DNA from: Picosynechococcus sp. PCC 7003
GTDB taxonomy: Bacteria; Cyanobacteriota; Cyanobacteriia; Cyanobacteriales; MRBY01
Reading direction: 5' to 3'
Assembly: GCF_001693255.1 (NCBI RefSeq)
Contig: NZ_CP016474.1
Location: forward strand, 2,808,661-2,872,660
DNA: 64,000 nt
Numbering within the stretch: position 1 is the first letter of the stretch; the number at the start of each line of letters is the position of its first letter. Shown here in pieces: positions 1 to 64,000 of the stretch. Both the position numbers and the translations under genes were made by a program. The notes below the pieces were generated by a model, which saw only the letters and a program-made list of their open reading frames with translations, had not been told where the DNA came from and ran no database searches.

Positions 1-1
1 A

Positions 2-133
2 TTTTTAGAATTAGCTGTTAGTGGAAATGCCAGTTTTCTAGTCACGGGAGATCAGGATTTACTTGTTTTGAATCCTTTTCGTAATGTGCCAATTATTACG
101 GTAAATCAGTTTCTCGAAACACTCAATCAGTAA
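2..133 (+). CDS. PIN-domain toxin-like protein, C-terminal fragment (cut by window edge)
   Basis: Only the last 43 codons are present; the reading frame is open to the left edge and stops at TAA 131-133. The visible peptide contains the TGDxDLL motif followed by a short hydrophobic strand and an NQFLETL end. That is the usual C-terminus of PIN-fold proteins annotated as putative toxin of a toxin-antitoxin pair (COG1569-type). In such proteins the Asp residues of the TGDxD motif help form the acidic metal site of an RNase. Antitoxin and N-terminus would lie left of the window. Its end overlaps the convergent menC end by 11 bp. The family call rests on a short motif. Confidence 0.6.
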   Translation, partial: FLELAVSGNASFLVTGDQDLLVLNPFRNVPIITVNQFLETLNQ

Positions 134-1040
134 ACCAGTGGATGTCGCCCATGCCTAAAGCTCGCTGGGATGGGAAAAATTTTTGCGAAAAATTCAAAAG
201 TGCCCGTTGGCCGACTGCCGTTTCAAAAACAGTAGAAATCACAATATCTGGCTGGTGAGCTTGGCAAAATTCTTTTAACCGGGACGGAAAACCGGCGATC
301 GCCAATTTGATCACAAAAACACCGCACCAACCTTGGCCATAACAATGTTCTAAAGAAGCAAGCTGGGAAACGGATTCGTCTAGGGCGATTTGGGTTTGAA
401 ATGCTGCGTTTAGCTGTAATAGGTCAGAGAAATGCTCTGGGGCTAGGGGCTGCTCGATAAATTCTAGTTTTGCTTGGGATTCCCCCCAATTTAGCCAATA
501 TTTCGCTTGTTCTCGGTTTAAACCGCCATTGGCATCGAGGCGCAACCGACCATCAGCAGGCAAGGCAGCCAGGATTTGCTGACAGAGGGCGATTTCTGTT
601 GTGGGTGTATCCAGGGCAATTTTCAGTTTAAAGGTGCGAAATCCTTGTTGTAGTAAAGTTTGTAGGTCTTGAAACAGGGTAGGCGATCGCCGGATTAACT
701 GACAAAATTTTGTAGGGGGTAAGGATACTAAATTTTCGGTACTGGCAAGATTAAGTTGAGCCGTTTCAAAACCAAATTGACAGGCTGGCAGGGTATCGGG
801 AATTGCCGCAATTTGCTCACGGGTAATGTTTCCCCCAAAGACCGCACAAAAGGCGATCGCCTCCTCTAGGGTTTCTGTGCCAAACCACGGTAGAGGGGCG
901 ATTTCTCCTTGGGTAATCCGTCCCATTTCGTCTTGTAGAGAAAGAATAATCCCCTGCCGCATAGTCCACAAACCATGGTGGGTACGGAGAGGCGTTTTAA
1001 AGGGGCGGCGATAGGGGGCAAAGCGAAACTGGTAATTCAC
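123..1040 (-). CDS. menC: o-succinylbenzoate synthase
   Basis: A 305-residue enolase-superfamily protein. In menaquinone (in cyanobacteria, phylloquinone) synthesis MenC dehydrates SHCHC to o-succinylbenzoate; phylloquinone serves photosystem I. The superfamily residues are in order: the KxK pair in FKLKIAL, the metal ligands in RLDANGG, FIEQPL and LDES, and the second catalytic Lys in VIKLAI. The start is GTG at 1040, placed immediately after the stop codon of the upstream peroxiredoxin-like gene, so the two are probably cotranscribed. Length is slightly short of the 320 typical for the family but the domain is complete. The paralogous dipeptide epimerases share this fold; the compact N-terminus and cyanobacterial context favour MenC. 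Confidence 0.88.
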   Translation of the reverse strand: MNYQFRFAPYRRPFKTPLRTHHGLWTMRQGIILSLQDEMGRITQGEIAPLPWFGTETLEEAIAFCAVFGGNITREQIAAIPDTLPACQFGFETAQLNLASTENLVSLPPTKFCQLIRRSPTLFQDLQTLLQQGFRTFKLKIALDTPTTEIALCQQILAALPADGRLRLDANGGLNREQAKYWLNWGESQAKLEFIEQPLAPEHFSDLLQLNAAFQTQIALDESVSQLASLEHCYGQGWCGVFVIKLAIAGFPSRLKEFCQAHQPDIVISTVFETAVGQRALLNFSQKFFPSQRALGMGDIHWFTD

Positions 1041-1823
1041 CTAGGCCACTCGCTGCACCGCAGGCAGGTTCTCCAGGAAGGTTAAAGGCCGACTCATATT
1101 CGCCGCAAACCCTAGAATATTTTGGTCGAAGTGTTCATATTTCAGCGTGCCATCGGCCGCAAAGAGGAATGTCGCTCCCCGTTGGGTCATGTACTGGGCA
1201 TCGGGCACATAGGTAGACCAATTGCCGAGGACTTCAGCCATATTTCGCAGGCGCAAAGTGGCCAATTCTAAGGGCCGCTGAAAACCCTTCCCCCCAGCCG
1301 CCGCAAAAAATTCTCCCTTTAGGGCTGGTAAAGGAGCCGCTTTAACGACTTCATCATCGGCAAACAGTTGGGGCGCTTGTTTATCCCCCGTATAACCCCG
1401 CAAAACTTCCTTGAGGGTACCTGGGCTGCCAATGCCAGCACACATCAGCATCAGATTTACCCAAGCATTTTGTCCTGCTTTGAGTCCGGGAATTTTCCAG
1501 GTTAACCCGCGATATAGGCCCAGTTCCTGATGAATGGTTGCATTGGGATCGATGAATAATTTCTCGGCCGGGAAACCCGTATAGTCACAAAATTTTTGAC
1601 CAGAACGGCGATCGCCAATGCCCACTGCCACATAATCTACCCCGCGACAGAAATCAGCATCCTTTTGGAGCCACCAAGCATACTCAAGACTGTCAAAATC
1701 GCCGAGTTGGGATAGGATCAGCACCATGAGGGGTCGAGTAAAACCGGACGGGATTAATGGTGTCAGTTGACCATCGCTCACCCGCTGCCGTTCTGTGTGT
1801 TGAAAAAACTGAAGATAATCCAC
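1041..1823 (-). CDS. peroxiredoxin-like (AhpC/TSA-related) protein
   Basis: A 260-residue soluble protein with a thioredoxin-fold pattern: an early hydrophobic strand, a central VGIGD strand and a long C-terminal part ending with a strand that reads like the FLFAADGTLKYEH segment of AhpC/TSA-like proteins. It resembles the Prx-like-2 type group common in cyanobacteria. No CxxC or classical peroxidatic PxxxTxxC motif is visible; the cysteines lie in FCRG, KFCDYTG and LMCAG. Catalytic activity is therefore uncertain. Start is GTG at 1823. It abuts menC and is likely in the same transcript. Function in the cell is not established by the sequence. Confidence 0.6.
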   Translation of the reverse strand: MDYLQFFQHTERQRVSDGQLTPLIPSGFTRPLMVLILSQLGDFDSLEYAWWLQKDADFCRGVDYVAVGIGDRRSGQKFCDYTGFPAEKLFIDPNATIHQELGLYRGLTWKIPGLKAGQNAWVNLMLMCAGIGSPGTLKEVLRGYTGDKQAPQLFADDEVVKAAPLPALKGEFFAAAGGKGFQRPLELATLRLRNMAEVLGNWSTYVPDAQYMTQRGATFLFAADGTLKYEHFDQNILGFAANMSRPLTFLENLPAVQRVA

Positions 1824-1934
1824 GGTTATTGGGAAACATTTAGGATAGAGAACAAGGGTTGCTATGGAGCCATAGCCTCGCCTTCGTCAGGATAAACAGA
1901 TCTCGTTTAAAAATGCTACAGTGCCTGTCGCCCT

Positions 1935-4900
1935 ATGGTTGCTTCTCATTATAGTGTCGCGGTTTTATCAACGGATATTAACGTTTACCAACGGCTGCAA
2001 ACGCTTTTGGTAGAGGAGCAGCCTGAGGATTTCCAACTGGTTTGGCTTGATTTGACGGCGACGTCTGCGCTGCAAAGTTTGGGTCACCATGATCTTTATC
2101 TCAGTGATGCACCGCTGACTTATTTGGTTGACCATGCCGAGGTGGTGCAACGGTGGCCTTGGATTGGGTTGACCGATGAGGCAGCACTCCAGGATGAAAT
2201 GCTGCGCCTTGGGGTTTTAGATTGTTTTTTGTGGTCTGAACTGACGGGGCCGCTGCTGGTACATACGCTGCGGGTTGCCCTACGGACGATGTTGGGCCGG
2301 ACTCAGGGGACACTCTCGGCAGCACCTTTAGGCGATTTCCAGGGCGATCGCCTCCAAACGTTGATTCAAAATATTCCGGGCACGGTGTACCGATGTTTAA
2401 ATACGGCGGAATGGCACGGGATCTATTTCAGCGAAACCATTGAACAATTGGTAGGTTATCCTGCGGCTGATTTTCTCCCAGGGGGCGATCGCCACTATGC
2501 CAGCCTCATCCACCCCAATGATCGGGCCTTTGTGCGCCAAATTATTGAGCGGAAAGTGCAGGAGAAAAAACCCTTCGCCCTCGAATACCGCCTCAAACAT
2601 CGCGATGGCACAGTGAGATGGGTCGATGAACGGGGCCAAGGGGTCTTTGATGACCAGGGAAATCTGCTTTGGCTCGATGGGGTGATCATTGATATTTCCG
2701 AGAAAAAGGCGATCGCCCTGGAATTAAACCAACAGGCCATCTACTACTACGAAAAAACGCCGGCGATGTTGCATTCGATGGATGCGACGGGGCAAATCCT
2801 TGCGGTGAGTGATCGTTGGTTGCAGGTGCTGGGTTATGAACGGCGGCAAGTCATTGGCTGCAATGTCACTGATTTTTTGACGCCAGTCTCCCGCCATAAA
2901 GCAGAACAAGTCCTCCTGCCCACCCTAACCACCCAGGGCTCTGTAGAAGATGATGCCTATCAGTTCATCAAGAAAAATGGCGACATTTTAGAAGTGGAAT
3001 TGGCGGCTGTCTGCGAGCAAACCAACCATTATTCGCGACTATTAGTGGTCTTGACGGATGTGACCGCCCGTAATCACCTGGCCCAACAGGTCAACCGCTA
3101 CCAAACCCACCTAGAAGATCTCATCGAACAACGCACCCAAGCCCTCGCCGCCAGCCAAGCCCGCCTTGCCCAAGCCCAGGCGATCGCCCACATTGGCGTT
3201 TGGGAATGGGATATCCGCACCGATCAAATCTATTGGTCTCCAGAAACATTTCAGATCTTTGGCTTTGCCCCTGGTGAAATTCACCCCAATGCGGAAACCT
3301 TTTTTGAGCGGCTTCACCCCGACGACCGCGATCGCATAAAGGCCAGTATTGAAAGTCTCTTGAGCGGTCAACAGCTACCCAGTTCTGAATATCGCATTAT
3401 TACTCCCGCCGGCGAAGTGCGTTATCTCAAGGACTACCACGAACTGACCCGGAACGAGCAGGGCCAACCTATTTTTTTAGGGGGGGCCGTGCAAGACATT
3501 ACGACAATGCAGCAAGCCCTCAATGCCTTGGCCGCCAGTGAAGCCCGTCTACGGGCAATCTTCGACCAAGCCGCCCTGGGGATCGTACAAATTGACCGGA
3601 CGGATCATTTCTCGCTGGTCAACCAAGCCTTCTGTCAGATCTGTGGCTACAGTGAAGCAGAATTACAGCAACTCACTTGGCAAGAACTCACCCATCCTGA
3701 AGATATCCATATCTGCCACGAAGCACGGGCCAAACTCAACCGCCACAAAGCGGCTAGTGCTGTTTTAGAAAAACGTTATCGTCACCGCCAGGGCCATTTT
3801 ATTTGGGTCAAGGTGATCTGCTCCTATATCTATGACAACCAAGGCCAACCAGAATATCTTTTGACTATTATCGAAGACATTACTGAATATAAACAGGCGG
3901 CGATCGCCCTTGTTGAAAGCCAGCATCGCTACCAAAAAATGGTTGATGGGATTCCAGCGATCATCTACCAATATTCGCCCCAACGGGGTGGTTTGTTTTA
4001 TTCCTCCCAGGTGCAACAGATCCTTGGCTATGACATGCAACATTTACTAGACCACCCAGCGCTCTGGCACCAATCGATCCACCCCGAAGATATCGTCGAT
4101 GTCGATCAAGTCCTCCAGACCTTACAGGCCGGCAGGAACTTTGAGCTGGAATATCGGATCCGGGATGCCGCCGGCAATTGGCGCTGGTTCTATGACTGCT
4201 CCTTTAACATCCACACGGTCAACGATGGTGATCTTGTCATTGATGGTTTTGCCCTAGATATTACAGAGCGGAAAAACTTTGATAAGGTGCTCCGCCATCG
4301 TCTGAAGCTTGAAACCATGCTGGCTGATATTTCCCACATGATGGTGGTAGAAGCTAATCTCGATTTGGAGGCGTTACTGGCTCGACTGGGTCAAACCTTC
4401 CAAGCGGATCGAATGTCGATTATGCTCGGTCAATCCGATCACGCCACCGTCGAACGCATTGCTGCTTGGAGTGCGGCTCCCCATCTATGGTTAGAAGACT
4501 TACAAAAAATTGATCTAAGTCCCTATCCGTGGTGGTTAGATCATTGGCAGAAACAAGAAATAATTTTGCTCAATCGAAAAATCTCCCTACCGCCAACGGC
4601 GATCGCTGAACAGGAATTTTTAGATCACCTAGGGGTTAAGGCGGTGTTATGGATCCCGATCCAGGATGCAGAAGGGAAACCCTGGGGCTACATTGAGTGT
4701 TCTTCGACAGCGGTGGATCATCTGCTGTGGTCAAAGGAAGATGCGGATATTTTGGCGATCGCCGGCAACTTAATTTACAACTACCACCAACGGCAGCAGG
4801 CTAATAAACAACTCGAACTGGCAAAGGAATTGGCCGAGGCCGCAAACCATGCCAAAAACCAGTTCCTCACGAGCATGAGCCATGAACTGAGAACGCCCCT

Positions 4901-5837
4901 GAATGCGGTCCTAGGCTTTACGCAAATTATGGAGCGATCGCCTGACCTATCGACGGATCACCAGGAATACTTAAGCATCATCCATCGGTCGGGGAAACAT
5001 CTCCTCGCCTTGCTCAACGATATTCTCAACCTGGCGAAGTTTGAAAAGGGCACCCTAAAACTGAACCCCAACCTGTTTAATCTCCACGATCTCCTGGATG
5101 ACCTCGCCCAAATGTATGCCCTGGAAATCCAGCACAAAAATATCCAGCTTGATATCCATTGGGATGAGCAGGTGCCCCGTTATATCAACGCCGACCAAGC
5201 AAAACTCCATTCTGTGCTGCTCCACCTCCTGAATAATGCCCTCAAATTTACCGACAGTGGCTGCGTTCAACTGGCCGTAAAAACCCTGGCGCAAAATCCC
5301 CTCCGTCTCCAGTTCAGCGTTACAGATACAGGGATCGGCATTGCCGAAACAGATTTCACCAAACTCTTTGATAATTTTGTGAAATTAGAAGCCGGCGATC
5401 GCATGGGTCGAGGCAGTGGTTTGGGCTTGGCCCTCAGCCAAAAATTTGTCAATCTCATGGGCGGTGAAATCGTTGTCAGTAGCCAGCCTGGGGTCGGTTC
5501 TTGTTTTTCCTTTGAACTTACAAGTGTCACCCCAGCCAACCCGATGCACCTAACCCTCTATCCTCCCCAAGCACGGGACGAACAACTCCCAGCCCTAACC
5601 CCAGAGGCATTACAAAAATTTCCCCCGGAATGGTTAAAAGCCTTTCACCAAGCCGCCCTTGCCGCCAGGGCCCAACACCTCAAAGCCCTCATTGATCAAC
5701 TGCCGCCCCAGGCAACGGCGATCGCCCGGGCCTTAGAAATCCTGGTGCAAAAATTTGCCTTTGATACCCTCGCCAAACTCAGCCAACAAAGAACCCCCAA
5801 TGACTTTTCTTCATCAAAGGGGGAGACCGGGAGTTAG
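1935..5837 (+). CDS. multi-PAS/GAF sensor histidine kinase
   Basis: A 1300-residue cytoplasmic sensor kinase without membrane segments. Approximate order: degenerate receiver-like region (1-125), five PAS domains (140-260, 270-385, 417-525, 539-652, 666-780; each ends in a D-I/V-T/S-E/A box), a GAF domain (790-950), HisKA with H-box SMSHELRTPLNAV (phospho-His about 983) and HATPase with LLNNALKF (N), DTGIGI (G1) and GRGSGLGLAL (G2). The last ~105 residues are a helical tail of the type that in cyanobacterial hybrid kinases normally follows a C-terminal receiver, but no receiver is present here. No partner regulator lies next to it, so it is an orphan kinase. Start is ATG 1935. Confidence 0.9.
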   Translation: MVASHYSVAVLSTDINVYQRLQTLLVEEQPEDFQLVWLDLTATSALQSLGHHDLYLSDAPLTYLVDHAEVVQRWPWIGLTDEAALQDEMLRLGVLDCFLWSELTGPLLVHTLRVALRTMLGRTQGTLSAAPLGDFQGDRLQTLIQNIPGTVYRCLNTAEWHGIYFSETIEQLVGYPAADFLPGGDRHYASLIHPNDRAFVRQIIERKVQEKKPFALEYRLKHRDGTVRWVDERGQGVFDDQGNLLWLDGVIIDISEKKAIALELNQQAIYYYEKTPAMLHSMDATGQILAVSDRWLQVLGYERRQVIGCNVTDFLTPVSRHKAEQVLLPTLTTQGSVEDDAYQFIKKNGDILEVELAAVCEQTNHYSRLLVVLTDVTARNHLAQQVNRYQTHLEDLIEQRTQALAASQARLAQAQAIAHIGVWEWDIRTDQIYWSPETFQIFGFAPGEIHPNAETFFERLHPDDRDRIKASIESLLSGQQLPSSEYRIITPAGEVRYLKDYHELTRNEQGQPIFLGGAVQDITTMQQALNALAASEARLRAIFDQAALGIVQIDRTDHFSLVNQAFCQICGYSEAELQQLTWQELTHPEDIHICHEARAKLNRHKAASAVLEKRYRHRQGHFIWVKVICSYIYDNQGQPEYLLTIIEDITEYKQAAIALVESQHRYQKMVDGIPAIIYQYSPQRGGLFYSSQVQQILGYDMQHLLDHPALWHQSIHPEDIVDVDQVLQTLQAGRNFELEYRIRDAAGNWRWFYDCSFNIHTVNDGDLVIDGFALDITERKNFDKVLRHRLKLETMLADISHMMVVEANLDLEALLARLGQTFQADRMSIMLGQSDHATVERIAAWSAAPHLWLEDLQKIDLSPYPWWLDHWQKQEIILLNRKISLPPTAIAEQEFLDHLGVKAVLWIPIQDAEGKPWGYIECSSTAVDHLLWSKEDADILAIAGNLIYNYHQRQQANKQLELAKELAEAANHAKNQFLTSMSHELRTPLNAVLGFTQIMERSPDLSTDHQEYLSIIHRSGKHLLALLNDILNLAKFEKGTLKLNPNLFNLHDLLDDLAQMYALEIQHKNIQLDIHWDEQVPRYINADQAKLHSVLLHLLNNALKFTDSGCVQLAVKTLAQNPLRLQFSVTDTGIGIAETDFTKLFDNFVKLEAGDRMGRGSGLGLALSQKFVNLMGGEIVVSSQPGVGSCFSFELTSVTPANPMHLTLYPPQARDEQLPALTPEALQKFPPEWLKAFHQAALAARAQHLKALIDQLPPQATAIARALEILVQKFAFDTLAKLSQQRTPNDFSSSKGETGS

Positions 5838-5865
5838 CCTGAAGTTACCGTAAAATTACTGTGAT

Positions 5866-6678
5866 TTAGCCCTCACTATCTTTTGGTTTGGGTCGGGGTA
5901 CAGGTCTCGCTCTGGCAGTTGCCCCATGGCTGTCACTGGCAGGATGATCACCGATGGGTCTGGGTTTGCTCTTGTCGCGGTTAAAGGGTTTCCCGCCGGG
6001 TTTGGGGCCTTTACGGCGACTGCTGATATAGCCAATATCTTCGCAGGTTTGGATCATCAGCATATTGTCGAGGAGCTTCGCCTGGAGATCATAAAAATGG
6101 TTAACGGGACGATCCGGCAGGGCACCAATGAGTTGAATCTTGAAAAATTTGGGTTTGTCCCCTTGCTTCTTCGGCGATTGACGAATTTTAACGATGACTT
6201 TTTTGGATTCGGCGTCATAGAAAACCACCTGACCGCGAATGGAAAAATAGCCGTCTTCGACTTGGTCACTGGTGGGAATGGACTCCGTGAGGGCCTCTGG
6301 ATCATCAAGGTTTTCGGGCTCCCAAATGCCGAGAATCTGGAGGTGGAGATGGTTGTCATCCTGGCGGGTGCGGGGATAGACGACCCAAACGTGCTCTTGG
6401 TCGAGGTCAATGTGATTTTTGATCAGGCTAATCACGCGACCCAATAAAACGGCTTCAATGTCGCCATCCGCTGTGGCGATCGCCCCCTTACTGATTTGCT
6501 CTGGGTCTTCGGGGGTATATTTACCGCGCACAATGCCAATGGCCCGATATTGACGGGGATGGCTGGCGGGGGGAATGGGATGTTGCCGTAGTTTTTGGGA
6601 GGTCGTCTGGTCCTCATGGGGGTTCGGCGCTGGTGGAGACGATAGATGATGGTTAGATTCAGACACGGGCTTATCCAA
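5866..6678 (-). CDS. conserved cyanobacterial hypothetical protein with basic, Pro-rich tail
   Basis: 270 residues, not recognised to a named family. The first ~40 residues are hydrophilic and Pro/His-rich. The central part (about 45-205) is mixed alpha/beta with a repeated pattern of strands (YRAIGIVRGKY, AVLLGRVISLI, VWVVYPRTR, YFSIRGQVVFY, KVIVKIR), which suggests a compact beta-rich fold. The C-terminal 55 residues are very rich in Lys, Arg, Pro and Gly (for example RRKGPKPGGK), as in nucleic-acid-binding tails. An RNA- or ribosome-associated role is possible but is inference from composition only. It converges on the histidine kinase gene, with 28 bp between the two stops. Confidence 0.6.
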   Translation of the reverse strand: MDKPVSESNHHLSSPPAPNPHEDQTTSQKLRQHPIPPASHPRQYRAIGIVRGKYTPEDPEQISKGAIATADGDIEAVLLGRVISLIKNHIDLDQEHVWVVYPRTRQDDNHLHLQILGIWEPENLDDPEALTESIPTSDQVEDGYFSIRGQVVFYDAESKKVIVKIRQSPKKQGDKPKFFKIQLIGALPDRPVNHFYDLQAKLLDNMLMIQTCEDIGYISSRRKGPKPGGKPFNRDKSKPRPIGDHPASDSHGATARARPVPRPKPKDSEG

Positions 6679-6865
6679 TGCTTTCTAGGTGGGCTAACAA
6701 AAAAATACAGATCGTTTTCGATGCCAGATAGTCAACTATCAGACATCAACATCATCGGTAGGCGATCGCCATCACGATAAAAATTAGCATTCTGCCTTCG
6801 ATCATATTAGGACAGATGAAGACGTTTAGCGCCTGCCTATTGTACTCAATGGGGTGTCAGAGGTG

Positions 6866-7150
6866 TTGACACTCCCCTGCCTAAAGGTGAGGGGATTCTT
6901 GGTTCAGCGAGTCCACTTACCTAGGATTCCTTGCGAAGCCCTAACCAGAGGTGGGTCTCTCCCCAAGCGTTACTTTCCCAGTGCCCCTGGGTAGTGAAAT
7001 TTCTCCAATGTTTGTTTGACTTGAAACCCTTGTTTCAAATGCTGGTCGTCTAGTTCCTGCAAAGACTTTACCTATCCACAGGGGGAACCTAGAACAATTG
7101 GATAGAACCCGATATCTTTGATTGTCAAGGTTCAGCGTAGTGCCGTGAGG
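6866..7150 (-). mobile_element. IS200/IS605-type (TnpB) right-end and omega-RNA-like remnant without a transposase
   Basis: Read on the minus strand, this gene-free region ends with AACCAAGAATCCCCT, a hairpin (6873-6895, TCCCC/GGGGA stem) and GTGTCAA. That layout is what I know from the right ends of TnpB-carrying IS605-family elements in cyanobacteria, where the last ~250 nt also encode the guide (omega/reRNA). The upstream part (GTAACGCTTGGGGAGAG, GGTTAGGGCTTCGCAAGG) fits that RNA scaffold. No tnpB reading frame remains: all three minus frames are interrupted and no RuvC or zinc-finger motif is seen. The upstream boundary is approximate. It is either a deletion remnant, a MITE-like derivative, or an orphan RNA gene. 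The rest of 6679-7401 holds no gene that I can support. Confidence 0.55.
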
Positions 7151-7206
7151 CGACTGGGTTTTTAGAGCGGTTGATTACCCTATCCGCTAGAATGCAGTGT
7201 AGCAAA

Positions 7207-7226
7207 ATGCCACTCGATATTGGCAT
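7207..7226. repeat. perfect 6-bp inverted repeat in the gene-free region
   Basis: ATGCCA and TGGCAT flank an 8-nt loop. It lies about 60 bp beyond the omega-RNA-like segment, where the left part or left end of an IS605-type element could have been. It could equally be a chance hairpin or part of the 5' region of the gene at 7402. Confidence 0.3.
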
Positions 7227-7401
7227 GGCTCCTGCCTAGCGTCAGTCGCTCGCCTTGTATCATCGCCCTAGAACAGCGGAGTCTTAAGGCGACTTTTCCG
7301 ATAAATCAGTAAAATTTAGATAAAATTTTGCCAACCTTCTGACTTTTCCGGTCTTTTGGGTCTGGTTTTTATCCCCTTAGTTTTCCCCACTATCTATAGC
7401 C

Positions 7402-8298
7402 ATGGCGAGTCACATCATCGAAAAATACTATCGTCCCCGTGCCTGGGTCTATGGTCTTTCTGGGCTTCTGTTTCTGTTGGCAGGGGGGCTCTTGGTGATG
7501 CCACGCTTTGACCAGTGGATGGTGGCCCGGAAAACGGCAGCGGCGGCCAAGGTGCAGCCCGAAACAACCCCTGATCCGGCGATCGCCCTCCTCGAAAAAG
7601 ACCAACAAAGTTATGAAATCTGGTTAGAAAAAGAACCCAATAACGAAAAAGCTCTCCGGGGTCTGTTGGATACCAGCCTCAAGCTCAATGATTTAGAAAA
7701 AACGGCCACCGCCCTCGATGGTCTGGCGCAAATCCACAGCGATAATCCCGATTATCTCGTGCTGCTAGGTCAGGTTAAACAGGAGGCCAAGGATTACGAA
7801 GGGGCCGCCGCGACTTACAAAAAGGTGCTGTTGACAGATCCCACCCACATCAACGCTCTCCAGGGCATGGTTGATCTGCTCCTGGTGCAAAATCGGCCAG
7901 AGGGAGCAATCGAACTGCTCCAAACCACCCTCAAGGACATGGGGCAATTAACGGAAGAAGAAACCATTGAAATCGACCCAGAAAAGGTTACATCTATTCA
8001 ACTGATGTTGGGGCAAATTTACGTCGCTCAAAAACGCTTCGGGGAGGCGATCGCCATCTATGACCAAGCCGCCACAGTAAATAAAACAGACTTTCGGCCA
8101 GTCCTCGCCAAGGCCATGGTCTTAAAAAATCAAGGAAATGAAGCCGCTGCCAAACCCTTTTTCATGACAGCGATTAACCTTGCGCCTGCCACCTACAAAG
8201 ACCAAATTAAGGAAATGGCCGTACTCAGTGCCGCAGATCTCAAGGCCCTCGAAGCCGTACCCACCGAAACCGACCCAGAAGCAGAGGCAACAGAATAA
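7402..8298 (+). CDS. membrane-anchored TPR protein
   Basis: 298 residues. A single N-terminal membrane segment (about residues 17-35, YGLSGLLFLLAGGLLVM) is followed by a Pro/Glu linker and a series of tetratricopeptide repeats (about 60-260; recognisable as A-xx-L-xx-Q and Y-xx-A motifs in VLLGQVKQEAKDYEGAAATY and IYVAQKRFGEAIAIYDQ). The end is acidic (PTETDPEAEATE). Such proteins act as scaffolds for protein complexes at the membrane; the partner is unknown. It precedes ligA by 54 bp and may be cotranscribed with it. Confidence 0.75.
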   Translation: MASHIIEKYYRPRAWVYGLSGLLFLLAGGLLVMPRFDQWMVARKTAAAAKVQPETTPDPAIALLEKDQQSYEIWLEKEPNNEKALRGLLDTSLKLNDLEKTATALDGLAQIHSDNPDYLVLLGQVKQEAKDYEGAAATYKKVLLTDPTHINALQGMVDLLLVQNRPEGAIELLQTTLKDMGQLTEEETIEIDPEKVTSIQLMLGQIYVAQKRFGEAIAIYDQAATVNKTDFRPVLAKAMVLKNQGNEAAAKPFFMTAINLAPATYKDQIKEMAVLSAADLKALEAVPTETDPEAEATE

Positions 8299-8322
8299 TT
8301 TCCCTGGGGCGATCGCCTATAA

Positions 8323-10374
<2,052 letters not shown>

Positions 10375-10390
10375 AAAAAATCTTTTTAAT

Positions 10391-10729
10391 ATGACGCAAT
10401 CTCAACCACCAATTGCTACACAATTTTTAATTTCTCAAGCCAAGTTGACGCAATATCTACTCATCCTTCTTCCCAAAAATGATAAATCAAAGTTCCTATC
10501 CCAAGCCGGATATACTTTTGACAATTGGCAGGACCGGCACGATCACTTAAAAACACTAGCGATGAAAGGAAAATCTGAGTTTTTACAGCAGACACCGTAT
10601 GGCAAAAAGTATAAAATCAAAGGAGAGCTGCAAGGGTTGGGTCACAAAACTCTTAAGGTTGCTACAATTTGGATGGTTGCCGATAAAATTGCCAAGTTTG
10701 TTACTTTGATTCCAGATAAAGGAGAATAA
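10391..10729 (+). CDS. DUF6883-type small protein
   Basis: 112 residues beginning MTQSQPPIATQFLIS; the motif series SQAKLTQYLLILLP, NDKSKFLSQAGY and GELQGLGHKTLKVATIWM is that of the DUF6883 family as I remember it. The protein is basic and soluble. The gene is AT-rich compared with ligA just upstream and lies 2 bp before a DUF4926 gene. The same two-gene arrangement recurs in cyanobacteria, which suggests the proteins work together, possibly as a toxin-antitoxin or immunity module. The biochemical activity is unknown. Probably horizontally acquired. Confidence 0.7.
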   Translation: MTQSQPPIATQFLISQAKLTQYLLILLPKNDKSKFLSQAGYTFDNWQDRHDHLKTLAMKGKSEFLQQTPYGKKYKIKGELQGLGHKTLKVATIWMVADKIAKFVTLIPDKGE

Positions 10730-10731
10730 TT

Positions 10732-11028
10732 ATGCACGAACATTATCCTCTTTTCAGTCAAGTTGCTCTATCCCAAGACTTTCCTGAATACAATCTACAT
10801 TGGGGCGACATTGCGACAGTGGTTGAATATTATCAAATGACAGAACAAGAAGATGGCTATAGCTTAGAAGGATTTAACATTCCAGAAATCACATTAGAAG
10901 TGGCACATTCACAAATTATATCAATTAGTCAATGGCAGAAAGAACAAGAGATTTTCCAAAAAATCCACAAGCTTTCTCCCGAAAAATTACAGGAATTAGA
11001 TCAATATATTAATCAATTAATTGCCTAG
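10732..11028 (+). CDS. DUF4926-type small protein
   Basis: 98 residues. The core (YPLFSQVALSQDFPEYNL, GDIATVVEYYQM, DGYSLEGFNIPEITLEVAH) matches the DUF4926 family. A C-terminal extension is helical and polar, ending KLSPEKLQELDQYINQLI, which could be a pairing helix. A good ribosome binding site (AAGGAG) lies in the end of the preceding gene, and the 2-bp gap implies translational coupling. Composition is AT-rich like its partner. Function is unknown; a partner or antitoxin-like role to the DUF6883 protein is inference. Confidence 0.72.
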   Translation: MHEHYPLFSQVALSQDFPEYNLHWGDIATVVEYYQMTEQEDGYSLEGFNIPEITLEVAHSQIISISQWQKEQEIFQKIHKLSPEKLQELDQYINQLIA

Positions 11029-11266
11029 ATTTAATGGCTTAAGAATACAGCTTCTCGACAATGATCATTATCCCGAATCTGTCGTCTGTCAGCATTAATT
11101 GCTGCCCCGGTACTGTGCTGGGAAATTCATAGTGTGTGAATTAAAATATACCTTAGATATCAAAACATTTGCACTAAAAAACATCAAGAAATTTAACGAA
11201 ACCGCGCTTTTAACTCCCGGAAATCCTTGCTATTATTCAGAAAACTCCCCCTAAGGTGCTGAAACC

Positions 11267-11452
11267 ATGACTTATCCTAATTTTCCTGACGAAATCCCCT
11301 GGACAGAAGAAGCAAAAACCAAATACAAAAATATTCCTTTCTATGCCCGCTCCCAGGCGCGACAAACCATCGAGGAGCTTGCCCGTGAAGAGGAAGTCGA
11401 AGAAATTACGGCAGAACTGGTGATGCGCGCGCAACAAAAATTCGGGAAATAA
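11267..11452 (+). CDS. small protein with protochlorophyllide-reductase C-terminal (PCP_red) domain
   Basis: 61 residues. The segment [19 protein letters not shown] followed by [18 protein letters not shown] is the PCP_red domain otherwise found at the C-terminus of ChlB, the B subunit of light-independent protochlorophyllide reductase. Free-standing copies are common in cyanobacteria; their role is unknown, but the domain is thought to contribute to protein or pigment contacts in ChlB. It sits alone downstream of the DUF4926 gene, with a 238-bp gap that I could not assign. Confidence 0.78.
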
Positions 11453-11553
11453 GTCTAAAGCTAAATTATGGTGGTGGCGATCGCCAAAAAAATTCCTAGA
11501 TTTGGGGTGCAGCCCGTGCGAATTCTTTACTCTGTCCCGGATACGGTGCGTCC

Positions 11554-12270
11554 ATGATTTTTGATGCGTCAAACTTAGGCTATTGGGTGCTCCTGGGGAG
11601 TGGCATCCTGCTGTATTTATTTGTCATTTTCTCTGGGGGTGGGGACGATGACCTTGATATGGATGCCGATTTTGATGCGGACATTGACGCCGATATGGAT
11701 TTAGATGCCGACGTTGATGGCGATCTCGATGGGGAAGCCGAGGTCGAGGGGGAAGGGTTTGGTCTCTGGTCGGTGCTGTCTTGGTTTGGCTTTGGGCAAG
11801 CGCCATTGATGTTGCTGTTGGCCACGGATTTGAGTCTGTGGGGTCTGCTGGGTTGGATGTTCAATGTGGGCCTGAGGACGCCGACGGGATTTTTAGGGAT
11901 TGTAGTCTTTTTGGGGAGTGGGGCGATCGCCTTTTGGGTCGGGAAACTCTTGGCTTATCCTCTGGGAAAAGTATTTGCCTCCTTTGGGGAAGATGTCAGC
12001 AGCGATCGCCTGATTGGTTGCTTGGGAGTAGTCTCTTCTAAAAATCTCCCCCACTATGTCGCGGGCAAAATTGGCCAGGCAGATGTGTACGATTCGGCTC
12101 GGAACCTGATGACTGTCCCGGTGAGTTTACCCCACTGGGCCGAGGTGATTCCCCGACGGGGCGACAAAATTTTGATTGTTGATCGCACCGAACATAGTTA
12201 TCTGGCGATCGCCAAGGACAGTTCCGATGAAGACCGCTGGCTCGCCGAGGTCAAACAGCTTCCCCAATAA
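11554..12270 (+). CDS. YqiJ/NfeD-like membrane protein with acidic repeat loop
   Basis: 238 residues. An N-terminal membrane segment (YWVLLGSGILLYLFVIF) is followed by an extraordinarily acidic stretch (about residues 30-65) made of alternating Asp and small or hydrophobic residues. Two or three more membrane segments follow (PLMLLLATDLSLWGLLGWMF, GFLGIVVFLGSGAIAFWVGK), then a soluble OB-fold-like end (IGCLGVVSSKNLPHYVAGKI). This layout fits the OB-fold membrane proteins of the YqiJ type, which usually accompany flotillin genes; no flotillin is next to it here. The small membrane protein downstream may belong to the same transcript. Confidence 0.65.
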   Translation: MIFDASNLGYWVLLGSGILLYLFVIFSGGGDDDLDMDADFDADIDADMDLDADVDGDLDGEAEVEGEGFGLWSVLSWFGFGQAPLMLLLATDLSLWGLLGWMFNVGLRTPTGFLGIVVFLGSGAIAFWVGKLLAYPLGKVFASFGEDVSSDRLIGCLGVVSSKNLPHYVAGKIGQADVYDSARNLMTVPVSLPHWAEVIPRRGDKILIVDRTEHSYLAIAKDSSDEDRWLAEVKQLPQ

Positions 12271-12334
12271 TCTTTTCCCCTTTTGCCCTAGGATAATGCC
12301 AGGCCAAATTTCACCTTGTGGAGAGTGAGCACCG

Positions 12335-12553
12335 ATGCCGATCGAAATTATTGTGATCGTCGCCGCTTTAATTATTTCTTGGTTAGTTTTTACTGCGTTC
12401 ATCAAAATCGTGAAAACCAGCGTGCAAACGGCTGTGACCATTGCGGTCATTGTGCTTGTGTTGCAACTGGCCTTCGGGATTCAGTCGGGGCAGGTGATTA
12501 CACAGATTATTGAACTCCCCCGCATCATCTGGGACTTTTTCAGTAACCGTTAA
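12335..12553 (+). CDS. small conserved membrane protein
   Basis: 72 residues with two hydrophobic segments (about 3-22 and 32-52) joined by a short basic linker (IKIVKTSVQ), and an amphipathic end (IIELPRIIWDFFSNR). The start at ATG 12335 has a GGAGAG ribosome binding site about 12 bases upstream. It follows the YqiJ-like gene by 64 bp on the same strand. I do not recognise a named family; a small helper subunit of a membrane complex is a guess from the neighbourhood. Confidence 0.6.
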   Translation: MPIEIIVIVAALIISWLVFTAFIKIVKTSVQTAVTIAVIVLVLQLAFGIQSGQVITQIIELPRIIWDFFSNR

Positions 12554-12577
12554 GGTGTGGCCATTAAAGATCTTTTA

Positions 12578-12922
12578 CTAGCGGTACTGTTCAATTAAGG
12601 CCGCCAGACGGTCGAGTACCTGCTTAATTTCCGTATCAGTCTTATGTTCTAAGCCCATGGCCACCATCAATAGGCCCATTTCCACCGCATCATTTAGACC
12701 CAGGGCCAGATCAACGGCTTCGGTGGCTTCGAGGACATCATGGAATTTTTCTGGGTGATCAACGGTGAGGTCAACGTAGATAGCAGCAGGGTTTTTGCGG
12801 GGATCGTCTTGTTTTTCTTCCACGCGAGAGATGCGATTGGCCCGTGCTGTCACGCTGGTCACATTACTGGTGAGAGTGATGTCACCCGTGGTGATTTCTT
12901 TGGTAAATAGTTTGTTTGTCAT
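12578..12922 (-). CDS. conserved hypothetical protein
   Basis: 114 residues, soluble, no cysteines and no signal peptide. An N-terminal beta-rich part (KEITTGDITLTSNVTSV) precedes a helical C-terminal part (EATEAVDLALGLNDAVEMG, DTEIKQVLDRLAALIEQ). It reads like a small cyanobacterial conserved protein, but I cannot assign a family or function. It faces away from purB, leaving about 265 bp of shared upstream DNA. Confidence 0.55.
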   Translation of the reverse strand: MTNKLFTKEITTGDITLTSNVTSVTARANRISRVEEKQDDPRKNPAAIYVDLTVDHPEKFHDVLEATEAVDLALGLNDAVEMGLLMVAMGLEHKTDTEIKQVLDRLAALIEQYR

Positions 12923-13188
12923 GGTACAAACCCCTCGGCGATCGCCAACAATAATTTAGAACAACATCGGCTACTTTTAGCTTAACTCGCTCCTTTAGGA
13001 GAAAGCCGGAAATTGTACATATCTTGAGCTTGATGGCGCTTTATGGCCTAAACCGAACTTTATGGCAATTCCAACTAGCGGCTTCTGTCCCAAAGGCGAT
13101 CGCCTCCCCCGTAAACCCCCGTAAAAACATTGCCAAAATTTGAACAACCCCTTGTAAAATAGCTAGGTTGTATTCTGCGGCACATCTC

Positions 13189-14484
13189 GTGATTGAACGT
13201 TATACCCTCCCCGAAATGGGGAATCTCTGGACAAATGAAGCAAAACTCAAGGCCTGGCTGAAAGTCGAAGTTGCCGTCTGTGAAGCGCAAGCAGAGTTAG
13301 GGTATATCCCCACAGAAGCCGTAGAAGAAATCAAAGCCAAAGCCCAGTTTGACGAAGCGCGGGTTTTAGAAATTGAGAAAGAAGTACGCCATGATGTGAT
13401 CGCTTTTCTCACCAACGTTAATGAATATGTTGGCGATGCGGGACGTTACATTCACCTCGGCATGACCAGTTCTGACGTCCTCGATACGGCCCTCGCCCTG
13501 CAGATGGTGGATAGTCTCGACCTGATCCTGACTTGTGTCGAAGAACTGATTCAAGCGATTCGTTACCAAGCCCAACAACACCGCTATACCGTGATGGTGG
13601 GTCGCTCCCACGGTATCCACGCCGAACCGATGACCTTTGGTTTTAAGCTGGCGGGTTGGCTGGCGGAAATGCTCCGGAACCGCGATCGCCTAGTGGCCGT
13701 GCGCAAAGAAATTGCCGTCGGTCAAATCTCTGGCGCAGTGGGTACCTACGCCAACATTGAACCCCGCGTTGAAGCCTTAGCTTGTCAAAAACTCGGTCTC
13801 GATCCGGATACTGCTTCTACCCAGGTCATTTCCCGCGATCGCCACGCCAACTACATGAACCAATTGGCTGTGTTAGCCGCCAGCATCGAACGCTTTGCCG
13901 TAGAGATCCGCAACCTCCAACGCACCGATGTTTTAGAAGTCGAAGAATATTTCTCCAAAGGGCAAAAAGGCTCCTCGGCGATGCCCCACAAGCGAAACCC
14001 GATCCGTTCTGAACGCTTAACCGGGATGGCGCGTCTGGTACGGGGGAATGCGATGGCCGCCCTCGAAAATGTTGCCCTCTGGCACGAGCGGGATATTTCC
14101 CACAGTTCCGTCGAGCGGGTTGCCGTGCCTGATAGCTGCATCCTCGTGCACTTTATGCTGCGGGAAACCATTAGCCTCGTGAAGAATCTTTTGGTGTATC
14201 CCGAAAACATGAAGCGCAATATGAACGTCTACGGCGGCGTGATCTTCAGTCAGCGGGTGCTGCTGGCCCTCGTCGAGAAAGGCTTAACCCGTGAGGATGC
14301 CTACCGCCTTGTGCAAGGTTGTGCCCACACCGCCTGGAACACCGAGGGAGGAAACTTCCGCGCCAATGTCGAGCAAGATGCCGAAATCACCCAACACCTC
14401 TCTGCCACAGAGATTGAAGCCTGCTTTGACCCACAATTCCAACTGCGTCACCTCGATCAGGTCTACCAACGTCTCGGTATCTAA
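13189..14484 (+). CDS. purB: adenylosuccinate lyase
   Basis: 431 residues from GTG 13189 (VIERYTLPEMG), the same length as the Bacillus-type enzyme; a TTG seven codons upstream would add residues not seen in the family. PurB splits SAICAR to AICAR and adenylosuccinate to AMP in purine synthesis. Visible signatures are HLGMTSSDVLDTA, the catalytic-His region VGRSHGIHAEPMTFG and the fumarate-lyase signature GSSAMPHKRNPI. It is a homotetrameric cytosolic enzyme. No purine operon partner is adjacent. Confidence 0.96.
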   Translation: MIERYTLPEMGNLWTNEAKLKAWLKVEVAVCEAQAELGYIPTEAVEEIKAKAQFDEARVLEIEKEVRHDVIAFLTNVNEYVGDAGRYIHLGMTSSDVLDTALALQMVDSLDLILTCVEELIQAIRYQAQQHRYTVMVGRSHGIHAEPMTFGFKLAGWLAEMLRNRDRLVAVRKEIAVGQISGAVGTYANIEPRVEALACQKLGLDPDTASTQVISRDRHANYMNQLAVLAASIERFAVEIRNLQRTDVLEVEEYFSKGQKGSSAMPHKRNPIRSERLTGMARLVRGNAMAALENVALWHERDISHSSVERVAVPDSCILVHFMLRETISLVKNLLVYPENMKRNMNVYGGVIFSQRVLLALVEKGLTREDAYRLVQGCAHTAWNTEGGNFRANVEQDAEITQHLSATEIEACFDPQFQLRHLDQVYQRLGI

Positions 14485-14665
14485 ATCTTTCATTTAACCC
14501 AGATCAATTTGGCGATCGCCTTTTTTGAACTAAGATCCAAGAGAGGCGATTTTTTATGGATAAATATTGATCTGCATGGAAACAAGCCCTAACCGCTGAA
14601 TGTGTTGATGTTCAATATTGATCATCGCCAGGATAGTTTAAGAAATCCTATAAATTGGTTGCACT

Positions 14666-15415
14666 ATGGCATGTAAAGAATGCACGAATCAGAATAAGCT
14701 CAATTTCGACTTCACAATGGCCTTTCAACCCATTGTCAACCTAGAAACCCAAACAATTTTTGCCCACGAAGCCCTGGTGCGGGGTTTAAATAATGAATCG
14801 GCCCAAGCAATTTTTCAACACATTAATGACAGCAATCGCTACCTATTTGACCAAGCCTGTCGTACCACCGCCATTCGCCTCGCCGCAGAACTTCATATTC
14901 CCTGTTTTTTGAGTATTAATTTCTTACCCAATGCCGTTTATGAACCAGAACGCTGCATTCGCACAACCCTAGAAGCCGCTGAAAACCACGGATTTCCCAT
15001 TGAGCAAATTATTTTTGAGATTACTGAAAGTGAGCAAATTACAGATTTAGTCCACCTCCGAAAAATTGTTGAATATTATCGTGCCCGTGGTTTTAAAACA
15101 GCCATTGACGACTTCGGTGCTGGCTATGCTGGGTTAAATCTTTTATCAGAAATTCAGACCGATCTGATCAAACTTGACATGGCCTTGATTCGTGGCATCG
15201 ATCAAGATAAAGTCCGCCAAGCGATCGTCAAGGGTGTGCTACAAGTCGCTGGGGAACTCTCAAGTCTTGTCATCGCCGAAGGCATCGAAACCCAAGCAGA
15301 ATTAATCACCCTCCAAGGTCTAGGCATTAATCTCTTCCAAGGCTTTTATTTTGCCAAACCCGCCTTTCAATCCCTGGCCCAAATTCCGTTAGATCGGTTT
15401 GTCACTGTCGTTTGA
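14666..15415 (+). CDS. stand-alone EAL-domain c-di-GMP phosphodiesterase
   Basis: 249 residues consisting of one EAL domain. The catalytic set is intact: EALVRG, the Asn in SINFLPN, the Glu in EITESEQI, DDFGAGYAGL, the Lys in LIKLDM and AEGIET. It should therefore hydrolyse c-di-GMP to pGpG. A short N-terminus with a CxxC pair (MACKECTN) could bind metal or respond to redox; that is inference. No sensor domain is fused, so control probably comes through expression, the N-terminus or a partner. Confidence 0.85.
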   Translation: MACKECTNQNKLNFDFTMAFQPIVNLETQTIFAHEALVRGLNNESAQAIFQHINDSNRYLFDQACRTTAIRLAAELHIPCFLSINFLPNAVYEPERCIRTTLEAAENHGFPIEQIIFEITESEQITDLVHLRKIVEYYRARGFKTAIDDFGAGYAGLNLLSEIQTDLIKLDMALIRGIDQDKVRQAIVKGVLQVAGELSSLVIAEGIETQAELITLQGLGINLFQGFYFAKPAFQSLAQIPLDRFVTVV

Positions 15416-15592
15416 TTTTGGCGATCGCCATGGTAAGCACCGACCTTTCCCCCTAACGTATTTCTTCCGAGTTGGCCATGGCTTCCACAGCTCCGCATTC
15501 ATATTTTTCCTGAAGTATCTCCCCGACTCTAGACACCCAAAATACTGTGTAAGATAAGAAAGAGTTGTTTTCTAATCGAAAGTAAAAATATT

Positions 15593-16732
15593 ATGCCCAC
15601 AGTCAGTAGCCAAGCCCCAGAGGCCAATACCCTAGATGCGAGTAAAAGTGGCCTTCCGGTAACGATCATCACCGGATTTCTCGGTAGCGGCAAAACAACA
15701 CTCTTAAATCATATCTTGAGCAACCAAGAGGGACTGAAAACCGCTGTCCTCGTGAATGAATTTGGGGAAATCGGGATTGATAATGAGCTGATTGTCACCA
15801 CCGAAGACAACATGGTGGAACTCAGCAACGGCTGTGTTTGCTGCACGATCAACGAAGATCTTGTGAACGCGGTGCATAAAATCCTCGACCGGGGTGACAA
15901 AATTGATTATCTCGTCGTGGAAACAACGGGGCTTGCCGACCCATTACCTGTGGCCTTGACTTTCTTGGGGACAGAGTTACGGGATTTAACTCGCCTAGAT
16001 TCGATTGTGACCATGGTGGACTGTGCCAACTTTAGTTTGGATCTCTTTAATAGTGAGGCAGCCTACAGCCAAATCGCCTACGGTGACATCATTGTCTTGA
16101 ATAAAACGGATTTGGTAGATGAGGCGGAAGTGGACGCTTTAGAAGTCAAAATCCGTGACATTAAGGAAGGAGCAAGACTCCTGCGCACCCAAAAATCTGA
16201 AGTGCCGTTGCCGTTGCTACTCAGTGTGGGCTTATTTGAGTCAGATAAGTATTTTGATGCAGCGGATACCCATGTGCATCACCACCACAGCCATGATCAC
16301 CATGATCACGGGCATGATCATGATCACCACGATCACGACCATGTTTGCACCCCAGAATGCGACCATGACCACGACCACGAACACCACCATCACCACTCCA
16401 ACCATTTAGAAAATGATGGGTTCACGTCAATTTCCTTCCAAAGTGATCAACCCTTTGCGATCCGCAAATTTCAATATTTCCTAGACAATCAATTACCGGT
16501 CAATGTGTTCCGGGCGAAGGGAATCCTCTGGTTTGATGAAAGCCCGCTACGCCATGTATTTCACCTCAGTGGAAAGCGGTTTACGATTGATGATTCGGAA
16601 TGGAAGCCTGGGGAAACGAAAAAAAATCAGCTTGTTCTCATTGGTCAAAATCTCGATGAGGCAACGTTGCGGCAACAGGTAGAAAACTGCTTCTGTCTGC
16701 CCTCTGAGAACCGTGGCAAAGGTTTTTCGTAA
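15593..16732 (+). CDS. CobW/COG0523-type GTPase, His-rich metal chaperone
   Basis: 379 residues. G3E GTPase domain with Walker A GFLGSGKTTLLNH, the metal-binding CxCC motif in SNGCVCCTINEDL and the NKTD base-recognition motif, followed by a C-terminal CobW domain (AIRKFQYFL, VFRAKGILWFDE). Between them (residues about 222-270) is a long His/Asp-rich loop including a CTPEC element. This architecture is typical of zinc-handling metallochaperones rather than the cobalamin enzyme CobW, and no cobalamin genes are near. The protein probably delivers or stores Zn2+ in the cytosol. I saw no convincing Zur box upstream. Confidence 0.85.
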   Translation: MPTVSSQAPEANTLDASKSGLPVTIITGFLGSGKTTLLNHILSNQEGLKTAVLVNEFGEIGIDNELIVTTEDNMVELSNGCVCCTINEDLVNAVHKILDRGDKIDYLVVETTGLADPLPVALTFLGTELRDLTRLDSIVTMVDCANFSLDLFNSEAAYSQIAYGDIIVLNKTDLVDEAEVDALEVKIRDIKEGARLLRTQKSEVPLPLLLSVGLFESDKYFDAADTHVHHHHSHDHHDHGHDHDHHDHDHVCTPECDHDHDHEHHHHHSNHLENDGFTSISFQSDQPFAIRKFQYFLDNQLPVNVFRAKGILWFDESPLRHVFHLSGKRFTIDDSEWKPGETKKNQLVLIGQNLDEATLRQQVENCFCLPSENRGKGFS

Positions 16733-16912
16733 ATCATTTTCGACAGCATTAACTGTTTAACAGCGAATCTACACAACGCCTGGGGTAAGGAAAGTTAATT
16801 TCTTTGCCCTCTTTTTTGTCTGGGCGATCGCCTAGGCGAGAGGATCGAGATTTACCGCTAAGATGGAAGAACTTTGGTTTTTTTGCGCGCTGTTTTTTGG
16901 GTTTAATTTTTT

Positions 16913-17446
16913 ATGCGATCGCCTGCTCCTTCCCGGACTGTGACCTTTCCCTTTTGGCTGACCCTCTGCTTACTGCTGAGCCTAGGCACCGTAGGGGTTT
17001 TAGGGACAGTGCCAGCCTTTGGCCAGGGGCGCAAACAAAATGCCGAACAAAAATTACTCCAGCGTAAAGATGCGGATCGCCACTTTGCCCTAGCCCAACA
17101 AGCCCACAGGGAAGGAGACCTAGAAACGGCGCTTTTCCACTGGCACCAGGCCGAAGCAATTTATCGACAGTTCCGCACTTGGGATCAGCTTAATTTAACC
17201 CTCACCGCCTTGGCCGACACCTATCTTACCCAGGCTAATCTCCAGGCAGCAGAAACAGTGCTGCGCCAACAACTCCATTTAGCCCGCGATCGCCAGGACG
17301 TACAGACCCAAGTTACAGTACTCAATCAACTCGGTCATCTCCTCGAAAAACAGGCCCAACCCCAGGTTGCTGCGGCTATTTTTGCCGATGCCCAGGCGAT
17401 CGCCACGGGATTAACAACAGGCGAAACTGCACTCACCATAAATTAA
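16913..17446 (+). CDS. exported TPR protein
   Basis: 177 residues. An N-terminal signal peptide (basic MRSPAPSR then FWLTLCLLLSLGTVGVLG, probable cleavage after PAFG or PAFGQ) is followed by three to four TPR-like helical pairs (HFALAQQAHREGDLETALF, LADTYLTQANLQAAETVL, LNQLGHLLEKQAQPQVAAA). It is likely periplasmic or a membrane-anchored adaptor. The partner is unknown. Confidence 0.7.
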   Translation: MRSPAPSRTVTFPFWLTLCLLLSLGTVGVLGTVPAFGQGRKQNAEQKLLQRKDADRHFALAQQAHREGDLETALFHWHQAEAIYRQFRTWDQLNLTLTALADTYLTQANLQAAETVLRQQLHLARDRQDVQTQVTVLNQLGHLLEKQAQPQVAAAIFADAQAIATGLTTGETALTIN

Positions 17447-17454
17447 TTGCAGAC

Positions 17455-17484
17455 AAAAAAAGCGGCTAGCCATAGATTCTAGCC
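17455..17484 (-). terminator. rho-independent terminator of the porin gene
   Basis: On the minus strand a GGCTAG/CTAGCC stem with a 9-nt loop is followed by CG and seven T residues. It lies about 100 bp after the porin stop codon. Confidence 0.75.
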
Positions 17485-17584
17485 ACTACATCAAGGGTGA
17501 GGAAAAGTTTTAGAGCCACTCACCTCGTGAGCAGATTACCTAACGACAGTTTCAGAACTAGCCTTCTTGAAACTCTCACCTTTT

Positions 17585-19195
17585 TTAAAAAGTGAATGTA
17601 GTACGAATAGCACCGACAACAATAGTTTCATTCGCATCATTTTGGTTGGGGTTCCAGATGACATAGGCACCGGGAGTAATCATGATGTTGTCGTTTAGAT
17701 TGTAGCGGTACTGTAATTCAGCAAGGTAAGTCGTATCATCGCAGATGCCACCGGCACATTGATCTACACCATTTAGGTCTCCACTGGTAAGCTTCGGCGG
17801 TTGACCAAAGACGAATCCGAGGACGTTGCCATCGCCACCAACGTCAAGCAGAGCAGCATTGACAGCCCAGTTCCAGATTTCTGCACTACCTTCATTGTTG
17901 GGATCTTCGATTTGGGCATCGGTGTAGCCCACCCACCCGGCAATGTTGAATTTTTCGCTAACCATCCAGCTTGCTTCAATGCCGAAGTTGTTAGAGGAGA
18001 CAGCATACTCGTTGTCCCAAGGCTCCCTTGCCCAGTCGCTACCAGTGCTGCCGGATAGGTCTACGTCACCTTCAAAATCATTATCGACGACATCATCATC
18101 GCCTCTTTGATACTTATTGGTATAAGAGAACGCCAGGTCAAAACGGTCGGAAGGAGAGAAGGCTAGTTGGGCACCAGCAACATAGTTTCCGTTGAAAAAA
18201 CCATTCTTTTCTTCCGGGTTAGAGGCAATACCATCATCAGCCAAGTAGCCCAAACCGAGGCTAAGGCTATCGCTGAAGTCATAGTGAAATGCTACCCCTG
18301 CCCCATCAGGGCCACTCTTGGTAGCGGGGTTAAGACGGGCAAAACCGGAGAGAGCACCGTCGGCTTCGCCCTCAAAGTAAGGATTAAATACCGGTAACGC
18401 ATCATCAATACCGAGACCAAGTGGCCCGACAATAGCGGTTCCTTTACGACCGACAGGGAACTCATAGACAACGGTGTCAATAACAACATCATTATCATTC
18501 GCTTCCTCAAACCCCAATGCGGCAGTATCAACACCGGTAGCGCCAGCCAATTCAGGAATGTTTCCAGCGGCTAAGGTGACTTCTAGGTTGTCGTCGCCAG
18601 TGAAGCTAGTGTTAAGAGTCAGATTAACGCGGTTGCTGAAGGTGAGCTGGTCATCGAGGCGATCGCCAGAGTCATCGGCTTTCTCGTCACCAAAAGCACC
18701 AGCCAGGGCAAAGATAACTTCACCCTCAAGCTTAGTAGTGGTAGAAAACTGGTGATCTTCGAGGAACTCCACTCGCCCTTCGAGATCATCAACGCGGGCA
18801 CCGAGGGTCGCCAATTCAGCTTCAAATTCATTAACCAAACGACGCAGCGCAGCGAGGTCTTCGGCGGTTACTTCAGAAGTCCCACTTTGAATCATGCGTT
18901 CGATCTGCTGCAAACAAGCGTTCAGGCCAGCCGCGAATTCATAACGGCTGAGGGGGCGATCGCCGCGATAGGTGCTATCAGGATAACCGACGATGCAATT
19001 GTAATTTTCAACGAGATTACGCAGGGCATCAAAGGCCCAGTCACTGGGAGCCACATCCCGCAATTGGAAAACGCTGTTCACTTGGCCGAGGGCACGGTCT
19101 TGATCTGTTATCGGAGAGGCGATCGCCGCTGTACCGAGACTGCTACCCACCAAGGCACTGGCGCTGAAGATAACAAAACCTTTGGCTAGGGACAT
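17585..19195 (-). CDS. iron-responsive SLH/OprB-type porin
   Basis: 536 residues from ATG 19195 (MSLAKGFVIFSASALVG); an upstream in-frame start would add 23 residues ahead of the signal peptide. Order: signal peptide with cleavage near AAIAS, SLH domain (DVAPSDWAFDALRNLVENY... GDRPLSRYEFAAG), a coiled coil (about 95-140, LRRLVNEFEAELATLGARV) and an OprB-type beta-barrel ending in the aromatic TTFTF strand. The SLH domain tethers cyanobacterial porins to the peptidoglycan. A Fur-like box about 45 bp upstream and the surrounding iron genes suggest induction under iron limitation and a role in iron passage across the outer membrane. Confidence 0.9.
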   Translation of the reverse strand: MSLAKGFVIFSASALVGSSLGTAAIASPITDQDRALGQVNSVFQLRDVAPSDWAFDALRNLVENYNCIVGYPDSTYRGDRPLSRYEFAAGLNACLQQIERMIQSGTSEVTAEDLAALRRLVNEFEAELATLGARVDDLEGRVEFLEDHQFSTTTKLEGEVIFALAGAFGDEKADDSGDRLDDQLTFSNRVNLTLNTSFTGDDNLEVTLAAGNIPELAGATGVDTAALGFEEANDNDVVIDTVVYEFPVGRKGTAIVGPLGLGIDDALPVFNPYFEGEADGALSGFARLNPATKSGPDGAGVAFHYDFSDSLSLGLGYLADDGIASNPEEKNGFFNGNYVAGAQLAFSPSDRFDLAFSYTNKYQRGDDDVVDNDFEGDVDLSGSTGSDWAREPWDNEYAVSSNNFGIEASWMVSEKFNIAGWVGYTDAQIEDPNNEGSAEIWNWAVNAALLDVGGDGNVLGFVFGQPPKLTSGDLNGVDQCAGGICDDTTYLAELQYRYNLNDNIMITPGAYVIWNPNQNDANETIVVGAIRTTFTF

Positions 19196-19236
19196 TTTTA
19201 AATTCTCCACACACGCAAAATTTCTAGAAATAGAAA

Positions 19237-19251
19237 TGATAATCGTTTTCG
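19237..19251. promoter_or_regulatory. Fur-like box upstream of the porin
   Basis: TGATAATCGTTTTCG matches 11 of 14 positions of the 7-1-7 Fur consensus TGATAATNATTATCA. It lies 42-56 bp upstream of the porin start, where binding would block its promoter. Confidence 0.6.
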
Positions 19252-19429
19252 TAAAAGTCCGCAAGGGCGATCGCTTTTTGTATAGTCCCGTTGGCGGGAA
19301 TGCTAGCGTGGTGATTCCGCATCAACTGGAGAAAAACCGAGACAGGCCGCGAACATAAAGTAAAAGAAATCAATCATTTTTTGATACCGAGAAAATAAAG
19401 TTGTTTTAACGAAACGATCTCGCCCAGCC

Positions 19430-19594
19430 TCAGGACTCCGCCACGGCGTGGTCTAAACTCAGGGTCGCTAAATAATATTGAGCAAGGTCTGGGGTGGCGT
19501 GGGGCGGCCTACATTGAGACGGCTCCGGGGCATGGCTATCTTGGCGGAGCTGTTGGGTAATGTCGGTCGTACCGTAGGAGTGGACAATCTTCAT
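19430..19594 (-). CDS. candidate small protein (54 residues) behind a Fur-like box
   Basis: ATG 19594 to TGA 19430 on the minus strand. The predicted protein is hydrophilic, Pro/His-rich in the middle (SHAPEPSQCRPPHA) and helical at the end (DLAQYYLATLSLDHAVAES), with a single cysteine. I do not recognise a family. Support is circumstantial: it fills most of an otherwise empty 510-bp gap, sits between two iron-related genes on the same strand, and has a Fur-like box starting 12 bp upstream of its start. The remaining gap (19264-19429 and 19621-19706) shows nothing I can name. A chance open frame remains possible. Confidence 0.4.
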   Translation of the reverse strand: MKIVHSYGTTDITQQLRQDSHAPEPSQCRPPHATPDLAQYYLATLSLDHAVAES

Positions 19595-19605
19595 GGACTA
19601 TTTAA

Positions 19606-19620
19606 TGAAAATAATTCTTA
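19606..19620. promoter_or_regulatory. Fur-like box upstream of the 54-residue candidate gene
   Basis: TGAAAATAATTCTTA matches 11 of 14 positions of the 7-1-7 Fur consensus in an AT-rich stretch between the PiuC-type hydroxylase stop and the candidate small gene. Confidence 0.5.
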
Positions 19621-19706
19621 TTTAAATTAAATAGAGTGTATCGACACTTGGGAACCCCGTCAATAGTATTGATACTTATTTTCAATAATTTTTTAGGTGA
19701 TTCTGT

Positions 19707-20366
19707 TTACTCGCTCCATAGCCGTAGGAGATTCGCCACACTCTTAGAGAGGAGATCAAATTCTGTGGTTTTACCGCTTTGGGCAAACAGGCTGCGACGA
19801 CTGACATCAAGATCAAACACAATTTCCCGTTTTTGGGCATCCCGAATCCAACTTTGTACCCAACCCACCACCACTAAGCGCGTCCCTTTTGTCACCACAT
19901 TTACCCGGTGTAGAGAAGTAGAAGGATAGGCGATCGCCGTTCCGGCAGGGAGTTTGTAGCTTTGTTCAGAATCTGCCCCTTCAATGACCAGTTCACCGCC
20001 TTCATATTCGTCAGGCTCATTGAGGAACAGAGTAAATGAAACATCCGAGCGCATCCCATTCATCAGGGCATTGTCAGTGTGGCGACCGTAGGCCATGCCG
20101 GGGCCGTAACGACTAAACAGCAGAGTATGCACACTTTTGGGGCGGATCGCCGTTTGAAACAGGGCATTGTTCTGGAGGGCTTGGCGCACTTGCTCTTCGA
20201 GGAGTTGGGCCGTGGGGGTTGTCTTGGCCAGTTGTTGATTGTCTTTGACCAGTTTGGCGTACCAGCCCGCCGTGAGTTTGCCATCGACAAATTCAGCTTG
20301 GGTCAAGGTTGCGGTTATTTTTTCGAGGGCCTCTGGTGTCAACACCTGGGGAATTTTAAAGAACAT
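19707..20366 (-). CDS. PiuC-type Fe(II)/2-oxoglutarate hydroxylase
   Basis: 219 residues from ATG 20366 (MFFKIPQVLTPEALEKI). The PKHD-type dioxygenase core is visible: the iron ligands HxD in YGRHTDNALM and the distal His in TSLHRVNVVTKGTRLVVVGW, with an Arg for 2-oxoglutarate. Members (PiuC, YbiX) are regularly found beside TonB receptors and other iron-uptake genes and are Fur-regulated in proteobacteria; the hydroxylated substrate is not known for certain. Here it lies between the lipoprotein and the porin on the same strand, in agreement with a role in iron starvation. Confidence 0.85.
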   Translation of the reverse strand: MFFKIPQVLTPEALEKITATLTQAEFVDGKLTAGWYAKLVKDNQQLAKTTPTAQLLEEQVRQALQNNALFQTAIRPKSVHTLLFSRYGPGMAYGRHTDNALMNGMRSDVSFTLFLNEPDEYEGGELVIEGADSEQSYKLPAGTAIAYPSTSLHRVNVVTKGTRLVVVGWVQSWIRDAQKREIVFDLDVSRRSLFAQSGKTTEFDLLSKSVANLLRLWSE

Positions 20367-20385
20367 TGGCGTTACCAAAAAAATC

Positions 20386-20411
20386 TAAAAAAGCCCCAGC
20401 AAAACCGGGGC
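20386..20411 (-). terminator. terminator between lipoprotein and PiuC-type gene
   Basis: On the minus strand GCCCC/GGGGC with a 9-nt loop is followed by six T residues. It ends only 20 bp before the PiuC-type start, so it may be a leaky terminator inside one transcript or separate two units. Confidence 0.7.
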
Positions 20412-20441
20412 CACTGTAATGATATTCACAGAACTTTGAGA

Positions 20442-21266
20442 TTAGCTGTTACTGGCCGCTTCAATCTCCACAATGCGGCTTAAGACTTCCTGGGGCGTTT
20501 TCACAGGAGCCTGGGGCGGTTCTACCGTGGGCCAAGCGGTTTTGAGATCTGCCATGGCGGTGGCGATCGCCTCCCTGGTCTCTGGAGCCAACTGATCAGC
20601 AACCTGGTCGTAGAGCATTTCGCTGTGGAGGACGAAACCACGGGAATCCTGATATTCCACCGCTTCGACGATCTGATTATTGGCGATCGCTGCAGCATAT
20701 TCTTCCCCGGCCACCTGGAGGAGATTATTCATGACCCCAAGGACAAACTCAGGGGACTGCAGTTCTGCTTCACCGAGGGCCGCAAGGGCTGTATCAATGG
20801 CCTCAACGGACGCGTCTAGTTGGGTCTGTAATTCGGGAGATTCCGGTGCTGTTTTGATCAAGTCATGGGCACTATTGAGGACATCTTTGAAATCGGTCAC
20901 ACCGCGATCGCCCAATTGACCCTCAATGGCACCATACAATTCTTCTACAGGATGGCCGATGTGTGGTTCTGCCTGTTCATATTCCCCAGCCGCAATTAAT
21001 TCCTCAGCCACCATCAAATGGCCCAACATCAACGAAAGAGTCGTGGCATAGTCTTCATCGGGGTTGCCGGAACTAGCGCCTTCACCACCTTCACCACCTT
21101 CGCCGCCTTCGCCCCCATGGTCAGCACTATTATGTTCTACGGTTTCTGTTGTTGCAGCATTTTCGCCCCCTTCCCCACCATTGTCTGGAACGGAGGTGCC
21201 ACAGGCCCCTAAGCTCACCGCCAAACCAAGGGTTAAAAATAACTCAACGGGCTTTACAGATTTCAT
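20442..21266 (-). CDS. Glu/Gly-rich lipoprotein of the iron locus
   Basis: 274 residues from ATG 21266. A lipoprotein signal (FLTLGLAVSLGAC, lipid-modified Cys) is followed by a repetitive Gly-Gly-Glu linker (about 30-65) and an all-helical domain (70-270) containing LMLGHLMVAEELIAAGEYEQ and PHIGHPVEELYGAIEGQL, with His and Glu residues placed as in helical metal-binding bundles. It loosely recalls imelysin/EfeO-type iron proteins, but I could not see their diagnostic motif. A Fur-like box directly upstream and its neighbours suggest an iron-related periplasmic role. Confidence 0.65.
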   Translation of the reverse strand: MKSVKPVELFLTLGLAVSLGACGTSVPDNGGEGGENAATTETVEHNSADHGGEGGEGGEGGEGASSGNPDEDYATTLSLMLGHLMVAEELIAAGEYEQAEPHIGHPVEELYGAIEGQLGDRGVTDFKDVLNSAHDLIKTAPESPELQTQLDASVEAIDTALAALGEAELQSPEFVLGVMNNLLQVAGEEYAAAIANNQIVEAVEYQDSRGFVLHSEMLYDQVADQLAPETREAIATAMADLKTAWPTVEPPQAPVKTPQEVLSRIVEIEAASNS

Positions 21267-21271
21267 ACTAT

Positions 21272-21286
21272 TAAAAATAATTTGCA
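21272..21286. promoter_or_regulatory. possible Fur-like box upstream of the lipoprotein gene
   Basis: TAAAAATAATTTGCA matches 10 of 14 positions of the 7-1-7 Fur consensus and lies 6-20 bp upstream of the lipoprotein start. Confidence 0.4.
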
Positions 21287-21338
21287 AATTGAATATTGCA
21301 ATACGCTAGAGTTTTTGCTGATTTTTGTCAATAGATGT

Positions 21339-21995
21339 TTAGGTTTCGGCTGGTAGCACTTCAAAAAAGCCCATGCAGCCATGTTCGGCAATGTAATCCT
21401 GGTGGGGATGGAACATATACTTCCCAGGGAAAGGATAGGCAAACTCTAGGATGTGGCGTTCGGCAGTGCCCATGGTGACCACATCACTTTCTTCGTGGGA
21501 GGTCGTGGTCATGCCAGTGCGATAGAGCTTAAAGAAGTTGGCGTGGATATGAAAGGTGATCGCCGGATCAAACTCGATCATATTCAAGACGTAAAGCCGC
21601 ACCAGTTGATTTTGCACAATGGGGATGGGGATGGGGCGATCGCGGAACACATTGGGAATGCCATTGAAAGCATACAGTTCGTTTTTTTCATCGTCATTGA
21701 TGTCATAACCCCCCAGCACCAACACCATTTCGTCGGCGGGGGGCCTGGCCTCAGGGGGATCAATAATGAAGAGTCCAAACAAGCCTTTGACGATGTGGCG
21801 TGTCACCGGAGCAATGTGGCAGTGGTAAAGGTGAACACCGTAGGGCGTTGCCTCAAATTCATAGATAGTGGTTTGGTCATGGCGCACTGGTTTGACGCCA
21901 TCCATCGTGTCGGGGTGAGTGCCGTGGAAGTGGAGGATATGGGAGTGTCCATCGGCATTATGAAAAATAATTTCGCCTGCCCGATTTCCGAGCTG
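21339..21995 (-). pseudogene. multicopper oxidase, 5'-truncated
   Basis: The open frame begins right after a TAA at 21996-21998 with no start codon; the first Met is 21905. The frame upstream of that Met already encodes HILHFHGTHPDTMDGV, the first copper-ligand block of a cupredoxin domain, so the intact gene must have been longer. The rest is well preserved: HLYHCHIAPVTRHIVKG (HCH), FHIHANFFK and FHPHQDYIAEHGCMG. The HCH block in the first domain and HPH in the second resemble two-domain (type B) laccase-like oxidases of ~300 residues. Signal peptide and first ~80 residues are missing and all three frames upstream are interrupted. Such oxidases act on Cu(I) or Fe(II) in the periplasm. Confidence 0.7.
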
Positions 21996-22144
21996 TTATC
22001 GGTGTCTAATCACTCCGAACTTGAAACGCAATCAATCGATCACTAACTGGGCTTTTTATGCTCAAGTGCCCCAATAAATTCAAAGATTTCCTTAAAAGGT
22101 AGAAATCTAAACAGAAAGACTTGCAAATAAAATCTTGCCTATTC

Positions 22145-22348
22145 CTAGGCGATGGTCGAGTTGCAGGGTTGCTTCACACAGCCTTGTCCATCGTAATCCT
22201 GCAATAGCTGGGCGGCATACTCCAGGCAAGTGCCACAATCCATCCCAACGCCCATCACACTCGAAAGCTCTTTCATAGAGCAACTTTGTTGTTCCGCAGC
22301 TTGGCGGATTTGCTTTTCAGTAATGCCACGACAAAGGCAAACGTACAT
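22145..22348 (-). CDS. bfd: bacterioferritin-associated ferredoxin-like [2Fe-2S] protein
   Basis: 67 residues. Four cysteines in the BFD arrangement (MYVCLCRGIT and MDCGTCLEYA) bind a [2Fe-2S] cluster. Bfd reduces and releases iron stored in bacterioferritin, which fits the two bacterioferritin genes starting 226 bp away on the opposite strand. A weak Fur-like sequence (22406-22420, 9 of 14 consensus positions) lies in the divergent promoter region. A few extra residues with one more Cys follow the domain (GCVKQPCNS). Confidence 0.85.
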   Translation of the reverse strand: MYVCLCRGITEKQIRQAAEQQSCSMKELSSVMGVGMDCGTCLEYAAQLLQDYDGQGCVKQPCNSTIA

Positions 22349-22573
22349 GGTGACCTCAAGGAGAAAATGCTTGATTTAAATGTCACCCCCTACTATGCCC
22401 TATTCTAAAAATTATTGCAATAGATTCTCATTTTTTGTCTCGAAATTATTCAGAAAATAAAATTTTGTGAGTAAAGCCCCCCAATGGGAGGAACTCCCCT
22501 AAGCTAGACATACCGCAGTATTTATGACACCTTTTACGTTGAAGGTGGTCGATTTGGAGTGAAAAAAAAGCGA

Positions 22574-23038
22574 ATGCAAGGAAAATCTGGCATTAATACC
22601 CAACTCAATGCAGTCTTAAAATCTCAGTTGACTGCTATTAACCAGTTTTTTCTCCACGCGAGAATGGCGAAAAATTGGGGCTTGGGGGCATTGAATGGTC
22701 AGGAATATAAGTACTCCATCAAGGCCATGAAACAGGCCGATAGCCTCATTGAACGGATTTTGTTTCTAGAGGCCTTGCCCAACCTTCAGAGTCTTGGCAA
22801 GTTGATGATTGGCGAAGATGTTCCAGAAATGTTGGCCAATGAGCTAGCTACGGCGACAACGATCCGCAATGAGTTACTAGCAGTGATTCAACTGTGTGAA
22901 ACGGAACAAGACTATGTCAGTCGTGATCTTTTGGGCGAAATTCTCGAAGAAACCGAAGCGCAGATTGACTGGTTTGAGTCCCAGCAGTGGCTGATCGAAA
23001 ACTCTGGCCTGGAAAATTATTTACAGGCGATGATGTAG
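22574..23038 (+). CDS. bfr: bacterioferritin, heme-ligand subunit
   Basis: 154 residues from ATG 22574 ([12 protein letters not shown]); a GTG five codons upstream (22559) is possible. Four-helix-bundle ferritin with [15 protein letters not shown] and [15 protein letters not shown]. The residue that binds inter-subunit heme is kept (Met in SIKAMKQAD), but the di-iron ferroxidase residues are replaced (KSQLTAINQ instead of NEL; KQ instead of KH; QIDWF instead of HIDW). This is the heme-type half of the two-subunit bacterioferritin known in Synechocystis, with the ferroxidase half encoded just downstream. Confidence 0.88.
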
Positions 23039-23106
23039 ATCGCGCGATGATATGGGCCGTACTATGGCCTACTTTTTATTCACTTAGAGCATTAAAGAAA
23101 ATTCCG

Positions 23107-23574
23107 ATGAAAGGTAATCAAAAAGTTTTAGAACAACTCCATAAACTGCTACGCAATGAGCTAGCGGCCCGGGATCAGTACTTCACCCATTCCCGGATGT
23201 ATCTGGACTGGGGCCTGACGAAACTCTATGAACGCATTAACCACGAGATGCAAGACGAGACGGGCCACGCATCCCAATTGATCGAGCGGATTTTGTTCCT
23301 CGAAAGCACCCCTGATCTGTCCCAACAGGATGGGTTGAACATTGGTAAAACTGTGCCGGAAATGCTCCGCAATGACCTCGACTATGAGTACAAGGTTATC
23401 GGGGATCTGAAGGGGGCGATCGCCATTTGCGAGACAGAGCAAGACTACCAAACCCGCGATATTCTCCGGCAAATGCTGGCCGACACCGAGGAAGACCATG
23501 CCCACTGGTTAGAGCAACAGTTGGGACTAATCGAGAAAATTGGCCTGCAAAATTACCTGCAATCCCAGCTGTAA
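23107..23574 (+). CDS. bfr: bacterioferritin, ferroxidase subunit
   Basis: 155 residues from ATG 23107 ([10 protein letters not shown]). The ferroxidase residues are present: Glu in [12 protein letters not shown], Glu and His in DETGHAS, Glu in LDYEYK, and Glu/His in [10 protein letters not shown]. The heme Met is replaced by Thr in DETGHA. It thus complements the preceding subunit, and both are probably assembled into one 24-mer that oxidises and stores iron in the cytosol. Gap to the first gene is 68 bp; one transcript is likely. Confidence 0.9.
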
Positions 23575-23618
23575 AAGTAAAAGTTCCCTGGCATTGGGCC
23601 AACCAAATGTAAGGCAAC

Positions 23619-23641
23619 AAAAAAAGGAGGTCTTTACCTCC
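23619..23641 (-). terminator. rho-independent terminator of prk
   Basis: On the minus strand GGAGGT/ACCTCC with a 4-nt loop is followed by seven T residues. It lies 60 bp after the prk stop. Confidence 0.8.
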
Positions 23642-23650
23642 CTCTCTCGC

Positions 23651-23683
23651 AAGGGGTTTGCTATGGTAAACCCCTTCTGTTTT
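23651..23683 (+). terminator. probable terminator of the bacterioferritin pair
   Basis: A 9-bp stem AAGGGGTTT/AAACCCCTT with an 8-nt loop is followed by CTGTTTTA. The T run is short, but position after two plus-strand genes supports termination. Confidence 0.5.
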
Positions 23684-23700
23684 ATATCGGCTGAGCGGTC

Positions 23701-24702
23701 TTAAACGCTTGCGGCGATCGCCCCTTTCCCAGCAGTGACGTATTCATAGGATTGGCGCATCTTGAGGCCCACGAGCACTTGGAACAGACCTGTACCGTTA
23801 TCAGAACCGGGGTAGTCCTTATGTTTCAGGAGTAGCTCAGTCATTTCACCGTAATACTTGGTGCCGGTTTTGCTGAGGTGGCTTTCGATGTAAATCATTT
23901 CTTCGAGATTATCGAATTTCCCGTCTACTTCCAGGACAGAGACCTCATTGCCGAAGTAGTTATCGGGGCCATAGTACATCTTGATGCCGGGATAATTACA
24001 GGTGAGCTTCCGGCCACAGGGACGCCAGTTAATGGTGGAGCCTTCATCAAAGAGATAGGCCGGTTCGAAGCCAGCAACCCCTTCTTTTTGGATGAGGCGT
24101 ACCCGGAGGTATTTGCCTTCTTTGTCATCGACCAGCTCAGTGGGTAGCACCTGGATTACAACATCCGCAAATTCCCGTTGGGGTTCGATGTAGGCGCTGA
24201 AATCAGGTTTCCGGGCGTTAATTGAAGCAAGAACGTCTTCATAGGTATGGCCTCGTTCTGCCATATCCCGTTGAATTTTCCATTGGATTTTGACTTCGTC
24301 GCTGATGTCAAGATACACGCTAAAATCTACCAATTCCCGCACCCGGGCATCATAGAGAGGATGTAGCCCTTCGATCACGATGACTTTGTTGGGTTCAATG
24401 CGTTCGGGCGGGTCAATTTCGCCGGTCTCGTGGTTGTAGATGGGCTTATCAATGGCCTTTCCGTTCTTTAGATCACGGATTTGCTCTGCCATGAGATCAA
24501 AATTATTGGCCTTGGGATTGAGGGCTGTCACCCCAGCTTCTTTGCGGCCTTTGCGGTCAAGGCTGTGGTAGTCATCAAGGCAGATGACCGTCATGAACTC
24601 TTCGCCGAACAGATCGGTAAGCCGGCGTAAAAAGGTAGATTTTCCGCAGCCGGAGTCCCCGGCAACACCAATAATAACTACACGGTCTGTCTGACTGGTC
24701 AT
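23701..24702 (-). CDS. prk: phosphoribulokinase
   Basis: 333 residues from ATG 24702 (MTSQTDRVVIIGVAGDSG). It phosphorylates ribulose 5-phosphate to ribulose 1,5-bisphosphate, the step before Rubisco in the Calvin cycle. P-loop GDSGCGKST contains redox Cys19, and VICLDDYH contains Cys41; together these form the thioredoxin-controlled disulfide that, with CP12, switches the enzyme off in the dark. Other signatures are VIVIEGLHPLYD and RDMAERGHT. The dark-regulated C-terminal Cys pair region (WRPCGRKLTCNYPG) is also present. Confidence 0.97.
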   Translation of the reverse strand: MTSQTDRVVIIGVAGDSGCGKSTFLRRLTDLFGEEFMTVICLDDYHSLDRKGRKEAGVTALNPKANNFDLMAEQIRDLKNGKAIDKPIYNHETGEIDPPERIEPNKVIVIEGLHPLYDARVRELVDFSVYLDISDEVKIQWKIQRDMAERGHTYEDVLASINARKPDFSAYIEPQREFADVVIQVLPTELVDDKEGKYLRVRLIQKEGVAGFEPAYLFDEGSTINWRPCGRKLTCNYPGIKMYYGPDNYFGNEVSVLEVDGKFDNLEEMIYIESHLSKTGTKYYGEMTELLLKHKDYPGSDNGTGLFQVLVGLKMRQSYEYVTAGKGAIAASV

Positions 24703-25030
24703 AAATTTCCTCTGGGTCTGCAAATTTTATGTTTTAAACTCATCCGTTATCTATGGCGGGAACTCGTGACGAATCGGTTTACTCGCGAGGCTCAGGCGTG
24801 TAAATAACCTTAGCTTTGCCACACTGTCACCCCGAAGGCGATCGCCCAGATAAACTCGGTACGAAAATAATTGCTTTTATTAATTTCGCCGCTTATTATA
24901 CAACGGCACTAACATTTAACCATGGTGCCCCCCCAGAAGCGAGCAAATATGGAGTTTGTTTGCCGTTCATGGGGAAACACAAATTTTCTTGAACCCCTGT
25001 TAAGGCCCCGTTTGCGCCCCATGGGTCGCG
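24703..25030. other. prk upstream region, no gene seen
   Basis: This gap should hold the prk promoter (minus strand). Part of it (24905-25025) is GC-rich with potential stems, such as GTTCA...TGAAC around GGGGAAACAC, and could contain a leader or a small RNA. I see no open frame worth calling and no motif that I can assign. Confidence 0.4.
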
Positions 25031-25061
25031 AAAAAATAAAAAGCCACCCCAGAAGGTGACT
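25031..25061 (-). terminator. terminator after tRNA-Val
   Basis: On the minus strand a 7-bp stem AGTCACC/GGTGGCT (one G-T pair) is followed by TTTTTATTTTTT. It begins 22 bp after the tRNA 3' end. Confidence 0.75.
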
Positions 25062-25082
25062 TCTGCATATTCTTCTTAAGGA

Positions 25083-25154
25083 TGGGCGTTACTGGATTTG
25101 AACCAGTGGCATCCTGCTTGTAAGGCAGGCGCTCTACCGCTGAGCTAAACGCCC
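25083..25154 (-). tRNA. tRNA-Val (anticodon TAC)
   Basis: The minus strand folds into a complete cloverleaf: acceptor GGGCGTT/AACGCCC, D arm AGCTCAGCGGTAGAGCG, anticodon arm CTGCC-TTACAAG-CAGG-type loop with TAC, and T arm CTGGTTCAAATCCAG. The CCA end is not encoded. The 72-nt length includes the discriminator A. Confidence 0.95.
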
Positions 25155-25242
25155 TTAAGCCTTAACAACTATAACAGGGCATTTTTTAAAATGCAAGGGG
25201 GCTAGCAAAAGTTTTTGTGAACTTCCACGTTCAACAGAGCAA

Positions 25243-26787
25243 CTAACGTCGCCAGCGGGCTTTGGGGGTGTCTTGGTTTCGTTTGAAATTTTTACTGGGC
25301 TTTCGGGATTTGGATTTAGGGGCCAGACCCAGGGCTTTTTGGTAAATGCGTTCGTTTTCTTGGACAGAGATTTGCAGATCAACCAGCGGTTTCGGGTAGG
25401 TTTCCCCCAGAATAATTTGGCGATCGCCCAACTCTTTTACGGGTAAACGCCAGGGTTGATGGATCTGCTCTCCGGGAAGGGCCGCCAATTCCGGGAGCCA
25501 GTGACGCACATAGTCCCCCTGGGGATCGTAATCCTTGGCCTGTTTGGGAATGTTGAAATAGCGAAAGCCGCGTGCATCGTTCCCCACGCCAGCGGTGTAG
25601 TTCCAGTTGCCCCAGTTGCTGCACACATCGTAGTCAATCAGTTGCGACTCAAACCAAGCCGCCCCCCACCGCCAGTCAATCCCCAGATTTTTTGTCAGGA
25701 AACTACCGACATTTTGCCGCCCCCGGTTGGACATAAAGCCCGTGTACAAAAGTTCGCGCATATTGGCATCGACAAAGGGAATCCCCGTTTGCCCGGTGCG
25801 CCACAATTCAAAAGCTTCATAATCTTGTTTCCAGGGAATTGCGACCCCCTGCAAGCCTTCTGGTTGAAAGATTTGGTTGCCATGTTTGGCACAGATCCAG
25901 CGGAAATAATCCCGCCAGAGTAGCTCAAAAATCAGCCAGTAGGTGGAATTGTTAGCGATCCGCCGATTTTCGTATTCCTCCACCTGGGCAGCAATGTAGC
26001 GAGCTGAGAGACAACCCAGGGCCAGCCAGGGCGAGAATTTTGAGGAGTAATCTGCCCCTAACAAACCATTGCGGGTTTCTTTGTAAATCTTGAGGCGATC
26101 GCCTTCCCAGAAATAGGCTTGGAGCCGTTGCAAACCAGCGGTTTCACCGCCTTTGAACGGGAACACCCCACGGGGATCGGTGGTCTGAGGCGTTAGGCCC
26201 AAATCCTGGAGGCTGGGAATCTCGCCAGAGTCAAGGGTTTCCGGGAGCGGTGGCAATTGGGTCGGTGTGGGTACCGGAGAGGCGATCGCCGCATACTTTT
26301 CCACATCCTTACGAAATTGAGTAAAAACCTCCGGTACTTCGTTAATACCAAAGGGCAAATCCCCTGGATCATGGAGGGTCGTCCCCCAAAAGGTTTCCAC
26401 TTGAACGCCCCGTTGTTGGAGGGCCTGGCGCAGTTTCCGTTCAACGCGGGTTTCCTCTGCCGTCACCTCTTGGTGCCAATAAACAGCGTCAATTTCCCAC
26501 TGGACACAGAGATCGGGAATGAGTTTTTCGGGTTTGCCTTGGCCCACAATCAAATCACTCCCCTTGCCCCGGAGGTTTTGCCGTAGATCTGTCACTGCTT
26601 CCCGGAGAAACTGTCCCCGAAAAGCACCCGTTTTCGGTAAATCTAGCAGGGTCGTCCCAAATTCCCGTGGGTCAAAGCAGTAAAGGGGAAAAATCTGGGC
26701 CTGTTGTGCCAGGGCTGCCTGGAGTGGCTGGTGGTCATGGAGCCGGAGATCGCGGCGATACCAAAGCAGAATATTGACAGAGGGCAT
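25243..26787 (-). CDS. cryptochrome DASH
   Basis: 514 residues of the photolyase/cryptochrome family. The N-terminal antenna domain starts ILLWYRRDLRLHDHQPL, and the C-terminal FAD domain holds the DASH-type blocks WRDYFRWICAKHG, SNRGRQNVGSFL, WGAAWFESQLIDYDV and CSNWGNWNYTAGVGND, where the N after YDV and the CSNWGNW stretch distinguish DASH from CPD photolyase. Members bind FAD and MTHF, repair mainly single-stranded CPD lesions and may affect transcription in Synechocystis. A basic C-terminal extension (KSKSRKPSKNFKRNQ) could bind nucleic acid. Confidence 0.92.
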   Translation of the reverse strand: MPSVNILLWYRRDLRLHDHQPLQAALAQQAQIFPLYCFDPREFGTTLLDLPKTGAFRGQFLREAVTDLRQNLRGKGSDLIVGQGKPEKLIPDLCVQWEIDAVYWHQEVTAEETRVERKLRQALQQRGVQVETFWGTTLHDPGDLPFGINEVPEVFTQFRKDVEKYAAIASPVPTPTQLPPLPETLDSGEIPSLQDLGLTPQTTDPRGVFPFKGGETAGLQRLQAYFWEGDRLKIYKETRNGLLGADYSSKFSPWLALGCLSARYIAAQVEEYENRRIANNSTYWLIFELLWRDYFRWICAKHGNQIFQPEGLQGVAIPWKQDYEAFELWRTGQTGIPFVDANMRELLYTGFMSNRGRQNVGSFLTKNLGIDWRWGAAWFESQLIDYDVCSNWGNWNYTAGVGNDARGFRYFNIPKQAKDYDPQGDYVRHWLPELAALPGEQIHQPWRLPVKELGDRQIILGETYPKPLVDLQISVQENERIYQKALGLAPKSKSRKPSKNFKRNQDTPKARWRR

Positions 26788-27007
26788 TGTAATCTAACGA
26801 ACGATAAGGCAGAAGCCCATAAGGTAACGTTAATTGCCACTCAGATTCAAACGACATATCCATTGGCGCGCCACATTTTTAGCCCAGCATCTCGACCCCC
26901 AAACGTCAGTCTATCCCAGGGAAGTCGGCCAAGGCCCCCACTGTAGTCTTTTGATGGTCTGAGGTTGCGACAAATTTACACAGGGGCGATCGCCTTTTCC
27001 GGTTCGT

Positions 27008-27811
27008 TCAATAGAGAAAATCTTTAAGGGCAGCGATTACCCCCTGGGGATTGCTTAACTGGGGAAAATGCCCCTTGGCGTCGATCCAGTGGAGTTGACT
27101 ACCACGGATGGTTCGGTGGAGATATTCGCTCACAGCCTTTGCAACAAAAGGATCATTCTCCGCTTGCAAAATTAATGTTGGGATCTTGAGTTGGCTAACC
27201 TCGCGACGGTAATCAGATTGGAGAATCAAAGAAAAGATCAAAAAAGCATAATCGGGCCGTAGTCGGAGGAGCGTCTTGGAAAATTCCGCCGATAGTAACG
27301 GCTGCTTCGGGGTATTCATAATCGATGGCGCATATTTACGCACCCATTGGGAATAGTTCTGGGTCATTTCCGCCAATATTGCATCGGCTGTGGCTTGATC
27401 AAAACTTCCCACATAATTTTGGTCATGAATGTACCGGGGTGAGGCACTAATAAACACTAAACGGGTAATGAGATTGGGGTGCTTGAGAGCCACCAGGGTT
27501 GCGGTCATACTACTAACCGAATGGGCAACCAGTTGCACTTCTTCAAGATCGAGGGCATCGCAAATGTCGATGATGTCCTGGGCATAACTTTCGAGACGTG
27601 TGTGATGTAATGTCTCGTTTTCGTTGGCCTGCGATCGCCCACAACCTGGCAAATCAAAAAGCACCAAACGGTAGTCCGCCGCAAAGGCCGGGGCCACCAG
27701 ACGCCAACTGGTTTGGTCACTGCCAAAGCCATGGGCAAAGAGTAGCACCTTTTCTGAAGTGGCATTGCCGAGGATTTGAACATTATGTTTAGTGAGGATA
27801 TCGGCGGTCAT
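27008..27811 (-). CDS. RsbQ/KAI2-like alpha/beta hydrolase
   Basis: 267 residues. The order KHNVQILG, FAHGFGSDQTSW, FDLPGCGRS and the nucleophile elbow VAHSVSSM is that of RsbQ and the plant receptors D14/KAI2. Catalytic triad as counted: Ser98, Asp220 (QAENDPFV) and His248 (DAKGHFPQLSNP). RsbQ works in Bacillus with the PAS phosphatase RsbP in stress signalling; no rsbP-like gene is adjacent. Substrate is unknown. Cytosolic, monocistronic. Confidence 0.85.
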   Translation of the reverse strand: MTADILTKHNVQILGNATSEKVLLFAHGFGSDQTSWRLVAPAFAADYRLVLFDLPGCGRSQANENETLHHTRLESYAQDIIDICDALDLEEVQLVAHSVSSMTATLVALKHPNLITRLVFISASPRYIHDQNYVGSFDQATADAILAEMTQNYSQWVRKYAPSIMNTPKQPLLSAEFSKTLLRLRPDYAFLIFSLILQSDYRREVSQLKIPTLILQAENDPFVAKAVSEYLHRTIRGSQLHWIDAKGHFPQLSNPQGVIAALKDFLY

Positions 27812-27981
27812 ATCGGCAAAATTTTCCTGAGAAAGAGGTTACTAATCTAGGGACTCTAAAAGTTCTCCAGACTCCATAAGAAGGTTGCTCAGTTCGTGAA
27901 GCTACTTTGCAAACCTACCCACCCAGGGCTGGATTGGCCATAGATTTGAACATAACGTTACTGAAGTTGCAACTGAGAACA

Positions 27982-29595
27982 ATGGCAAAGGGTTTATGGC
28001 GATCGCCTTGGATTTGGGTTGGGTTAATTTGCCTTGGTGCCTGTAACGGGCAATCCATTAGTGTAGAGCAACAACCGGGGGACATAACGGCGGCGTCTTC
28101 TTCAGCCAACTGTCCCAGTACCGATGCAGCGGCCCAGCGGTTAATGATTCAAGGGGATCTGTCAGTGGCGGATCAGTTTGATTTTACGGCGTGGGATATT
28201 CAGGCGGATGCAGATACTGTGACGGTACAAACCCAGCACCATCAACTGGTTTTTTGTCGGGAAACCCAAAGTTGGGCGATGCTGCCGCCGACCCCAGACA
28301 CCACTTCCAACACCGCCCAGGATCAGGAGTTACTTTTAGCGGGGGAAGATCCCGCTTTTCAAACGATCGAACTGGCAGGCGAAACCTATCAATATCGCGT
28401 CCTCTTGCGGCCCAATCCTTTTTTAGATTTTGAGAATCCCCCCGAAAAGGCGATTTTTGAACTCATTCCCCCAGGGGAAACCGAGGCGATCGCCTTAGAT
28501 CTTTATACCCTCGAACAGTTACGCGCGACTGGCATTGGCTATGAACTTGGTATTCCCACAGTGACGGCGGCAATTCCCGTGGCAGAAGCATTATTTTTTG
28601 CGGTTTCCTCAGAGCAAGGGGAAGGGTTTAGTGGTTTGAGCACCTTGATTCGTTATGAGCCAAGCACTGGCAGCCTCGAATTACAGCAACCCGACGAGTT
28701 GATTGCCACCCAAATTACCGACCTCCAGGCTACGACTAGCGATGATCAAACCATTCTCTGGTTGGGGACAAAGTATGCAGCCGAAGGTTCCCCTCTGATT
28801 CCCGCACGGGGCTTGGTGGCCTATGAATTTAACGAAAATTGGCGTGACGGCAAAATCTCGTTTTACACAATTCACAACAGTCCCTTGATCGGGGCAATTC
28901 CCACCCAACTCCATGGCGAAGGTGATCTGCTTTGGGCGGCGACGGGAAACGGCATTTGCAACATTCAGTGGCGCAATATTGACCAGTGGGAGGCGTGGAA
29001 TTGTTGGCGCTTTGCCCTAGAAGCCCAGGTGCCAGAATCGGGTTTCCCCGTTTACCGTAGTCTGTTGGCAGAAACCCCCAGTACCACCCTAACCGCAGAA
29101 ACGGTCGAAGTGCTCTGGTGGGCGAGTACCGTTCCCTTTGGCATTGCCCATGAACAACCGAAGAGGGGACGATTTGAAGTCGCTTATCCCATGGGCTTTC
29201 GGGTGACGGTACCGGAGGGGGCTTTTCAGTGGGATAGTGAACCCGGTGCGGATTTACTCCCCTGGGAAGATCGTCTCTATTGGCCCGGCGAAGAATGGCA
29301 TTGGGCAGGCGATCGCTTTGTGCGGAGTTTTGATGAAGTGATGGGGCAACAGGTGGGCCTGGGGCCAGTGGGCATTAGTGAGCAGGGCTATAACCCTGAA
29401 GGTGTACAGGATCTCAATGCATTGCGGGGGGATTTGACCCTCTTTGCCCTCGACCTGGATAGCACCACCGTGGATTATTTTTCTGGCTGGGTGGATGATG
29501 CGCTCCTCGAACCCAACTTTACCCTTGTGCCTTCTGAGAAAAAACCGATCACCACGGACTCTCCCCTAAAGGCGATCGCCGCTGAACTTTTCTAG
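27982..29595 (+). CDS. large lipoprotein, unknown function
   Basis: 537 residues from ATG 27982 (MAKGLWRSPWIW); in-frame upstream codons precede the signal and are unlikely to be translated. Lipoprotein signal with LICLGAC lipobox. The mature protein is acidic and beta-rich with many Trp residues, including recurring LWWxG/LWAAT-type strands (ILWLGTKYAAEG, LLWAATGNGIC, VLWWASTVPF) that suggest a propeller-like or beta-sandwich fold. I do not recognise a family. It ends shortly before the Q/N-rich secreted proteins and has the same orientation, but with a 94-bp gap. Confidence 0.6.
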   Translation: MAKGLWRSPWIWVGLICLGACNGQSISVEQQPGDITAASSSANCPSTDAAAQRLMIQGDLSVADQFDFTAWDIQADADTVTVQTQHHQLVFCRETQSWAMLPPTPDTTSNTAQDQELLLAGEDPAFQTIELAGETYQYRVLLRPNPFLDFENPPEKAIFELIPPGETEAIALDLYTLEQLRATGIGYELGIPTVTAAIPVAEALFFAVSSEQGEGFSGLSTLIRYEPSTGSLELQQPDELIATQITDLQATTSDDQTILWLGTKYAAEGSPLIPARGLVAYEFNENWRDGKISFYTIHNSPLIGAIPTQLHGEGDLLWAATGNGICNIQWRNIDQWEAWNCWRFALEAQVPESGFPVYRSLLAETPSTTLTAETVEVLWWASTVPFGIAHEQPKRGRFEVAYPMGFRVTVPEGAFQWDSEPGADLLPWEDRLYWPGEEWHWAGDRFVRSFDEVMGQQVGLGPVGISEQGYNPEGVQDLNALRGDLTLFALDLDSTTVDYFSGWVDDALLEPNFTLVPSEKKPITTDSPLKAIAAELF

Positions 29596-29689
29596 AAAAT
29601 TTTCTGGGGCGGAAGAAAAAAACTGCATAAGCAAAATTTCTGGTCACTATCACCTGGCAACACACAATCAATCCAACCAGGTAAAACAA

Positions 29690-30169
29690 ATGACTACTTT
29701 CGCTTTCTCCCGTCCCCAATCCCTCAAACTGGCTACTGCTGGTGCTCTCCTCGCTCTCGGTGTTCTCAGCCTCGCCCAACCCGCTAAAGCTGACAATGTT
29801 TCTAGCAGCACCATGATTTCTGAACAGACCAGTGCCGCCGTCGGTGTCGGTAACTCCACCTCTAATGGTATGGGCCAATCAAATTTCCAAAATCAGAGCG
29901 GTTTCTTCAGTGGTGGTGACAACGGTGCCCAGTCCACGATTGTCGGTTCTCAAACTGCCGTGGCTGATGGCTTTTTCAACAATGTCAACAACAACCTCGG
30001 TCAATCCAGTACTCAACAACAATCCGGAGTCCTTGGGTTCGGCAATAATGCCAGCGTTGCCCAGGTGGGTGCAAGCCAAACAGGCGCGGGGATTGGTTTC
30101 GGCAATAGCGTCAACAACAGCAGTTTCCAGAACAGCTTCCAAAACCAAAGCTCCATCTTTTCTTTCTAA
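29690..30169 (+). CDS. secreted Gln/Asn/Ser/Gly-rich repeat protein, amyloid- or curlin-like
   Basis: 159 residues. Signal peptide (LKLATAGALLALGVLSLAQPAKA, cleavage after AKA). The mature part lacks Cys and contains imperfect repeats of about 30-35 residues alternating polar clusters and Gly turns: SQTAVADGFFNNVNNN, QSSTQQQSGVLGFGNNASV, SQTGAGIGFGNSVNNSS, QNSFQNQSSI. Regular Q/N pairs with Gly spacing resemble curli-type beta-solenoid subunits. No curli secretion genes are in the window. I call it amyloid-like by composition only. The gene is first of three similar short secreted proteins on the same strand. Confidence 0.6.
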   Translation: MTTFAFSRPQSLKLATAGALLALGVLSLAQPAKADNVSSSTMISEQTSAAVGVGNSTSNGMGQSNFQNQSGFFSGGDNGAQSTIVGSQTAVADGFFNNVNNNLGQSSTQQQSGVLGFGNNASVAQVGASQTGAGIGFGNSVNNSSFQNSFQNQSSIFSF

Positions 30170-30180
30170 GACCGACACCA

Positions 30181-30221
30181 GGGCAGTGGTTTAACCGAAC
30201 TCCCATAGCTGCCCGGTTTTT
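30181..30221 (+). terminator. possible partial terminator inside the secreted-protein operon
   Basis: GGGCAG ... CTGCCC (22-nt internal part) followed by GGTTTTT lies between the first and second secreted-protein genes. A leaky terminator here would raise the first gene's mRNA over the others, as in many fibre operons. The long loop lowers confidence. Confidence 0.4.
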
Positions 30222-30250
30222 CCCCTAGTCCCTTCACCGAGGCCAAATCA

Positions 30251-30679
30251 ATGAAAATTCTCTTTGCTGGTTCCCCCTTCTGGATGATCTTTACCCCTTC
30301 TCTGCTTGTACCCGTTACTTCCATTAGTATGCCTGCCCAGGCAGCCTGTGTGATGACCGATGTGTCCCTCCAAGTGGCAATCCACGGTTCCCACACTCCA
30401 GCTAACCAAAGCAACCAAGTCTTTATGGGCACAGGCAACCAACCCTGCTGGGGCAACACCACAACCAACACGAGCAGCCAGCTTTATGTTGGCTCTGGTA
30501 ACACTACCCAACAACGCACCAGTAGTCACTTTGTTGATGGCAATGGCGCGAATCCCCTGGCTCCCTACGGCATCCAAAGTCCAACCATTGGCACCCAAAT
30601 TAGTGTTCCCATTGATATCTACAGTCCCGCCCACGATCCAAATTTCCTGGAGTCCCTGGGATTACCCATTAATCCTTAA
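30251..30679 (+). CDS. secreted Asn/Thr/Ser/Gln-rich protein
   Basis: 142 residues. N-terminal signal (LLVPVTSISMPAQAA). The mature protein repeats a short element of the type NQSNQVFMGTGNQ / TSSQLYVGSGNTTQQRTSS / FVDGNG, again polar and Gly-spaced, with two or three Cys (AACVM, PCWG). The end (ISVPIDIYSPAHDPNFLESLG) is non-repetitive. No family recognised. Composition and position suggest that it is a minor partner of the preceding amyloid-like protein. Confidence 0.55.
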   Translation: MKILFAGSPFWMIFTPSLLVPVTSISMPAQAACVMTDVSLQVAIHGSHTPANQSNQVFMGTGNQPCWGNTTTNTSSQLYVGSGNTTQQRTSSHFVDGNGANPLAPYGIQSPTIGTQISVPIDIYSPAHDPNFLESLGLPINP

Positions 30680-30720
30680 ATTGACCGCTTACTTTTTACT
30701 CGCCCCCGGAGAAACTAACC

Positions 30721-31134
30721 ATGTTTAATACAACTCGCAACCTCGCTGTTTTTGGTTTAACAATGCTACTGCCCCTTAGTTTTGTCCCTGGGGCGATCGC
30801 CGACGACTATCAACCCTGGCTGAGCGTAGAAGATGCCCAAGAATTCTGTAATACCCAGGAAATGGAAGACATGACCCAAGTGAACAGTTTCCATAACGAG
30901 GCCACGGTGACAGACAGCACCAGCACCCCAGACAGTACGACCAGCCAACATATCGATGCCCAAAATACAGGCTGGGGTATGCAAACCATCGGTTCAATGA
31001 GTGCCAAGGATTGCTCTGCCGTCATCCAAGCAGAAGCCCACCGTTATGCCACCTACCAACAATTAGAAAATGTACGCTATGTCAATGACTCTAATTTGCG
31101 CCAGGGACTCCTCGGTAATATGTTGGCTTGGTAA
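30721..31134 (+). CDS. secreted protein of the same operon, unknown
   Basis: 137 residues. Signal peptide (LAVFGLTMLLPLSFVPGAIA, cleavage near AIAD). The mature protein has two cysteines (QEFCNTQ and AKDCSAV) that could form a disulfide, a Thr/Ser/Asp-rich centre (VTDSTSTPDSTTSQH) and a helical C-terminus (QAEAHRYATYQQLENVRYV). No family recognised. It is 41 bp after the second secreted-protein gene and completes the three-gene group. Confidence 0.55.
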   Translation: MFNTTRNLAVFGLTMLLPLSFVPGAIADDYQPWLSVEDAQEFCNTQEMEDMTQVNSFHNEATVTDSTSTPDSTTSQHIDAQNTGWGMQTIGSMSAKDCSAVIQAEAHRYATYQQLENVRYVNDSNLRQGLLGNMLAW

Positions 31135-31163
31135 CCGGTTATTAAGAAAAAGCTCAACTAAGA

Positions 31164-31213
31164 TGTATAGCGGCAAGATAATGGTACTTACAAAAACACC
31201 GCTATGCATTTTT
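31164..31213 (+). terminator. inverted repeat with T run between secreted trio and sigma-like gene
   Basis: TGTATAGCGG (31164-31173) and CCGCTATGCA (31199-31208) pair at 9 of 10 positions and are followed by TTTTT. It could terminate the secreted-protein transcript or act as an operator for the gene at 31242. Confidence 0.5.
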
Positions 31214-31241
31214 GCTTGAATGGGAAACCCAAGGGGAGATC

Positions 31242-32660
31242 ATGAGTTATCCGCAGCAGTACTGGCATTTATATCGCATCAGTCTCCAGCACCGCCAAGG
31301 ATATCACTGGGCACCGCTCCCAACGGCCCAAACCTGGTTAGAGACTACAACTTTTTCGGCTAATTCTTTACCAGAACAGCTCCTCCAGGTGTTTCAAGCG
31401 ACCCAAGGAGAACCACACCGCCAGGCATTAGCGGGATTGTGTTTACGGTGTTATGTGTCCCAACCGATTCTCCAAAGTTGCCAACGCCTCGCGAGTTTAT
31501 TTAGTGCCCAACAAAATTTTTCTTACCAAGACCTTTTGCCCCTGGTGCTCCACGACGACGGCCAGAGGTTAATTTTGATCGATGAGGCCACAGACAGCAA
31601 TCAAGTTCAACTCAACGAAGATAGCCAGCCTAGCCCCTGCCAGTTCCAAATTTTTGCGGTGGAAATTTTACGTTCCTATGGGGCGCAGCGGGAAAATAAA
31701 CTTAGCTTGAAGAATTGGGCTTTTTTGAAAACAAAACAACACCCGGACATTCGCGCTTTTTTAGCAGAATTTGGCTTTCAACACCTCACCGATTGGGCGC
31801 TTTTAAACCGCGCCCGTAAAGGTCAGTTTGAGCAGTTAGTGCCTGCGGATCAAAGTTTACTCAAAGCTTTCCATGCCGTGTATCGCCGCGATCGCCGTCA
31901 ACAAACTAAACAGCGCACCAAATGCCAGACCCCTACGGAGGCGCAACTTTTGGAAATGGATGCCCACTGCGTTGACCAGGGTTATCCGAGCCGCACCCCC
32001 AAATTACTCCTGGGAGATTTGCATCGCCTCGCCGAACAGTTGCGGCAATATGATATTTGGCGATCGCGCGAAAGTTTAGAAACCTATGATGCCGACAGTG
32101 GTGATTATGCCCCCAGGCGAGATCTCCCCCACGAAAGCCTCGATGAAGGGAACCTCGAACAACGGGAGATGATCCAATTTCTGCACAACCAATTGGCGAT
32201 CTCCTTTGATGAGAGCCTCCAGGACAACCTCAAACAGAAACAACAAAAACTCGCCAAAAGCAAACGCTACAAACCCTTTGCCGATCACTATTTGCAAGGT
32301 CTTTCTCTTTATTACATCCAGGCCCAATCCCTCGCGGAGATTGCGCCCCAACTGGGCATGAGTAGCTGGGATCAAGCCCGCCGCATCCTCAACCCCGGCG
32401 ATTTGTTGAACCAAGTGCGCCGCCAAACCACGGAAAAATTACTCGCCAAACTCCTTGATCTGGCCCGCCAAAAAGGACTAACTGGCCCAGAACCCGACCC
32501 AAACTACCTAAGTTCCCTTTGCCAGCAACTAGAACAATTTGTAGACCAAGAACTGTTTACGGAGGCCGCCGCCGAAATCCGCAGTGGTAAGAACCGTCGC
32601 TTTGACAGTGCCTACGCCCAAAAACTAAAGCATTACTTGACGAATGCCGCCCCAAACTAA
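31242..32660 (+). CDS. sigma-70 region-4-like regulatory protein
   Basis: 472 residues from ATG 31242 with a strong AGGGGAG site. A helical, Gln/Arg-rich protein. Around residues 330-400 the string HYLQGLSLYYIQAQSLAEIA followed by PQLGMSSWDQARRIL has the spacing of a sigma region 4 helix-turn-helix (helix, LxxIAxxLGM turn, recognition helix with ARR). A segment near 175-225 (RRDRRQQTKQRT) is basic. Region 2 motifs are not evident, so promoter binding as a classical sigma factor is unproven. It begins the DUF1822/CHAT group and may control it. Confidence 0.55.
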   Translation: MSYPQQYWHLYRISLQHRQGYHWAPLPTAQTWLETTTFSANSLPEQLLQVFQATQGEPHRQALAGLCLRCYVSQPILQSCQRLASLFSAQQNFSYQDLLPLVLHDDGQRLILIDEATDSNQVQLNEDSQPSPCQFQIFAVEILRSYGAQRENKLSLKNWAFLKTKQHPDIRAFLAEFGFQHLTDWALLNRARKGQFEQLVPADQSLLKAFHAVYRRDRRQQTKQRTKCQTPTEAQLLEMDAHCVDQGYPSRTPKLLLGDLHRLAEQLRQYDIWRSRESLETYDADSGDYAPRRDLPHESLDEGNLEQREMIQFLHNQLAISFDESLQDNLKQKQQKLAKSKRYKPFADHYLQGLSLYYIQAQSLAEIAPQLGMSSWDQARRILNPGDLLNQVRRQTTEKLLAKLLDLARQKGLTGPEPDPNYLSSLCQQLEQFVDQELFTEAAAEIRSGKNRRFDSAYAQKLKHYLTNAAPN

Positions 32661-32693
32661 CCCTAATCTTGCTTGACGCCGAGGAGCCCCAAA

Positions 32694-33698
32694 ATGTTCA
32701 CCCAATCTGAATTCCGCCTACTGATCCCCGAAGAAATTACCCTCAGCGAGCTTGACTATGCCCTCGTCCAAACCTGGCCCGATGGAAATTTGCCAGAAGC
32801 CGACCAGTGGCAAGCCTATCTAAACGGCCTGGGGTTAGTGGCCTTTGAAAATTGGCTTGGCGATCGCCTCCCAGAAAAACGTCGCCAGCGGGATCTTTCT
32901 CACCTGCCCCAGGTGGCCTACGTGACCGTAGGAGGTTTTAAAGTTTGTCTTTTGGCCCAGAGCGATTACCTCGACGAACAGGTGTTCTGGCCCCAGGACT
33001 ATCTTGAACAGCCGGAACTCGCCGCCCATTTCTACGGCATTGTCGAAGTGGATGAAGAAGCAGAAACCGTCATTCTCAGAGGGATTAGCCGGGGCGATCG
33101 CCTTCAAACCGCACCCAAACGAGATGGTCATTATCGCCTCAGCCTCGATCATTTTGATGCGGAACTGAACCATTTCCTCGCCGACTGCCGTTACCTTTCC
33201 CCCGCCGCCATTCCTCTCCCTGTGAATGTCTTCGCGGAACTGAAAGCCCAAGTCACCGAAACTGCTACCAAACTCGGCAACTGGTTTGACGGGCTCCTCG
33301 ACCAAGGCTGGCAAGCCCTGGATCAACTCATGATGCCCGAAGCCCAGCTCGCCTTTGCGACCCGAAACTTGAGTGAAGATATCCAAGCCGGTAAGCTTCT
33401 CGATCTCGGCTTGAGCCTGGGCAATGAACAGGTGGTTCTCCTCGTTACCCTCGCCCCCAGTGACGAAGACGATAAAGTTCGCATCCAAGCGCGACTGCTA
33501 CCCTTTGAGGCAGAGTATCTCCCGGCAGATTTAAGTATTTCCCTCAAATCAAAATCTGGCAAGGTGCTGCAAACGATCACCAGTCGGCAACAGGACAGCT
33601 ACATTCAACTCAAACCCTTCAAGGGTGTCCCCGGCAAAGTATTCCAAGTGGAGGTAAGCGGCGATGGTTGCACCGTCAACGAAACCTTTGAAATTTAA
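32694..33698 (+). CDS. DUF1822 family protein
   Basis: 334 residues from ATG 32694 (GAGGAG ribosome binding site). The beginning FRLLIPEEITLSELDYAL, the WQAYLNGLGLVAFENWL block and the later VGGFKVCLL / DYLEQPELAAHFYGIVEVDE pattern are those of DUF1822, a cyanobacterial family of unknown function regularly encoded next to CHAT-domain genes. C-terminal part: LGLSLGNEQVVLLVTLAPS and LPADLSISLKSKSG. Its last 35 bp overlap the CHAT gene, so the two are translationally coupled, which suggests a physical partnership. Confidence 0.82.
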   Translation: MFTQSEFRLLIPEEITLSELDYALVQTWPDGNLPEADQWQAYLNGLGLVAFENWLGDRLPEKRRQRDLSHLPQVAYVTVGGFKVCLLAQSDYLDEQVFWPQDYLEQPELAAHFYGIVEVDEEAETVILRGISRGDRLQTAPKRDGHYRLSLDHFDAELNHFLADCRYLSPAAIPLPVNVFAELKAQVTETATKLGNWFDGLLDQGWQALDQLMMPEAQLAFATRNLSEDIQAGKLLDLGLSLGNEQVVLLVTLAPSDEDDKVRIQARLLPFEAEYLPADLSISLKSKSGKVLQTITSRQQDSYIQLKPFKGVPGKVFQVEVSGDGCTVNETFEI

Positions 33699-36600
33699 TT
33701 GGCTCACCGACGCCAGCGTGACCATTTCCCTTGCGTTTGGTCGGGGCAGCCTCACCGAAGGCTTTCCGATGGTTACCGCGCAACTTTGGGAGATGGATGT
33801 TCCCTTGCCCCAGCAATTCGTCGGACAGCTCCCGCCTTTTCCAGACCTACTCAATAGTCTGCAACAGTGGCAAACGGTTTATCTCGCCCTCGCCCAACGG
33901 CTCCAATTGGGACGACAACAAGCCGAGGGAATACGCAGCTTTGATGAAGACGACGATGATTTTGAGATCGAAGAAGACGCCGTTACCCATGTGTCCCAGG
34001 TCAGCTTTGAAGATTTGTCCCAGCGGCTCCAACGGCAACTGAATGAATGGCTCCTCAGCCCCGGATTTACGCCCATTGTCCAGGCATTGCGATCGCATCT
34101 TTCCCCAGAGATGCCCCTGCGGCTGATTTTGCAGACGGACGACCCGCACCTGCACCATCTACCCTGGCAGGGTTGGCAGTTTTTGGTGGATTATCCCCTA
34201 GCGGAAGTGGCCCTCAGTCAGCCCCAGTTCCACCGTTTAAAAGAAATTACTCCCCAGAAAAAGCGGCAACGGGTACGAATTTTGGCGATCCTCGGCAGTA
34301 GCCAGGGCATTGACCTCGCCGGCGAACAGGAACAATTGTCAGCCATTCCCGATGCGGAAGTGCAGTTTCTCGCGCAACCCTCCCGCCAGGAATTTGATAC
34401 GGCCCTCTGGGATGACCAGGGTTGGGATATTTTATTTTTCGCGGGCCACAGCCAGACAGAGCAGCAAACGGGCCGCCTTTATCTCCACGACGGGCCAGAA
34501 CACCGCAGCTTAACCCTGGAGCATTTACAGGAAGGCCTCCGCACGGCCCTGGAACGGGGGTTACAGTTGGCAATTTTCAATTCCTGTGATGGGTTGGGTT
34601 TGGCGAATAGTTTAGGTAATCTCCAGATTCCCGTGACCATCGTGATGCGCGAACCGGTGCCGAATCGAGTCGCCCAGGACTTTTTTCAGCGTTTCCTCGA
34701 AGGTTATGCGATCGCCCAATTACCTCTTTATCAGGCGGTCAAACAGGCCCGGCGCCAACTGCAAGGCTTGGAAAATGATTATCCTGGGGCGGCTTGGTTG
34801 CCAATCATTTGCCAAAATAGCGCCCTCCTGCCCCCCACTTGGTTGCAACTCGGTGGTTTACCTCCCTGTCCCTATCGTGGTTTAAATACCTTCCAGGAAC
34901 AGGATGCAGCCGTTTATTTTGGGCGGGAAAGTCTGCGGGAACAGTTGGTAGAACGACTCCAAAGCCAACCGCTATTACCGTTGGTGGGTGCGTCCGGTAG
35001 TGGGAAATCGTCCCTCGTTTTTGCGGGAATTGTGCCCCAGTTACGGCAGGATGCCCGGTACGATTGGGCGATCCAAGTGATGCGCCCCGAAAATGATCCT
35101 GTGGCAAGGTTGGCCCATGCTGTGGCGACATGGCAGCCTAATCTTTCAGAAATAGATTTATGTCGTGCTTTTCAAAAAGATCCCCAAAGTTTGGCGACAG
35201 CGTTAAGCCAAATTCAGCAAACTCAACCAGGACAAACCCGCCGGCTGCTAGTTATTGATCAATTCGAAGAGCTTTTTACTCTCAATGGCCCAGATATTCA
35301 ACGACAATTTTTAGACCTGTTGGTGACGGCCATTGAAGAAGCCCCCCAATTTACGGTGTTATTGACCCTGCGGGCGGATTGTCTCGGGCCAGTGCTGGAA
35401 CATCCCGACCTGGGGAAACTCTGGCAACGGCATGAACCAGAATTTCTTTTACCCCTATCTGTAGAAGATCTCCAGGCGGCGATCGCCAAACCGGCTGCTT
35501 TAATGGGTGTCCGTTTTGAGCCGGGTTTAGTCGATAAAATCATCGACACGATCCAGGATCAGGCAGGCAATTTACCCCTGTTGGAATTTGCCCTGACTCA
35601 ACTGTGGCCCCACCAGGAACGGGGTTGGCTCACCCATGCCGCTTACGAAAACCTAGGGGGAATTACCGCCGCCCTCCGGGACTATGCTGAAGAGGTTTAT
35701 GGCAAGATTTCCCCCAGCCAACGGCCCCAGGTACAAGCCCTCTTTTTACAACTGATCCAAGTGCGGGAAGGAGCCGAGGCCACCCGACGCATTCTGCCGA
35801 AAACAGAGGTGAAAGAATGGCCTCTCGCATTGCAATTGGCGACAGAACGGCTTTTGACCACCAACCGCGACTCAATCCGGGGCACAGAAACGGTGGAAAT
35901 TGTCCATGAAGCCCTGATTCGCCATTGGCATCGTCTCCAGGGCTGGATTGCGGATAACGCTGATTTCCTGCGGTGGCAGACCCGTTTAAATAATGCCATT
36001 GAACAATGGGAAAGCCACAATAACAGCGACGGTTATCTATTGCGCCAAGCGCCCTTGGTGGAAGCAGAATTTTGGCTGGATAAAAGTCCCGATCGCCTCA
36101 GTGATGCCCAACGGTTTTTTATTCATCTGGGGCTGGATTTGCGCACCCAAGAGGAAACGGCGATCGCCCTACGGCAACAGCGGGAATTAGACCAAGAACG
36201 CCAAATTCGGCGGGGTGCCCAAAAACTGGCGGTGCTTTCTTCTGTGGCCTTGATGTTGCTGAGTTTGGCCGGGGGCTGGACCTGGTGGGAACGGCAGCGT
36301 TCTCTACAAATTATCGAGACGGTTTCGATCAATAGTGCGGCGACGACCCCGGCATTGCTGCGGGATTTACCTCGTTTCCTCACCATTGCCCAACGGCGGC
36401 AACAAACGGGGGACTTTGATTTGGCGATCGCCTATTATCAGAAAATTTTGCAGGAAGTCGCCAAGCTCCAGGAGCAGCCTGATTTAGCGGCGGCCCAACA
36501 GCAGCAACTGCAAAGCCTCGCTAGCCAAACAGAAGCTCAATTAGTGGCGGTGATCCAAAGCGAAAAATTGCCCGCCCTAGAAACCAGCCTCGCCCAAGGA

Positions 36601-36984
36601 GAATTTGGTAGCCTTAAACCCGAAACAAACCTGTTGGACTACGAAAACCAGTACACGCCCGGGGCACTCCAGGAAACTTATGGCCTCCTTTTACGTCCCC
36701 AGGGAGTATACGCCGACCGCAACCAGGACGGAGAAATTAACCACAGCAGCGAGGCGAGCCAACTGCCCTGCGACCTTTTGCAACGGATTGAAACCCTCTG
36801 GCGTGACCATACCGATCAACAATGTGGTTTCTATGGCGATCGTTCCTTTTATGCGGCCCCGACCTGTGCGCCCCTCCAAGGAAGAACGTTAACAGAAACG
36901 ATTTTTGTGGGCGATTACCAGGCGATCGCCGCGCAACTCCAACAATGTCAAGTGGCCCCAGCCGCTGCCGACCCCTATGAATAA
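33664..36984 (+). CDS. CHAT protease - STAND NTPase membrane protein
   Basis: 1106 residues. N-terminal CHAT domain (caspase/separase fold, about 150-385) with catalytic His262 (FFAGHSQ) and Cys308 (FNSCDGLG). Then nSTAND1-type NTPase (about 402-720): PYRGLNTFQEQDAAVYFGRE, Walker A GASGSGKSS (442-450), Walker B RLLVIDQFEELF and sensor LTLRADCLG. A winged-helix/helical part (IVHEALIRHWHRL) precedes one membrane segment (about 854-875), a TPR-like helical region and a C-terminal extracytoplasmic segment with the Ca-loop-like DRNQDGEINHSSE (about 1018-1030). Both enzymatic sets look intact. Such fusions are thought to act as signal-activated proteases in stress, defence or cell death; the trigger here is unknown. 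Confidence 0.88.
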   Translation: MVAPSTKPLKFNWLTDASVTISLAFGRGSLTEGFPMVTAQLWEMDVPLPQQFVGQLPPFPDLLNSLQQWQTVYLALAQRLQLGRQQAEGIRSFDEDDDDFEIEEDAVTHVSQVSFEDLSQRLQRQLNEWLLSPGFTPIVQALRSHLSPEMPLRLILQTDDPHLHHLPWQGWQFLVDYPLAEVALSQPQFHRLKEITPQKKRQRVRILAILGSSQGIDLAGEQEQLSAIPDAEVQFLAQPSRQEFDTALWDDQGWDILFFAGHSQTEQQTGRLYLHDGPEHRSLTLEHLQEGLRTALERGLQLAIFNSCDGLGLANSLGNLQIPVTIVMREPVPNRVAQDFFQRFLEGYAIAQLPLYQAVKQARRQLQGLENDYPGAAWLPIICQNSALLPPTWLQLGGLPPCPYRGLNTFQEQDAAVYFGRESLREQLVERLQSQPLLPLVGASGSGKSSLVFAGIVPQLRQDARYDWAIQVMRPENDPVARLAHAVATWQPNLSEIDLCRAFQKDPQSLATALSQIQQTQPGQTRRLLVIDQFEELFTLNGPDIQRQFLDLLVTAIEEAPQFTVLLTLRADCLGPVLEHPDLGKLWQRHEPEFLLPLSVEDLQAAIAKPAALMGVRFEPGLVDKIIDTIQDQAGNLPLLEFALTQLWPHQERGWLTHAAYENLGGITAALRDYAEEVYGKISPSQRPQVQALFLQLIQVREGAEATRRILPKTEVKEWPLALQLATERLLTTNRDSIRGTETVEIVHEALIRHWHRLQGWIADNADFLRWQTRLNNAIEQWESHNNSDGYLLRQAPLVEAEFWLDKSPDRLSDAQRFFIHLGLDLRTQEETAIALRQQRELDQERQIRRGAQKLAVLSSVALMLLSLAGGWTWWERQRSLQIIETVSINSAATTPALLRDLPRFLTIAQRRQQTGDFDLAIAYYQKILQEVAKLQEQPDLAAAQQQQLQSLASQTEAQLVAVIQSEKLPALETSLAQGEFGSLKPETNLLDYENQYTPGALQETYGLLLRPQGVYADRNQDGEINHSSEASQLPCDLLQRIETLWRDHTDQQCGFYGDRSFYAAPTCAPLQGRTLTETIFVGDYQAIAAQLQQCQVAPAAADPYE

Positions 36985-37003
36985 TCACGGAGGAAAGAAA
37001 AAG

Positions 37004-38170
37004 ATGACGCCCCCTAAAATTGCCCTCCTCGCCAGTTTCTGCTGTTTAGGACTCGCCCCCCTCGCCGTGGCAACCCTGCCCCAGGCCAGTCAAATTGTCT
37101 CGGTGCGGGGCAACTATCTGATGGTTCAACGGGGGAATCAACGCCCCAACTTTGCCCGGGTGGGCGATCGCCTGGAAAATCGCAGTCAAACCCTCCTTGT
37201 GCCGGGCAATAACTACTCCCTAGCGCGGTTATCTTTTATTGGAGGCGGTCAAAATTATGCCGGTTTAGCGGTGCAAGCTGGCCCCGATCTCCAGCAGACC
37301 CATTATCAATTTCCCTGTGTGGTCAGCCGAGGCAAAGTCACCCTCAGTTGGCGTCAGGGGAACAATCGCGGTTGTGAAGAAGGGATTTATCTCAGTCCGA
37401 ATCGCAACAATAACAAAGGCTTAAAACAAACAGAAAAAGAAAAAGCTTCAACGAAAGGTATGGAAGGGATCGTTATCCAACCCAAGGACAGCAATGAAGT
37501 GATTCTCCAGGCCCGTACCCTTGGCGATCGCCAAATTGTGGATGCCCTGGTTGGGGAAATCACCCTTACTTCAGCCGCCCATCCCAGTGGTTTTACCCTC
37601 CAACCCGGCCAACGCTATAGCCTCGATGGCAACAATCCCAGTGCGAGTCCCCAGGTGGAGCCGATCAATGCAGCGGCCATTCTCAATTCCCCCGAATTGC
37701 AGGAATTTTTAGATCCCAGCAGTTGGATGATGACCGATGACGCCATTGCTAAGACTCCAGATGTCCCTTTGCCGATTCGTCCCCCCGTCCGGCAACCTTC
37801 TAGCGGAGAAACCTTTAACCCAGAGAATGGTGGCTTCTGCGATAACTACTTCAGTGCGCTCCAGAACTTTCTCCAAGAAGCCCAAAGCATCGTGCCCGGT
37901 GTTTGGGACTTTGCCAATAATCCCTATGCATTGTTAACCCAACCGGAAACTAATTGGTTTAACGAAGGGACGCTCCCCGATGAGCCGCAATTAAACCGAC
38001 TGCGTCAACGGGCGACGGACTTTATTAATGAGTTTGAGCGCTGTCAATTTGCATTGCCGAATTTGCCCACTGATACCGAGCCTGAAAACAGTCCCAACGA
38101 TCTGCCCCCTGAAAATCCAGATTCAGATCTATCCCCAGAAATTTATCCCGATACTTCTCCATACCAATAG
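37004..38170 (+). CDS. secreted FecR-like protein
   Basis: 388 residues from ATG 37004, chosen for the GGAGG site 10 bases upstream. Signal peptide (IALLASFCCLGLAPLAVA). Residues about 28-130 carry a FecR-like pattern: ASQIVSVRGNYLMVQR, ARVGDRLENRSQTLLV, LARLSFIGGGQNY and VTLSWRQGNNRGCEEG. A second beta-rich part follows, then a Pro/Asp/Ser-rich end. It is paralogous to the next gene (same length, shared N-terminal blocks). It lies 20 bp after the CHAT gene on the same strand, and would be positioned outside the membrane where the CHAT protein's C-terminal part is. Confidence 0.6.
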   Translation: MTPPKIALLASFCCLGLAPLAVATLPQASQIVSVRGNYLMVQRGNQRPNFARVGDRLENRSQTLLVPGNNYSLARLSFIGGGQNYAGLAVQAGPDLQQTHYQFPCVVSRGKVTLSWRQGNNRGCEEGIYLSPNRNNNKGLKQTEKEKASTKGMEGIVIQPKDSNEVILQARTLGDRQIVDALVGEITLTSAAHPSGFTLQPGQRYSLDGNNPSASPQVEPINAAAILNSPELQEFLDPSSWMMTDDAIAKTPDVPLPIRPPVRQPSSGETFNPENGGFCDNYFSALQNFLQEAQSIVPGVWDFANNPYALLTQPETNWFNEGTLPDEPQLNRLRQRATDFINEFERCQFALPNLPTDTEPENSPNDLPPENPDSDLSPEIYPDTSPYQ

Positions 38171-38174
38171 AACA

Positions 38175-39341
38175 ATGCGACCATTTAAACCGATTACTTT
38201 AGTCAATCTCACCCTGTTTGGCCTATTGGGTCTGACCTCTCTACTCCAGGCCAGCACCCCCAATGCCAGTCAAATTGCCTCCCTCCAAGGCGATCGCCTA
38301 TTACTCCAAAATGGCAACCAACGCCCCAACCCAGCCCGGGTGGGCAATCGCCTCACGAACCAAAGTCAGGCTTTGATTGTCCCCGGCAACAACCGTTCCC
38401 TAGCGCGTCTCGCGTTCGTGGGGGGTGGCCAAAGTTATGATGGCCTCCTGTTACAAGCGGGGCCAGATCAACAACAAACTGAATACCGTTTCCCCTGCGT
38501 CATTGTCGGCGGCAAAGTAACCCTCAGTTGGCGTCAAGGTAATAATCGCGGCTGTAAATATGGCGTCCATCTTAGCCCCGGGCTCAGTGCGGCGGCCCCC
38601 AAACAACAGCAGAAACCCAGTGCTACCAATAAGCAACTGCCCCAAGGCACCCCAGAAAATAAAGAAGCCTCTCTCACCATTCAACCCCTCGGCAATGATC
38701 CCATTTTGCTCAGGGCCGTTGTTGATGATGATCTCCAGGCAATCGAGACGCTCCAGGGGGAAGTTTTAATTATCTCGGCCCAATACCCAGAGGGTCTGCG
38801 CCTCCGTAGTGGTGAGCGTTATTTCAATTTGGGTGACGGCCAAGATCAAGTGGAGCCCTTTAACCCCACCGAGGCGATCGCCAATTCCCCAGACTTACAA
38901 GAATTTTTAAACCCAGAGATTTGGCGCGAGTCCCAATTACCTGCCCCCGTTTCCCAGGACATCAACAATCACCTGATCGCGTTTCAGGATCTCAATCAAA
39001 ATACAGCCGCCACCGATACCCCAGACATGACCGACTTGAGTTTAGCTTGCCAGGCTGAGGTGGATTTTTATCTAGCGAACCTCAAAGCTACCATGGGGAA
39101 TACCTGGCGGCCTCCCTATCCCCCATCTCCAGGGGTATGGCGCACCGAAGTCAGCTATCTACTCACCAAAGATGGTCGAGTCCAAAATCTCCAGGTGGCC
39201 CAATCTAGCGGAGCCAACATTATCGACCAAGCGGCCCTGAGCCATGTGCGTACCCTCGAACAGCGATTCGAGCCGTTCCCCAGTTGCTATCCCTACGAAG
39301 CTTTGCCCGTCGATAACAACTTCACCGTCCGTTACCAATAG
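38175..39341 (+). CDS. secreted FecR-like protein with TonB-type C-terminal domain
   Basis: 388 residues from ATG 38175, 5 bp after the preceding stop. Signal segment (LVNLTLFGLLGLTSLLQAS). The N-terminal FecR-like block (ASQIASLQGDRLLLQ, ARVGNRLTNQSQALIV, LARLAFVGGGQSY, VTLSWRQGNNRGC) is clearly homologous to that of its upstream neighbour. The last ~85 residues differ: VSYLLTKDGRVQNLQVAQ and QAALSHVRTLEQRFEPFP match the TonB C-terminal fold, the part of TonB-like proteins that contacts outer-membrane partners. A tandem duplication followed by domain change is the simplest explanation. Confidence 0.7.
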   Translation: MRPFKPITLVNLTLFGLLGLTSLLQASTPNASQIASLQGDRLLLQNGNQRPNPARVGNRLTNQSQALIVPGNNRSLARLAFVGGGQSYDGLLLQAGPDQQQTEYRFPCVIVGGKVTLSWRQGNNRGCKYGVHLSPGLSAAAPKQQQKPSATNKQLPQGTPENKEASLTIQPLGNDPILLRAVVDDDLQAIETLQGEVLIISAQYPEGLRLRSGERYFNLGDGQDQVEPFNPTEAIANSPDLQEFLNPEIWRESQLPAPVSQDINNHLIAFQDLNQNTAATDTPDMTDLSLACQAEVDFYLANLKATMGNTWRPPYPPSPGVWRTEVSYLLTKDGRVQNLQVAQSSGANIIDQAALSHVRTLEQRFEPFPSCYPYEALPVDNNFTVRYQ

Positions 39342-39462
39342 GAGCATTTAGCCGAAAAACTGCATCAGTTCCCCAAGCCAGTAACTACTACCCAGCATCG
39401 AGCCAAGGTGATGATTCTCCCGCACCCCTCGAAGCCGATTTTTTTTACTGGAAGAACCTGCC

Positions 39463-40290
39463 ATGTTGTTTCAATCTCCTTTTTGCCAACGCCTCCTTAA
39501 GTCTGCGACGATTCCTTTTCTGTCTCTTTTGGTGATGGGCACCCCAGCCCCCGCCTTTGCGAATCCCCAAGGGGCGATCGCCGAGCCTTCCCTCGAAGTC
39601 CAACTGCAACAACTCAAAGCCCGCCTCGTTGGCCTCGAAGCCCGCACTGGCAGCCCCAACGACCCAGCAACCCAAACCGTTGCCGTGGCACCCATTAACT
39701 CTTCCCCCAATCATCAGTCCCCTACCCCGACGACCATTGCGACGCCTCCGGTAGCCCCCGCTGCCCCCACGTCCCTCATGGCGAAACTTAGTCCCGCCAG
39801 TGCAATTTTGGTGAACTTTCCCAGCGCTGTCGTTGTCGATGTCGGCCAGAAAGATGACTATCCCCTGACCCTGCCGTTGTTCCAAGACCTCCGGAGTGCT
39901 TCTGGAGAACTGCTTGCTCCGGCCAATACCCCCATTACCCTAAGGGTTAAACCCCACAAAGATGGTGCGATTCTGGTGGCTGATTCGATTATCGTCAACG
40001 GCCAAGTGGTTAATATCCAGGCCCAAAGCAGCACGATGATTCCCGGTCGTACCGTCACCCAGCGCACTGCCCAGGAGATGGCGAGACAAAACAGTGCCGT
40101 TTGGGGGAACCTGACGACCTCCTTGGCTGGGGCGGCTGGCACAAGTATTGGAACTCAACAACAGTTTGGTTTCCTCGGCGCGGCGGTGGGGATTCTCTCC
40201 GGCATGGGTTCCCCCGATGACCTCCGGATCGTCGAAATTCCGGCAGGCTCTGTGCATCTCCTGCAAGTCCAAGTCCAGAATCAGAATTAA
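39463..40290 (+). CDS. exported protein with VirB10/TrbI-like C-terminal features
   Basis: 275 residues. Signal peptide (FLSLLVMGTPAPAFA), a short coiled coil (SLEVQLQQLKARLVGLEAR), a Pro/Thr-rich linker and a C-terminal domain. The run ELLAPANTPITLRVKP, GAILVADSIIVNGQVVNI and a Gly/Ala hydrophobic stretch (TSLAGAAGTSIG ... GFLGAAVGILSG) recall VirB10/TrbI-type proteins, where an "IPxGxxxxG" core precedes a helical region; the match is weak. No other secretion genes are present. It follows the TonB-type gene by 121 bp and is the last gene before the IS630 insertion. Confidence 0.5.
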   Translation: MLFQSPFCQRLLKSATIPFLSLLVMGTPAPAFANPQGAIAEPSLEVQLQQLKARLVGLEARTGSPNDPATQTVAVAPINSSPNHQSPTPTTIATPPVAPAAPTSLMAKLSPASAILVNFPSAVVVDVGQKDDYPLTLPLFQDLRSASGELLAPANTPITLRVKPHKDGAILVADSIIVNGQVVNIQAQSSTMIPGRTVTQRTAQEMARQNSAVWGNLTTSLAGAAGTSIGTQQQFGFLGAAVGILSGMGSPDDLRIVEIPAGSVHLLQVQVQNQN

Positions 40291-40360
40291 ATTTGGCGTC
40301 ACTTCCAGCAAGACAAAATTTAAGGTTTTCACGGGTAAAAGGTTTGGGAATCACCTTTTA

Positions 40361-40377
40361 TAGTTAATTCAAATAAG
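40361..40377 (+). repeat. left terminal inverted repeat of the IS630 element
   Basis: TAGTTAATTCAAATAAG pairs with the right end with three mismatches over 17 bases; a TA precedes it. Confidence 0.75.
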
Positions 40378-40387
40378 TTCTAGAGGA

Positions 40388-40936
40388 TTAAGGGTCATCG
40401 CAATAATCTCTAATAAGCTGGTCAAGACTGGTTCCCTCCGGCAAATATTCCCTTCTCTTCTTGAGAGCAGCAAAATCATGTTCTATTTTGTTGAAATCTG
40501 GGGAGTACTTTGGCAGAAACTTGACGATGTGACCCTTCTGGTCGGCGAGTTCCCTTATCCTGCTTTTGCGGTGAATTGGAGCATTATCCATGACTAATAT
40601 TGAGTTCTCCTTCAGCTGCGGCATCAACCAATGGGATAACCATGTCTCAAAACAGATGGCATTCACGCTTCCTGTGACCAACATCGGGGCAATCATCTTG
40701 CCCTCTTGTCGAGCGGCCAACAGATTCTCTCGCTTTTCGCGTTTTCCTGTCCTCTCTCCAAATAATTTCTGACCTCTGGGTGCCCATCCATGTCTTCGAT
40801 GCACGCGGTTATCGAAACCTGATTCATCGATAAAGGCTAATTTCTCTGCTCCTACCCTTTGGAGTAACTCTCGTAGTTCTCTGAGATATTGTTGCCGTTC
40901 TCGATGGTTACGCTCTCGATATTTTTGCTGTTTTTT
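40388..40936 (-). CDS. IS630 transposase, DDE catalytic part (orfB)
   Basis: Catalytic part of the IS630 transposase: AFIDESGF (first Asp), LVMDNAPIHRK (second Asp) and FNKIEHDFAALKKR (Glu) give the DDE triad. The frame has no ATG at its head; it opens after a TAA just upstream of a run of eight A (minus strand, 40938-40931), and the only standalone start is a GTG at 40804, which would lose the first catalytic Asp. It is therefore expected to be made as a fusion with orfA by slippage on the A run. I placed its upstream end at the slip site. Confidence 0.82.
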   Translation of the reverse strand, partial: KKQQKYRERNHRERQQYLRELRELLQRVGAEKLAFIDESGFDNRVHRRHGWAPRGQKLFGERTGKREKRENLLAARQEGKMIAPMLVTGSVNAICFETWLSHWLMPQLKENSILVMDNAPIHRKSRIRELADQKGHIVKFLPKYSPDFNKIEHDFAALKKRREYLPEGTSLDQLIRDYCDDP

Positions 40937-41228
40937 TTCTCGTTATCTTCATCTGTTTGAGGGCATAATGCATTGAACTTGTGGTCACCCCAAAGTGCTT
41001 GGCTCTATCGAGCAGTCTTGCTTCTGGATACTGCCTGACATGCTCGGCGACTGCTTGCCAGTCGAGCTTACGACGACGACGATTCACTACTGTTGGTTTC
41101 AGGTCGGGACGCTTGAGCCAACTATAGACTGTCGCTTCTGAAACTTCATAGCGTCTTGCAGCCTCTGCTTTGCTGCCGCCAGAGCGGACAAAGTTCACCA
41201 CTCTTGTTCTGAGGTCTAAGCTATACAT
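40908..41228 (-). CDS. IS630 transposase, DNA-binding part (orfA)
   Basis: 106 residues: MYSLDLRTRVVNFVRSGGSK followed by a first helix-turn-helix (EAARRYEVSEATVYSWLKR) and a second Pax-like one (EHVRQYPEARLLDRAKHFG, SSMHYALKQM). These bind the terminal repeats. The frame ends at TAA 40908 soon after the A8 run where the catalytic frame is entered. Confidence 0.85.
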   Translation of the reverse strand: MYSLDLRTRVVNFVRSGGSKAEAARRYEVSEATVYSWLKRPDLKPTVVNRRRRKLDWQAVAEHVRQYPEARLLDRAKHFGVTTSSMHYALKQMKITRKKTAKISRA

Positions 41229-41243
41229 CTTTTTCCTCCATTC

Positions 41244-41260
41244 TTTATTCGAATTTACTA
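41244..41260 (-). repeat. right terminal inverted repeat of the IS630 element
   Basis: Read inward on the minus strand TAGTAAATTCGAATAAA mirrors the left repeat; a TA follows at 41261. Confidence 0.75.
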
Positions 41261-41292
41261 TACCTTTTTTTGTGGCAAGAAGGGGAGTTTAT

Positions 41293-41745
41293 CTAAGACA
41301 CCATCGCCAGGAGTCGTTCAGCAATTGTTTCAGGAACGGGCATCACCGACAGGCGATTACCACGCCGCACCACGGTAAATTCTTCGGGGGTAAAGCTTGC
41401 TTTGAGTTGATCTAGGGTAATGATTTCGGCAAAGGTTTCCTGGTAGCCCACTTCGACGGTGTACCACCGGGGTTTTTCTGGCGTTGCCTTGGGGTCGAAA
41501 TATTTGCTCTCTGGGTCAAATTGGCTCGGATCAACCAGATTCGTTTGGGTGACAGCGGCTAAACCGACAATGCCAGGGGGTTTGGTGTTGGAGTGGTAAA
41601 AGAAGAGGCGATCGCCTTTTTCCATTTGCTGTAAAAAATTGCGGGCTTGATAGTTCCGAACGCCATCCCACAGTTCTGTCCCGTCGGCCGCCAGATCCGC
41701 CAAACTATATTCACTGGGTTCTGATTTAATCAACCAATAGCGCAT
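41293..41745 (-). CDS. EVE-domain protein
   Basis: 150 residues from ATG 41745 (MRYWLIKSEPSEYSLADL); upstream in-frame codons do not fit the family. EVE signatures: WDGVRNYQARNFLQQM, DRLFFYHSN and PPGIVGLAAV, and the closing RWYTVEVGY. EVE domains, related to YTH and PUA, bind modified bases in DNA or RNA and are found both alone and in defence proteins. It stands alone and diverges from the ABC-class ATPase gene across 182 bp. Confidence 0.9.
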   Translation of the reverse strand: MRYWLIKSEPSEYSLADLAADGTELWDGVRNYQARNFLQQMEKGDRLFFYHSNTKPPGIVGLAAVTQTNLVDPSQFDPESKYFDPKATPEKPRWYTVEVGYQETFAEIITLDQLKASFTPEEFTVVRRGNRLSVMPVPETIAERLLAMVS

Positions 41746-41927
41746 GGATGCAGTGATGATACGAAAACAACAATTGCAAGAATCACGTTTACTGTAGCGT
41801 GTTTTGGCCAGGAAGCAGGACAATTTCTTGGGGGAAAATTTGGGTTGCATCGGCCCGAACGTGTACTCTGAGAAGCATGTCATCCGTTTCTCAGTCACTC
41901 GATTTTAGTACGTTTGCCCGTTGATCT

Positions 41928-43661
41928 ATGAAAAGCCAAGCCGATCTTTCCGCGCTCCTGTTTGCACTCGATAGCCGGGGATATAAGGCCTACAAACAAA
42001 TAAAAGGGGAATATAGCTTCCCAGACTTCACGCTGATCATTGATTACGTCCAGGGCGATCCCTTTGCGGCTCCCACCCAGTGCAGTGTGATTGTCCCCCA
42101 GGCGATCGCCCAATTTCCCCCAGCCCTCTACAACAGCCTCAGTCGCGAAATTGCCCTACGGGATTATCTCACTCGCCAGTTTTATCAAGTGGCTAAAGAC
42201 TTTAGTGGCTTCCGGGGAACGGGCAAAAGCGGCTTGATCCAAGGGGTAGAACCCGCCCAGGAAATCTTAGAACGCACTGCTGTATTTATTGATGACCAGG
42301 ACTTAGAAGTTCGTTTTTGGGTAGGCTTACCGGCCAAGGGACGATCAATTTTAGGCCGCCAAGCGGAGGAAATGCTGTGCTATGACCTGCCCCAAATTGT
42401 CCAAAAATCCTTACTTTTTGAGAATCTCAACGCCACTGCCCTGAAAACCCACATCGAAACCAGCGAAGATGCCGACTGGATCCGCAGTGAACTGGCGAAA
42501 CGGGGGCTTGTTGCCTTTATTGCGAATGGCGCAATTTTACCCAGACAGAGCGGCGTCGATGCCCATCCTTTAACAGAAAATGTGATTCCCTTCCAGAGTC
42601 CCCCAGAACTGACAGTAAGTTTTGACTGCCCGAACCATGGCCCAATCACAGGAATGGGGATTAAACAGGGCATTACCCTGATCGTTGGCGGCGGCTACCA
42701 TGGCAAATCAACGCTGCTCAAAGGGATTGAATTAGGCGTGTATAACCATCTGCCGGGGGACGGGCGGGAATGGGTAATCACCGATGCTAACGCCGTAAAA
42801 ATTCGCGCCGAGGACGGACGTAGCATTGCCAGTGTTGATATTTCGCCGTTTATTAACCAGTTACCCCAGGGCCAATCGACCCAGACTTTTTCGAGCAATA
42901 ATGCCAGCGGTAGCACCTCCCAGGCCACCAACATTATCGAAGCGTTAGAAGTGGGAGCAACGGCTTTACTGCTGGATGAGGACACATCCGCCACGAATTT
43001 TATGATCCGCGATCGCCGCATGCAACAGCTCATCCACAAGGACAAAGAACCGATTACCCCCTTTGTGGATAAGGTGCGCCAACTCTACCAGGATCACGGG
43101 GTTTCAACGATTCTCGTAATGGGTGGCAGTGGCGATTATTTCGATGTGGCCGATACGGTGATCGCCATGGATAACTTCCAACCCCAGGACGTCACCGCCA
43201 CCGCTAAACAAATTGCGGCCAGCCACAAAACTGAAAGACTCCTAGAAGGGGGGGCACAATTTGGCACCATTACCCCCCGCATTCCCGCCGCCGAAAGCAT
43301 TGATGCCAGTCGGGGAAAACGGGCCGTCACCATTAAAGTGCGGGATACCAGTCGCCTTGGGTTTGGCACCGAAGACATTGATCTCAGCGCTGTGGAACAG
43401 TTAGTTGAAACGACGCAATTGCGGGCGATCGCCTTCGGCATCATTTACGGTCGTGATCGTTATGGCCAGGACAAGCTCACCCTCACAGAAATGTTGAACC
43501 GAGTTTTAGGCGACATCGAAGCAGAAGGGCTTGATATTCTCAGTGAATATCCCCAGGCTGATTTGAGCTATTTTCGTAAATTTGAACTGGTCGCCGCCCT
43601 CAACCGACTGCGATCGCTGGCCATTATCCCCCAGAGCGAAAGCCGTAAGGATGCCTTGTAA
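41928..43661 (+). CDS. ABC-class ATPase (MRB1590-like)
   Basis: 577 residues, of the family annotated as predicted ATPase of the ABC class. N-terminal domain with GYKAYKQIKGEY and FRGTGKSGLIQ; ATPase core with Walker A VGGGYHGKSTLLKGI, a signature-like region around SSNNASGSTSQATNIIEAL, Walker B ALLLDEDTSATNFMIRD and a D-loop/switch (ILVMGGSGDYFDVAD). The family has a eukaryotic relative in trypanosome RNA editing, but the bacterial role is not known. Cytosolic. Confidence 0.88.
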   Translation: MKSQADLSALLFALDSRGYKAYKQIKGEYSFPDFTLIIDYVQGDPFAAPTQCSVIVPQAIAQFPPALYNSLSREIALRDYLTRQFYQVAKDFSGFRGTGKSGLIQGVEPAQEILERTAVFIDDQDLEVRFWVGLPAKGRSILGRQAEEMLCYDLPQIVQKSLLFENLNATALKTHIETSEDADWIRSELAKRGLVAFIANGAILPRQSGVDAHPLTENVIPFQSPPELTVSFDCPNHGPITGMGIKQGITLIVGGGYHGKSTLLKGIELGVYNHLPGDGREWVITDANAVKIRAEDGRSIASVDISPFINQLPQGQSTQTFSSNNASGSTSQATNIIEALEVGATALLLDEDTSATNFMIRDRRMQQLIHKDKEPITPFVDKVRQLYQDHGVSTILVMGGSGDYFDVADTVIAMDNFQPQDVTATAKQIAASHKTERLLEGGAQFGTITPRIPAAESIDASRGKRAVTIKVRDTSRLGFGTEDIDLSAVEQLVETTQLRAIAFGIIYGRDRYGQDKLTLTEMLNRVLGDIEAEGLDILSEYPQADLSYFRKFELVAALNRLRSLAIIPQSESRKDAL

Positions 43662-43716
43662 TGGTGAACAAATAGCCCAATCGCTCCAAGATGATTTTCT
43701 ACTTTTTGGGAAAAAT

Positions 43717-43806
43717 CTAGTACCCAATGGCAGCAATAATAAAGGCATTCCAAGCGATCGCCGTTGTCCCCCAGGCAAAATATGATCGCTTGATTCGCAA
43801 TGTCAT
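43717..43806 (-). CDS. possible 29-residue membrane protein
   Basis: ATG 43806 to a stop at 43717: MTLRIKRSYFAWGTTAIAW followed by a short hydrophobic end. A basic start and one potential membrane helix resemble the small subunits common in cyanobacterial membranes. The ribosome binding site is weak and the frame remains open further upstream. It lies in the 290-bp gap before the binding-protein gene and could be a chance frame. Confidence 0.25.
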   Translation of the reverse strand: MTLRIKRSYFAWGTTAIAWNAFIIAAIGY

Positions 43807-43951
43807 TTTGGTCTTTGTTTCCCAGAAATAAGCGGCAGGAAGACGCCACTCAAAAAGATTTATGGTTTCTTTGGCGATGAAGTAACGTTTTGGCGGAATT
43901 TTTCGGCACAATCACAGTAGAGGCATTTGGTCGTCGAGGAGAGAAAAAGCC

Positions 43952-45352
43952 ATGGCAAAAAAGAATGATACGGCAGCATTATTGGGCGCTTTAGTCATTA
44001 CTTTGGGTTTATTAGGGGCAGGGGGCTGGTGGTTCCTCAATCAAAATCAATCTCTCCAGCTACCGACGTCCTTGGGGGATGTGATTGGGCGCGGCGAAAT
44101 GACAAACCGCCTCAGCCGGGGGGAAAGATTACTGTTACAAGGCGATCGCCAACCGGACAAAGAACAAGGCATTGCGGCCTATGGGGCAGGAAATTTCCCA
44201 GAAGCAATTCGGCTCTTTCAAGCGTCTCTCCAGGCGAGCCCCAACGATCCGGAAACGCTGATTTATCTGAATAACGCAAAAATTCAACAGCAAACCGCCA
44301 ATCCCCAGGCGATCGCCGTAGTGGTTTCTTTACCGGTAGATACGGACACAAACGGCGCGAAGGAAATTTTGCGGGGCGTGGCCCAGGCTCAGAAGGAAGC
44401 CCTCGATGGGGGTCGGGGGTTTTTGGTGGTCATTGCTGACGATGATGGCGATCCGGCGATCGCCGCTGAGGTGGCCCAAGCCCTTGCAGATCAAACGGAC
44501 ATTTTGGGGGTGGTTGGGCATTTTAGTAGTGATACCAGTTTGGCGGCGGCTGCAATCTACGAAGCCCAGGGCCTTGTGATGATTTCCCCCACGAGTACAG
44601 CAGTGTCCCTTTCTACGGCAGGGGATTATATTTTTCGGACGGTGCCGAGCGATCGCTTTACGGGGACAGCCCTGGCCAATTACCTCTTGGATCGGCTCAA
44701 CACACGCCAGGTGGTGGTCTTTTTCAACAGTACCAGCGGCTACAGTAATTCCCTCAAAGACAGCCTCACCACAGAACTCTTTACCCGGGGCGGCACGGTG
44801 GTGGCCGAGGTGGATGTAAGCCCAGGGGGATTTAATGGTGCCCAAGCATTAACGGACGCGAAAAATAAAGGGGCAACGGCGATCGCCCTCGTGACCGACA
44901 CCCCAACCCTCAATCAAGCGCTCCAAATTGTCCAGGTGAATGAAAACCAGTTGCCTATTGTCGCTGGGGATAGTCTCTACAAGCCAGAAACCTTACAAAT
45001 TGGTGGCCATGACGCGGTAGGAATGGTGGTGGCGATCCCCTGGCACATCCTGAACCATCCCAATGGCACTTTTACCCAGGTGTCCCGCGCCCTCTGGGGT
45101 GGCGATGTGAACTGGCGCACGGCTCTCAGTTATGATGCGGCGATCGCCCTCATGACAGGCATTCAGCAAAGCCCCACGGCAGATCGCCAAGGTTTGCAAC
45201 AGGCCCTGGCCAATCCTGATTTTTCCGCAGCGGGGGCCGCCCAAACCGTCCAGTTTCTCCCCTCCGGCGATCGCAACCAGGCTTTAGAAATGGTCACCGT
45301 CCAACCGGGGCAACGGTCGGGCTTCGGCTATGATTTTGTGCCGGTTCCCTAG
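43952..45352 (+). CDS. membrane-anchored periplasmic binding protein (Peripla_BP_6 type)
   Basis: 466 residues. An uncleaved-looking N-terminal membrane segment (ALLGALVITLGLLGAGGWWFL), a short TPR-like pair (about 75-115, AAYGAGNFPEAIRLFQASL) and a type-I periplasmic binding fold of the branched-chain amino-acid receptor kind (125-460: VVGHFSSDTSLAAA, MISPTSTAVSL, VFFNSTSGYSNSLKDSL). No permease or ATPase genes are adjacent, so it may be a sensor or orphan receptor rather than a transporter part. Its end overlaps the convergent selD fusion by 4 bp. Confidence 0.8.
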   Translation: MAKKNDTAALLGALVITLGLLGAGGWWFLNQNQSLQLPTSLGDVIGRGEMTNRLSRGERLLLQGDRQPDKEQGIAAYGAGNFPEAIRLFQASLQASPNDPETLIYLNNAKIQQQTANPQAIAVVVSLPVDTDTNGAKEILRGVAQAQKEALDGGRGFLVVIADDDGDPAIAAEVAQALADQTDILGVVGHFSSDTSLAAAAIYEAQGLVMISPTSTAVSLSTAGDYIFRTVPSDRFTGTALANYLLDRLNTRQVVVFFNSTSGYSNSLKDSLTTELFTRGGTVVAEVDVSPGGFNGAQALTDAKNKGATAIALVTDTPTLNQALQIVQVNENQLPIVAGDSLYKPETLQIGGHDAVGMVVAIPWHILNHPNGTFTQVSRALWGGDVNWRTALSYDAAIALMTGIQQSPTADRQGLQQALANPDFSAAGAAQTVQFLPSGDRNQALEMVTVQPGQRSGFGYDFVPVP

Positions 45353-47544
45353 GCGATGCTGATCTGGGCTTGGCTTGTTGGGGGATTAACGATCCGGCCA
45401 ATGATTGCGCTTTGGGCATAGCCGTTGCTTTGTAAGGCTTGGAGACAGGCCTGGGCATTTTCTGGGGCGATCGCCGCCAAGAGGCCGCCGGAGGTCTGGG
45501 GGTCAAAGAGTAGTTCGTATTCTGGCCATTGCCGTTGGGTTGGAGCGACTTGAATAAACTGTTCTGCGGTGTGATTTTGAGGCGCGAGGGAACTGGTAAA
45601 ACCCCGTTGCAGGGTCTCCCTAGCTCCGTTGAGGATTGGCAATTGGTCAAGGTAGAGTTCCGCACTAAAATCCTTGGGTTGCAACATTTCCAGGAGATGG
45701 CCTGCTAACCCAAATCCGGTTACATCGGTACAGGCTGTGGCCCCATGCTTCCGTAAAATTTCAGCGGCGGTTTTATTCGATTGCACCATAGAAGCGATCG
45801 CCCCATCGAGCCAATGGCCTTTGGCTTGTCCTTGCATTTCTGCGGCGAAAAGAGTCCCTGTGCCCAAAGATTTTGTCAAAATCAGCAATTGATCTGAATT
45901 CACCTCTGTTTTGCGCCAAATTGCGTCTTTTTGCAACAGGCCATTGCAGGTTAAACCTAGTCCCAATTGATCTGCTTCATTGGTATGGCCACCGATTAGG
46001 GCAATCTTGTCTTGATTTAAAACTTCGACAATCCCTGCGAGCAATTGTTGCAAGATTCCCTGCTGCACCCTGGCTTTCCCGTGGGGCAATGTGGCGAGCA
46101 CGAGAACACTGTGGGGAGTTGCGCCCATGCTGTAAAGATCACTCAAGCAATGGTGGGTGACAATTTGGCCGAGTAAAAAGGGGTCATTGATTAAGCTCGG
46201 AAAATAATCGATGGTTTGGACGAGGAGTTGATCCTTGGGAATTTGAATAATCGCCGCATCATCGGGCTGCTCTAGGCCCACGACCACATCAGCGTGGGTA
46301 GGTAAGTGTAAGTTCTTTAAGCTGCTCGTTAAGATATCTTTGCCGACCTTGGCACCGCAACCGGCACAATACATTTTGGGTTGTTCTGCCGACAGGGATT
46401 GGGTTGTCTGGGACATTTGGGGCAGGTCAGAAAATTGCGCCATAAATTTGCGGTCGATGTGGTCTTTCCAGCGCCACAACAGAGGCGATCGCCAACTCAA
46501 TTTTCCCCAAGTCGCAAAAGCTTGTTTGTCCCCCGTGCCAATGAGGGCAAGGTAGCGTTTTTGGGGATGGTAGGCCGCTGGTGTTTCCCCCAGGATGGCC
46601 CGCTGTACATTTCGCAGTAACGGTTTCCCTTGGCGCACCGCAAAAACCCCTGCTTTGGGTCGCGGTTCGTCGCGCATGGTGGCAATATCGCCAGCGGCAA
46701 ACACAAAGGGATGGGATGGCGATCGCAGGGTTTGATCGACCAGTACAAAACCCCGATTGTCAGTTTGCAGACCGCTTTCCCTGAGCCAAGATGGTGCCGA
46801 AGCCTGGGTCACCCAAATCACTTTGCCCGTCAGCACCAATCCCGACTGACACCGTACCCCTGTGGGGGTCACCTCAACGACTGTTTCCTGGAGATGAACT
46901 TGGACATTCCGCCGTTGCAGCAGCTTTTGTGCTTGGCGACTGACCCCAGGATTTTTGTTTGTGCCCATGAGTTGGTGGCCCCGGTGGACGAGGTGCAACT
47001 CTAATAATTGGGGAGAAGCTAAACGTTGACCGAGGGCATGGTGAATATTAAAGGTGAGTTCTGTACCCCCAGCCCCGCCACCGACAATGATGATCCGTTG
47101 GGGTTGGTCGGGCGCTTGGGTCGTAGCATCGAGGATTTTTTCCCAAGCGTCGAGAAATTGGGGAACAGGTTTGGCGGCGATCGCATAGGCTTTTACCCCA
47201 GGGATGGTTTCTGTTGCCGGGGTACTGCCAATATCCAACGAGAGATAGTCAAAGCGGACAGGGGGACGGTTTTCACAATGGACAACTTTCTGGGTGAGGT
47301 CGAGACCAATTACTTTATCTTTCAAAAAGTCTGCCTGGGCAAAATGGGCCAAGCGCCGTAGATCAATGTGGGTTTGGGTATAGTCATAGAAACCGGCCAC
47401 GTAGCCCGGGAGCATGCCGGAATAGGGCGTGTAGGTGACATCACTAATGAGGCTCAGGCGGACATCGGCCCGGGGTTGCATCCCCCACATTCTCAAGGCG
47501 ATCGCATGGCTATGACCTCCCCCAACAAAAACAACATCGCTCAT
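45349..47544 (-). CDS. selD: NADH dehydrogenase-like FAD oxidoreductase fused to selenide, water dikinase
   Basis: 731 residues. Residues 1-~375: pyridine-nucleotide-disulfide oxidoreductase fold with FAD motif VFVGGGHSHAIAL, NAD motif IIVGGGAGGTELT and the FAD-binding VFAAGDIATM, of the kind repeatedly associated with SelD. Residues ~390-731: SelD with active-site Cys396 and Lys399 (AGCGAKVGK), SLINDPFLLGQI, SDLYSMGA, GGHTNEADQ and TDVTGFGLAGHLLEM. SelD makes selenophosphate from selenide and ATP. No selA, selB or tRNA-Sec is in the window; use for selenouridine in tRNA or for another selenium modification is possible. Confidence 0.9.
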   Translation of the reverse strand: MSDVVFVGGGHSHAIALRMWGMQPRADVRLSLISDVTYTPYSGMLPGYVAGFYDYTQTHIDLRRLAHFAQADFLKDKVIGLDLTQKVVHCENRPPVRFDYLSLDIGSTPATETIPGVKAYAIAAKPVPQFLDAWEKILDATTQAPDQPQRIIIVGGGAGGTELTFNIHHALGQRLASPQLLELHLVHRGHQLMGTNKNPGVSRQAQKLLQRRNVQVHLQETVVEVTPTGVRCQSGLVLTGKVIWVTQASAPSWLRESGLQTDNRGFVLVDQTLRSPSHPFVFAAGDIATMRDEPRPKAGVFAVRQGKPLLRNVQRAILGETPAAYHPQKRYLALIGTGDKQAFATWGKLSWRSPLLWRWKDHIDRKFMAQFSDLPQMSQTTQSLSAEQPKMYCAGCGAKVGKDILTSSLKNLHLPTHADVVVGLEQPDDAAIIQIPKDQLLVQTIDYFPSLINDPFLLGQIVTHHCLSDLYSMGATPHSVLVLATLPHGKARVQQGILQQLLAGIVEVLNQDKIALIGGHTNEADQLGLGLTCNGLLQKDAIWRKTEVNSDQLLILTKSLGTGTLFAAEMQGQAKGHWLDGAIASMVQSNKTAAEILRKHGATACTDVTGFGLAGHLLEMLQPKDFSAELYLDQLPILNGARETLQRGFTSSLAPQNHTAEQFIQVAPTQRQWPEYELLFDPQTSGGLLAAIAPENAQACLQALQSNGYAQSAIIGRIVNPPTSQAQISIA

Positions 47545-47732
47545 AATGTGAACCTTTTTTCCAATTGTTTACAGCTTATGGGGAGAATTGTGAGGGGTAA
47601 ACCCAGCAACTTTAAAATTAGAGATAACATCGGTTAGGGTACATCTTTCGTCAAACGCAGTGGATATTCCTCTGTAATGGCTGGGTTCATTTTTGGGTTA
47701 ATTATTAATTTCATCTTACTGTTTTGGCTCCC

Positions 47733-50700
47733 ATGCCCATTGCTCCGAAGCTATCGTTGGTTGTGATTCGTGATCCCTTGGTGGTTAACATCACCTGTCC
47801 TCTCCGGGAGGCGATCGCCAAAATGCAGGTGGCCCGTCAAGCCTGTAACCTAGAGGCTTCAGCCATCGAGCGGATGGTGGTGGAGGGGCGAGGGAGTTGC
47901 GTTTTAGTGAGCTCAGCGGACAAGCTGGTGGGAATCGTGACGGAACGGGATATTTTACAGTTCAGTGTGCTGGGGGCTGAAACCGAACCGCTGACCGTTG
48001 AAACTGTGATGCAAACACCGGTGATCACCATTCAGGAAGAAGAACTCAATAGTTTTGCGGCGATCGTCAACCTTTTCCAGGGAACCCAGGCGCGATATTT
48101 GCCGATTGTAGATCAGCAAGGGCAATTGACGGGCCTCCTGACCCAGGAAGGTTTACTCCACAGCGCGGATCCGAGTGATTTGTTGCAGGTGCGTTCCGTG
48201 GCGGAGGTGATGAACCCCCAAGTGAGTACCGTCACTGCTCAGACCCCCCTCCCCCAAATTATCCAAAGGCTCACGGAGCGGCGGCTCAGTTCGGTGGTGG
48301 TCACCCAGGCAACGGAGATCGCCACACCGGCAGTGCCCATTGGTCTAATTATGGAGCGGGATTTGGTGCAATTCCAAGCCTTGGGCCTCGCTGCGGAAAA
48401 CTATCTGGCGGAGGATGTGATGAGTCCCCTCCCGTTTGTGGTGACACCGACGGATTCTTTGGGGATGGTACAGGAACGGATTGATCAACATGGGGGCCGC
48501 CATGCGGTTGTCGTCAGCGATCGCCACAGTCAAGTTTTAAAAGGCATCCTCACCACGACGGATCTGATCCGGGCGATCAATCCCCTAGAACTATACAAAT
48601 GGGCCGCGACCCTCCAGCGCAGGGTGCATGTCCTTGAGGCGGAAAAAATTGTCCTCCTGGAAGAACACAATGCCTACCTCCAGACGGAAATCAAGACCAC
48701 CCAGATCGCCCTTCGGAATAAGTTCCAGCAGGAACGCCTCCTCAGTAAAGTTTCGGCCCAAATCTATGCCTCCTTTGAGTTACCGGAAATTTTGGCAACC
48801 GCTGTCCAGGAAATTTGGCAGTTATTCCAATGTCATCGGGCGGCGGTGTGGGAAATTCAACCCGATGGCCAGGTGAAAGTGATTGCGGAGGCGATCGCCC
48901 CTGATCAAAGTAGCTTGCTCCACCAAAGTGCCTTTGATCCATGTTTCTTTGAGCATTGGCAGGACTATGCCCATAATGGCCGCTGCCGGGTGGTTAACGA
49001 TATCTACACCCAGAAGATGACCTCCTGCCACCGGGAATTACTGGAAAGTATCCAGATACGTTCAAAAATTTTGGTCCCGATCGTCTACAAAGAATGCCTC
49101 TGGGGACTGCTCACGGTGAGTGAATGCGATCGCCCCCGGGATTGGCGCGACGAAGAAATTTCTCTCCTGCGGCAACTGGCTCTCCAATTGGGGATCGCCC
49201 TCCAACAGGCCAGCACCTACCAAGCCCTCGCCCAGGAACTTGACCAACGACGGCAGACCGAACACCAGCTCCAGCAGCTCAACCAAAACCTTGAGGCCGA
49301 AGTCGCCAAACGAACCCATGAATTAGAGCGCATCAGCCATCTCCAGAATCTGATCTTTAGGGGCACCAACCTCTCGATCATTGCCACCGACCCCCAGGGG
49401 ATCATCCAAACCTATAACCGGGGAGCCGCTGAGATGTTGGGTTATGCCCCCGAAGAAATCATTGGTCAACAAACACCCCTGTTATTCCATGACCCGACGG
49501 AAATAGAGGCGATCGCCACCGAACTGAGCCAGACCCTCGCCCGCCCCGTCGAAGCTAACTTTGAAGTGTTCCGCCTCCTCTGTCTCCATAAAAATCTCCA
49601 CCGTGACCGGGAATGGACTTACATCACCAAAACAGGCGATCGCAAAACCGTGTCCCTGTCCCTCGGGATTCTCCAGGATGAATCAGATACCATTGTGGGG
49701 CTTGTGGGTATTGCCCAGGATATTACAGAACGGCAACGGGCCATCCAGGCCAAAGAAGCCAGTGAAATGTGCCTCCGGAAAATTTTTGAGACCACTATCG
49801 TGGGGATGATCTGGGTCAAGGTAACCGGGGAGATTCTCGAGGCCAATGACCGCTTCCTCACCATGGTTGGCTATAGTCGCACTGAGTTTGAGAGCCAGGG
49901 CTTAGATTGGCAACACCTGACACCGCCGGAACATTTGGAGCGAGATCGACAGGCGATCGCCGAATTGCAACAAACAGGTCATATCCGACCCTGGGAAAAA
50001 GAATACTACCGTAAGGATGGCACCCGGGTTCCCATCTTGCTCGGTGCCTCCCAACTGCCCAATACCGATCAAGTCTTTTGTGTAGTCGTCGACATTACAG
50101 CACAAAAACAAGCCCAACAAGCACTCCAAGAAAAAACCGAAGAGTTAGACCGCTTCTTTTCCGTGGTCTTGGATTTGTTGTGCATTACCGATTTAGCAGG
50201 CAATGTCATCCGCCTTAATCAGCAGTGGAAAAAGACCTTTGGTTATGGCCCAGAAACATTGGTCGGTCAAAATCTCCTCGACTACATCCACCCCGATGAT
50301 CTCACGAGCACCCAGGCAGTAATAGCCACCCTACAAACCGGGAAACCTATCATCGACTTTGTCAATCGTTATCGCTGTCGGGATGGTTCCTACCGTTGGA
50401 TCGAGTGGCACTGTATCCCGATGGAGCAGAAACTCTACTCCGCCGCCCGCGATATTACCGACCGAAAAAATTATGAAGATCAACTCCAGGCCACCAACTT
50501 CGAACTCGCCCGGATCTCCCGCCTCAAAGATGAATTCCTCGCCAACATGAGCCATGAACTGCGCACCCCCCTGAATGCGGTTTTAGGGATGTCCGAAGCC
50601 CTCAAGGAAGAGGTGTATGGCCCCCTCAACGAAAGACAGCATCGCTCCGTCCAAACCATCGAAATGGCAGGTACCCATTTACTCACGCTGATTAACGATA

Positions 50701-51704
50701 TCCTTGACCTCGCCAAAATTGAGGCTGACCGGCTGGAATTTCACCGGGAACCAACGGCGATCGCCGATCTGTGCGAATCCAGTCTGATCTTTGTGCGGCA
50801 CCAGGCCCACGAAAAACAAATTCAACTGACGACCCGGATTGCCCGCTATCTCCCTCAATTACTCATTGATGAACGGCGAATCCGCCAGGTTTTGATCAAT
50901 CTCCTCAGCAATGCCATCAAATTTACCCCCAACCAAGGGAAAGTCACCCTTGAAGTCAATCTCCTGCAACACCCCACCAAGACCACGCCAGAGCTCCCTG
51001 AATATGTAGTGTGTTTTCGGGTACAGGACACAGGCATTGGCATTGCCTCCGAGGATTTCCCGCGTCTGTTCCAACCGTTTTCCCAGATCGATAGTGACCT
51101 GAATCGCCGTTATGATGGCACGGGTTTAGGGCTTGCCCTTGTGAAAAGGCTGGTCGAAAACCATGGGGGCACCGTCCATGTGACCAGTAAACCCGGGGTC
51201 GGTAGTTGTTTTTCCTTTTGTTTGCCCTGTCCAGATATCCTCAATGAAAACCTTTCTGGGAAGCAGACGGAACCAGGGGCCGCTGGGGATAATCCCGATG
51301 TTGTGCTAAAGCCGGTCGATCTAGAGGGATGTCGGGTCTTGCTCGCGGAGGATAATCCTGGCAATGCCTTGACCATCACCCGCTACCTCAAGGCCAAGGG
51401 CTGTCGCGTTACTTTGGCCAATAATGGACAGGAAGCCCTCGATTTACTCCCAACGGAACAACCGGATATTATTTTGATGGATATGCAAATGCCGATCCTT
51501 GATGGTCTAGCGGCCACCCAAACCATTCGTCAGTTAGGCGATCGCCACCTAGCCCAAACCCCGATCATTGCCCTGACAGCCCTAGCGACGGCTGATGATC
51601 CCGAAAAATGCCTAGCTGTCGGGGCCAACAGCTACCTAGCGAAACCCGTCAAGTTAAGTCAACTGACCACCTTAATCCAAGAAACCTTGGCCACCTCAGA
51701 TTAG
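47733..51704 (+). CDS. hybrid histidine kinase with CBS, GAF and PAS input
   Basis: 1323 residues from ATG 47733 (a TTG three codons upstream is less likely). Approximate order: four CBS motifs in two pairs (5-300; the GIVTERDIL type ends), coiled coil (300-340), GAF (345-495), coiled coil, three PAS domains (545-665, 675-795, 805-925), HisKA with NMSHELRTPLNAVLG (His941), HATPase (LLSNAIKF, DTGIGI, GTGLGLALVK) and receiver (Asp1250 in LMDMQMP, KPVKL). CBS pairs bind adenosyl nucleotides, so energy charge may be one input. It is 2 bp before a receiver-kinase gene, and the two likely form one signalling unit. Confidence 0.92.
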   Translation: MPIAPKLSLVVIRDPLVVNITCPLREAIAKMQVARQACNLEASAIERMVVEGRGSCVLVSSADKLVGIVTERDILQFSVLGAETEPLTVETVMQTPVITIQEEELNSFAAIVNLFQGTQARYLPIVDQQGQLTGLLTQEGLLHSADPSDLLQVRSVAEVMNPQVSTVTAQTPLPQIIQRLTERRLSSVVVTQATEIATPAVPIGLIMERDLVQFQALGLAAENYLAEDVMSPLPFVVTPTDSLGMVQERIDQHGGRHAVVVSDRHSQVLKGILTTTDLIRAINPLELYKWAATLQRRVHVLEAEKIVLLEEHNAYLQTEIKTTQIALRNKFQQERLLSKVSAQIYASFELPEILATAVQEIWQLFQCHRAAVWEIQPDGQVKVIAEAIAPDQSSLLHQSAFDPCFFEHWQDYAHNGRCRVVNDIYTQKMTSCHRELLESIQIRSKILVPIVYKECLWGLLTVSECDRPRDWRDEEISLLRQLALQLGIALQQASTYQALAQELDQRRQTEHQLQQLNQNLEAEVAKRTHELERISHLQNLIFRGTNLSIIATDPQGIIQTYNRGAAEMLGYAPEEIIGQQTPLLFHDPTEIEAIATELSQTLARPVEANFEVFRLLCLHKNLHRDREWTYITKTGDRKTVSLSLGILQDESDTIVGLVGIAQDITERQRAIQAKEASEMCLRKIFETTIVGMIWVKVTGEILEANDRFLTMVGYSRTEFESQGLDWQHLTPPEHLERDRQAIAELQQTGHIRPWEKEYYRKDGTRVPILLGASQLPNTDQVFCVVVDITAQKQAQQALQEKTEELDRFFSVVLDLLCITDLAGNVIRLNQQWKKTFGYGPETLVGQNLLDYIHPDDLTSTQAVIATLQTGKPIIDFVNRYRCRDGSYRWIEWHCIPMEQKLYSAARDITDRKNYEDQLQATNFELARISRLKDEFLANMSHELRTPLNAVLGMSEALKEEVYGPLNERQHRSVQTIEMAGTHLLTLINDILDLAKIEADRLEFHREPTAIADLCESSLIFVRHQAHEKQIQLTTRIARYLPQLLIDERRIRQVLINLLSNAIKFTPNQGKVTLEVNLLQHPTKTTPELPEYVVCFRVQDTGIGIASEDFPRLFQPFSQIDSDLNRRYDGTGLGLALVKRLVENHGGTVHVTSKPGVGSCFSFCLPCPDILNENLSGKQTEPGAAGDNPDVVLKPVDLEGCRVLLAEDNPGNALTITRYLKAKGCRVTLANNGQEALDLLPTEQPDIILMDMQMPILDGLAATQTIRQLGDRHLAQTPIIALTALATADDPEKCLAVGANSYLAKPVKLSQLTTLIQETLATSD

Positions 51705-51706
51705 CG

Positions 51707-52846
51707 ATGAGCAACCCGATTATTTTGGTCGTTGATGATGAACCCCGCAACTTTGATGTCGTGGAAGCTCTCCTCGGTCACCAAGGCTATGAACTGCAAT
51801 ATGCCTCCAGTGGTGTCGAAGCCTTCGAAAACCTAGCACTGTTCCCCATTTCCCTAATTCTGCTAGACGTGATGATGCCCGACATGGATGGCATTGAAGT
51901 CTGTGCCAGGCTCAAGGGGAATGCCGATTGGGTGATGATCCCGGTGATTATGGTGACGGCCCTCACCAGTAAATATGACCTCGTGCGCTGCCTCGATGCG
52001 GGGGCCGACGACTTTATCAGTAAACCCGTTAATGGCCTCGAACTCAAAGCCCGGGTGAAGTCCCTCCTCCGGATCAAGGCCCAGTATGACCAACTCCATG
52101 AATTTGCCCAACTCCAGGAAAATACCGTGATCCTCCTACGCCATAACCTGGAAGCGCTCCAGGGTAACTTAGCGGCCAGCTTTCCCCACGAACTAAATAC
52201 CCCCCTCAATGGGATCATCGGCGGCCTGAGCATTCTCCTGGATGAGCACAACACCATGTCCTGCGAAGAGCAGCAAACCTTTTTGGAACTGACCTATAAC
52301 TCCGCCCTGAGACTCCAAAGGACAACCCAAAAGTTTCTCACCTACACCTCCCTAGAACTAAGCTTACAAAACCCGCAATCACTAAAACCTCGGCCCCACG
52401 ATGGCCCAAAACCGATCACCATGGCCGACATCATGCAAACCATTGCTTTTCAGGAAAAACGCCAAGCTGATCTCCAGACCGAGCTCGGGGAAGCTCAGGG
52501 ATTAATCGACTATGATGATTTCACCACCCTGATTACAGAAATCCTGGAAAATGCCTTTAAGTTCTCCCCCCCTGGGAGTCCGGTGCAAGTGACCAGTGAG
52601 GCGATCGCCGATCAGTTTATTTTGCGAGTCACCAACCAGGGCCGGAGCATGACAGAAGCCGAAATCCAGCGGGTAGGAGCTTTTCAGCAGTTCAATCGCC
52701 AATTTTATGAACAGCAAGGTTTGGGCCTCGGTCTGAAAATTGTCACCAATATCCTAAAAAAGTATGACGGTGAAATAAAAATCACAACGCCCTCGACGGA
52801 TAGCACCATGGTGGAGATTCGTTTACCTTTGTGTTTAGGCCAGTAG
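51707..52846 (+). CDS. receiver-linked histidine kinase-like protein
   Basis: 379 residues from ATG 51707. N-terminal receiver (Asp54 in LLDVMMPDMDG, Lys in ISKPVNGLELKA), a helical linker and a kinase module. The H-box is unusual (FPHELNTPLNG, His161) and the ATPase carries ILENAFKF (N box) and GLGLGLKIV (G2), but the G1 Asp is replaced (VTNQGRSM where DxGxG is expected). Phospho-transfer into or out of the kinase part may therefore be weak. It is probably coexpressed with the hybrid kinase above and could be its target. Confidence 0.85.
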   Translation: MSNPIILVVDDEPRNFDVVEALLGHQGYELQYASSGVEAFENLALFPISLILLDVMMPDMDGIEVCARLKGNADWVMIPVIMVTALTSKYDLVRCLDAGADDFISKPVNGLELKARVKSLLRIKAQYDQLHEFAQLQENTVILLRHNLEALQGNLAASFPHELNTPLNGIIGGLSILLDEHNTMSCEEQQTFLELTYNSALRLQRTTQKFLTYTSLELSLQNPQSLKPRPHDGPKPITMADIMQTIAFQEKRQADLQTELGEAQGLIDYDDFTTLITEILENAFKFSPPGSPVQVTSEAIADQFILRVTNQGRSMTEAEIQRVGAFQQFNRQFYEQQGLGLGLKIVTNILKKYDGEIKITTPSTDSTMVEIRLPLCLGQ

Positions 52847-52894
52847 TCTGCGCCAGACGCCTAAACTCTCCAAACCATTTACGGCCCGATTACC

Positions 52895-53341
52895 ATGACT
52901 TCTTCTCGTTTTACCGCCGCCGAACGCATTGCTTCTCTGAAAACAGCGATCGCCGGTGGTGTAACTGCTGGATTACTCAGCTTCGGACTTTTGCTGCTCC
53001 ATCGCTTTGTTGGTTCTGAGGGACTGCCCCTCAATTTTGGTGGCGGCCTTGGCACCCTCACATTATTGGTGAACCTGGGAACTTCGACCTTATCGGGGGC
53101 CTTGTTTGCCCTGACTTATCGTTATGCGGTGCGTACTGACGAGAATCCCCAACTCAATGCAGGGGTGATTGCTGCGTTTGCCCTGGTGCGGGGAGTGGCC
53201 TTGGTGGATGCGGGATCGGCGATCGCCCAAAATGGTTGGCCCTTTGTGGCGGCCTGTGGTGAAAATTTGCTGCTGTTTGGCTTGACGGCTTTGGCGCTGA
53301 ATTTGGGAATCCAACGGGGCTGGCTTACACCGTTTAAATAG
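52895..53341 (+). CDS. conserved integral membrane protein
   Basis: 148 residues with three to four hydrophobic segments: AGLLSFGLLLLHRF, GTLTLLVNLGTSTLSGALFAL, AGVIAAFALVRGVALV and LLLFGLTALALNLGI. It reads like a conserved cyanobacterial membrane protein of unknown role. It follows the receiver-kinase gene by 48 bp and may share its transcript. Confidence 0.65.
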   Translation: MTSSRFTAAERIASLKTAIAGGVTAGLLSFGLLLLHRFVGSEGLPLNFGGGLGTLTLLVNLGTSTLSGALFALTYRYAVRTDENPQLNAGVIAAFALVRGVALVDAGSAIAQNGWPFVAACGENLLLFGLTALALNLGIQRGWLTPFK

Positions 53342-53397
53342 ACTTTCGAAACTGGGAAGCTCGGTAAAATAAAGCTGTTCTTTTACAAAATTATCCT

Positions 53398-53895
53398 GTG
53401 TTAATTTCTGGCGATCGCCCTAGCCGTCTTTGTCCCTGTGGCAGTCAAAAGCCCCTGGCCCAATGTTGTGCCCCCTACCTCGAAAGTCAACTGGCTGCCC
53501 CCACCGCCGAAGCCCTGATGCGATCACGCTACACGGCCTACTGTTTTCGGGATGTGGATTACCTGCTGAAGACGGAACACCCCAGCCGCCACACCCCCGA
53601 TAGTCGCCAACTGATTACAGCTACAGCGAACAGCGTTTTTTGGTTAAATCTCAATGTTTTGGCAACGGAGGCAGGCCAGCCCCAGGATGCAACAGGGATG
53701 GTGGAATTTGTCGCCGTGTACCAGGAAGGTAAGGCAGTGGGTCAACTCCACGAGCGATCGCAATTTATTAAGGAAAAAGGCCGTTGGTTTTACCTCGAAG
53801 GGGATATTCTGCCGCCCGTCCAACCGAAGAAAAACGAACCCTGTTGGTGCAACAGTGGCAAAAAATTCAAGCAATGCCACGGCAAAAAACGTTAA
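53398..53895 (+). CDS. YchJ/UPF0225-type SEC-C protein
   Basis: 165 residues from GTG 53398. It has SEC-C zinc motifs at both ends: CPCGSQKPLAQCC near the start and CWCNSGKKFKQCHGKK at the end, with an NTF2-like YchJ domain between (AEALMRSRYTAYCFRDVDYL, GKAVGQLHERSQFIKEKGRW). SEC-C motifs were first described in SecA, where they bind zinc; YchJ's function is not known. The end overlaps the convergent mutY end by 4 bp. Confidence 0.9.
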   Translation: MLISGDRPSRLCPCGSQKPLAQCCAPYLESQLAAPTAEALMRSRYTAYCFRDVDYLLKTEHPSRHTPDSRQLITATANSVFWLNLNVLATEAGQPQDATGMVEFVAVYQEGKAVGQLHERSQFIKEKGRWFYLEGDILPPVQPKKNEPCWCNSGKKFKQCHGKKR

Positions 53896-54938
53896 AGGGG
53901 CAGACTTAATTGAGGATCTTGCAACTGCTCGATAATTTTTAAATGGGCTTTTGAAAAAGGATAATCCTTAAGGCTTTGGAGCGACACCCAACCTGAGCCC
54001 GATAAATTAACGCGATAAATTCGAGGCTCCAGCTCAATTTTGAAATGGGTATAGGCATGAAAAACCGTGTTTAAACTTCTTTCATACTGCGCATCAGGAA
54101 ATAATTGTATGAGCAGGGATTTAATCTCACCCTCGCGGTTCGGAAATTCCCAGAGTCCCCCCAAGAGCCCATCCTGGGGCCGCTGTTGAATAAAAACTTG
54201 ATTCTCCAGATTAAAGGCGATCGCCGCCACCAGCTTTTTGGTCGGGATCTGTTTTTTCGGGGCTTTTCGGGGAAAGGCGGTTGGTTGATGGTTGAGATAG
54301 GCTTGGCAATGGTTGCGCCAGGGACAATGGGGACAATCTGGCTGTTTAACGGTGCAGAGGGTCGCCCCCAAATCCATTAGTGCCTGGTTAAAATCCCTGG
54401 GATTTTTCGGATCAAGCAAGGTTTCTGAAATGTCCCACAGCACATCCAACGCTTTTGCTGGCGGCACCTCTAGGGCAATGAGTCGTGCCAAAACCCGTTT
54501 GACATTCCCATCGAGGATCGCTAAAGGCAAATTCCGCGCAGAACTAAGGATTCCCCCGGCTGTTGTTCGCCCGATTCCCTTGAGGCGCAGAATACTTTCT
54601 AAATCTTCGGGAAACTGCCCCCCAAAGTCCGTCACCACCTGTTGCGCCGCCTGGTGGAGGTTGCGCGCCCGGGCGTAATATCCCAACCCTTCCCACTGTT
54701 TCAAAACCGTCTGTAAATCGGCGGCGGCCAAGGTCTTCACCGTCGGGAACTGTTCTAACCACCGTTCATAATAGGGGATCACCGTTTTTACCTGGGTTTG
54801 TTGGAGCATGATTTCTGAAATCCAGACCCGATAAATGTCCGGTTCGTTGCGCCAGGGTAAAGTACGGCCCGCCCGCTGATACCAATCCAGAAGCGATCGC
54901 CGCATTTCCTTTAAGATTTCTGCTGTCCAGATGGCCAC
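53892..54938 (-). CDS. mutY: A/G-specific adenine glycosylase
   Basis: 348 residues from GTG 54938; ATG 54905 (MRRSLLDWYQ) and TTG 54956 are alternatives. It removes adenine mispaired with 8-oxoguanine. Signatures: SEIMLQQTQVKTVIPYY (catalytic Glu), helix-hairpin-helix LKGIGRTTAGGI, catalytic Asp in ILDGNVKRVLAR, the four-Cys [4Fe-4S] set with spacing 6-2-5 in CTVKQPDCPHCPWRNHC, and a C-terminal Nudix-like domain that recognises 8-oxoguanine (QQRPQDGLLGGLWEFPN). Complete. Confidence 0.93.
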   Translation of the reverse strand: MAIWTAEILKEMRRSLLDWYQRAGRTLPWRNEPDIYRVWISEIMLQQTQVKTVIPYYERWLEQFPTVKTLAAADLQTVLKQWEGLGYYARARNLHQAAQQVVTDFGGQFPEDLESILRLKGIGRTTAGGILSSARNLPLAILDGNVKRVLARLIALEVPPAKALDVLWDISETLLDPKNPRDFNQALMDLGATLCTVKQPDCPHCPWRNHCQAYLNHQPTAFPRKAPKKQIPTKKLVAAIAFNLENQVFIQQRPQDGLLGGLWEFPNREGEIKSLLIQLFPDAQYERSLNTVFHAYTHFKIELEPRIYRVNLSGSGWVSLQSLKDYPFSKAHLKIIEQLQDPQLSLPL

Positions 54939-54959
54939 AATTCGACAATGCCTCAATGC

Positions 54960-54989
54960 AAAAAGAGCCCCAGCCGAAACTGAAGCTCT
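54960..54989 (-). terminator. terminator after tRNA-Glu
   Basis: On the minus strand AGAGCTTCAG/CTGGGGCTCT pair at ten positions (two G-T) with a 6-nt loop, then TTTTT. It starts 14 bp after the tRNA. Confidence 0.8.
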
Positions 54990-55002
54990 CTTTATTTTTT
55001 AG

Positions 55003-55075
55003 TACCCCCAAGGGAATTCGAATCCCTGTCGCCTCCGTGAAAGGGAGGTGTCCTAGGCCACTAGACGATGGGGGC
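55003..55075 (-). tRNA. tRNA-Glu (anticodon TTC)
   Basis: The minus strand gives acceptor GCCCCCA/TGGGGGT, D arm CGTCTAGTGGCCTAGGACA, anticodon stem CTCCC/GGAGG around the TTC loop and T arm AGGGATTCGAATTCCCT; 73 nt with discriminator A. CCA is not encoded. In cyanobacteria tRNA-Glu also supplies the first step of chlorophyll and heme synthesis. Confidence 0.95.
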
Positions 55076-55191
55076 TTGCGGACTGAGTGAAAGCGTTTTT
55101 GTTTATTTCGCTTGCGACTCACAGTTATACAATCTAACTGAAGAATTTTGAGATGTCAAGCCTTTTTTCAAAACTTTTTGGGAGAACTCAT

Positions 55192-56181
55192 CTAACGGGA
55201 AATGGCCTGCTGGGTTGTCCGATTTTCAGTCACTGGGTTGCCCTCGCCCCGCACCGCCTGGAACATCCCAAACCGACAAAGGCCCGTGCCAAAAGCTAGA
55301 CGCATCAGCAGAATGGTGGGAATTTCCCGCACTGACTTGATAAAACCAGGCAAACCATATTGCAGCCAGCCCCAGGGCCGAATTGCCCCGACCCAAATCG
55401 TGTGCAACCAGGAAGGGAGCGTTTCTTGGCTCCAATCAGCATTGATTACTTGATCTTTGACGAACCCCGTCTCCTCTAGCAGTTCCGAAAAGCCTTCGAT
55501 GCTCGAAAACTTCGGGTGCGCCCATTGGTCAAGGAGTTGGGTCATCACGGGTTTTTCCCACCAGTTGAGGGGAATTTGGCGATCGTCCCTTTGGTTCCAG
55601 TCAGCGACAACTAATTTACCGCCGGGTTTGAGGACTCGGAGCAGTTCCTGGGCGAAAACGGCTTTATCGGGCATGTGGGGGCCAGCCTCTACGGACCAAA
55701 CCACATCGAAGCTGCCATCGGCAAAGGATAAATTCATCGCATCATCAACGGCAAATTTAGCAGTCAATCCCGGTGGGGTCAGTTGAGTCGCCCGCTCCAC
55801 TTGCTTGGGACTGATGGTGATGCCAGTAACGTCAAAGCCATAGTCTCGCGCGAGAATGCGACTACTGCCGCCGATGCCACAGCCCACATCCAGCACCTTT
55901 GTTCCAGGGGGCAGTTGATCCAGGCCACCCCAGCGCACCATCTCATGGACAAAATCAGCCTTGGCTTTGAGGAAATTTTTCGCCCTCGGTGGGTTGCCGT
56001 AGTGACCGAGGTGAATGTGTTCGCCCCAGTAATATTCGAGGATGCCGTCTTCGGTCCATTCGTCGTAGGAGTCGGCGACGGTGTCGGCAGATTGGTAACG
56101 GCGGGCCGTCAAGAGGTAGGTAACGAGGGCGATCGCCAAAATTGTGGCACTAATCCCCAGGGCAAGGAGCAAGATATTCAT
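55192..56181 (-). CDS. MPBQ/MSBQ methyltransferase
   Basis: 329 residues from ATG 56181 (MNILLLALGISA). An N-terminal membrane segment is followed by a SAM-dependent methyltransferase with motif I VLDVGCGIGGSSRIL, ITISPKQVERA, FDVVWSVEAGPHMPD and the C-terminal IKSVREIPTILLMRLAFG. The sequence runs very close to my memory of Synechocystis Sll0418, which methylates 2-methyl-6-phytyl- and solanesyl-benzoquinols for tocopherol and plastoquinone. The plant VTE3 enzyme of the same role is not homologous. Likely attached to the thylakoid or plasma membrane. Confidence 0.88.
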   Translation of the reverse strand: MNILLLALGISATILAIALVTYLLTARRYQSADTVADSYDEWTEDGILEYYWGEHIHLGHYGNPPRAKNFLKAKADFVHEMVRWGGLDQLPPGTKVLDVGCGIGGSSRILARDYGFDVTGITISPKQVERATQLTPPGLTAKFAVDDAMNLSFADGSFDVVWSVEAGPHMPDKAVFAQELLRVLKPGGKLVVADWNQRDDRQIPLNWWEKPVMTQLLDQWAHPKFSSIEGFSELLEETGFVKDQVINADWSQETLPSWLHTIWVGAIRPWGWLQYGLPGFIKSVREIPTILLMRLAFGTGLCRFGMFQAVRGEGNPVTENRTTQQAISR

Positions 56182-56422
56182 GGGTTGAGTTGACGTGAAT
56201 TGCGGCAAAAAGGGCTCAAATTATCCTAACTGATCCGGGCAGGGAGGCAGGCGATCGCCATTTTCAGAAATTCAAGAATCAAAAAATCTATCCCAGGAAA
56301 GATTGCGTTTACGCCATTAACTAGAAGCGGATTCTATGTATTTTTGTTAAGTTGGACGGGCATTTACTGCAAAATGTTCATTCTTTTTTTTGATTTTTAC
56401 GCAGCTTCAAGCATCTTTTTTT

Positions 56423-57520
56423 ATGAATTTAGATTTTCTTACCCGAAGTATTTTGGGGAATACCCTCGCCGCCTATGCCATGGCGATCGCCGTGCTGGTA
56501 GTGGGCTTTCTCCTGATCAATGGGTTCAGGGCGTTCATTCTCAGTTCGCTACGGCGATGGGCCAAAAAGACCCAAACAACCCTCGATCCGCGCATTACAA
56601 AAATTCTTAGTCAGTCTTTAGTGCGTCTCCTCTATGTGGGGAACGTTTTTTTGGCGATTGGGAATCTCAACTTGCACCCCATTCTGAACCAAGCGGTGCG
56701 GGCTTTGACTGTTATTGCCACAACCATTATTGGCATTCAACTCATTTCTCAATTGGCCGAATATGCGATTCGTTCCTACCTTCTGCGCAAGGGAGACATT
56801 GAGCTAGAGCAGAGTTTTAGTGCGCTGATGCCAATTTTGCGGGCCATCCTTTGGGCCGTGGGTGCAGTCTTCCTCCTCGATAACCTCGGCTTTGATATTT
56901 CGGCGGTGGTCGCCAGTCTGGGGATTGGGGGGTTGGCGATCGCCTTTGCGGCCCAGGGGATTTTAACGGATTTATTCAGTTACTTTTCCATTGTTCTCGA
57001 CCGTCCCTTTGCCCTAGGAGACTTTATTATCGTGGGTGATTTTATCGGTACTGTCGAATACATCGGTATCAAAACCACTAGGCTGAAGAGTCTCAGTGGC
57101 GAAGAAATCGTTATGGCCAACACCGATTTAACCAGCTCACGGATCCGTAATTTTAAAGGCATGGAACGGCGGCGCATTGTCTTTAGCCTCGGGGTACTGT
57201 ACGAAACGCCAAAAGAAAAACTGGAAATTATTCCGGCCCTCATCCAGGACATCATTAGCGCCCAGGAACAGGTTAGTTTCGACCGGGCGCACTTTGCCAA
57301 TTATGGTGATTTTAGTTTGAACTATGAAATTGTCTACTACGTTGAAAGTAGCGACTACGCCCTCTACATGGACACCCAACAGAAAATTAACCTGGCCATC
57401 TTTGAGGCCTTTGCCCAGCGGAACATTGAATTCGCTTATCCGACCAATGTGACCTACGTCCAAGGTTTAAATGCCGACGCAGAAAAGGCGATCGCCCCGG
57501 AAACTGCCACGAACAGTTAA
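56423..57520 (+). CDS. MscS-family mechanosensitive channel
   Basis: 365 residues from ATG 56423 (MNLDFLTRSILGN). Four to five membrane segments; the pore helix is of the MscS kind (ISAVVASLGIGGLAIAFAAQ), followed by the beta domain (RPFALGDFIIVGDFIGTVEYIGIKTTRLKS, in two blocks) and a soluble alpha/beta end. Such channels release solutes when membrane tension rises, for example after hypo-osmotic shock, which fits a salt-tolerant cyanobacterium. A clear terminator follows. Confidence 0.93.
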   Translation: MNLDFLTRSILGNTLAAYAMAIAVLVVGFLLINGFRAFILSSLRRWAKKTQTTLDPRITKILSQSLVRLLYVGNVFLAIGNLNLHPILNQAVRALTVIATTIIGIQLISQLAEYAIRSYLLRKGDIELEQSFSALMPILRAILWAVGAVFLLDNLGFDISAVVASLGIGGLAIAFAAQGILTDLFSYFSIVLDRPFALGDFIIVGDFIGTVEYIGIKTTRLKSLSGEEIVMANTDLTSSRIRNFKGMERRRIVFSLGVLYETPKEKLEIIPALIQDIISAQEQVSFDRAHFANYGDFSLNYEIVYYVESSDYALYMDTQQKINLAIFEAFAQRNIEFAYPTNVTYVQGLNADAEKAIAPETATNS

Positions 57521-57547
57521 TTCTCTGGATGATTGATTGTAATGCTG

Positions 57548-57576
57548 CCCCCAAATTGAAACTTGGGGGTTTTTTC
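57548..57576 (+). terminator. rho-independent terminator of the mscS-type gene
   Basis: CCCCCAA/TTGGGGG with an 8-nt loop is followed by a run of T; 27 bp after the stop. Confidence 0.85.
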
Positions 57577-57645
57577 TGAGCAAATATCGCCCCGTCCCTA
57601 AAATTTCGTCATAATAATCAACTGTTGCGTATTTCCCCAAAAGCG

Positions 57646-58845
57646 ATGACCCTTGCCCCCCTCAGTTGGCCAGAACTCGAAGCCCTTGCTGATTTCCAAC
57701 TTGACTACGAAAATGGCCCGACCAATGCCCAATCCTGCTTACGGCTCTTTGGTCAGTCAGAAAGCGATATTCGTGTCACCCTCTACCGAGATAACCATGG
57801 CTGGTGTCCCTACTGCCAAAAAGTCTGGCTCTGGCTAGAGGAAATGCGCATCCCCTACCGCATCAAAAAAGTGACGATGTTTTGCTATGGCGAAAAAGAA
57901 GCCTGGTACAAACAAAAAGTCCCCTCCGGCATGCTCCCGGCCCTGGAACTAGATGGCCGCATGATCACCGAGAGTGATGATATTTTACTCGCCCTAGAAC
58001 AGGCATTTGGGCCGCTTACTTTCAGCCTGACGGATCCCAGGGTTTTGCCCCTGCGTCGCCTCGAAAGATTATTATTCCGTGCCTGGTGCAATTGGCTCTG
58101 TCGGCCACCGCTATTCCCCGGACAAGATAAAGAGGGCCGCCGTAAGTTTATCCAGGTGGTGCAACAGGTGGAAGATGCTTTCGCTGCCACCCCAGGCCCT
58201 TATTTTCTCGAAGAATTTAGCGTGGTCGATGTGATTTTCACGCCCTATGTGGAGCGGATGAATGCCAGTCTCTACTATTACAAAGGCTATTCTCTACGGG
58301 AGGAAAATCCTGGGTTTGCGGCTTGGTTTGACGCCATGGAAACTCGATCTACCTACCGGGGCACCCAGAGCGATTTCCATACCCATGTCCATGATCTGCC
58401 GCCCCAGATGGGGGGGTGCTATGCCAACGGGGAACCCCAAGCTTTAGCCAATCAAACAAGAGTGGATGAGGGGGAGTGGTTTGGTCTGCCGGATGTGGGT
58501 TATCCGGAGCCGGAAAATGCGAAACAAGAAGCCTTGTACCGGGTGATTAAACATCGCCGCAATATTGTGAAGGTTAACCCTGCCAATGATCAATTTTTTG
58601 ACCAGGCTTTGCGCTGCGCCCTAACCGCGATGATCACCGGGGAAGTATGTGAACCGCCCCAGGATTCTGACAAAGCGCTGCGATATCTGCGCGATCGCCT
58701 GAATGTACCGAGAGATATGTCCATCTATGCCGCCAAACATTTACGGACGGCTTTGGAAAATACCGCGAAACTAGCGGGAGATAGGCAGGGAGAACCGATC
58801 CCCGTGCGCCACCGCCGCGACCAAGATCCGGTTAATTTTCGTTAG
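57646..58845 (+). CDS. glutathione S-transferase-like protein with CPYC site
   Basis: 399 residues from ATG 57646. Thioredoxin-like N-terminal domain with glutaredoxin-type active site [15 protein letters not shown] (about residue 56) and the cis-Pro region [12 protein letters not shown]; then an all-helical GST C-terminal domain ([26 protein letters not shown]) and an extra ~130-residue helical end ([28 protein letters not shown]). The length and the CPYC site fit the plant/cyanobacterial group of large GSTs rather than classical 200-residue enzymes. Substrate unknown. Confidence 0.82.
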
Positions 58846-58851
58846 GGCTGG

Positions 58852-60783
58852 TTAGAGGTTGATAATTTCCACGGGTTCGAGAGCCTCGGCCGGGGTAAAG
58901 CCAAAGATTTGACTGTAGAAATAAAATTCACTGTCGAGGGCTTTTTTGATATTTTCAGCCTGACGGAAACCGTGCTGCTCCCCCTCAAAGGGTACATAGG
59001 CGACGGGTAAACCTTTGGCCTTAATCGCTTCCACCATCAGCTCCGCTTGGTTCGGGGGGACGACTTTATCTTCTAAACCCTGGAAAAAGATGACAGGACA
59101 GGCAAGCTTTTCGGTGAAGTGGATTGGCGATCGCCCGACGTATTTTTCCTTTTCTGCGGGATATTTGCCAATGAGACGATCAAGGTAGCGGGCCTCGAAT
59201 TTGTGGGTGTCGGTGGCGAGTACCTCCAGGTCAGAAATGCCGTAATAGCTGGCCCCGGCCTTAAAGACATCATGGAAAGTCAAAGCGGCAAGGGTGGTAT
59301 AACCTCCGGCACTACCGCCGGCGATCGCCAATTTTTCCCCGTCAGCTAACCCCTTTGCCACGAGATATTTCGCCACGTTGACGCAATCCTGCACATCGAC
59401 AATGCCCCAATTCCCATCAAGGCGTTGGTGATATTCCCGACCGTAGCCTGTGCTGCCGCCGTAGTTCACATCCACAAAGGCAAAACCCCGACTTGTCCAA
59501 TATTGAATCCGCAGGTTTAAGCTCGCTGAAGCCATTGCCGTGGGGCCACCATGACTTTTTACTAACAGAGGCGGTGCTGTATCGGCAGGAGCTTGGAAAT
59601 CTTGGTTCGTGGGTGGGTAATACCAGGCATGGGCGGTGAGGCCGTTTTCTGTGGGAAATTCAATGGCCTGGGGCTGAGAAAGGTAGCTGGGATCAATTTT
59701 TAACGTGCTGGCTTCCTTGACCCGCACCGTTTCCCCCGTAAACAGATCCAGAGTAACGATGGCAGTGGTTTGGGTGGCTGCGCCGCCGATAAAAGCAATG
59801 GTTTCCCCCTGTACCTGGAGATCGCTAATGCTGCTGTAGGGGACGGGGATCGGCGTGAGGGCGCGGCGGTCGGGGTTGAGGGTCGCGAGTTTCCAGGTAC
59901 CGTGGTCGTTGTAGGTACAGACTAGGGTCGTTTCATCGACAAAGCCCAGGATCGATTCCCCAAATACCCAATGGGGATAGCCAAATTCTGCTTCGGCGGG
60001 ATAGACGGCTTGGGACTCACCATCGACATAACGATACAAATTCCAATAGCCGCTGCGATCGCCACTGAAATACAACACACCACCGGGCGACCAGCGGGGT
60101 TCAACCACAGATTCACCATTGCCCCCAGCCACCAAAAATTTTTTCCCTAAAGTGCCGTCAGCCTGAATCTCAGCAAGCCAGAGTTGGCTATTGTCCCAGG
60201 GCATATCGGGGTGATCCCAACTGACCCAAGCGAGGGTTTTCCCATCGGGAGAAAGGCGAGGTGAGGTATAAAAATCATTGCCTTCAACTAAAACTTGAAT
60301 GTCGCCGGCATCGAGGGCGATCGCCACCAGATCATTTTTCGGTTCGTGGCTTGCAACGCTATGGTCTTCACTAACGCAGATTAGGCGATTGTGGGCTGCA
60401 TCGAGAATAAAATCGGCATAACGGCGCTGATTTTCTGGGGTTAAGGCTTGGGGTTCTTGGTTGGGTTTTTGGACATAAACGCGGCGATCGCCATCGTTAG
60501 AAAAATAGACGGTGCCATCTTCGAGAATTAAAAAAGCACCACCACCATACTCATGGACACGGCTACGCACATTAAAACCCGGCGGCGTAATATCTACCGC
60601 ACTTCCGTCGGCGTTACGTTTTACGAGTACATTGCGCCCTTTTTCCTGGGGTCTGCCCTCAAGCCAGTAAAGATCTGTGCCAGCCCAGGCCACTGCCCCT
60701 AAACCAATGCTGCTCGAAACAATCAGGTCGGAGGTAATCGGCGATCGCCAAGTGCCGTAGGGGGCGGTTTGTGGAGTGGCCAT
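58852..60783 (-). CDS. S9-family prolyl oligopeptidase-like peptidase
   Basis: 643 residues. N-terminal beta-propeller (about 1-370) with repeating strands of the SPDGKTLAWVSWDHP and VLYFSGDRSGYWNLY kind, then an alpha/beta-hydrolase catalytic domain with GGSAGGYTTL (Ser), GLEDKVVPPNQ (Asp) and GEQHGFRQAENI (His). It resembles dipeptidyl aminopeptidase/acylaminoacyl peptidases of cyanobacteria. No signal peptide is evident, so it is probably cytosolic and degrades oligopeptides. Convergent with the GST-like gene (6 bp gap). Confidence 0.92.
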   Translation of the reverse strand: MATPQTAPYGTWRSPITSDLIVSSSIGLGAVAWAGTDLYWLEGRPQEKGRNVLVKRNADGSAVDITPPGFNVRSRVHEYGGGAFLILEDGTVYFSNDGDRRVYVQKPNQEPQALTPENQRRYADFILDAAHNRLICVSEDHSVASHEPKNDLVAIALDAGDIQVLVEGNDFYTSPRLSPDGKTLAWVSWDHPDMPWDNSQLWLAEIQADGTLGKKFLVAGGNGESVVEPRWSPGGVLYFSGDRSGYWNLYRYVDGESQAVYPAEAEFGYPHWVFGESILGFVDETTLVCTYNDHGTWKLATLNPDRRALTPIPVPYSSISDLQVQGETIAFIGGAATQTTAIVTLDLFTGETVRVKEASTLKIDPSYLSQPQAIEFPTENGLTAHAWYYPPTNQDFQAPADTAPPLLVKSHGGPTAMASASLNLRIQYWTSRGFAFVDVNYGGSTGYGREYHQRLDGNWGIVDVQDCVNVAKYLVAKGLADGEKLAIAGGSAGGYTTLAALTFHDVFKAGASYYGISDLEVLATDTHKFEARYLDRLIGKYPAEKEKYVGRSPIHFTEKLACPVIFFQGLEDKVVPPNQAELMVEAIKAKGLPVAYVPFEGEQHGFRQAENIKKALDSEFYFYSQIFGFTPAEALEPVEIINL

Positions 60784-60852
60784 GGTAGAAAAAACCCAAG
60801 AAAATTCAAACTGACTATTACTCTACCCCTTGGGAAGCCAGGCCCACAATGG

Positions 60853-62463
60853 CTATTGGCTCGTACAAATGGAATCGACCACCTCACAGCCGGAGCCAAA
60901 ATCACTACACACATCGAGGGCTGCTGCCTCGGCGCTCTCAATATCAGCCCCCCAGCCGCTGCCATAGGCCTCTGGCCCCATGGCGATCGCCCCACAGCCA
61001 TTACGGAACCAAACCAAGGCTTGACAATCACCGGACTCCGCAAAAAATTCGCAATCTTCCACAGCCGCTTGTTCTGCCTCCGCTTGGGTGGGCACGTCAA
61101 TCACATAGCCCCATTCCCCCGTGGCCTCCGAAAAGGCGATCGCCCCAAAAAAGACGCCATCCGTCGGGGGGGTCACAACCGGATCGGGCGTAGTTGGTGT
61201 CACAGGTGTTGTCGGCGTCGTCGGATTAACAGGATCAGGATTCGGACTTGCGCCATTGTCCGGTGGCGTTGTCCCCGAATCGGGATTGCTGGGCGTTACC
61301 CCCGGTTGCACTTCCCCGGCAATTTGACGTTGCTGCACCACTTGATAAAGTTGGTAGCCCCCGACCCCCAGTAGCCCCAAGCCCAGGAGTAATCCCCAGG
61401 GAGCGCCGCGTTTTTTCGGGCTGTTCTGCTGTAAATCCGCCCCAGAAAAAGAAAGCTCTTCGGCCACGTGGTAGTTTGGTGGCGCTTGGCCGCCCCCAGA
61501 AATCTCTGTTGGCGGTGTTACTGGCGTACCAGCCGGCGCATTAGCATTAGAACCTGTCCCAACCGGCGCTGTGGCAATGGTAGAAGCAACGATGGTCGGT
61601 AAAATTTCTGGCACAACCTCCGTGGCTTGATTGTTGGGCATTGCCGCTGTGAGGGCCGCCCGCATCGCCTTGGCCGTCATAAACCGCTCTTTCGGATTGG
61701 GTTTAATGGCAAAATTTAGCACCGCCACCAGATGTTGATCCGCGATATTCTGACTGGGCCAGGTCAATTCCCCAGTGATGGGATCATGTTGAAAATCTTG
61801 GGGCATCACCCCAGTGAGAAGATAGACCATCGTTAGGGCAAGGGCATACAAGTCGCTCGAAAAAACGGGCCGACCGGACGCTTGTTCTGGGGGCATAAAT
61901 CCGGGGGTGCCGATCACGATGGAGCTTTTTGGGGTGGCACCACTGCTCATCATTTGGGTGCCCATAATTTCTCGGACTGCGCCAAAGTCGATCAGCACAG
62001 GTTTTTTGTCCGCCTCGCGCAGAATAATATTTTCTGGCTTAATGTCCCGGTGGATGATTTGTTTGGTTTCGATAAATTCCAAAATATCGAGGGTGTCCAC
62101 CAAGATTTGCCGGACTGTGGTGGCGGATTGGGGCCCTTCGTTTTTTAAGAGAGCTTCTAGGGTTTGGCCTTCGATGTATTCCTGAACTAGGTAAAATTTG
62201 CCTTCTTCTTCAAAATAGGCATAGAGGCTGGGAATTTGGGGATTGCTACCAAGTTCTTCTAGTAATACGGCCTCCCGTTGAAACCGTTCCTGCACCAGAC
62301 GATAGATTTCAGATTGATCTTCAAGGGGTCGAAGCTGCTTCGCGACACGGATAGGTTGGGAGGGCATGTAGCTGTCTTTTACAAGGTATGTGACGCCAAA
62401 TCCTCCACTACCCAACTCACGGAGAACTTGATATCGACCAGAACCGATTGTCTGTTTCGTCAT
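60853..62463 (-). CDS. membrane Ser/Thr protein kinase with DUF4189 domain
   Basis: 536 residues. Hanks-type kinase (10-280): GSGGFGVTYLV, the catalytic Lys region VAKQL, IIHRDIKPENIIL, LIDFGAVRE and GTPGFMPPEQASG. A Pro-rich juxtamembrane linker, one membrane segment (about 355-375, PWGLLLGLGLLGVGGYQLY), a Pro/Thr-rich spacer (PTTPTTPVTPTTPDP) and an outside Cys-rich DUF4189 domain (FGAIAFSEATGEWGYVID, CQALVWFRNGCGAIAMG). The last could sense an extracytoplasmic signal. Downstream (minus strand) of the flavoprotein pair, with 173 bp between. Confidence 0.9.
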   Translation of the reverse strand: MTKQTIGSGRYQVLRELGSGGFGVTYLVKDSYMPSQPIRVAKQLRPLEDQSEIYRLVQERFQREAVLLEELGSNPQIPSLYAYFEEEGKFYLVQEYIEGQTLEALLKNEGPQSATTVRQILVDTLDILEFIETKQIIHRDIKPENIILREADKKPVLIDFGAVREIMGTQMMSSGATPKSSIVIGTPGFMPPEQASGRPVFSSDLYALALTMVYLLTGVMPQDFQHDPITGELTWPSQNIADQHLVAVLNFAIKPNPKERFMTAKAMRAALTAAMPNNQATEVVPEILPTIVASTIATAPVGTGSNANAPAGTPVTPPTEISGGGQAPPNYHVAEELSFSGADLQQNSPKKRGAPWGLLLGLGLLGVGGYQLYQVVQQRQIAGEVQPGVTPSNPDSGTTPPDNGASPNPDPVNPTTPTTPVTPTTPDPVVTPPTDGVFFGAIAFSEATGEWGYVIDVPTQAEAEQAAVEDCEFFAESGDCQALVWFRNGCGAIAMGPEAYGSGWGADIESAEAAALDVCSDFGSGCEVVDSICTSQ

Positions 62464-62636
62464 GGCTTCAGGTTATATTTCGCGACGTCAAAGGGGCGCT
62501 GAGGGCCTTTGATGCTATTCATCATAAACGGAGAATCTCAAAAGTCTGGCTACAGGTGAGAAATTCTCAAGCAAAAAGGCGATCGCCTCTTACCTTACCG
62601 TCAAATACCAAGGCTACCCTCGCAAAAATTGTGTCC

Positions 62637-63077
62637 CTAGAACCAGCGTCCACCATGGAAACGCCATCGCGGAAATAAAATACGCATCACACTCTGGGAG
62701 GCCACAAAGATCCCTAGCCAAACTGAGCCGTAGTGAATCACAAACCAGGTTAAGGACAGATCCTCCGTCAGGGGCAAAGCGACGCCCACAACATTCCGTA
62801 AGCCAGCCCACAAGAGTAAAAAGAAGACCCCCTCCCATAGGGCCGCCAGCCATTGCAGCGCCGCTGGCCAATCTTGATCCCAACGGTAATTTTGCAAATA
62901 GATATAAAGACAATCCCAGCCAAGGCCAAAGACGGTGATGTAACCCCAAATCGCCCAATAGACAGCACCAACGGGATTGCCCCAGAGTCCCTCTGCAAAG
63001 CAGACTGTAAGGAGGGCACCCACCGTACCCATCAAGAGGAGTCGAGTTTGCCAGCGGCCAAGGAGTGTTGGGGTCAT
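62637..63077 (-). CDS. conserved membrane protein coupled to the flavoprotein gene
   Basis: 146 residues with four hydrophobic segments (LLLMGTVGALLTVCF, VYWAIWGYITVFGLGWDCLY, WEGVFFLLLWAGL, YGSVWLGIFVASQSVM) and many Trp. Its start overlaps the stop of the upstream flavoprotein in an ATGA, which indicates translational coupling. I do not recognise a family; a membrane partner of that oxidoreductase is likely from context. Confidence 0.65.
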   Translation of the reverse strand: MTPTLLGRWQTRLLLMGTVGALLTVCFAEGLWGNPVGAVYWAIWGYITVFGLGWDCLYIYLQNYRWDQDWPAALQWLAALWEGVFFLLLWAGLRNVVGVALPLTEDLSLTWFVIHYGSVWLGIFVASQSVMRILFPRWRFHGGRWF

Positions 63078-64000
63078 GGGGCTTGATTGTTAATCCATTT
63101 AAACCATTGGGATAGGGAAGCCAAGGGATGCAGGGGGCGCACCTGGGGGGCATTTTCCTGAACCAAAGCTTCTACTGATTTTAGGGCACAGTATTGCAAG
63201 CCCAAAAAGCTATCGACGGCCGCATAGGGGCCACCAAAGGTAATGGCACCGGCTGCATACATTCGGCCGGAGCGGTTGCGCATTTCGGGCATTTCAAAAT
63301 CATTGTTGACCTGGAGGCGGCCAATGGCATTGAGGGGCAGTTGGTAATGGGTGACCAAATCATCCAACAAAGGTGTTGCTTTGACCTTTCCGTCTAGGCC
63401 CGTGGCGTCAATGATGTAGTTGGCGGTGAGGGTAAGTTCCCCTGTGATCCCTTTTTCGCGGATTCGCGTCACCGGACGTCCCTGGGCATCGGGTTCGACG
63501 GCCACGACATCCCCAAAAACGATCCGGTACCAACCTTTATCTAAGCCCGTTTGGATGATGTCACTCCAGTCGTGGCGATCGGCAGTGGTGGTGCCACCCC
63601 AATCAGCCAGGAGATTACTGCGTTCCCTGGGGGCGGCGCTTTCTAATTGTTCCCGGAGGGTGCCGCCCCAACAGGCCTTGGGCCAATTAAAGGGTTGGAG
63701 CTCAAAGTGGTTACTGACGGGTCGCTGGGCGAGGCCAAATTTGTTTCCTACGGGTTTCGGCGATCGCATCAGATGCAAAATCGAAATGTTGGGGTTCCGG
63801 CGGCGGGCCTCGTAGATGCGCTGGATCACCCTAGAGGCAACAATGCCCCGACCCCGAATCAAGACCGTCCCCCCCTGGCGTTCGAGGGTGCTGTACACGT
63901 GATCATGTTCTTCGTAGGCATTGACGACCGTTTTAAAGTCCCCTGTTTTTTCGCGGTAGTCCTGGAGATCTGGCAAAAATTGGATCACCGGATATCCCGT
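63074..64000 (-). CDS. FAD/NAD(P)-dependent oxidoreductase, 5' part cut by window edge
   Basis: 309 residues visible; the frame continues to the window edge (the GTG at 63986-63988 is internal), so the N-terminal FAD motif is outside. Seen are a second dinucleotide-type strand-turn-helix (VLIRGRGIVASRVIQRIYEA), the conserved NYIIDATGLDGKV and RMYAAGAITFGGPYAAVDSF (FAD-binding end). The arrangement resembles flavoproteins that act on lipids or quinones, but the substrate cannot be told. It overlaps the following membrane-protein gene by 4 bp. Confidence 0.7.
   Translation of the reverse strand, partial: TGYPVIQFLPDLQDYREKTGDFKTVVNAYEEHDHVYSTLERQGGTVLIRGRGIVASRVIQRIYEARRRNPNISILHLMRSPKPVGNKFGLAQRPVSNHFELQPFNWPKACWGGTLREQLESAAPRERSNLLADWGGTTTADRHDWSDIIQTGLDKGWYRIVFGDVVAVEPDAQGRPVTRIREKGITGELTLTANYIIDATGLDGKVKATPLLDDLVTHYQLPLNAIGRLQVNNDFEMPEMRNRSGRMYAAGAITFGGPYAAVDSFLGLQYCALKSVEALVQENAPQVRPLHPLASLSQWFKWINNQAP

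Follow-up and report, generated by a model that had tools for sequence, protein, structure and literature searches.

Secreted FecR-Like Proteins Paired with a CHAT-STAND Protease in Cyanobacteria: A Possible Cell-Surface-Signalling Operon

Introduction

Does a caspase-type protease that is joined to a STAND NTPase respond to the interior of a cyanobacterial cell or to its envelope? This question is raised by a row of six genes at positions 31242-40290 of the window, by which we mean the whole analysed stretch of 64,000 nucleotides from Picosynechococcus sp. PCC 7003. Bacterial STAND and caspase-type switches are mostly read as internal alarms of unknown trigger. Here, the gene of such a protein is followed by two genes for secreted FecR-like proteins, and an earlier note on this DNA had taken all six genes to be one envelope-sensing unit.

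Our preferred reading, to which we assign a probability of about 0.4, is an operon for cell-surface signalling, with a caspase/STAND switch in the place that a one-piece FecR usually takes; cleavage of the DUF1822 protein would act on a sigma factor as the output. The anatomy of the cluster (gene order, domain order, FecR-type predicted fold, pairing, and protease swaps) is well supported, and we infer that signalling passes through it.

Results and Discussion

Organization of the Locus

The six genes encode, in order, a sigma-factor-like protein, a DUF1822 protein, a CHAT-nSTAND1-TM protein with a C-terminal tail, two FecR-like exported proteins, and one further exported protein. An ORF check places all six open frames on the + strand of the region, consecutive and co-oriented as the earlier note had it. 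With the likelier starts, the intergenic gaps are 33, −35, 19, 4, and 121 bp, the negative value being the 35-bp overlap of the DUF1822 and CHAT genes that had also been described from the sequence and that recurs in relatives (−35 bp in L003 and L004, −38 bp in L032). No terminator-like sites were found on the + strand between the six genes; this is a weak test, since such sites are no commoner than in shuffled sequences, and the promoter/terminator scan is thus uninformative on breaks in the transcript.

Concerning the labels originally given to the genes, CHAT, STAND, and DUF1822 are solid by Pfam, whereas VirB10-like, the label of the sixth gene, finds no support in Pfam, NCBIfam, or PDB sequences. 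For this exported protein (39463..40290, + strand), no family, VirB10/TrbI or other, is obtained in Pfam at E values up to 1, and the searches against NCBIfam and PDB sequences return one unrelated model (E 0.1) and one unrelated chain (E 0.27), respectively. Homologues occur in 118 of 291 genomes (E up to 0.001), and 18 of the 23 strong ones (E < 1e-20) among the matches listed come from genomes that have no strong tail match. In G575 and G510 the homologue is on a different contig from the tail locus, and in G103 it is on the opposite strand. The sixth gene is probably a neighbour and not a member of the unit.

The idea of a six-gene unit was given up also on the basis of the neighbourhood check by which the earlier note had itself proposed to be judged, as FecR genes are missing from most DUF1822-CHAT loci. 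In 60 DUF1822 regions, which were hand-picked from the listed matches (mostly one or two per genus) and are not a random sample, FecR-like ORFs were found once, in a tail region, and in none of the 59 regions without a tail.

The block is syntenic in three of the six genus genomes, and versions of it occur in three further families of the same order (L032, L055, and L113). Small secreted genes adjoin it in the three genus genomes and in L032. Synteny within the genus, together with the versions in other families, makes the block more than a product of chance. One could argue that these are six ordinary genes that stand together by chance or through shared expression, as the sixth gene elsewhere occurs mostly without a tail locus and the block is missing from the other three genus genomes. 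However, four families of a single order share five of the six gene types, and FecR-like genes accompany the tail across the class (see below), which makes such an explanation very improbable.

The CHAT-nSTAND1-TM Protein and Its Tail

The third gene (33664-36984, + strand) encodes the protease. Residues 1-400 (33664..34863) comprise an N-terminal domain, which is named EACC2 by position, and the CHAT protease domain (PF12770, E 2.1e-15). A profile built here finds a shared domain of this kind ahead of CHAT in 36 ORFs. The catalytic motifs are intact, with His 262 in FAGHS and the Cys in NSCDG, and 34 of 36 relatives carry the two motifs in the same order. The nSTAND1 NTPase domain follows at residues 403-789 (34870..36030; PF20703, E 1.8e-116), the motif scan locating its Walker A sequence as GASGSGKSS. 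A hydropathy scan predicts a single membrane helix at residues 855-873 (36226..36282), the N-terminal flank of which is basic; in 2 of 19 tail ORFs this helix is below the hydropathy cut.

The remainder of the chain (36283..36984), defined by the alignments A4 and A8, is the C-terminal tail, whose predicted location outside the membrane is based on that single helix and the basic residues beside it. The tail, which contains four Cys, begins with a helical bundle and continues with a region weakly resembling GUN4, in which there are an EF-hand-like loop and conserved cysteines; its AF2 model has a pLDDT of 88.4. A relationship to GUN4 is only suggested. It is seen by hhalign (probability 89.7, E 1.8e-6), and Foldseek places GUN4 7e2r at rank 26 for the tail model (E 1.4, probability 0.69). 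The Pfam cut-off for GUN4 of 29.2 bits is not reached by the window tail (17.3) or by that of L055 (27.6), and the GUN4 model matches the tail in one of three orthologues (G387). GUN4 is also not among the best 50 VIA structure rows, which cover mainly residues 26-113 and are helical bundles with Z of 10-12.5, values that are common in this class of fold. A PDB sequence search with the tail profile gave no relevant match.

FecR-Like Proteins

The first FecR-like exported protein is encoded at about 37004-38170 and the second, which carries a C-terminal TonB_C domain (PF03544, E 8.5e-8), at 38175..39341, both on the + strand. They are 39% identical in alignment. The assignment of the first protein is made through its AF2 model, its export having been judged by eye and hydropathy. 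The model matches PupR (6ovk_R) with Z 13.3 over 133 residues and the FecR-family anti-sigma factor 4m0h with Z 13.2, the PupR/FecR rows spanning 127-133 residues, while the next unrelated row has Z 4.9. Foldseek gives E 8.9e-4 for the fold. The FecR-like proteins have no FecR match in Pfam, and a PDB sequence search with the FecR profile gave no relevant match; the label FecR-like is thus retained by virtue of the predicted fold, which supports a periplasmic FecR/PupR-type domain of the kind found in sigma regulators. The suggestion that these proteins are outside sensors agrees with that fold, and the sensing itself we infer.

Before the first strand of the model there are only ~27 residues, including a helix that resembles an export signal, and the N-terminal cytoplasmic anti-sigma domain is missing from the chain. 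The C-termini vary among FecR-like proteins (TonB_C, CAP, or others). No TonB-dependent transducer family was detected among the ten window proteins scanned (27.9-40.3 kb). Compared to FecR/PupR signalling (in the available text of PMC7186176), the likeness of the window is thus a predicted periplasmic all-beta fold near a sigma-like gene. The difference is that the membrane is here predicted to be crossed by the STAND protease protein, and the FecR-like chain is without an anti-sigma domain.

Pairing of the Tail with FecR-Like Genes

The tail and the FecR-like gene are strictly paired. Tail proteins are scattered among cyanobacteria (profile A4 gives 17 strong matches, E < 1e-40, in 16 of 291 genomes), and the pairing is seen across the class. 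A FecR-like gene is the next one downstream of the tail ORF in 17 of the 19 loci of the first set, for which it should be mentioned that the profiles FECRall and FECR9 contain first-set loci (L031-L034 and L055 being outside FECRall). In an out-of-sample set, L112-L121, which is outside both profiles, the FecR-like gene follows the tail protein in 8 of 10 new loci; the sample of 400 genomes overlaps that of 300, and only previously unseen loci were counted as new. The exceptions in the first set are L035, which stops at a contig end, and L033, where the FecR-like gene is seemingly split by a transposase-like insert. Those in the second are L117, where the contig stops 0.16 kb past the tail, and L121, where a broken tail lies 0.6 kb short of the contig end and a FecR-like ORF was not found. 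In L118 the tail protein is broken by an apparent transposase, and the FecR-like gene is still present.

The search can also be started from the other partner. A FecR profile built from the genus only (A1) matches in 18 of 291 genomes, and 10 of the 14 matches fetched as L015-L028 are directly downstream of an nSTAND1 protein. No tail protein accompanies the A1 matches L022, L023, L026, and L014; L018, from the genome that also contains L035, is a contig end, and G014 and G391 (L029 and L030) match with the TonB_C end only. The proposed tie between the FecR-like proteins and the C-terminus of the CHAT protein is thereby borne out as a pairing of genes.

Swaps of Receptors, Partners, and Proteases

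The receptor and its partner swap together. EACC2-CHAT proteins with a tail are accompanied by a FecR-like gene in 5 of 5 cases, whereas those with CHASE2 are accompanied by DUF928 in 14 of 19 and by a FecR-like gene in none (Fisher p 3.8e-5 for the tail loci against those 17 CHASE2 loci that do not lie at a contig end; with the tail loci reduced to three lineages and no such reduction of the CHASE2 loci, p is 8.8e-4). No FecR-like gene was seen downstream of the 31 tail-less EACC2-CHAT proteins, five of which (L005, L052, L072, L084, and L087) reach the end of the fetched sequence before the next gene. The C-terminus is CHASE2 in L001 and L006, for example, and nSTAND1 in the window protein.

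The protease varies as well. At 16 of 29 loci the tail protein carries a fused protease or has one adjacent (EACC2-CHAT in 5, Peptidase_C14 in 8, and another CHAT in 3), and at L113 the sigma, DUF1822, and FecR genes are kept while a C14 caspase domain replaces EACC2-CHAT. No fused or adjacent protease was found in the other 13, for 10 of which the upstream gene was scanned (L033, L117, and L120 being left out), and the tail-FecR pair therefore needs none. Moreover, at 23 of the 29 tail loci, some of them near contig ends, the fetched stretch contains no DUF1822 gene. This is what would be expected if the FecR-like protein and the tail-STAND protein formed an independent envelope module, to which the protease is incidental and the sigma-DUF1822 pair a neighbour and not the output. 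We consider this improbable for the present locus, because the tail protein is fused directly to EACC2-CHAT, the DUF1822 gene overlaps, and L113 retains sigma-DUF1822 next to a differently armed tail protein.

The Sigma-Like and DUF1822 Proteins

The sigma-factor-like protein (472 aa, 31242..32660, + strand) appears to be related, though divergent, to a long sigma-70/ECF-like family whose genes lie upstream of DUF1822. It has no family match of its own in Pfam or NCBIfam, where no sigma model matched, and the assignment is made through family relationship only. Its family (A7, nine members) aligns by hhalign with the related long family A11 over 353 columns (probability 98.3, E 1.2e-14), and TIGR02937 is matched by 12 of 12 members of A11 and by 4 of 9 members of A7 (E up to 0.5). 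In PDB searches, sigma factors rank first with A11, and other helix-turn-helix proteins outrank them with the mixed set A6, of which 15 of 27 members match TIGR02937. By hhalign, the short ECF-like family showed no relation to the window-type family (E 0.33) or to the long sigma-like family (probability 4.3). The sigma-like label, which the protein does not earn by its own matches, can be kept through the related family.

The DUF1822 protein (32694..33698, + strand; PF08852, E 3.2e-46), whose frame is open from 32673 with the ATG at 32694 as the likelier start, is the proposed sigma partner or inhibitor. Of 386 genomes sampled from the phylum, 240 have a DUF1822 match (E up to 0.001), and the source genome has three DUF1822 loci. 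In the 60 surveyed regions, a sigma-like gene is directly 5′ of 56 of 63 DUF1822 ORFs, as scored by SIG profiles that were trained in part on those same upstream genes. In 31 of the 63 cases a sigma-DUF1822 pair stands without a CHAT gene among the next three genes, which resembles what a sigma/anti-sigma pair might show. A sequence search found no relative of DUF1822 among solved structures, and the anti-sigma role is thus a guess; Kaur et al. term it a TPR protein in the available text (PMC8195603).

Relation to Known Systems

Half of the cluster is already described, and the cell-surface link looks new. The complete unit had been thought novel; this does not hold for its first three genes (sigma-like, DUF1822, and CHAT-STAND), which match the EACC2-caspase neighbourhoods with ECF sigma factor and DUF1822 published by Kaur et al. 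in 2021 (eLife, PMC8195603). In these systems, as apparently in the window type, a caspase-type domain lies behind a constant N-terminus, and in both the C-terminus is swappable (STAND, CHASE2). The main text of that paper is without the word FecR, and neither the tail-FecR pairing nor the matched swap of CHASE2/DUF928 against tail/FecR was found in its available text.

The role proposed for the EACC2-caspase systems there is immunity, not envelope sensing (available text of PMC8195603). Transferred to the present locus, this would mean a counter-invader or self-destruct system in which STAND senses an internal intruder, CHAT activates itself, the sigma-like protein drives defence, and the FecR-like proteins are accessory. 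Besides the published proposal for such neighbourhoods, the variable C-termini and the patchy, often multi-copy distribution, as illustrated by DUF1822, fit this view. However, that the tail is so strictly coupled to a secreted FecR-fold gene argues for an outward-looking role, and the block stays beside small secreted genes in the three genus genomes and L032. On balance, we regard a counter-invader role as rather unlikely.

As a precedent for the protease, the earlier note had invoked gasdermin/CHAT systems. A gasdermin-type pore was considered as the protease target and discarded, as there is no gasdermin family among the family-scanned proteins. A closer precedent is type III-E CASP, where Csx29 (TPR-CHAT) cleaves Csx30, the inhibitor of the sigma factor CASP-sigma (available text of PMC10028731). 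There, too, one locus encodes a CHAT protease and a sigma-like factor together with a third protein. It is RNA-guided, whereas the window protease is STAND-linked and predicted to be membrane-anchored, with DUF1822 in the putative third role; the comparison extends to the gene set. The two-gene EACC1 systems (Kaur et al., eLife 2020, PMC7159879) are also membrane-linked and caspase-type with variable C-termini; they are prevalent in actinobacteria, and the main text of that paper mentions neither FecR nor DUF1822.

Proposed Mechanism

Returning to the cell-surface-signalling operon, the following sequence of events can be proposed. One or two secreted FecR/PupR-fold proteins would read the state of the envelope outside the inner membrane and pair with the tail of the single-pass membrane protein, probably with stabilisation by disulphides. 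A signal at the tail would shift the state of the cytoplasmic nSTAND1 NTPase and thereby turn on the CHAT protease of the same chain, as suggested by STAND/CHAT biology. By analogy with Csx29, Csx30, and CASP-sigma, the protease would then cut DUF1822, the standing sigma partner, such that the sigma factor is freed or altered. The freed sigma-like protein may activate envelope genes, with the small secreted genes immediately upstream as conceivable targets. Put in its most specific form, which we advance only tentatively, this would be a new design of cell-surface signalling in bacteria: a FecR sensor minus its cytoplasmic anti-sigma half would signal through a transmembrane STAND protein, whose interchangeable CHAT or C14 protease would cleave a separate sigma inhibitor, DUF1822.

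Conclusions

If true, the locus would correspond, at the envelope, to the Csx29-Csx30-sigma circuit that RNA triggers, and its outside sensors, tail receptors, and proteases would be modules that are combined in different ways. It would add to the few known CHAT proteases that control transcription and would suggest why sigma-DUF1822 pairs abound in cyanobacteria. The fixed secreted FecR-fold partner would give one branch of STAND/caspase proteins the periplasm as the address of its trigger, together with a testable candidate binding pair.

Gene block and its known core

The six frames on which the earlier note had built its system (31242–40290, plus strand) are real and all lie in one orientation, with gaps of 33, −35, 19, 4, and 121 bp. 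Pfam gives strong support to DUF1822, CHAT, and nSTAND1 and also supports a C-terminal TonB_C in the second FecR-like protein, while the remaining labels of the six genes have no direct family support in Pfam or NCBIfam. The same block is found in Picosynechococcus sp. PCC 7117 of the same genus, and it is wholly syntenic in three of the six genus genomes, with three small secreted genes upstream and identities of 91 and 86% between the CHAT proteins of the syntenic genomes. Elsewhere in the genus the loci differ. Locus L006 (genome G386), for instance, contains sigma-like, DUF1822, a CHAT protein that also carries guanylate cyclase and CHASE2, DUF928, and, judged by eye, a haemagglutinin-like gene. 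The own genome (3.35 Mb) has two further DUF1822 loci, and its locus L001 contains sigma-like, DUF1822, CHAT-CHASE2, DUF928, and TPR-CHAT.

The three secreted-looking genes of the window (29690–31134), the first of which has many Gly, Asn, and Gln repeats, lie upstream of the sigma-like gene; their order is kept in loci L003, L004, and L032, the last from another family, and the second has a homologue in L044. These genes are candidate sigma-factor targets. On the minus strand, 97 bp past the sixth gene, two frames (40388–41228) resemble by eye a split IS630-type transposase.

The available text of Kaur et al. 2021 (PMC8195603) describes systems of a constant EACC2 domain and a caspase with variable C-termini, including STAND and CHASE2, with an ECF sigma factor and DUF1822 in most neighborhoods without TRADD-N, and proposes autopeptidase activation with a transcriptional output. 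The first three window genes fit this description, EACC2 being assigned by its position before CHAT; for the core, therefore, it is wrong to call such a unit undescribed.

The window sigma-like protein matches no sigma model, and its family aligns almost over the full length with a long family for which the sigma-70/ECF superfamily model gives a match in all 12 members tested. In a survey of 60 regions with partly circular profiles, 56 of the 63 DUF1822 ORFs are immediately preceded by a sigma-like gene (three of the 63 being within 1.5 kb of the stretch end), and 31 sigma–DUF1822 pairs have no CHAT gene among the next three. Because the pair is so often alone, DUF1822 is read as the partner of sigma, with the protease an optional input.

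Pairing of the tail with FecR-like proteins

A profile trained solely on the six FecR-like sequences of this genus and run genome-wide finds matches in 18 of 291 genomes. In 10 of the 14 loci from this search (L015–L028), the match is directly downstream of an nSTAND1 protein, and these 10 loci have no DUF1822 or EACC2 match. Their nSTAND1 proteins share with the window CHAT protein a common C-terminal tail, which follows the predicted membrane helix in the latter and has an EF-hand-like loop and conserved cysteines. The tail profile gives 17 strong matches in 16 of 291 genomes, clearly set apart from a group of weak ones (E ≥ 5e-7). In a first set of 19 ORFs, comprising these matches plus L004 and L055, the next downstream gene is FecR-like in 17; L035 is cut off by the end of its contig, and the FecR-like gene of L033 is seemingly split by a transposase-like insert. 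The pairing was also examined out of sample with an enlarged tail profile, which reaches E ≤ 1e-20 in 23 of 388 genomes and yields 10 new loci, eight with a FecR-like gene next and two at or near contig ends.

A third FecR-like protein of the own genome (L014 9112–9930; G000:C1 about 2288126) has no STAND neighbor in the stretch examined and is followed by long, secreted-looking proteins. In L029 (9136–10422, G014) and L030 (9831–10979, G391), the likeness is confined to the TonB_C-like end of the second FecR-like protein.

Exchange of receptor, partner, and protease

Among 36 EACC2-CHAT ORFs examined, FecR-like genes follow all five that bear the tail. The 19 of CHASE2 type have DUF928 next in 14 cases (e.g., L001, L006, L054, L065, L068) and FecR in none, making CHASE2 with DUF928 a second matched receptor–partner pair. 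Neither FecR-like nor DUF928 was found downstream of the remaining 12; five of the 31 tail-less ORFs reach the end of the examined stretch before a next gene.

The protease varies as well. Of 29 tail loci, five have EACC2-CHAT, eight a Peptidase_C14 caspase domain (8/8 tested), which is fused or, in L112, in a neighboring frame, one another fused CHAT, and two a separate CHAT gene just upstream. No fused or adjacent protease was found in 13, the upstream gene being no protease in the 10 where it was scanned. In L113 (G170), a C14-nSTAND-tail protein is still flanked by the sigma-like, DUF1822, and FecR-like genes. The combination of sigma-like, DUF1822, protease-STAND-tail, and FecR-like genes occurs in six loci (the window, L003, L004, L032, L055, L113), spanning four families of one order.

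Upstream of the tail-STAND protein in L017 lies a second STAND-type protein (7294–9237) with a NACHT domain (E 8.9e-11). A gene of 127–147 aa precedes tail-STAND proteins without fused protease in L015, L016, L033, L035, and L121; it matches no family above its cutoff in the four loci scanned (all but L033).

Identity of the FecR-like proteins and the tail

None of 18 FecR-like members matches the FecR model of Pfam; eight match the CAP family (best E 1.5e-24) and two TonB_C. In distant cyanobacteria, a C-terminal CAP domain is seen on FecR-like proteins (L015–L018, L020, L025, and L027 by eye). The predicted model of the first FecR-like protein (mean pLDDT 73.5, beta domain mostly >90 by block) matches the FecR-family anti-sigma factor 4m0h (Foldseek E 8.9e-4) and the PupR periplasmic domain 6ovk_R (Z 13.3, 133 residues, 2.8 Å), the next unrelated row having Z 4.9. 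The match spans PupR chain residues 111–251, by position probably the juxta-membrane subdomain according to the available text of PMC7186176. Classical FecR has a cytoplasmic anti-sigma part, whereas the window protein is without one.

The AF2 model of the tail (pLDDT 88.4, pTM 0.86) has a helical bundle followed by a part that contains fewer helices, for which sequence comparison suggests a likeness to GUN4. GUN4 matches at E ≤ 0.1 occur in nine of 12 tail members (best 3.6e-5; residues 164–201 in the window tail), and hhalign of the tail against six GUN4 proteins gives a probability of 89.7 (E 1.8e-6, 64 columns). When 12 whole genomes are searched with GUN4, the G387 orthologue is found by its tail (5.3e-5), but the tails in G000 (the own genome) and G058 (PCC 7117) are not detected. 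As all GUN4 matches are below curated cutoffs and the fold search with the tail model is weak, the likeness is a lead only. In the available text of Kaur et al. 2020 (PMC7159879), GUN4 is discussed as an intracellular tetrapyrrole sensor, whereas the GUN4-like part here would lie outside, if the predicted topology is right.

Proposed signal path

The signal would pass from the FecR-like proteins to the tail, STAND, CHAT, DUF1822, and finally sigma. The closest experimental precedent found, by analogy, is cleavage of the sigma inhibitor Csx30 by the CHAT protease Csx29 (PMC10028731, available text), which the inside half of the window system would resemble. Its outside half would be that of PupR-type signaling, in which, according to the part of PMC7186176 available, the sigma regulator itself undergoes regulated proteolysis under the control of a periplasmic domain. 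In the literature searched, DUF1822 appears in two papers, and CHAT domain, cyanobacteria, sigma factor, and STAND come together in one. This literature holds no report of FecR with a STAND NTPase/caspase or with CHAT, and its papers on FecR, cyanobacteria, and anti-sigma factors, judged by their titles and opening abstract lines, concern no such system; both searches, which covered few subscription papers and no preprints, are weak evidence.

The envelope-sensing interpretation of the earlier note is upheld in part: the predicted FecR-type fold and the tail–FecR pairing support it, while the six genes as one unit do not stand. That unit was rejected for two modules, FecR-like ORFs being present in just one of 60 hand-picked DUF1822 regions, namely the tail-bearing one. 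The sigma–DUF1822–EACC2-CHAT module is already known; the newly noticed part is the STAND-tail and FecR-like module, which is fused to it here.
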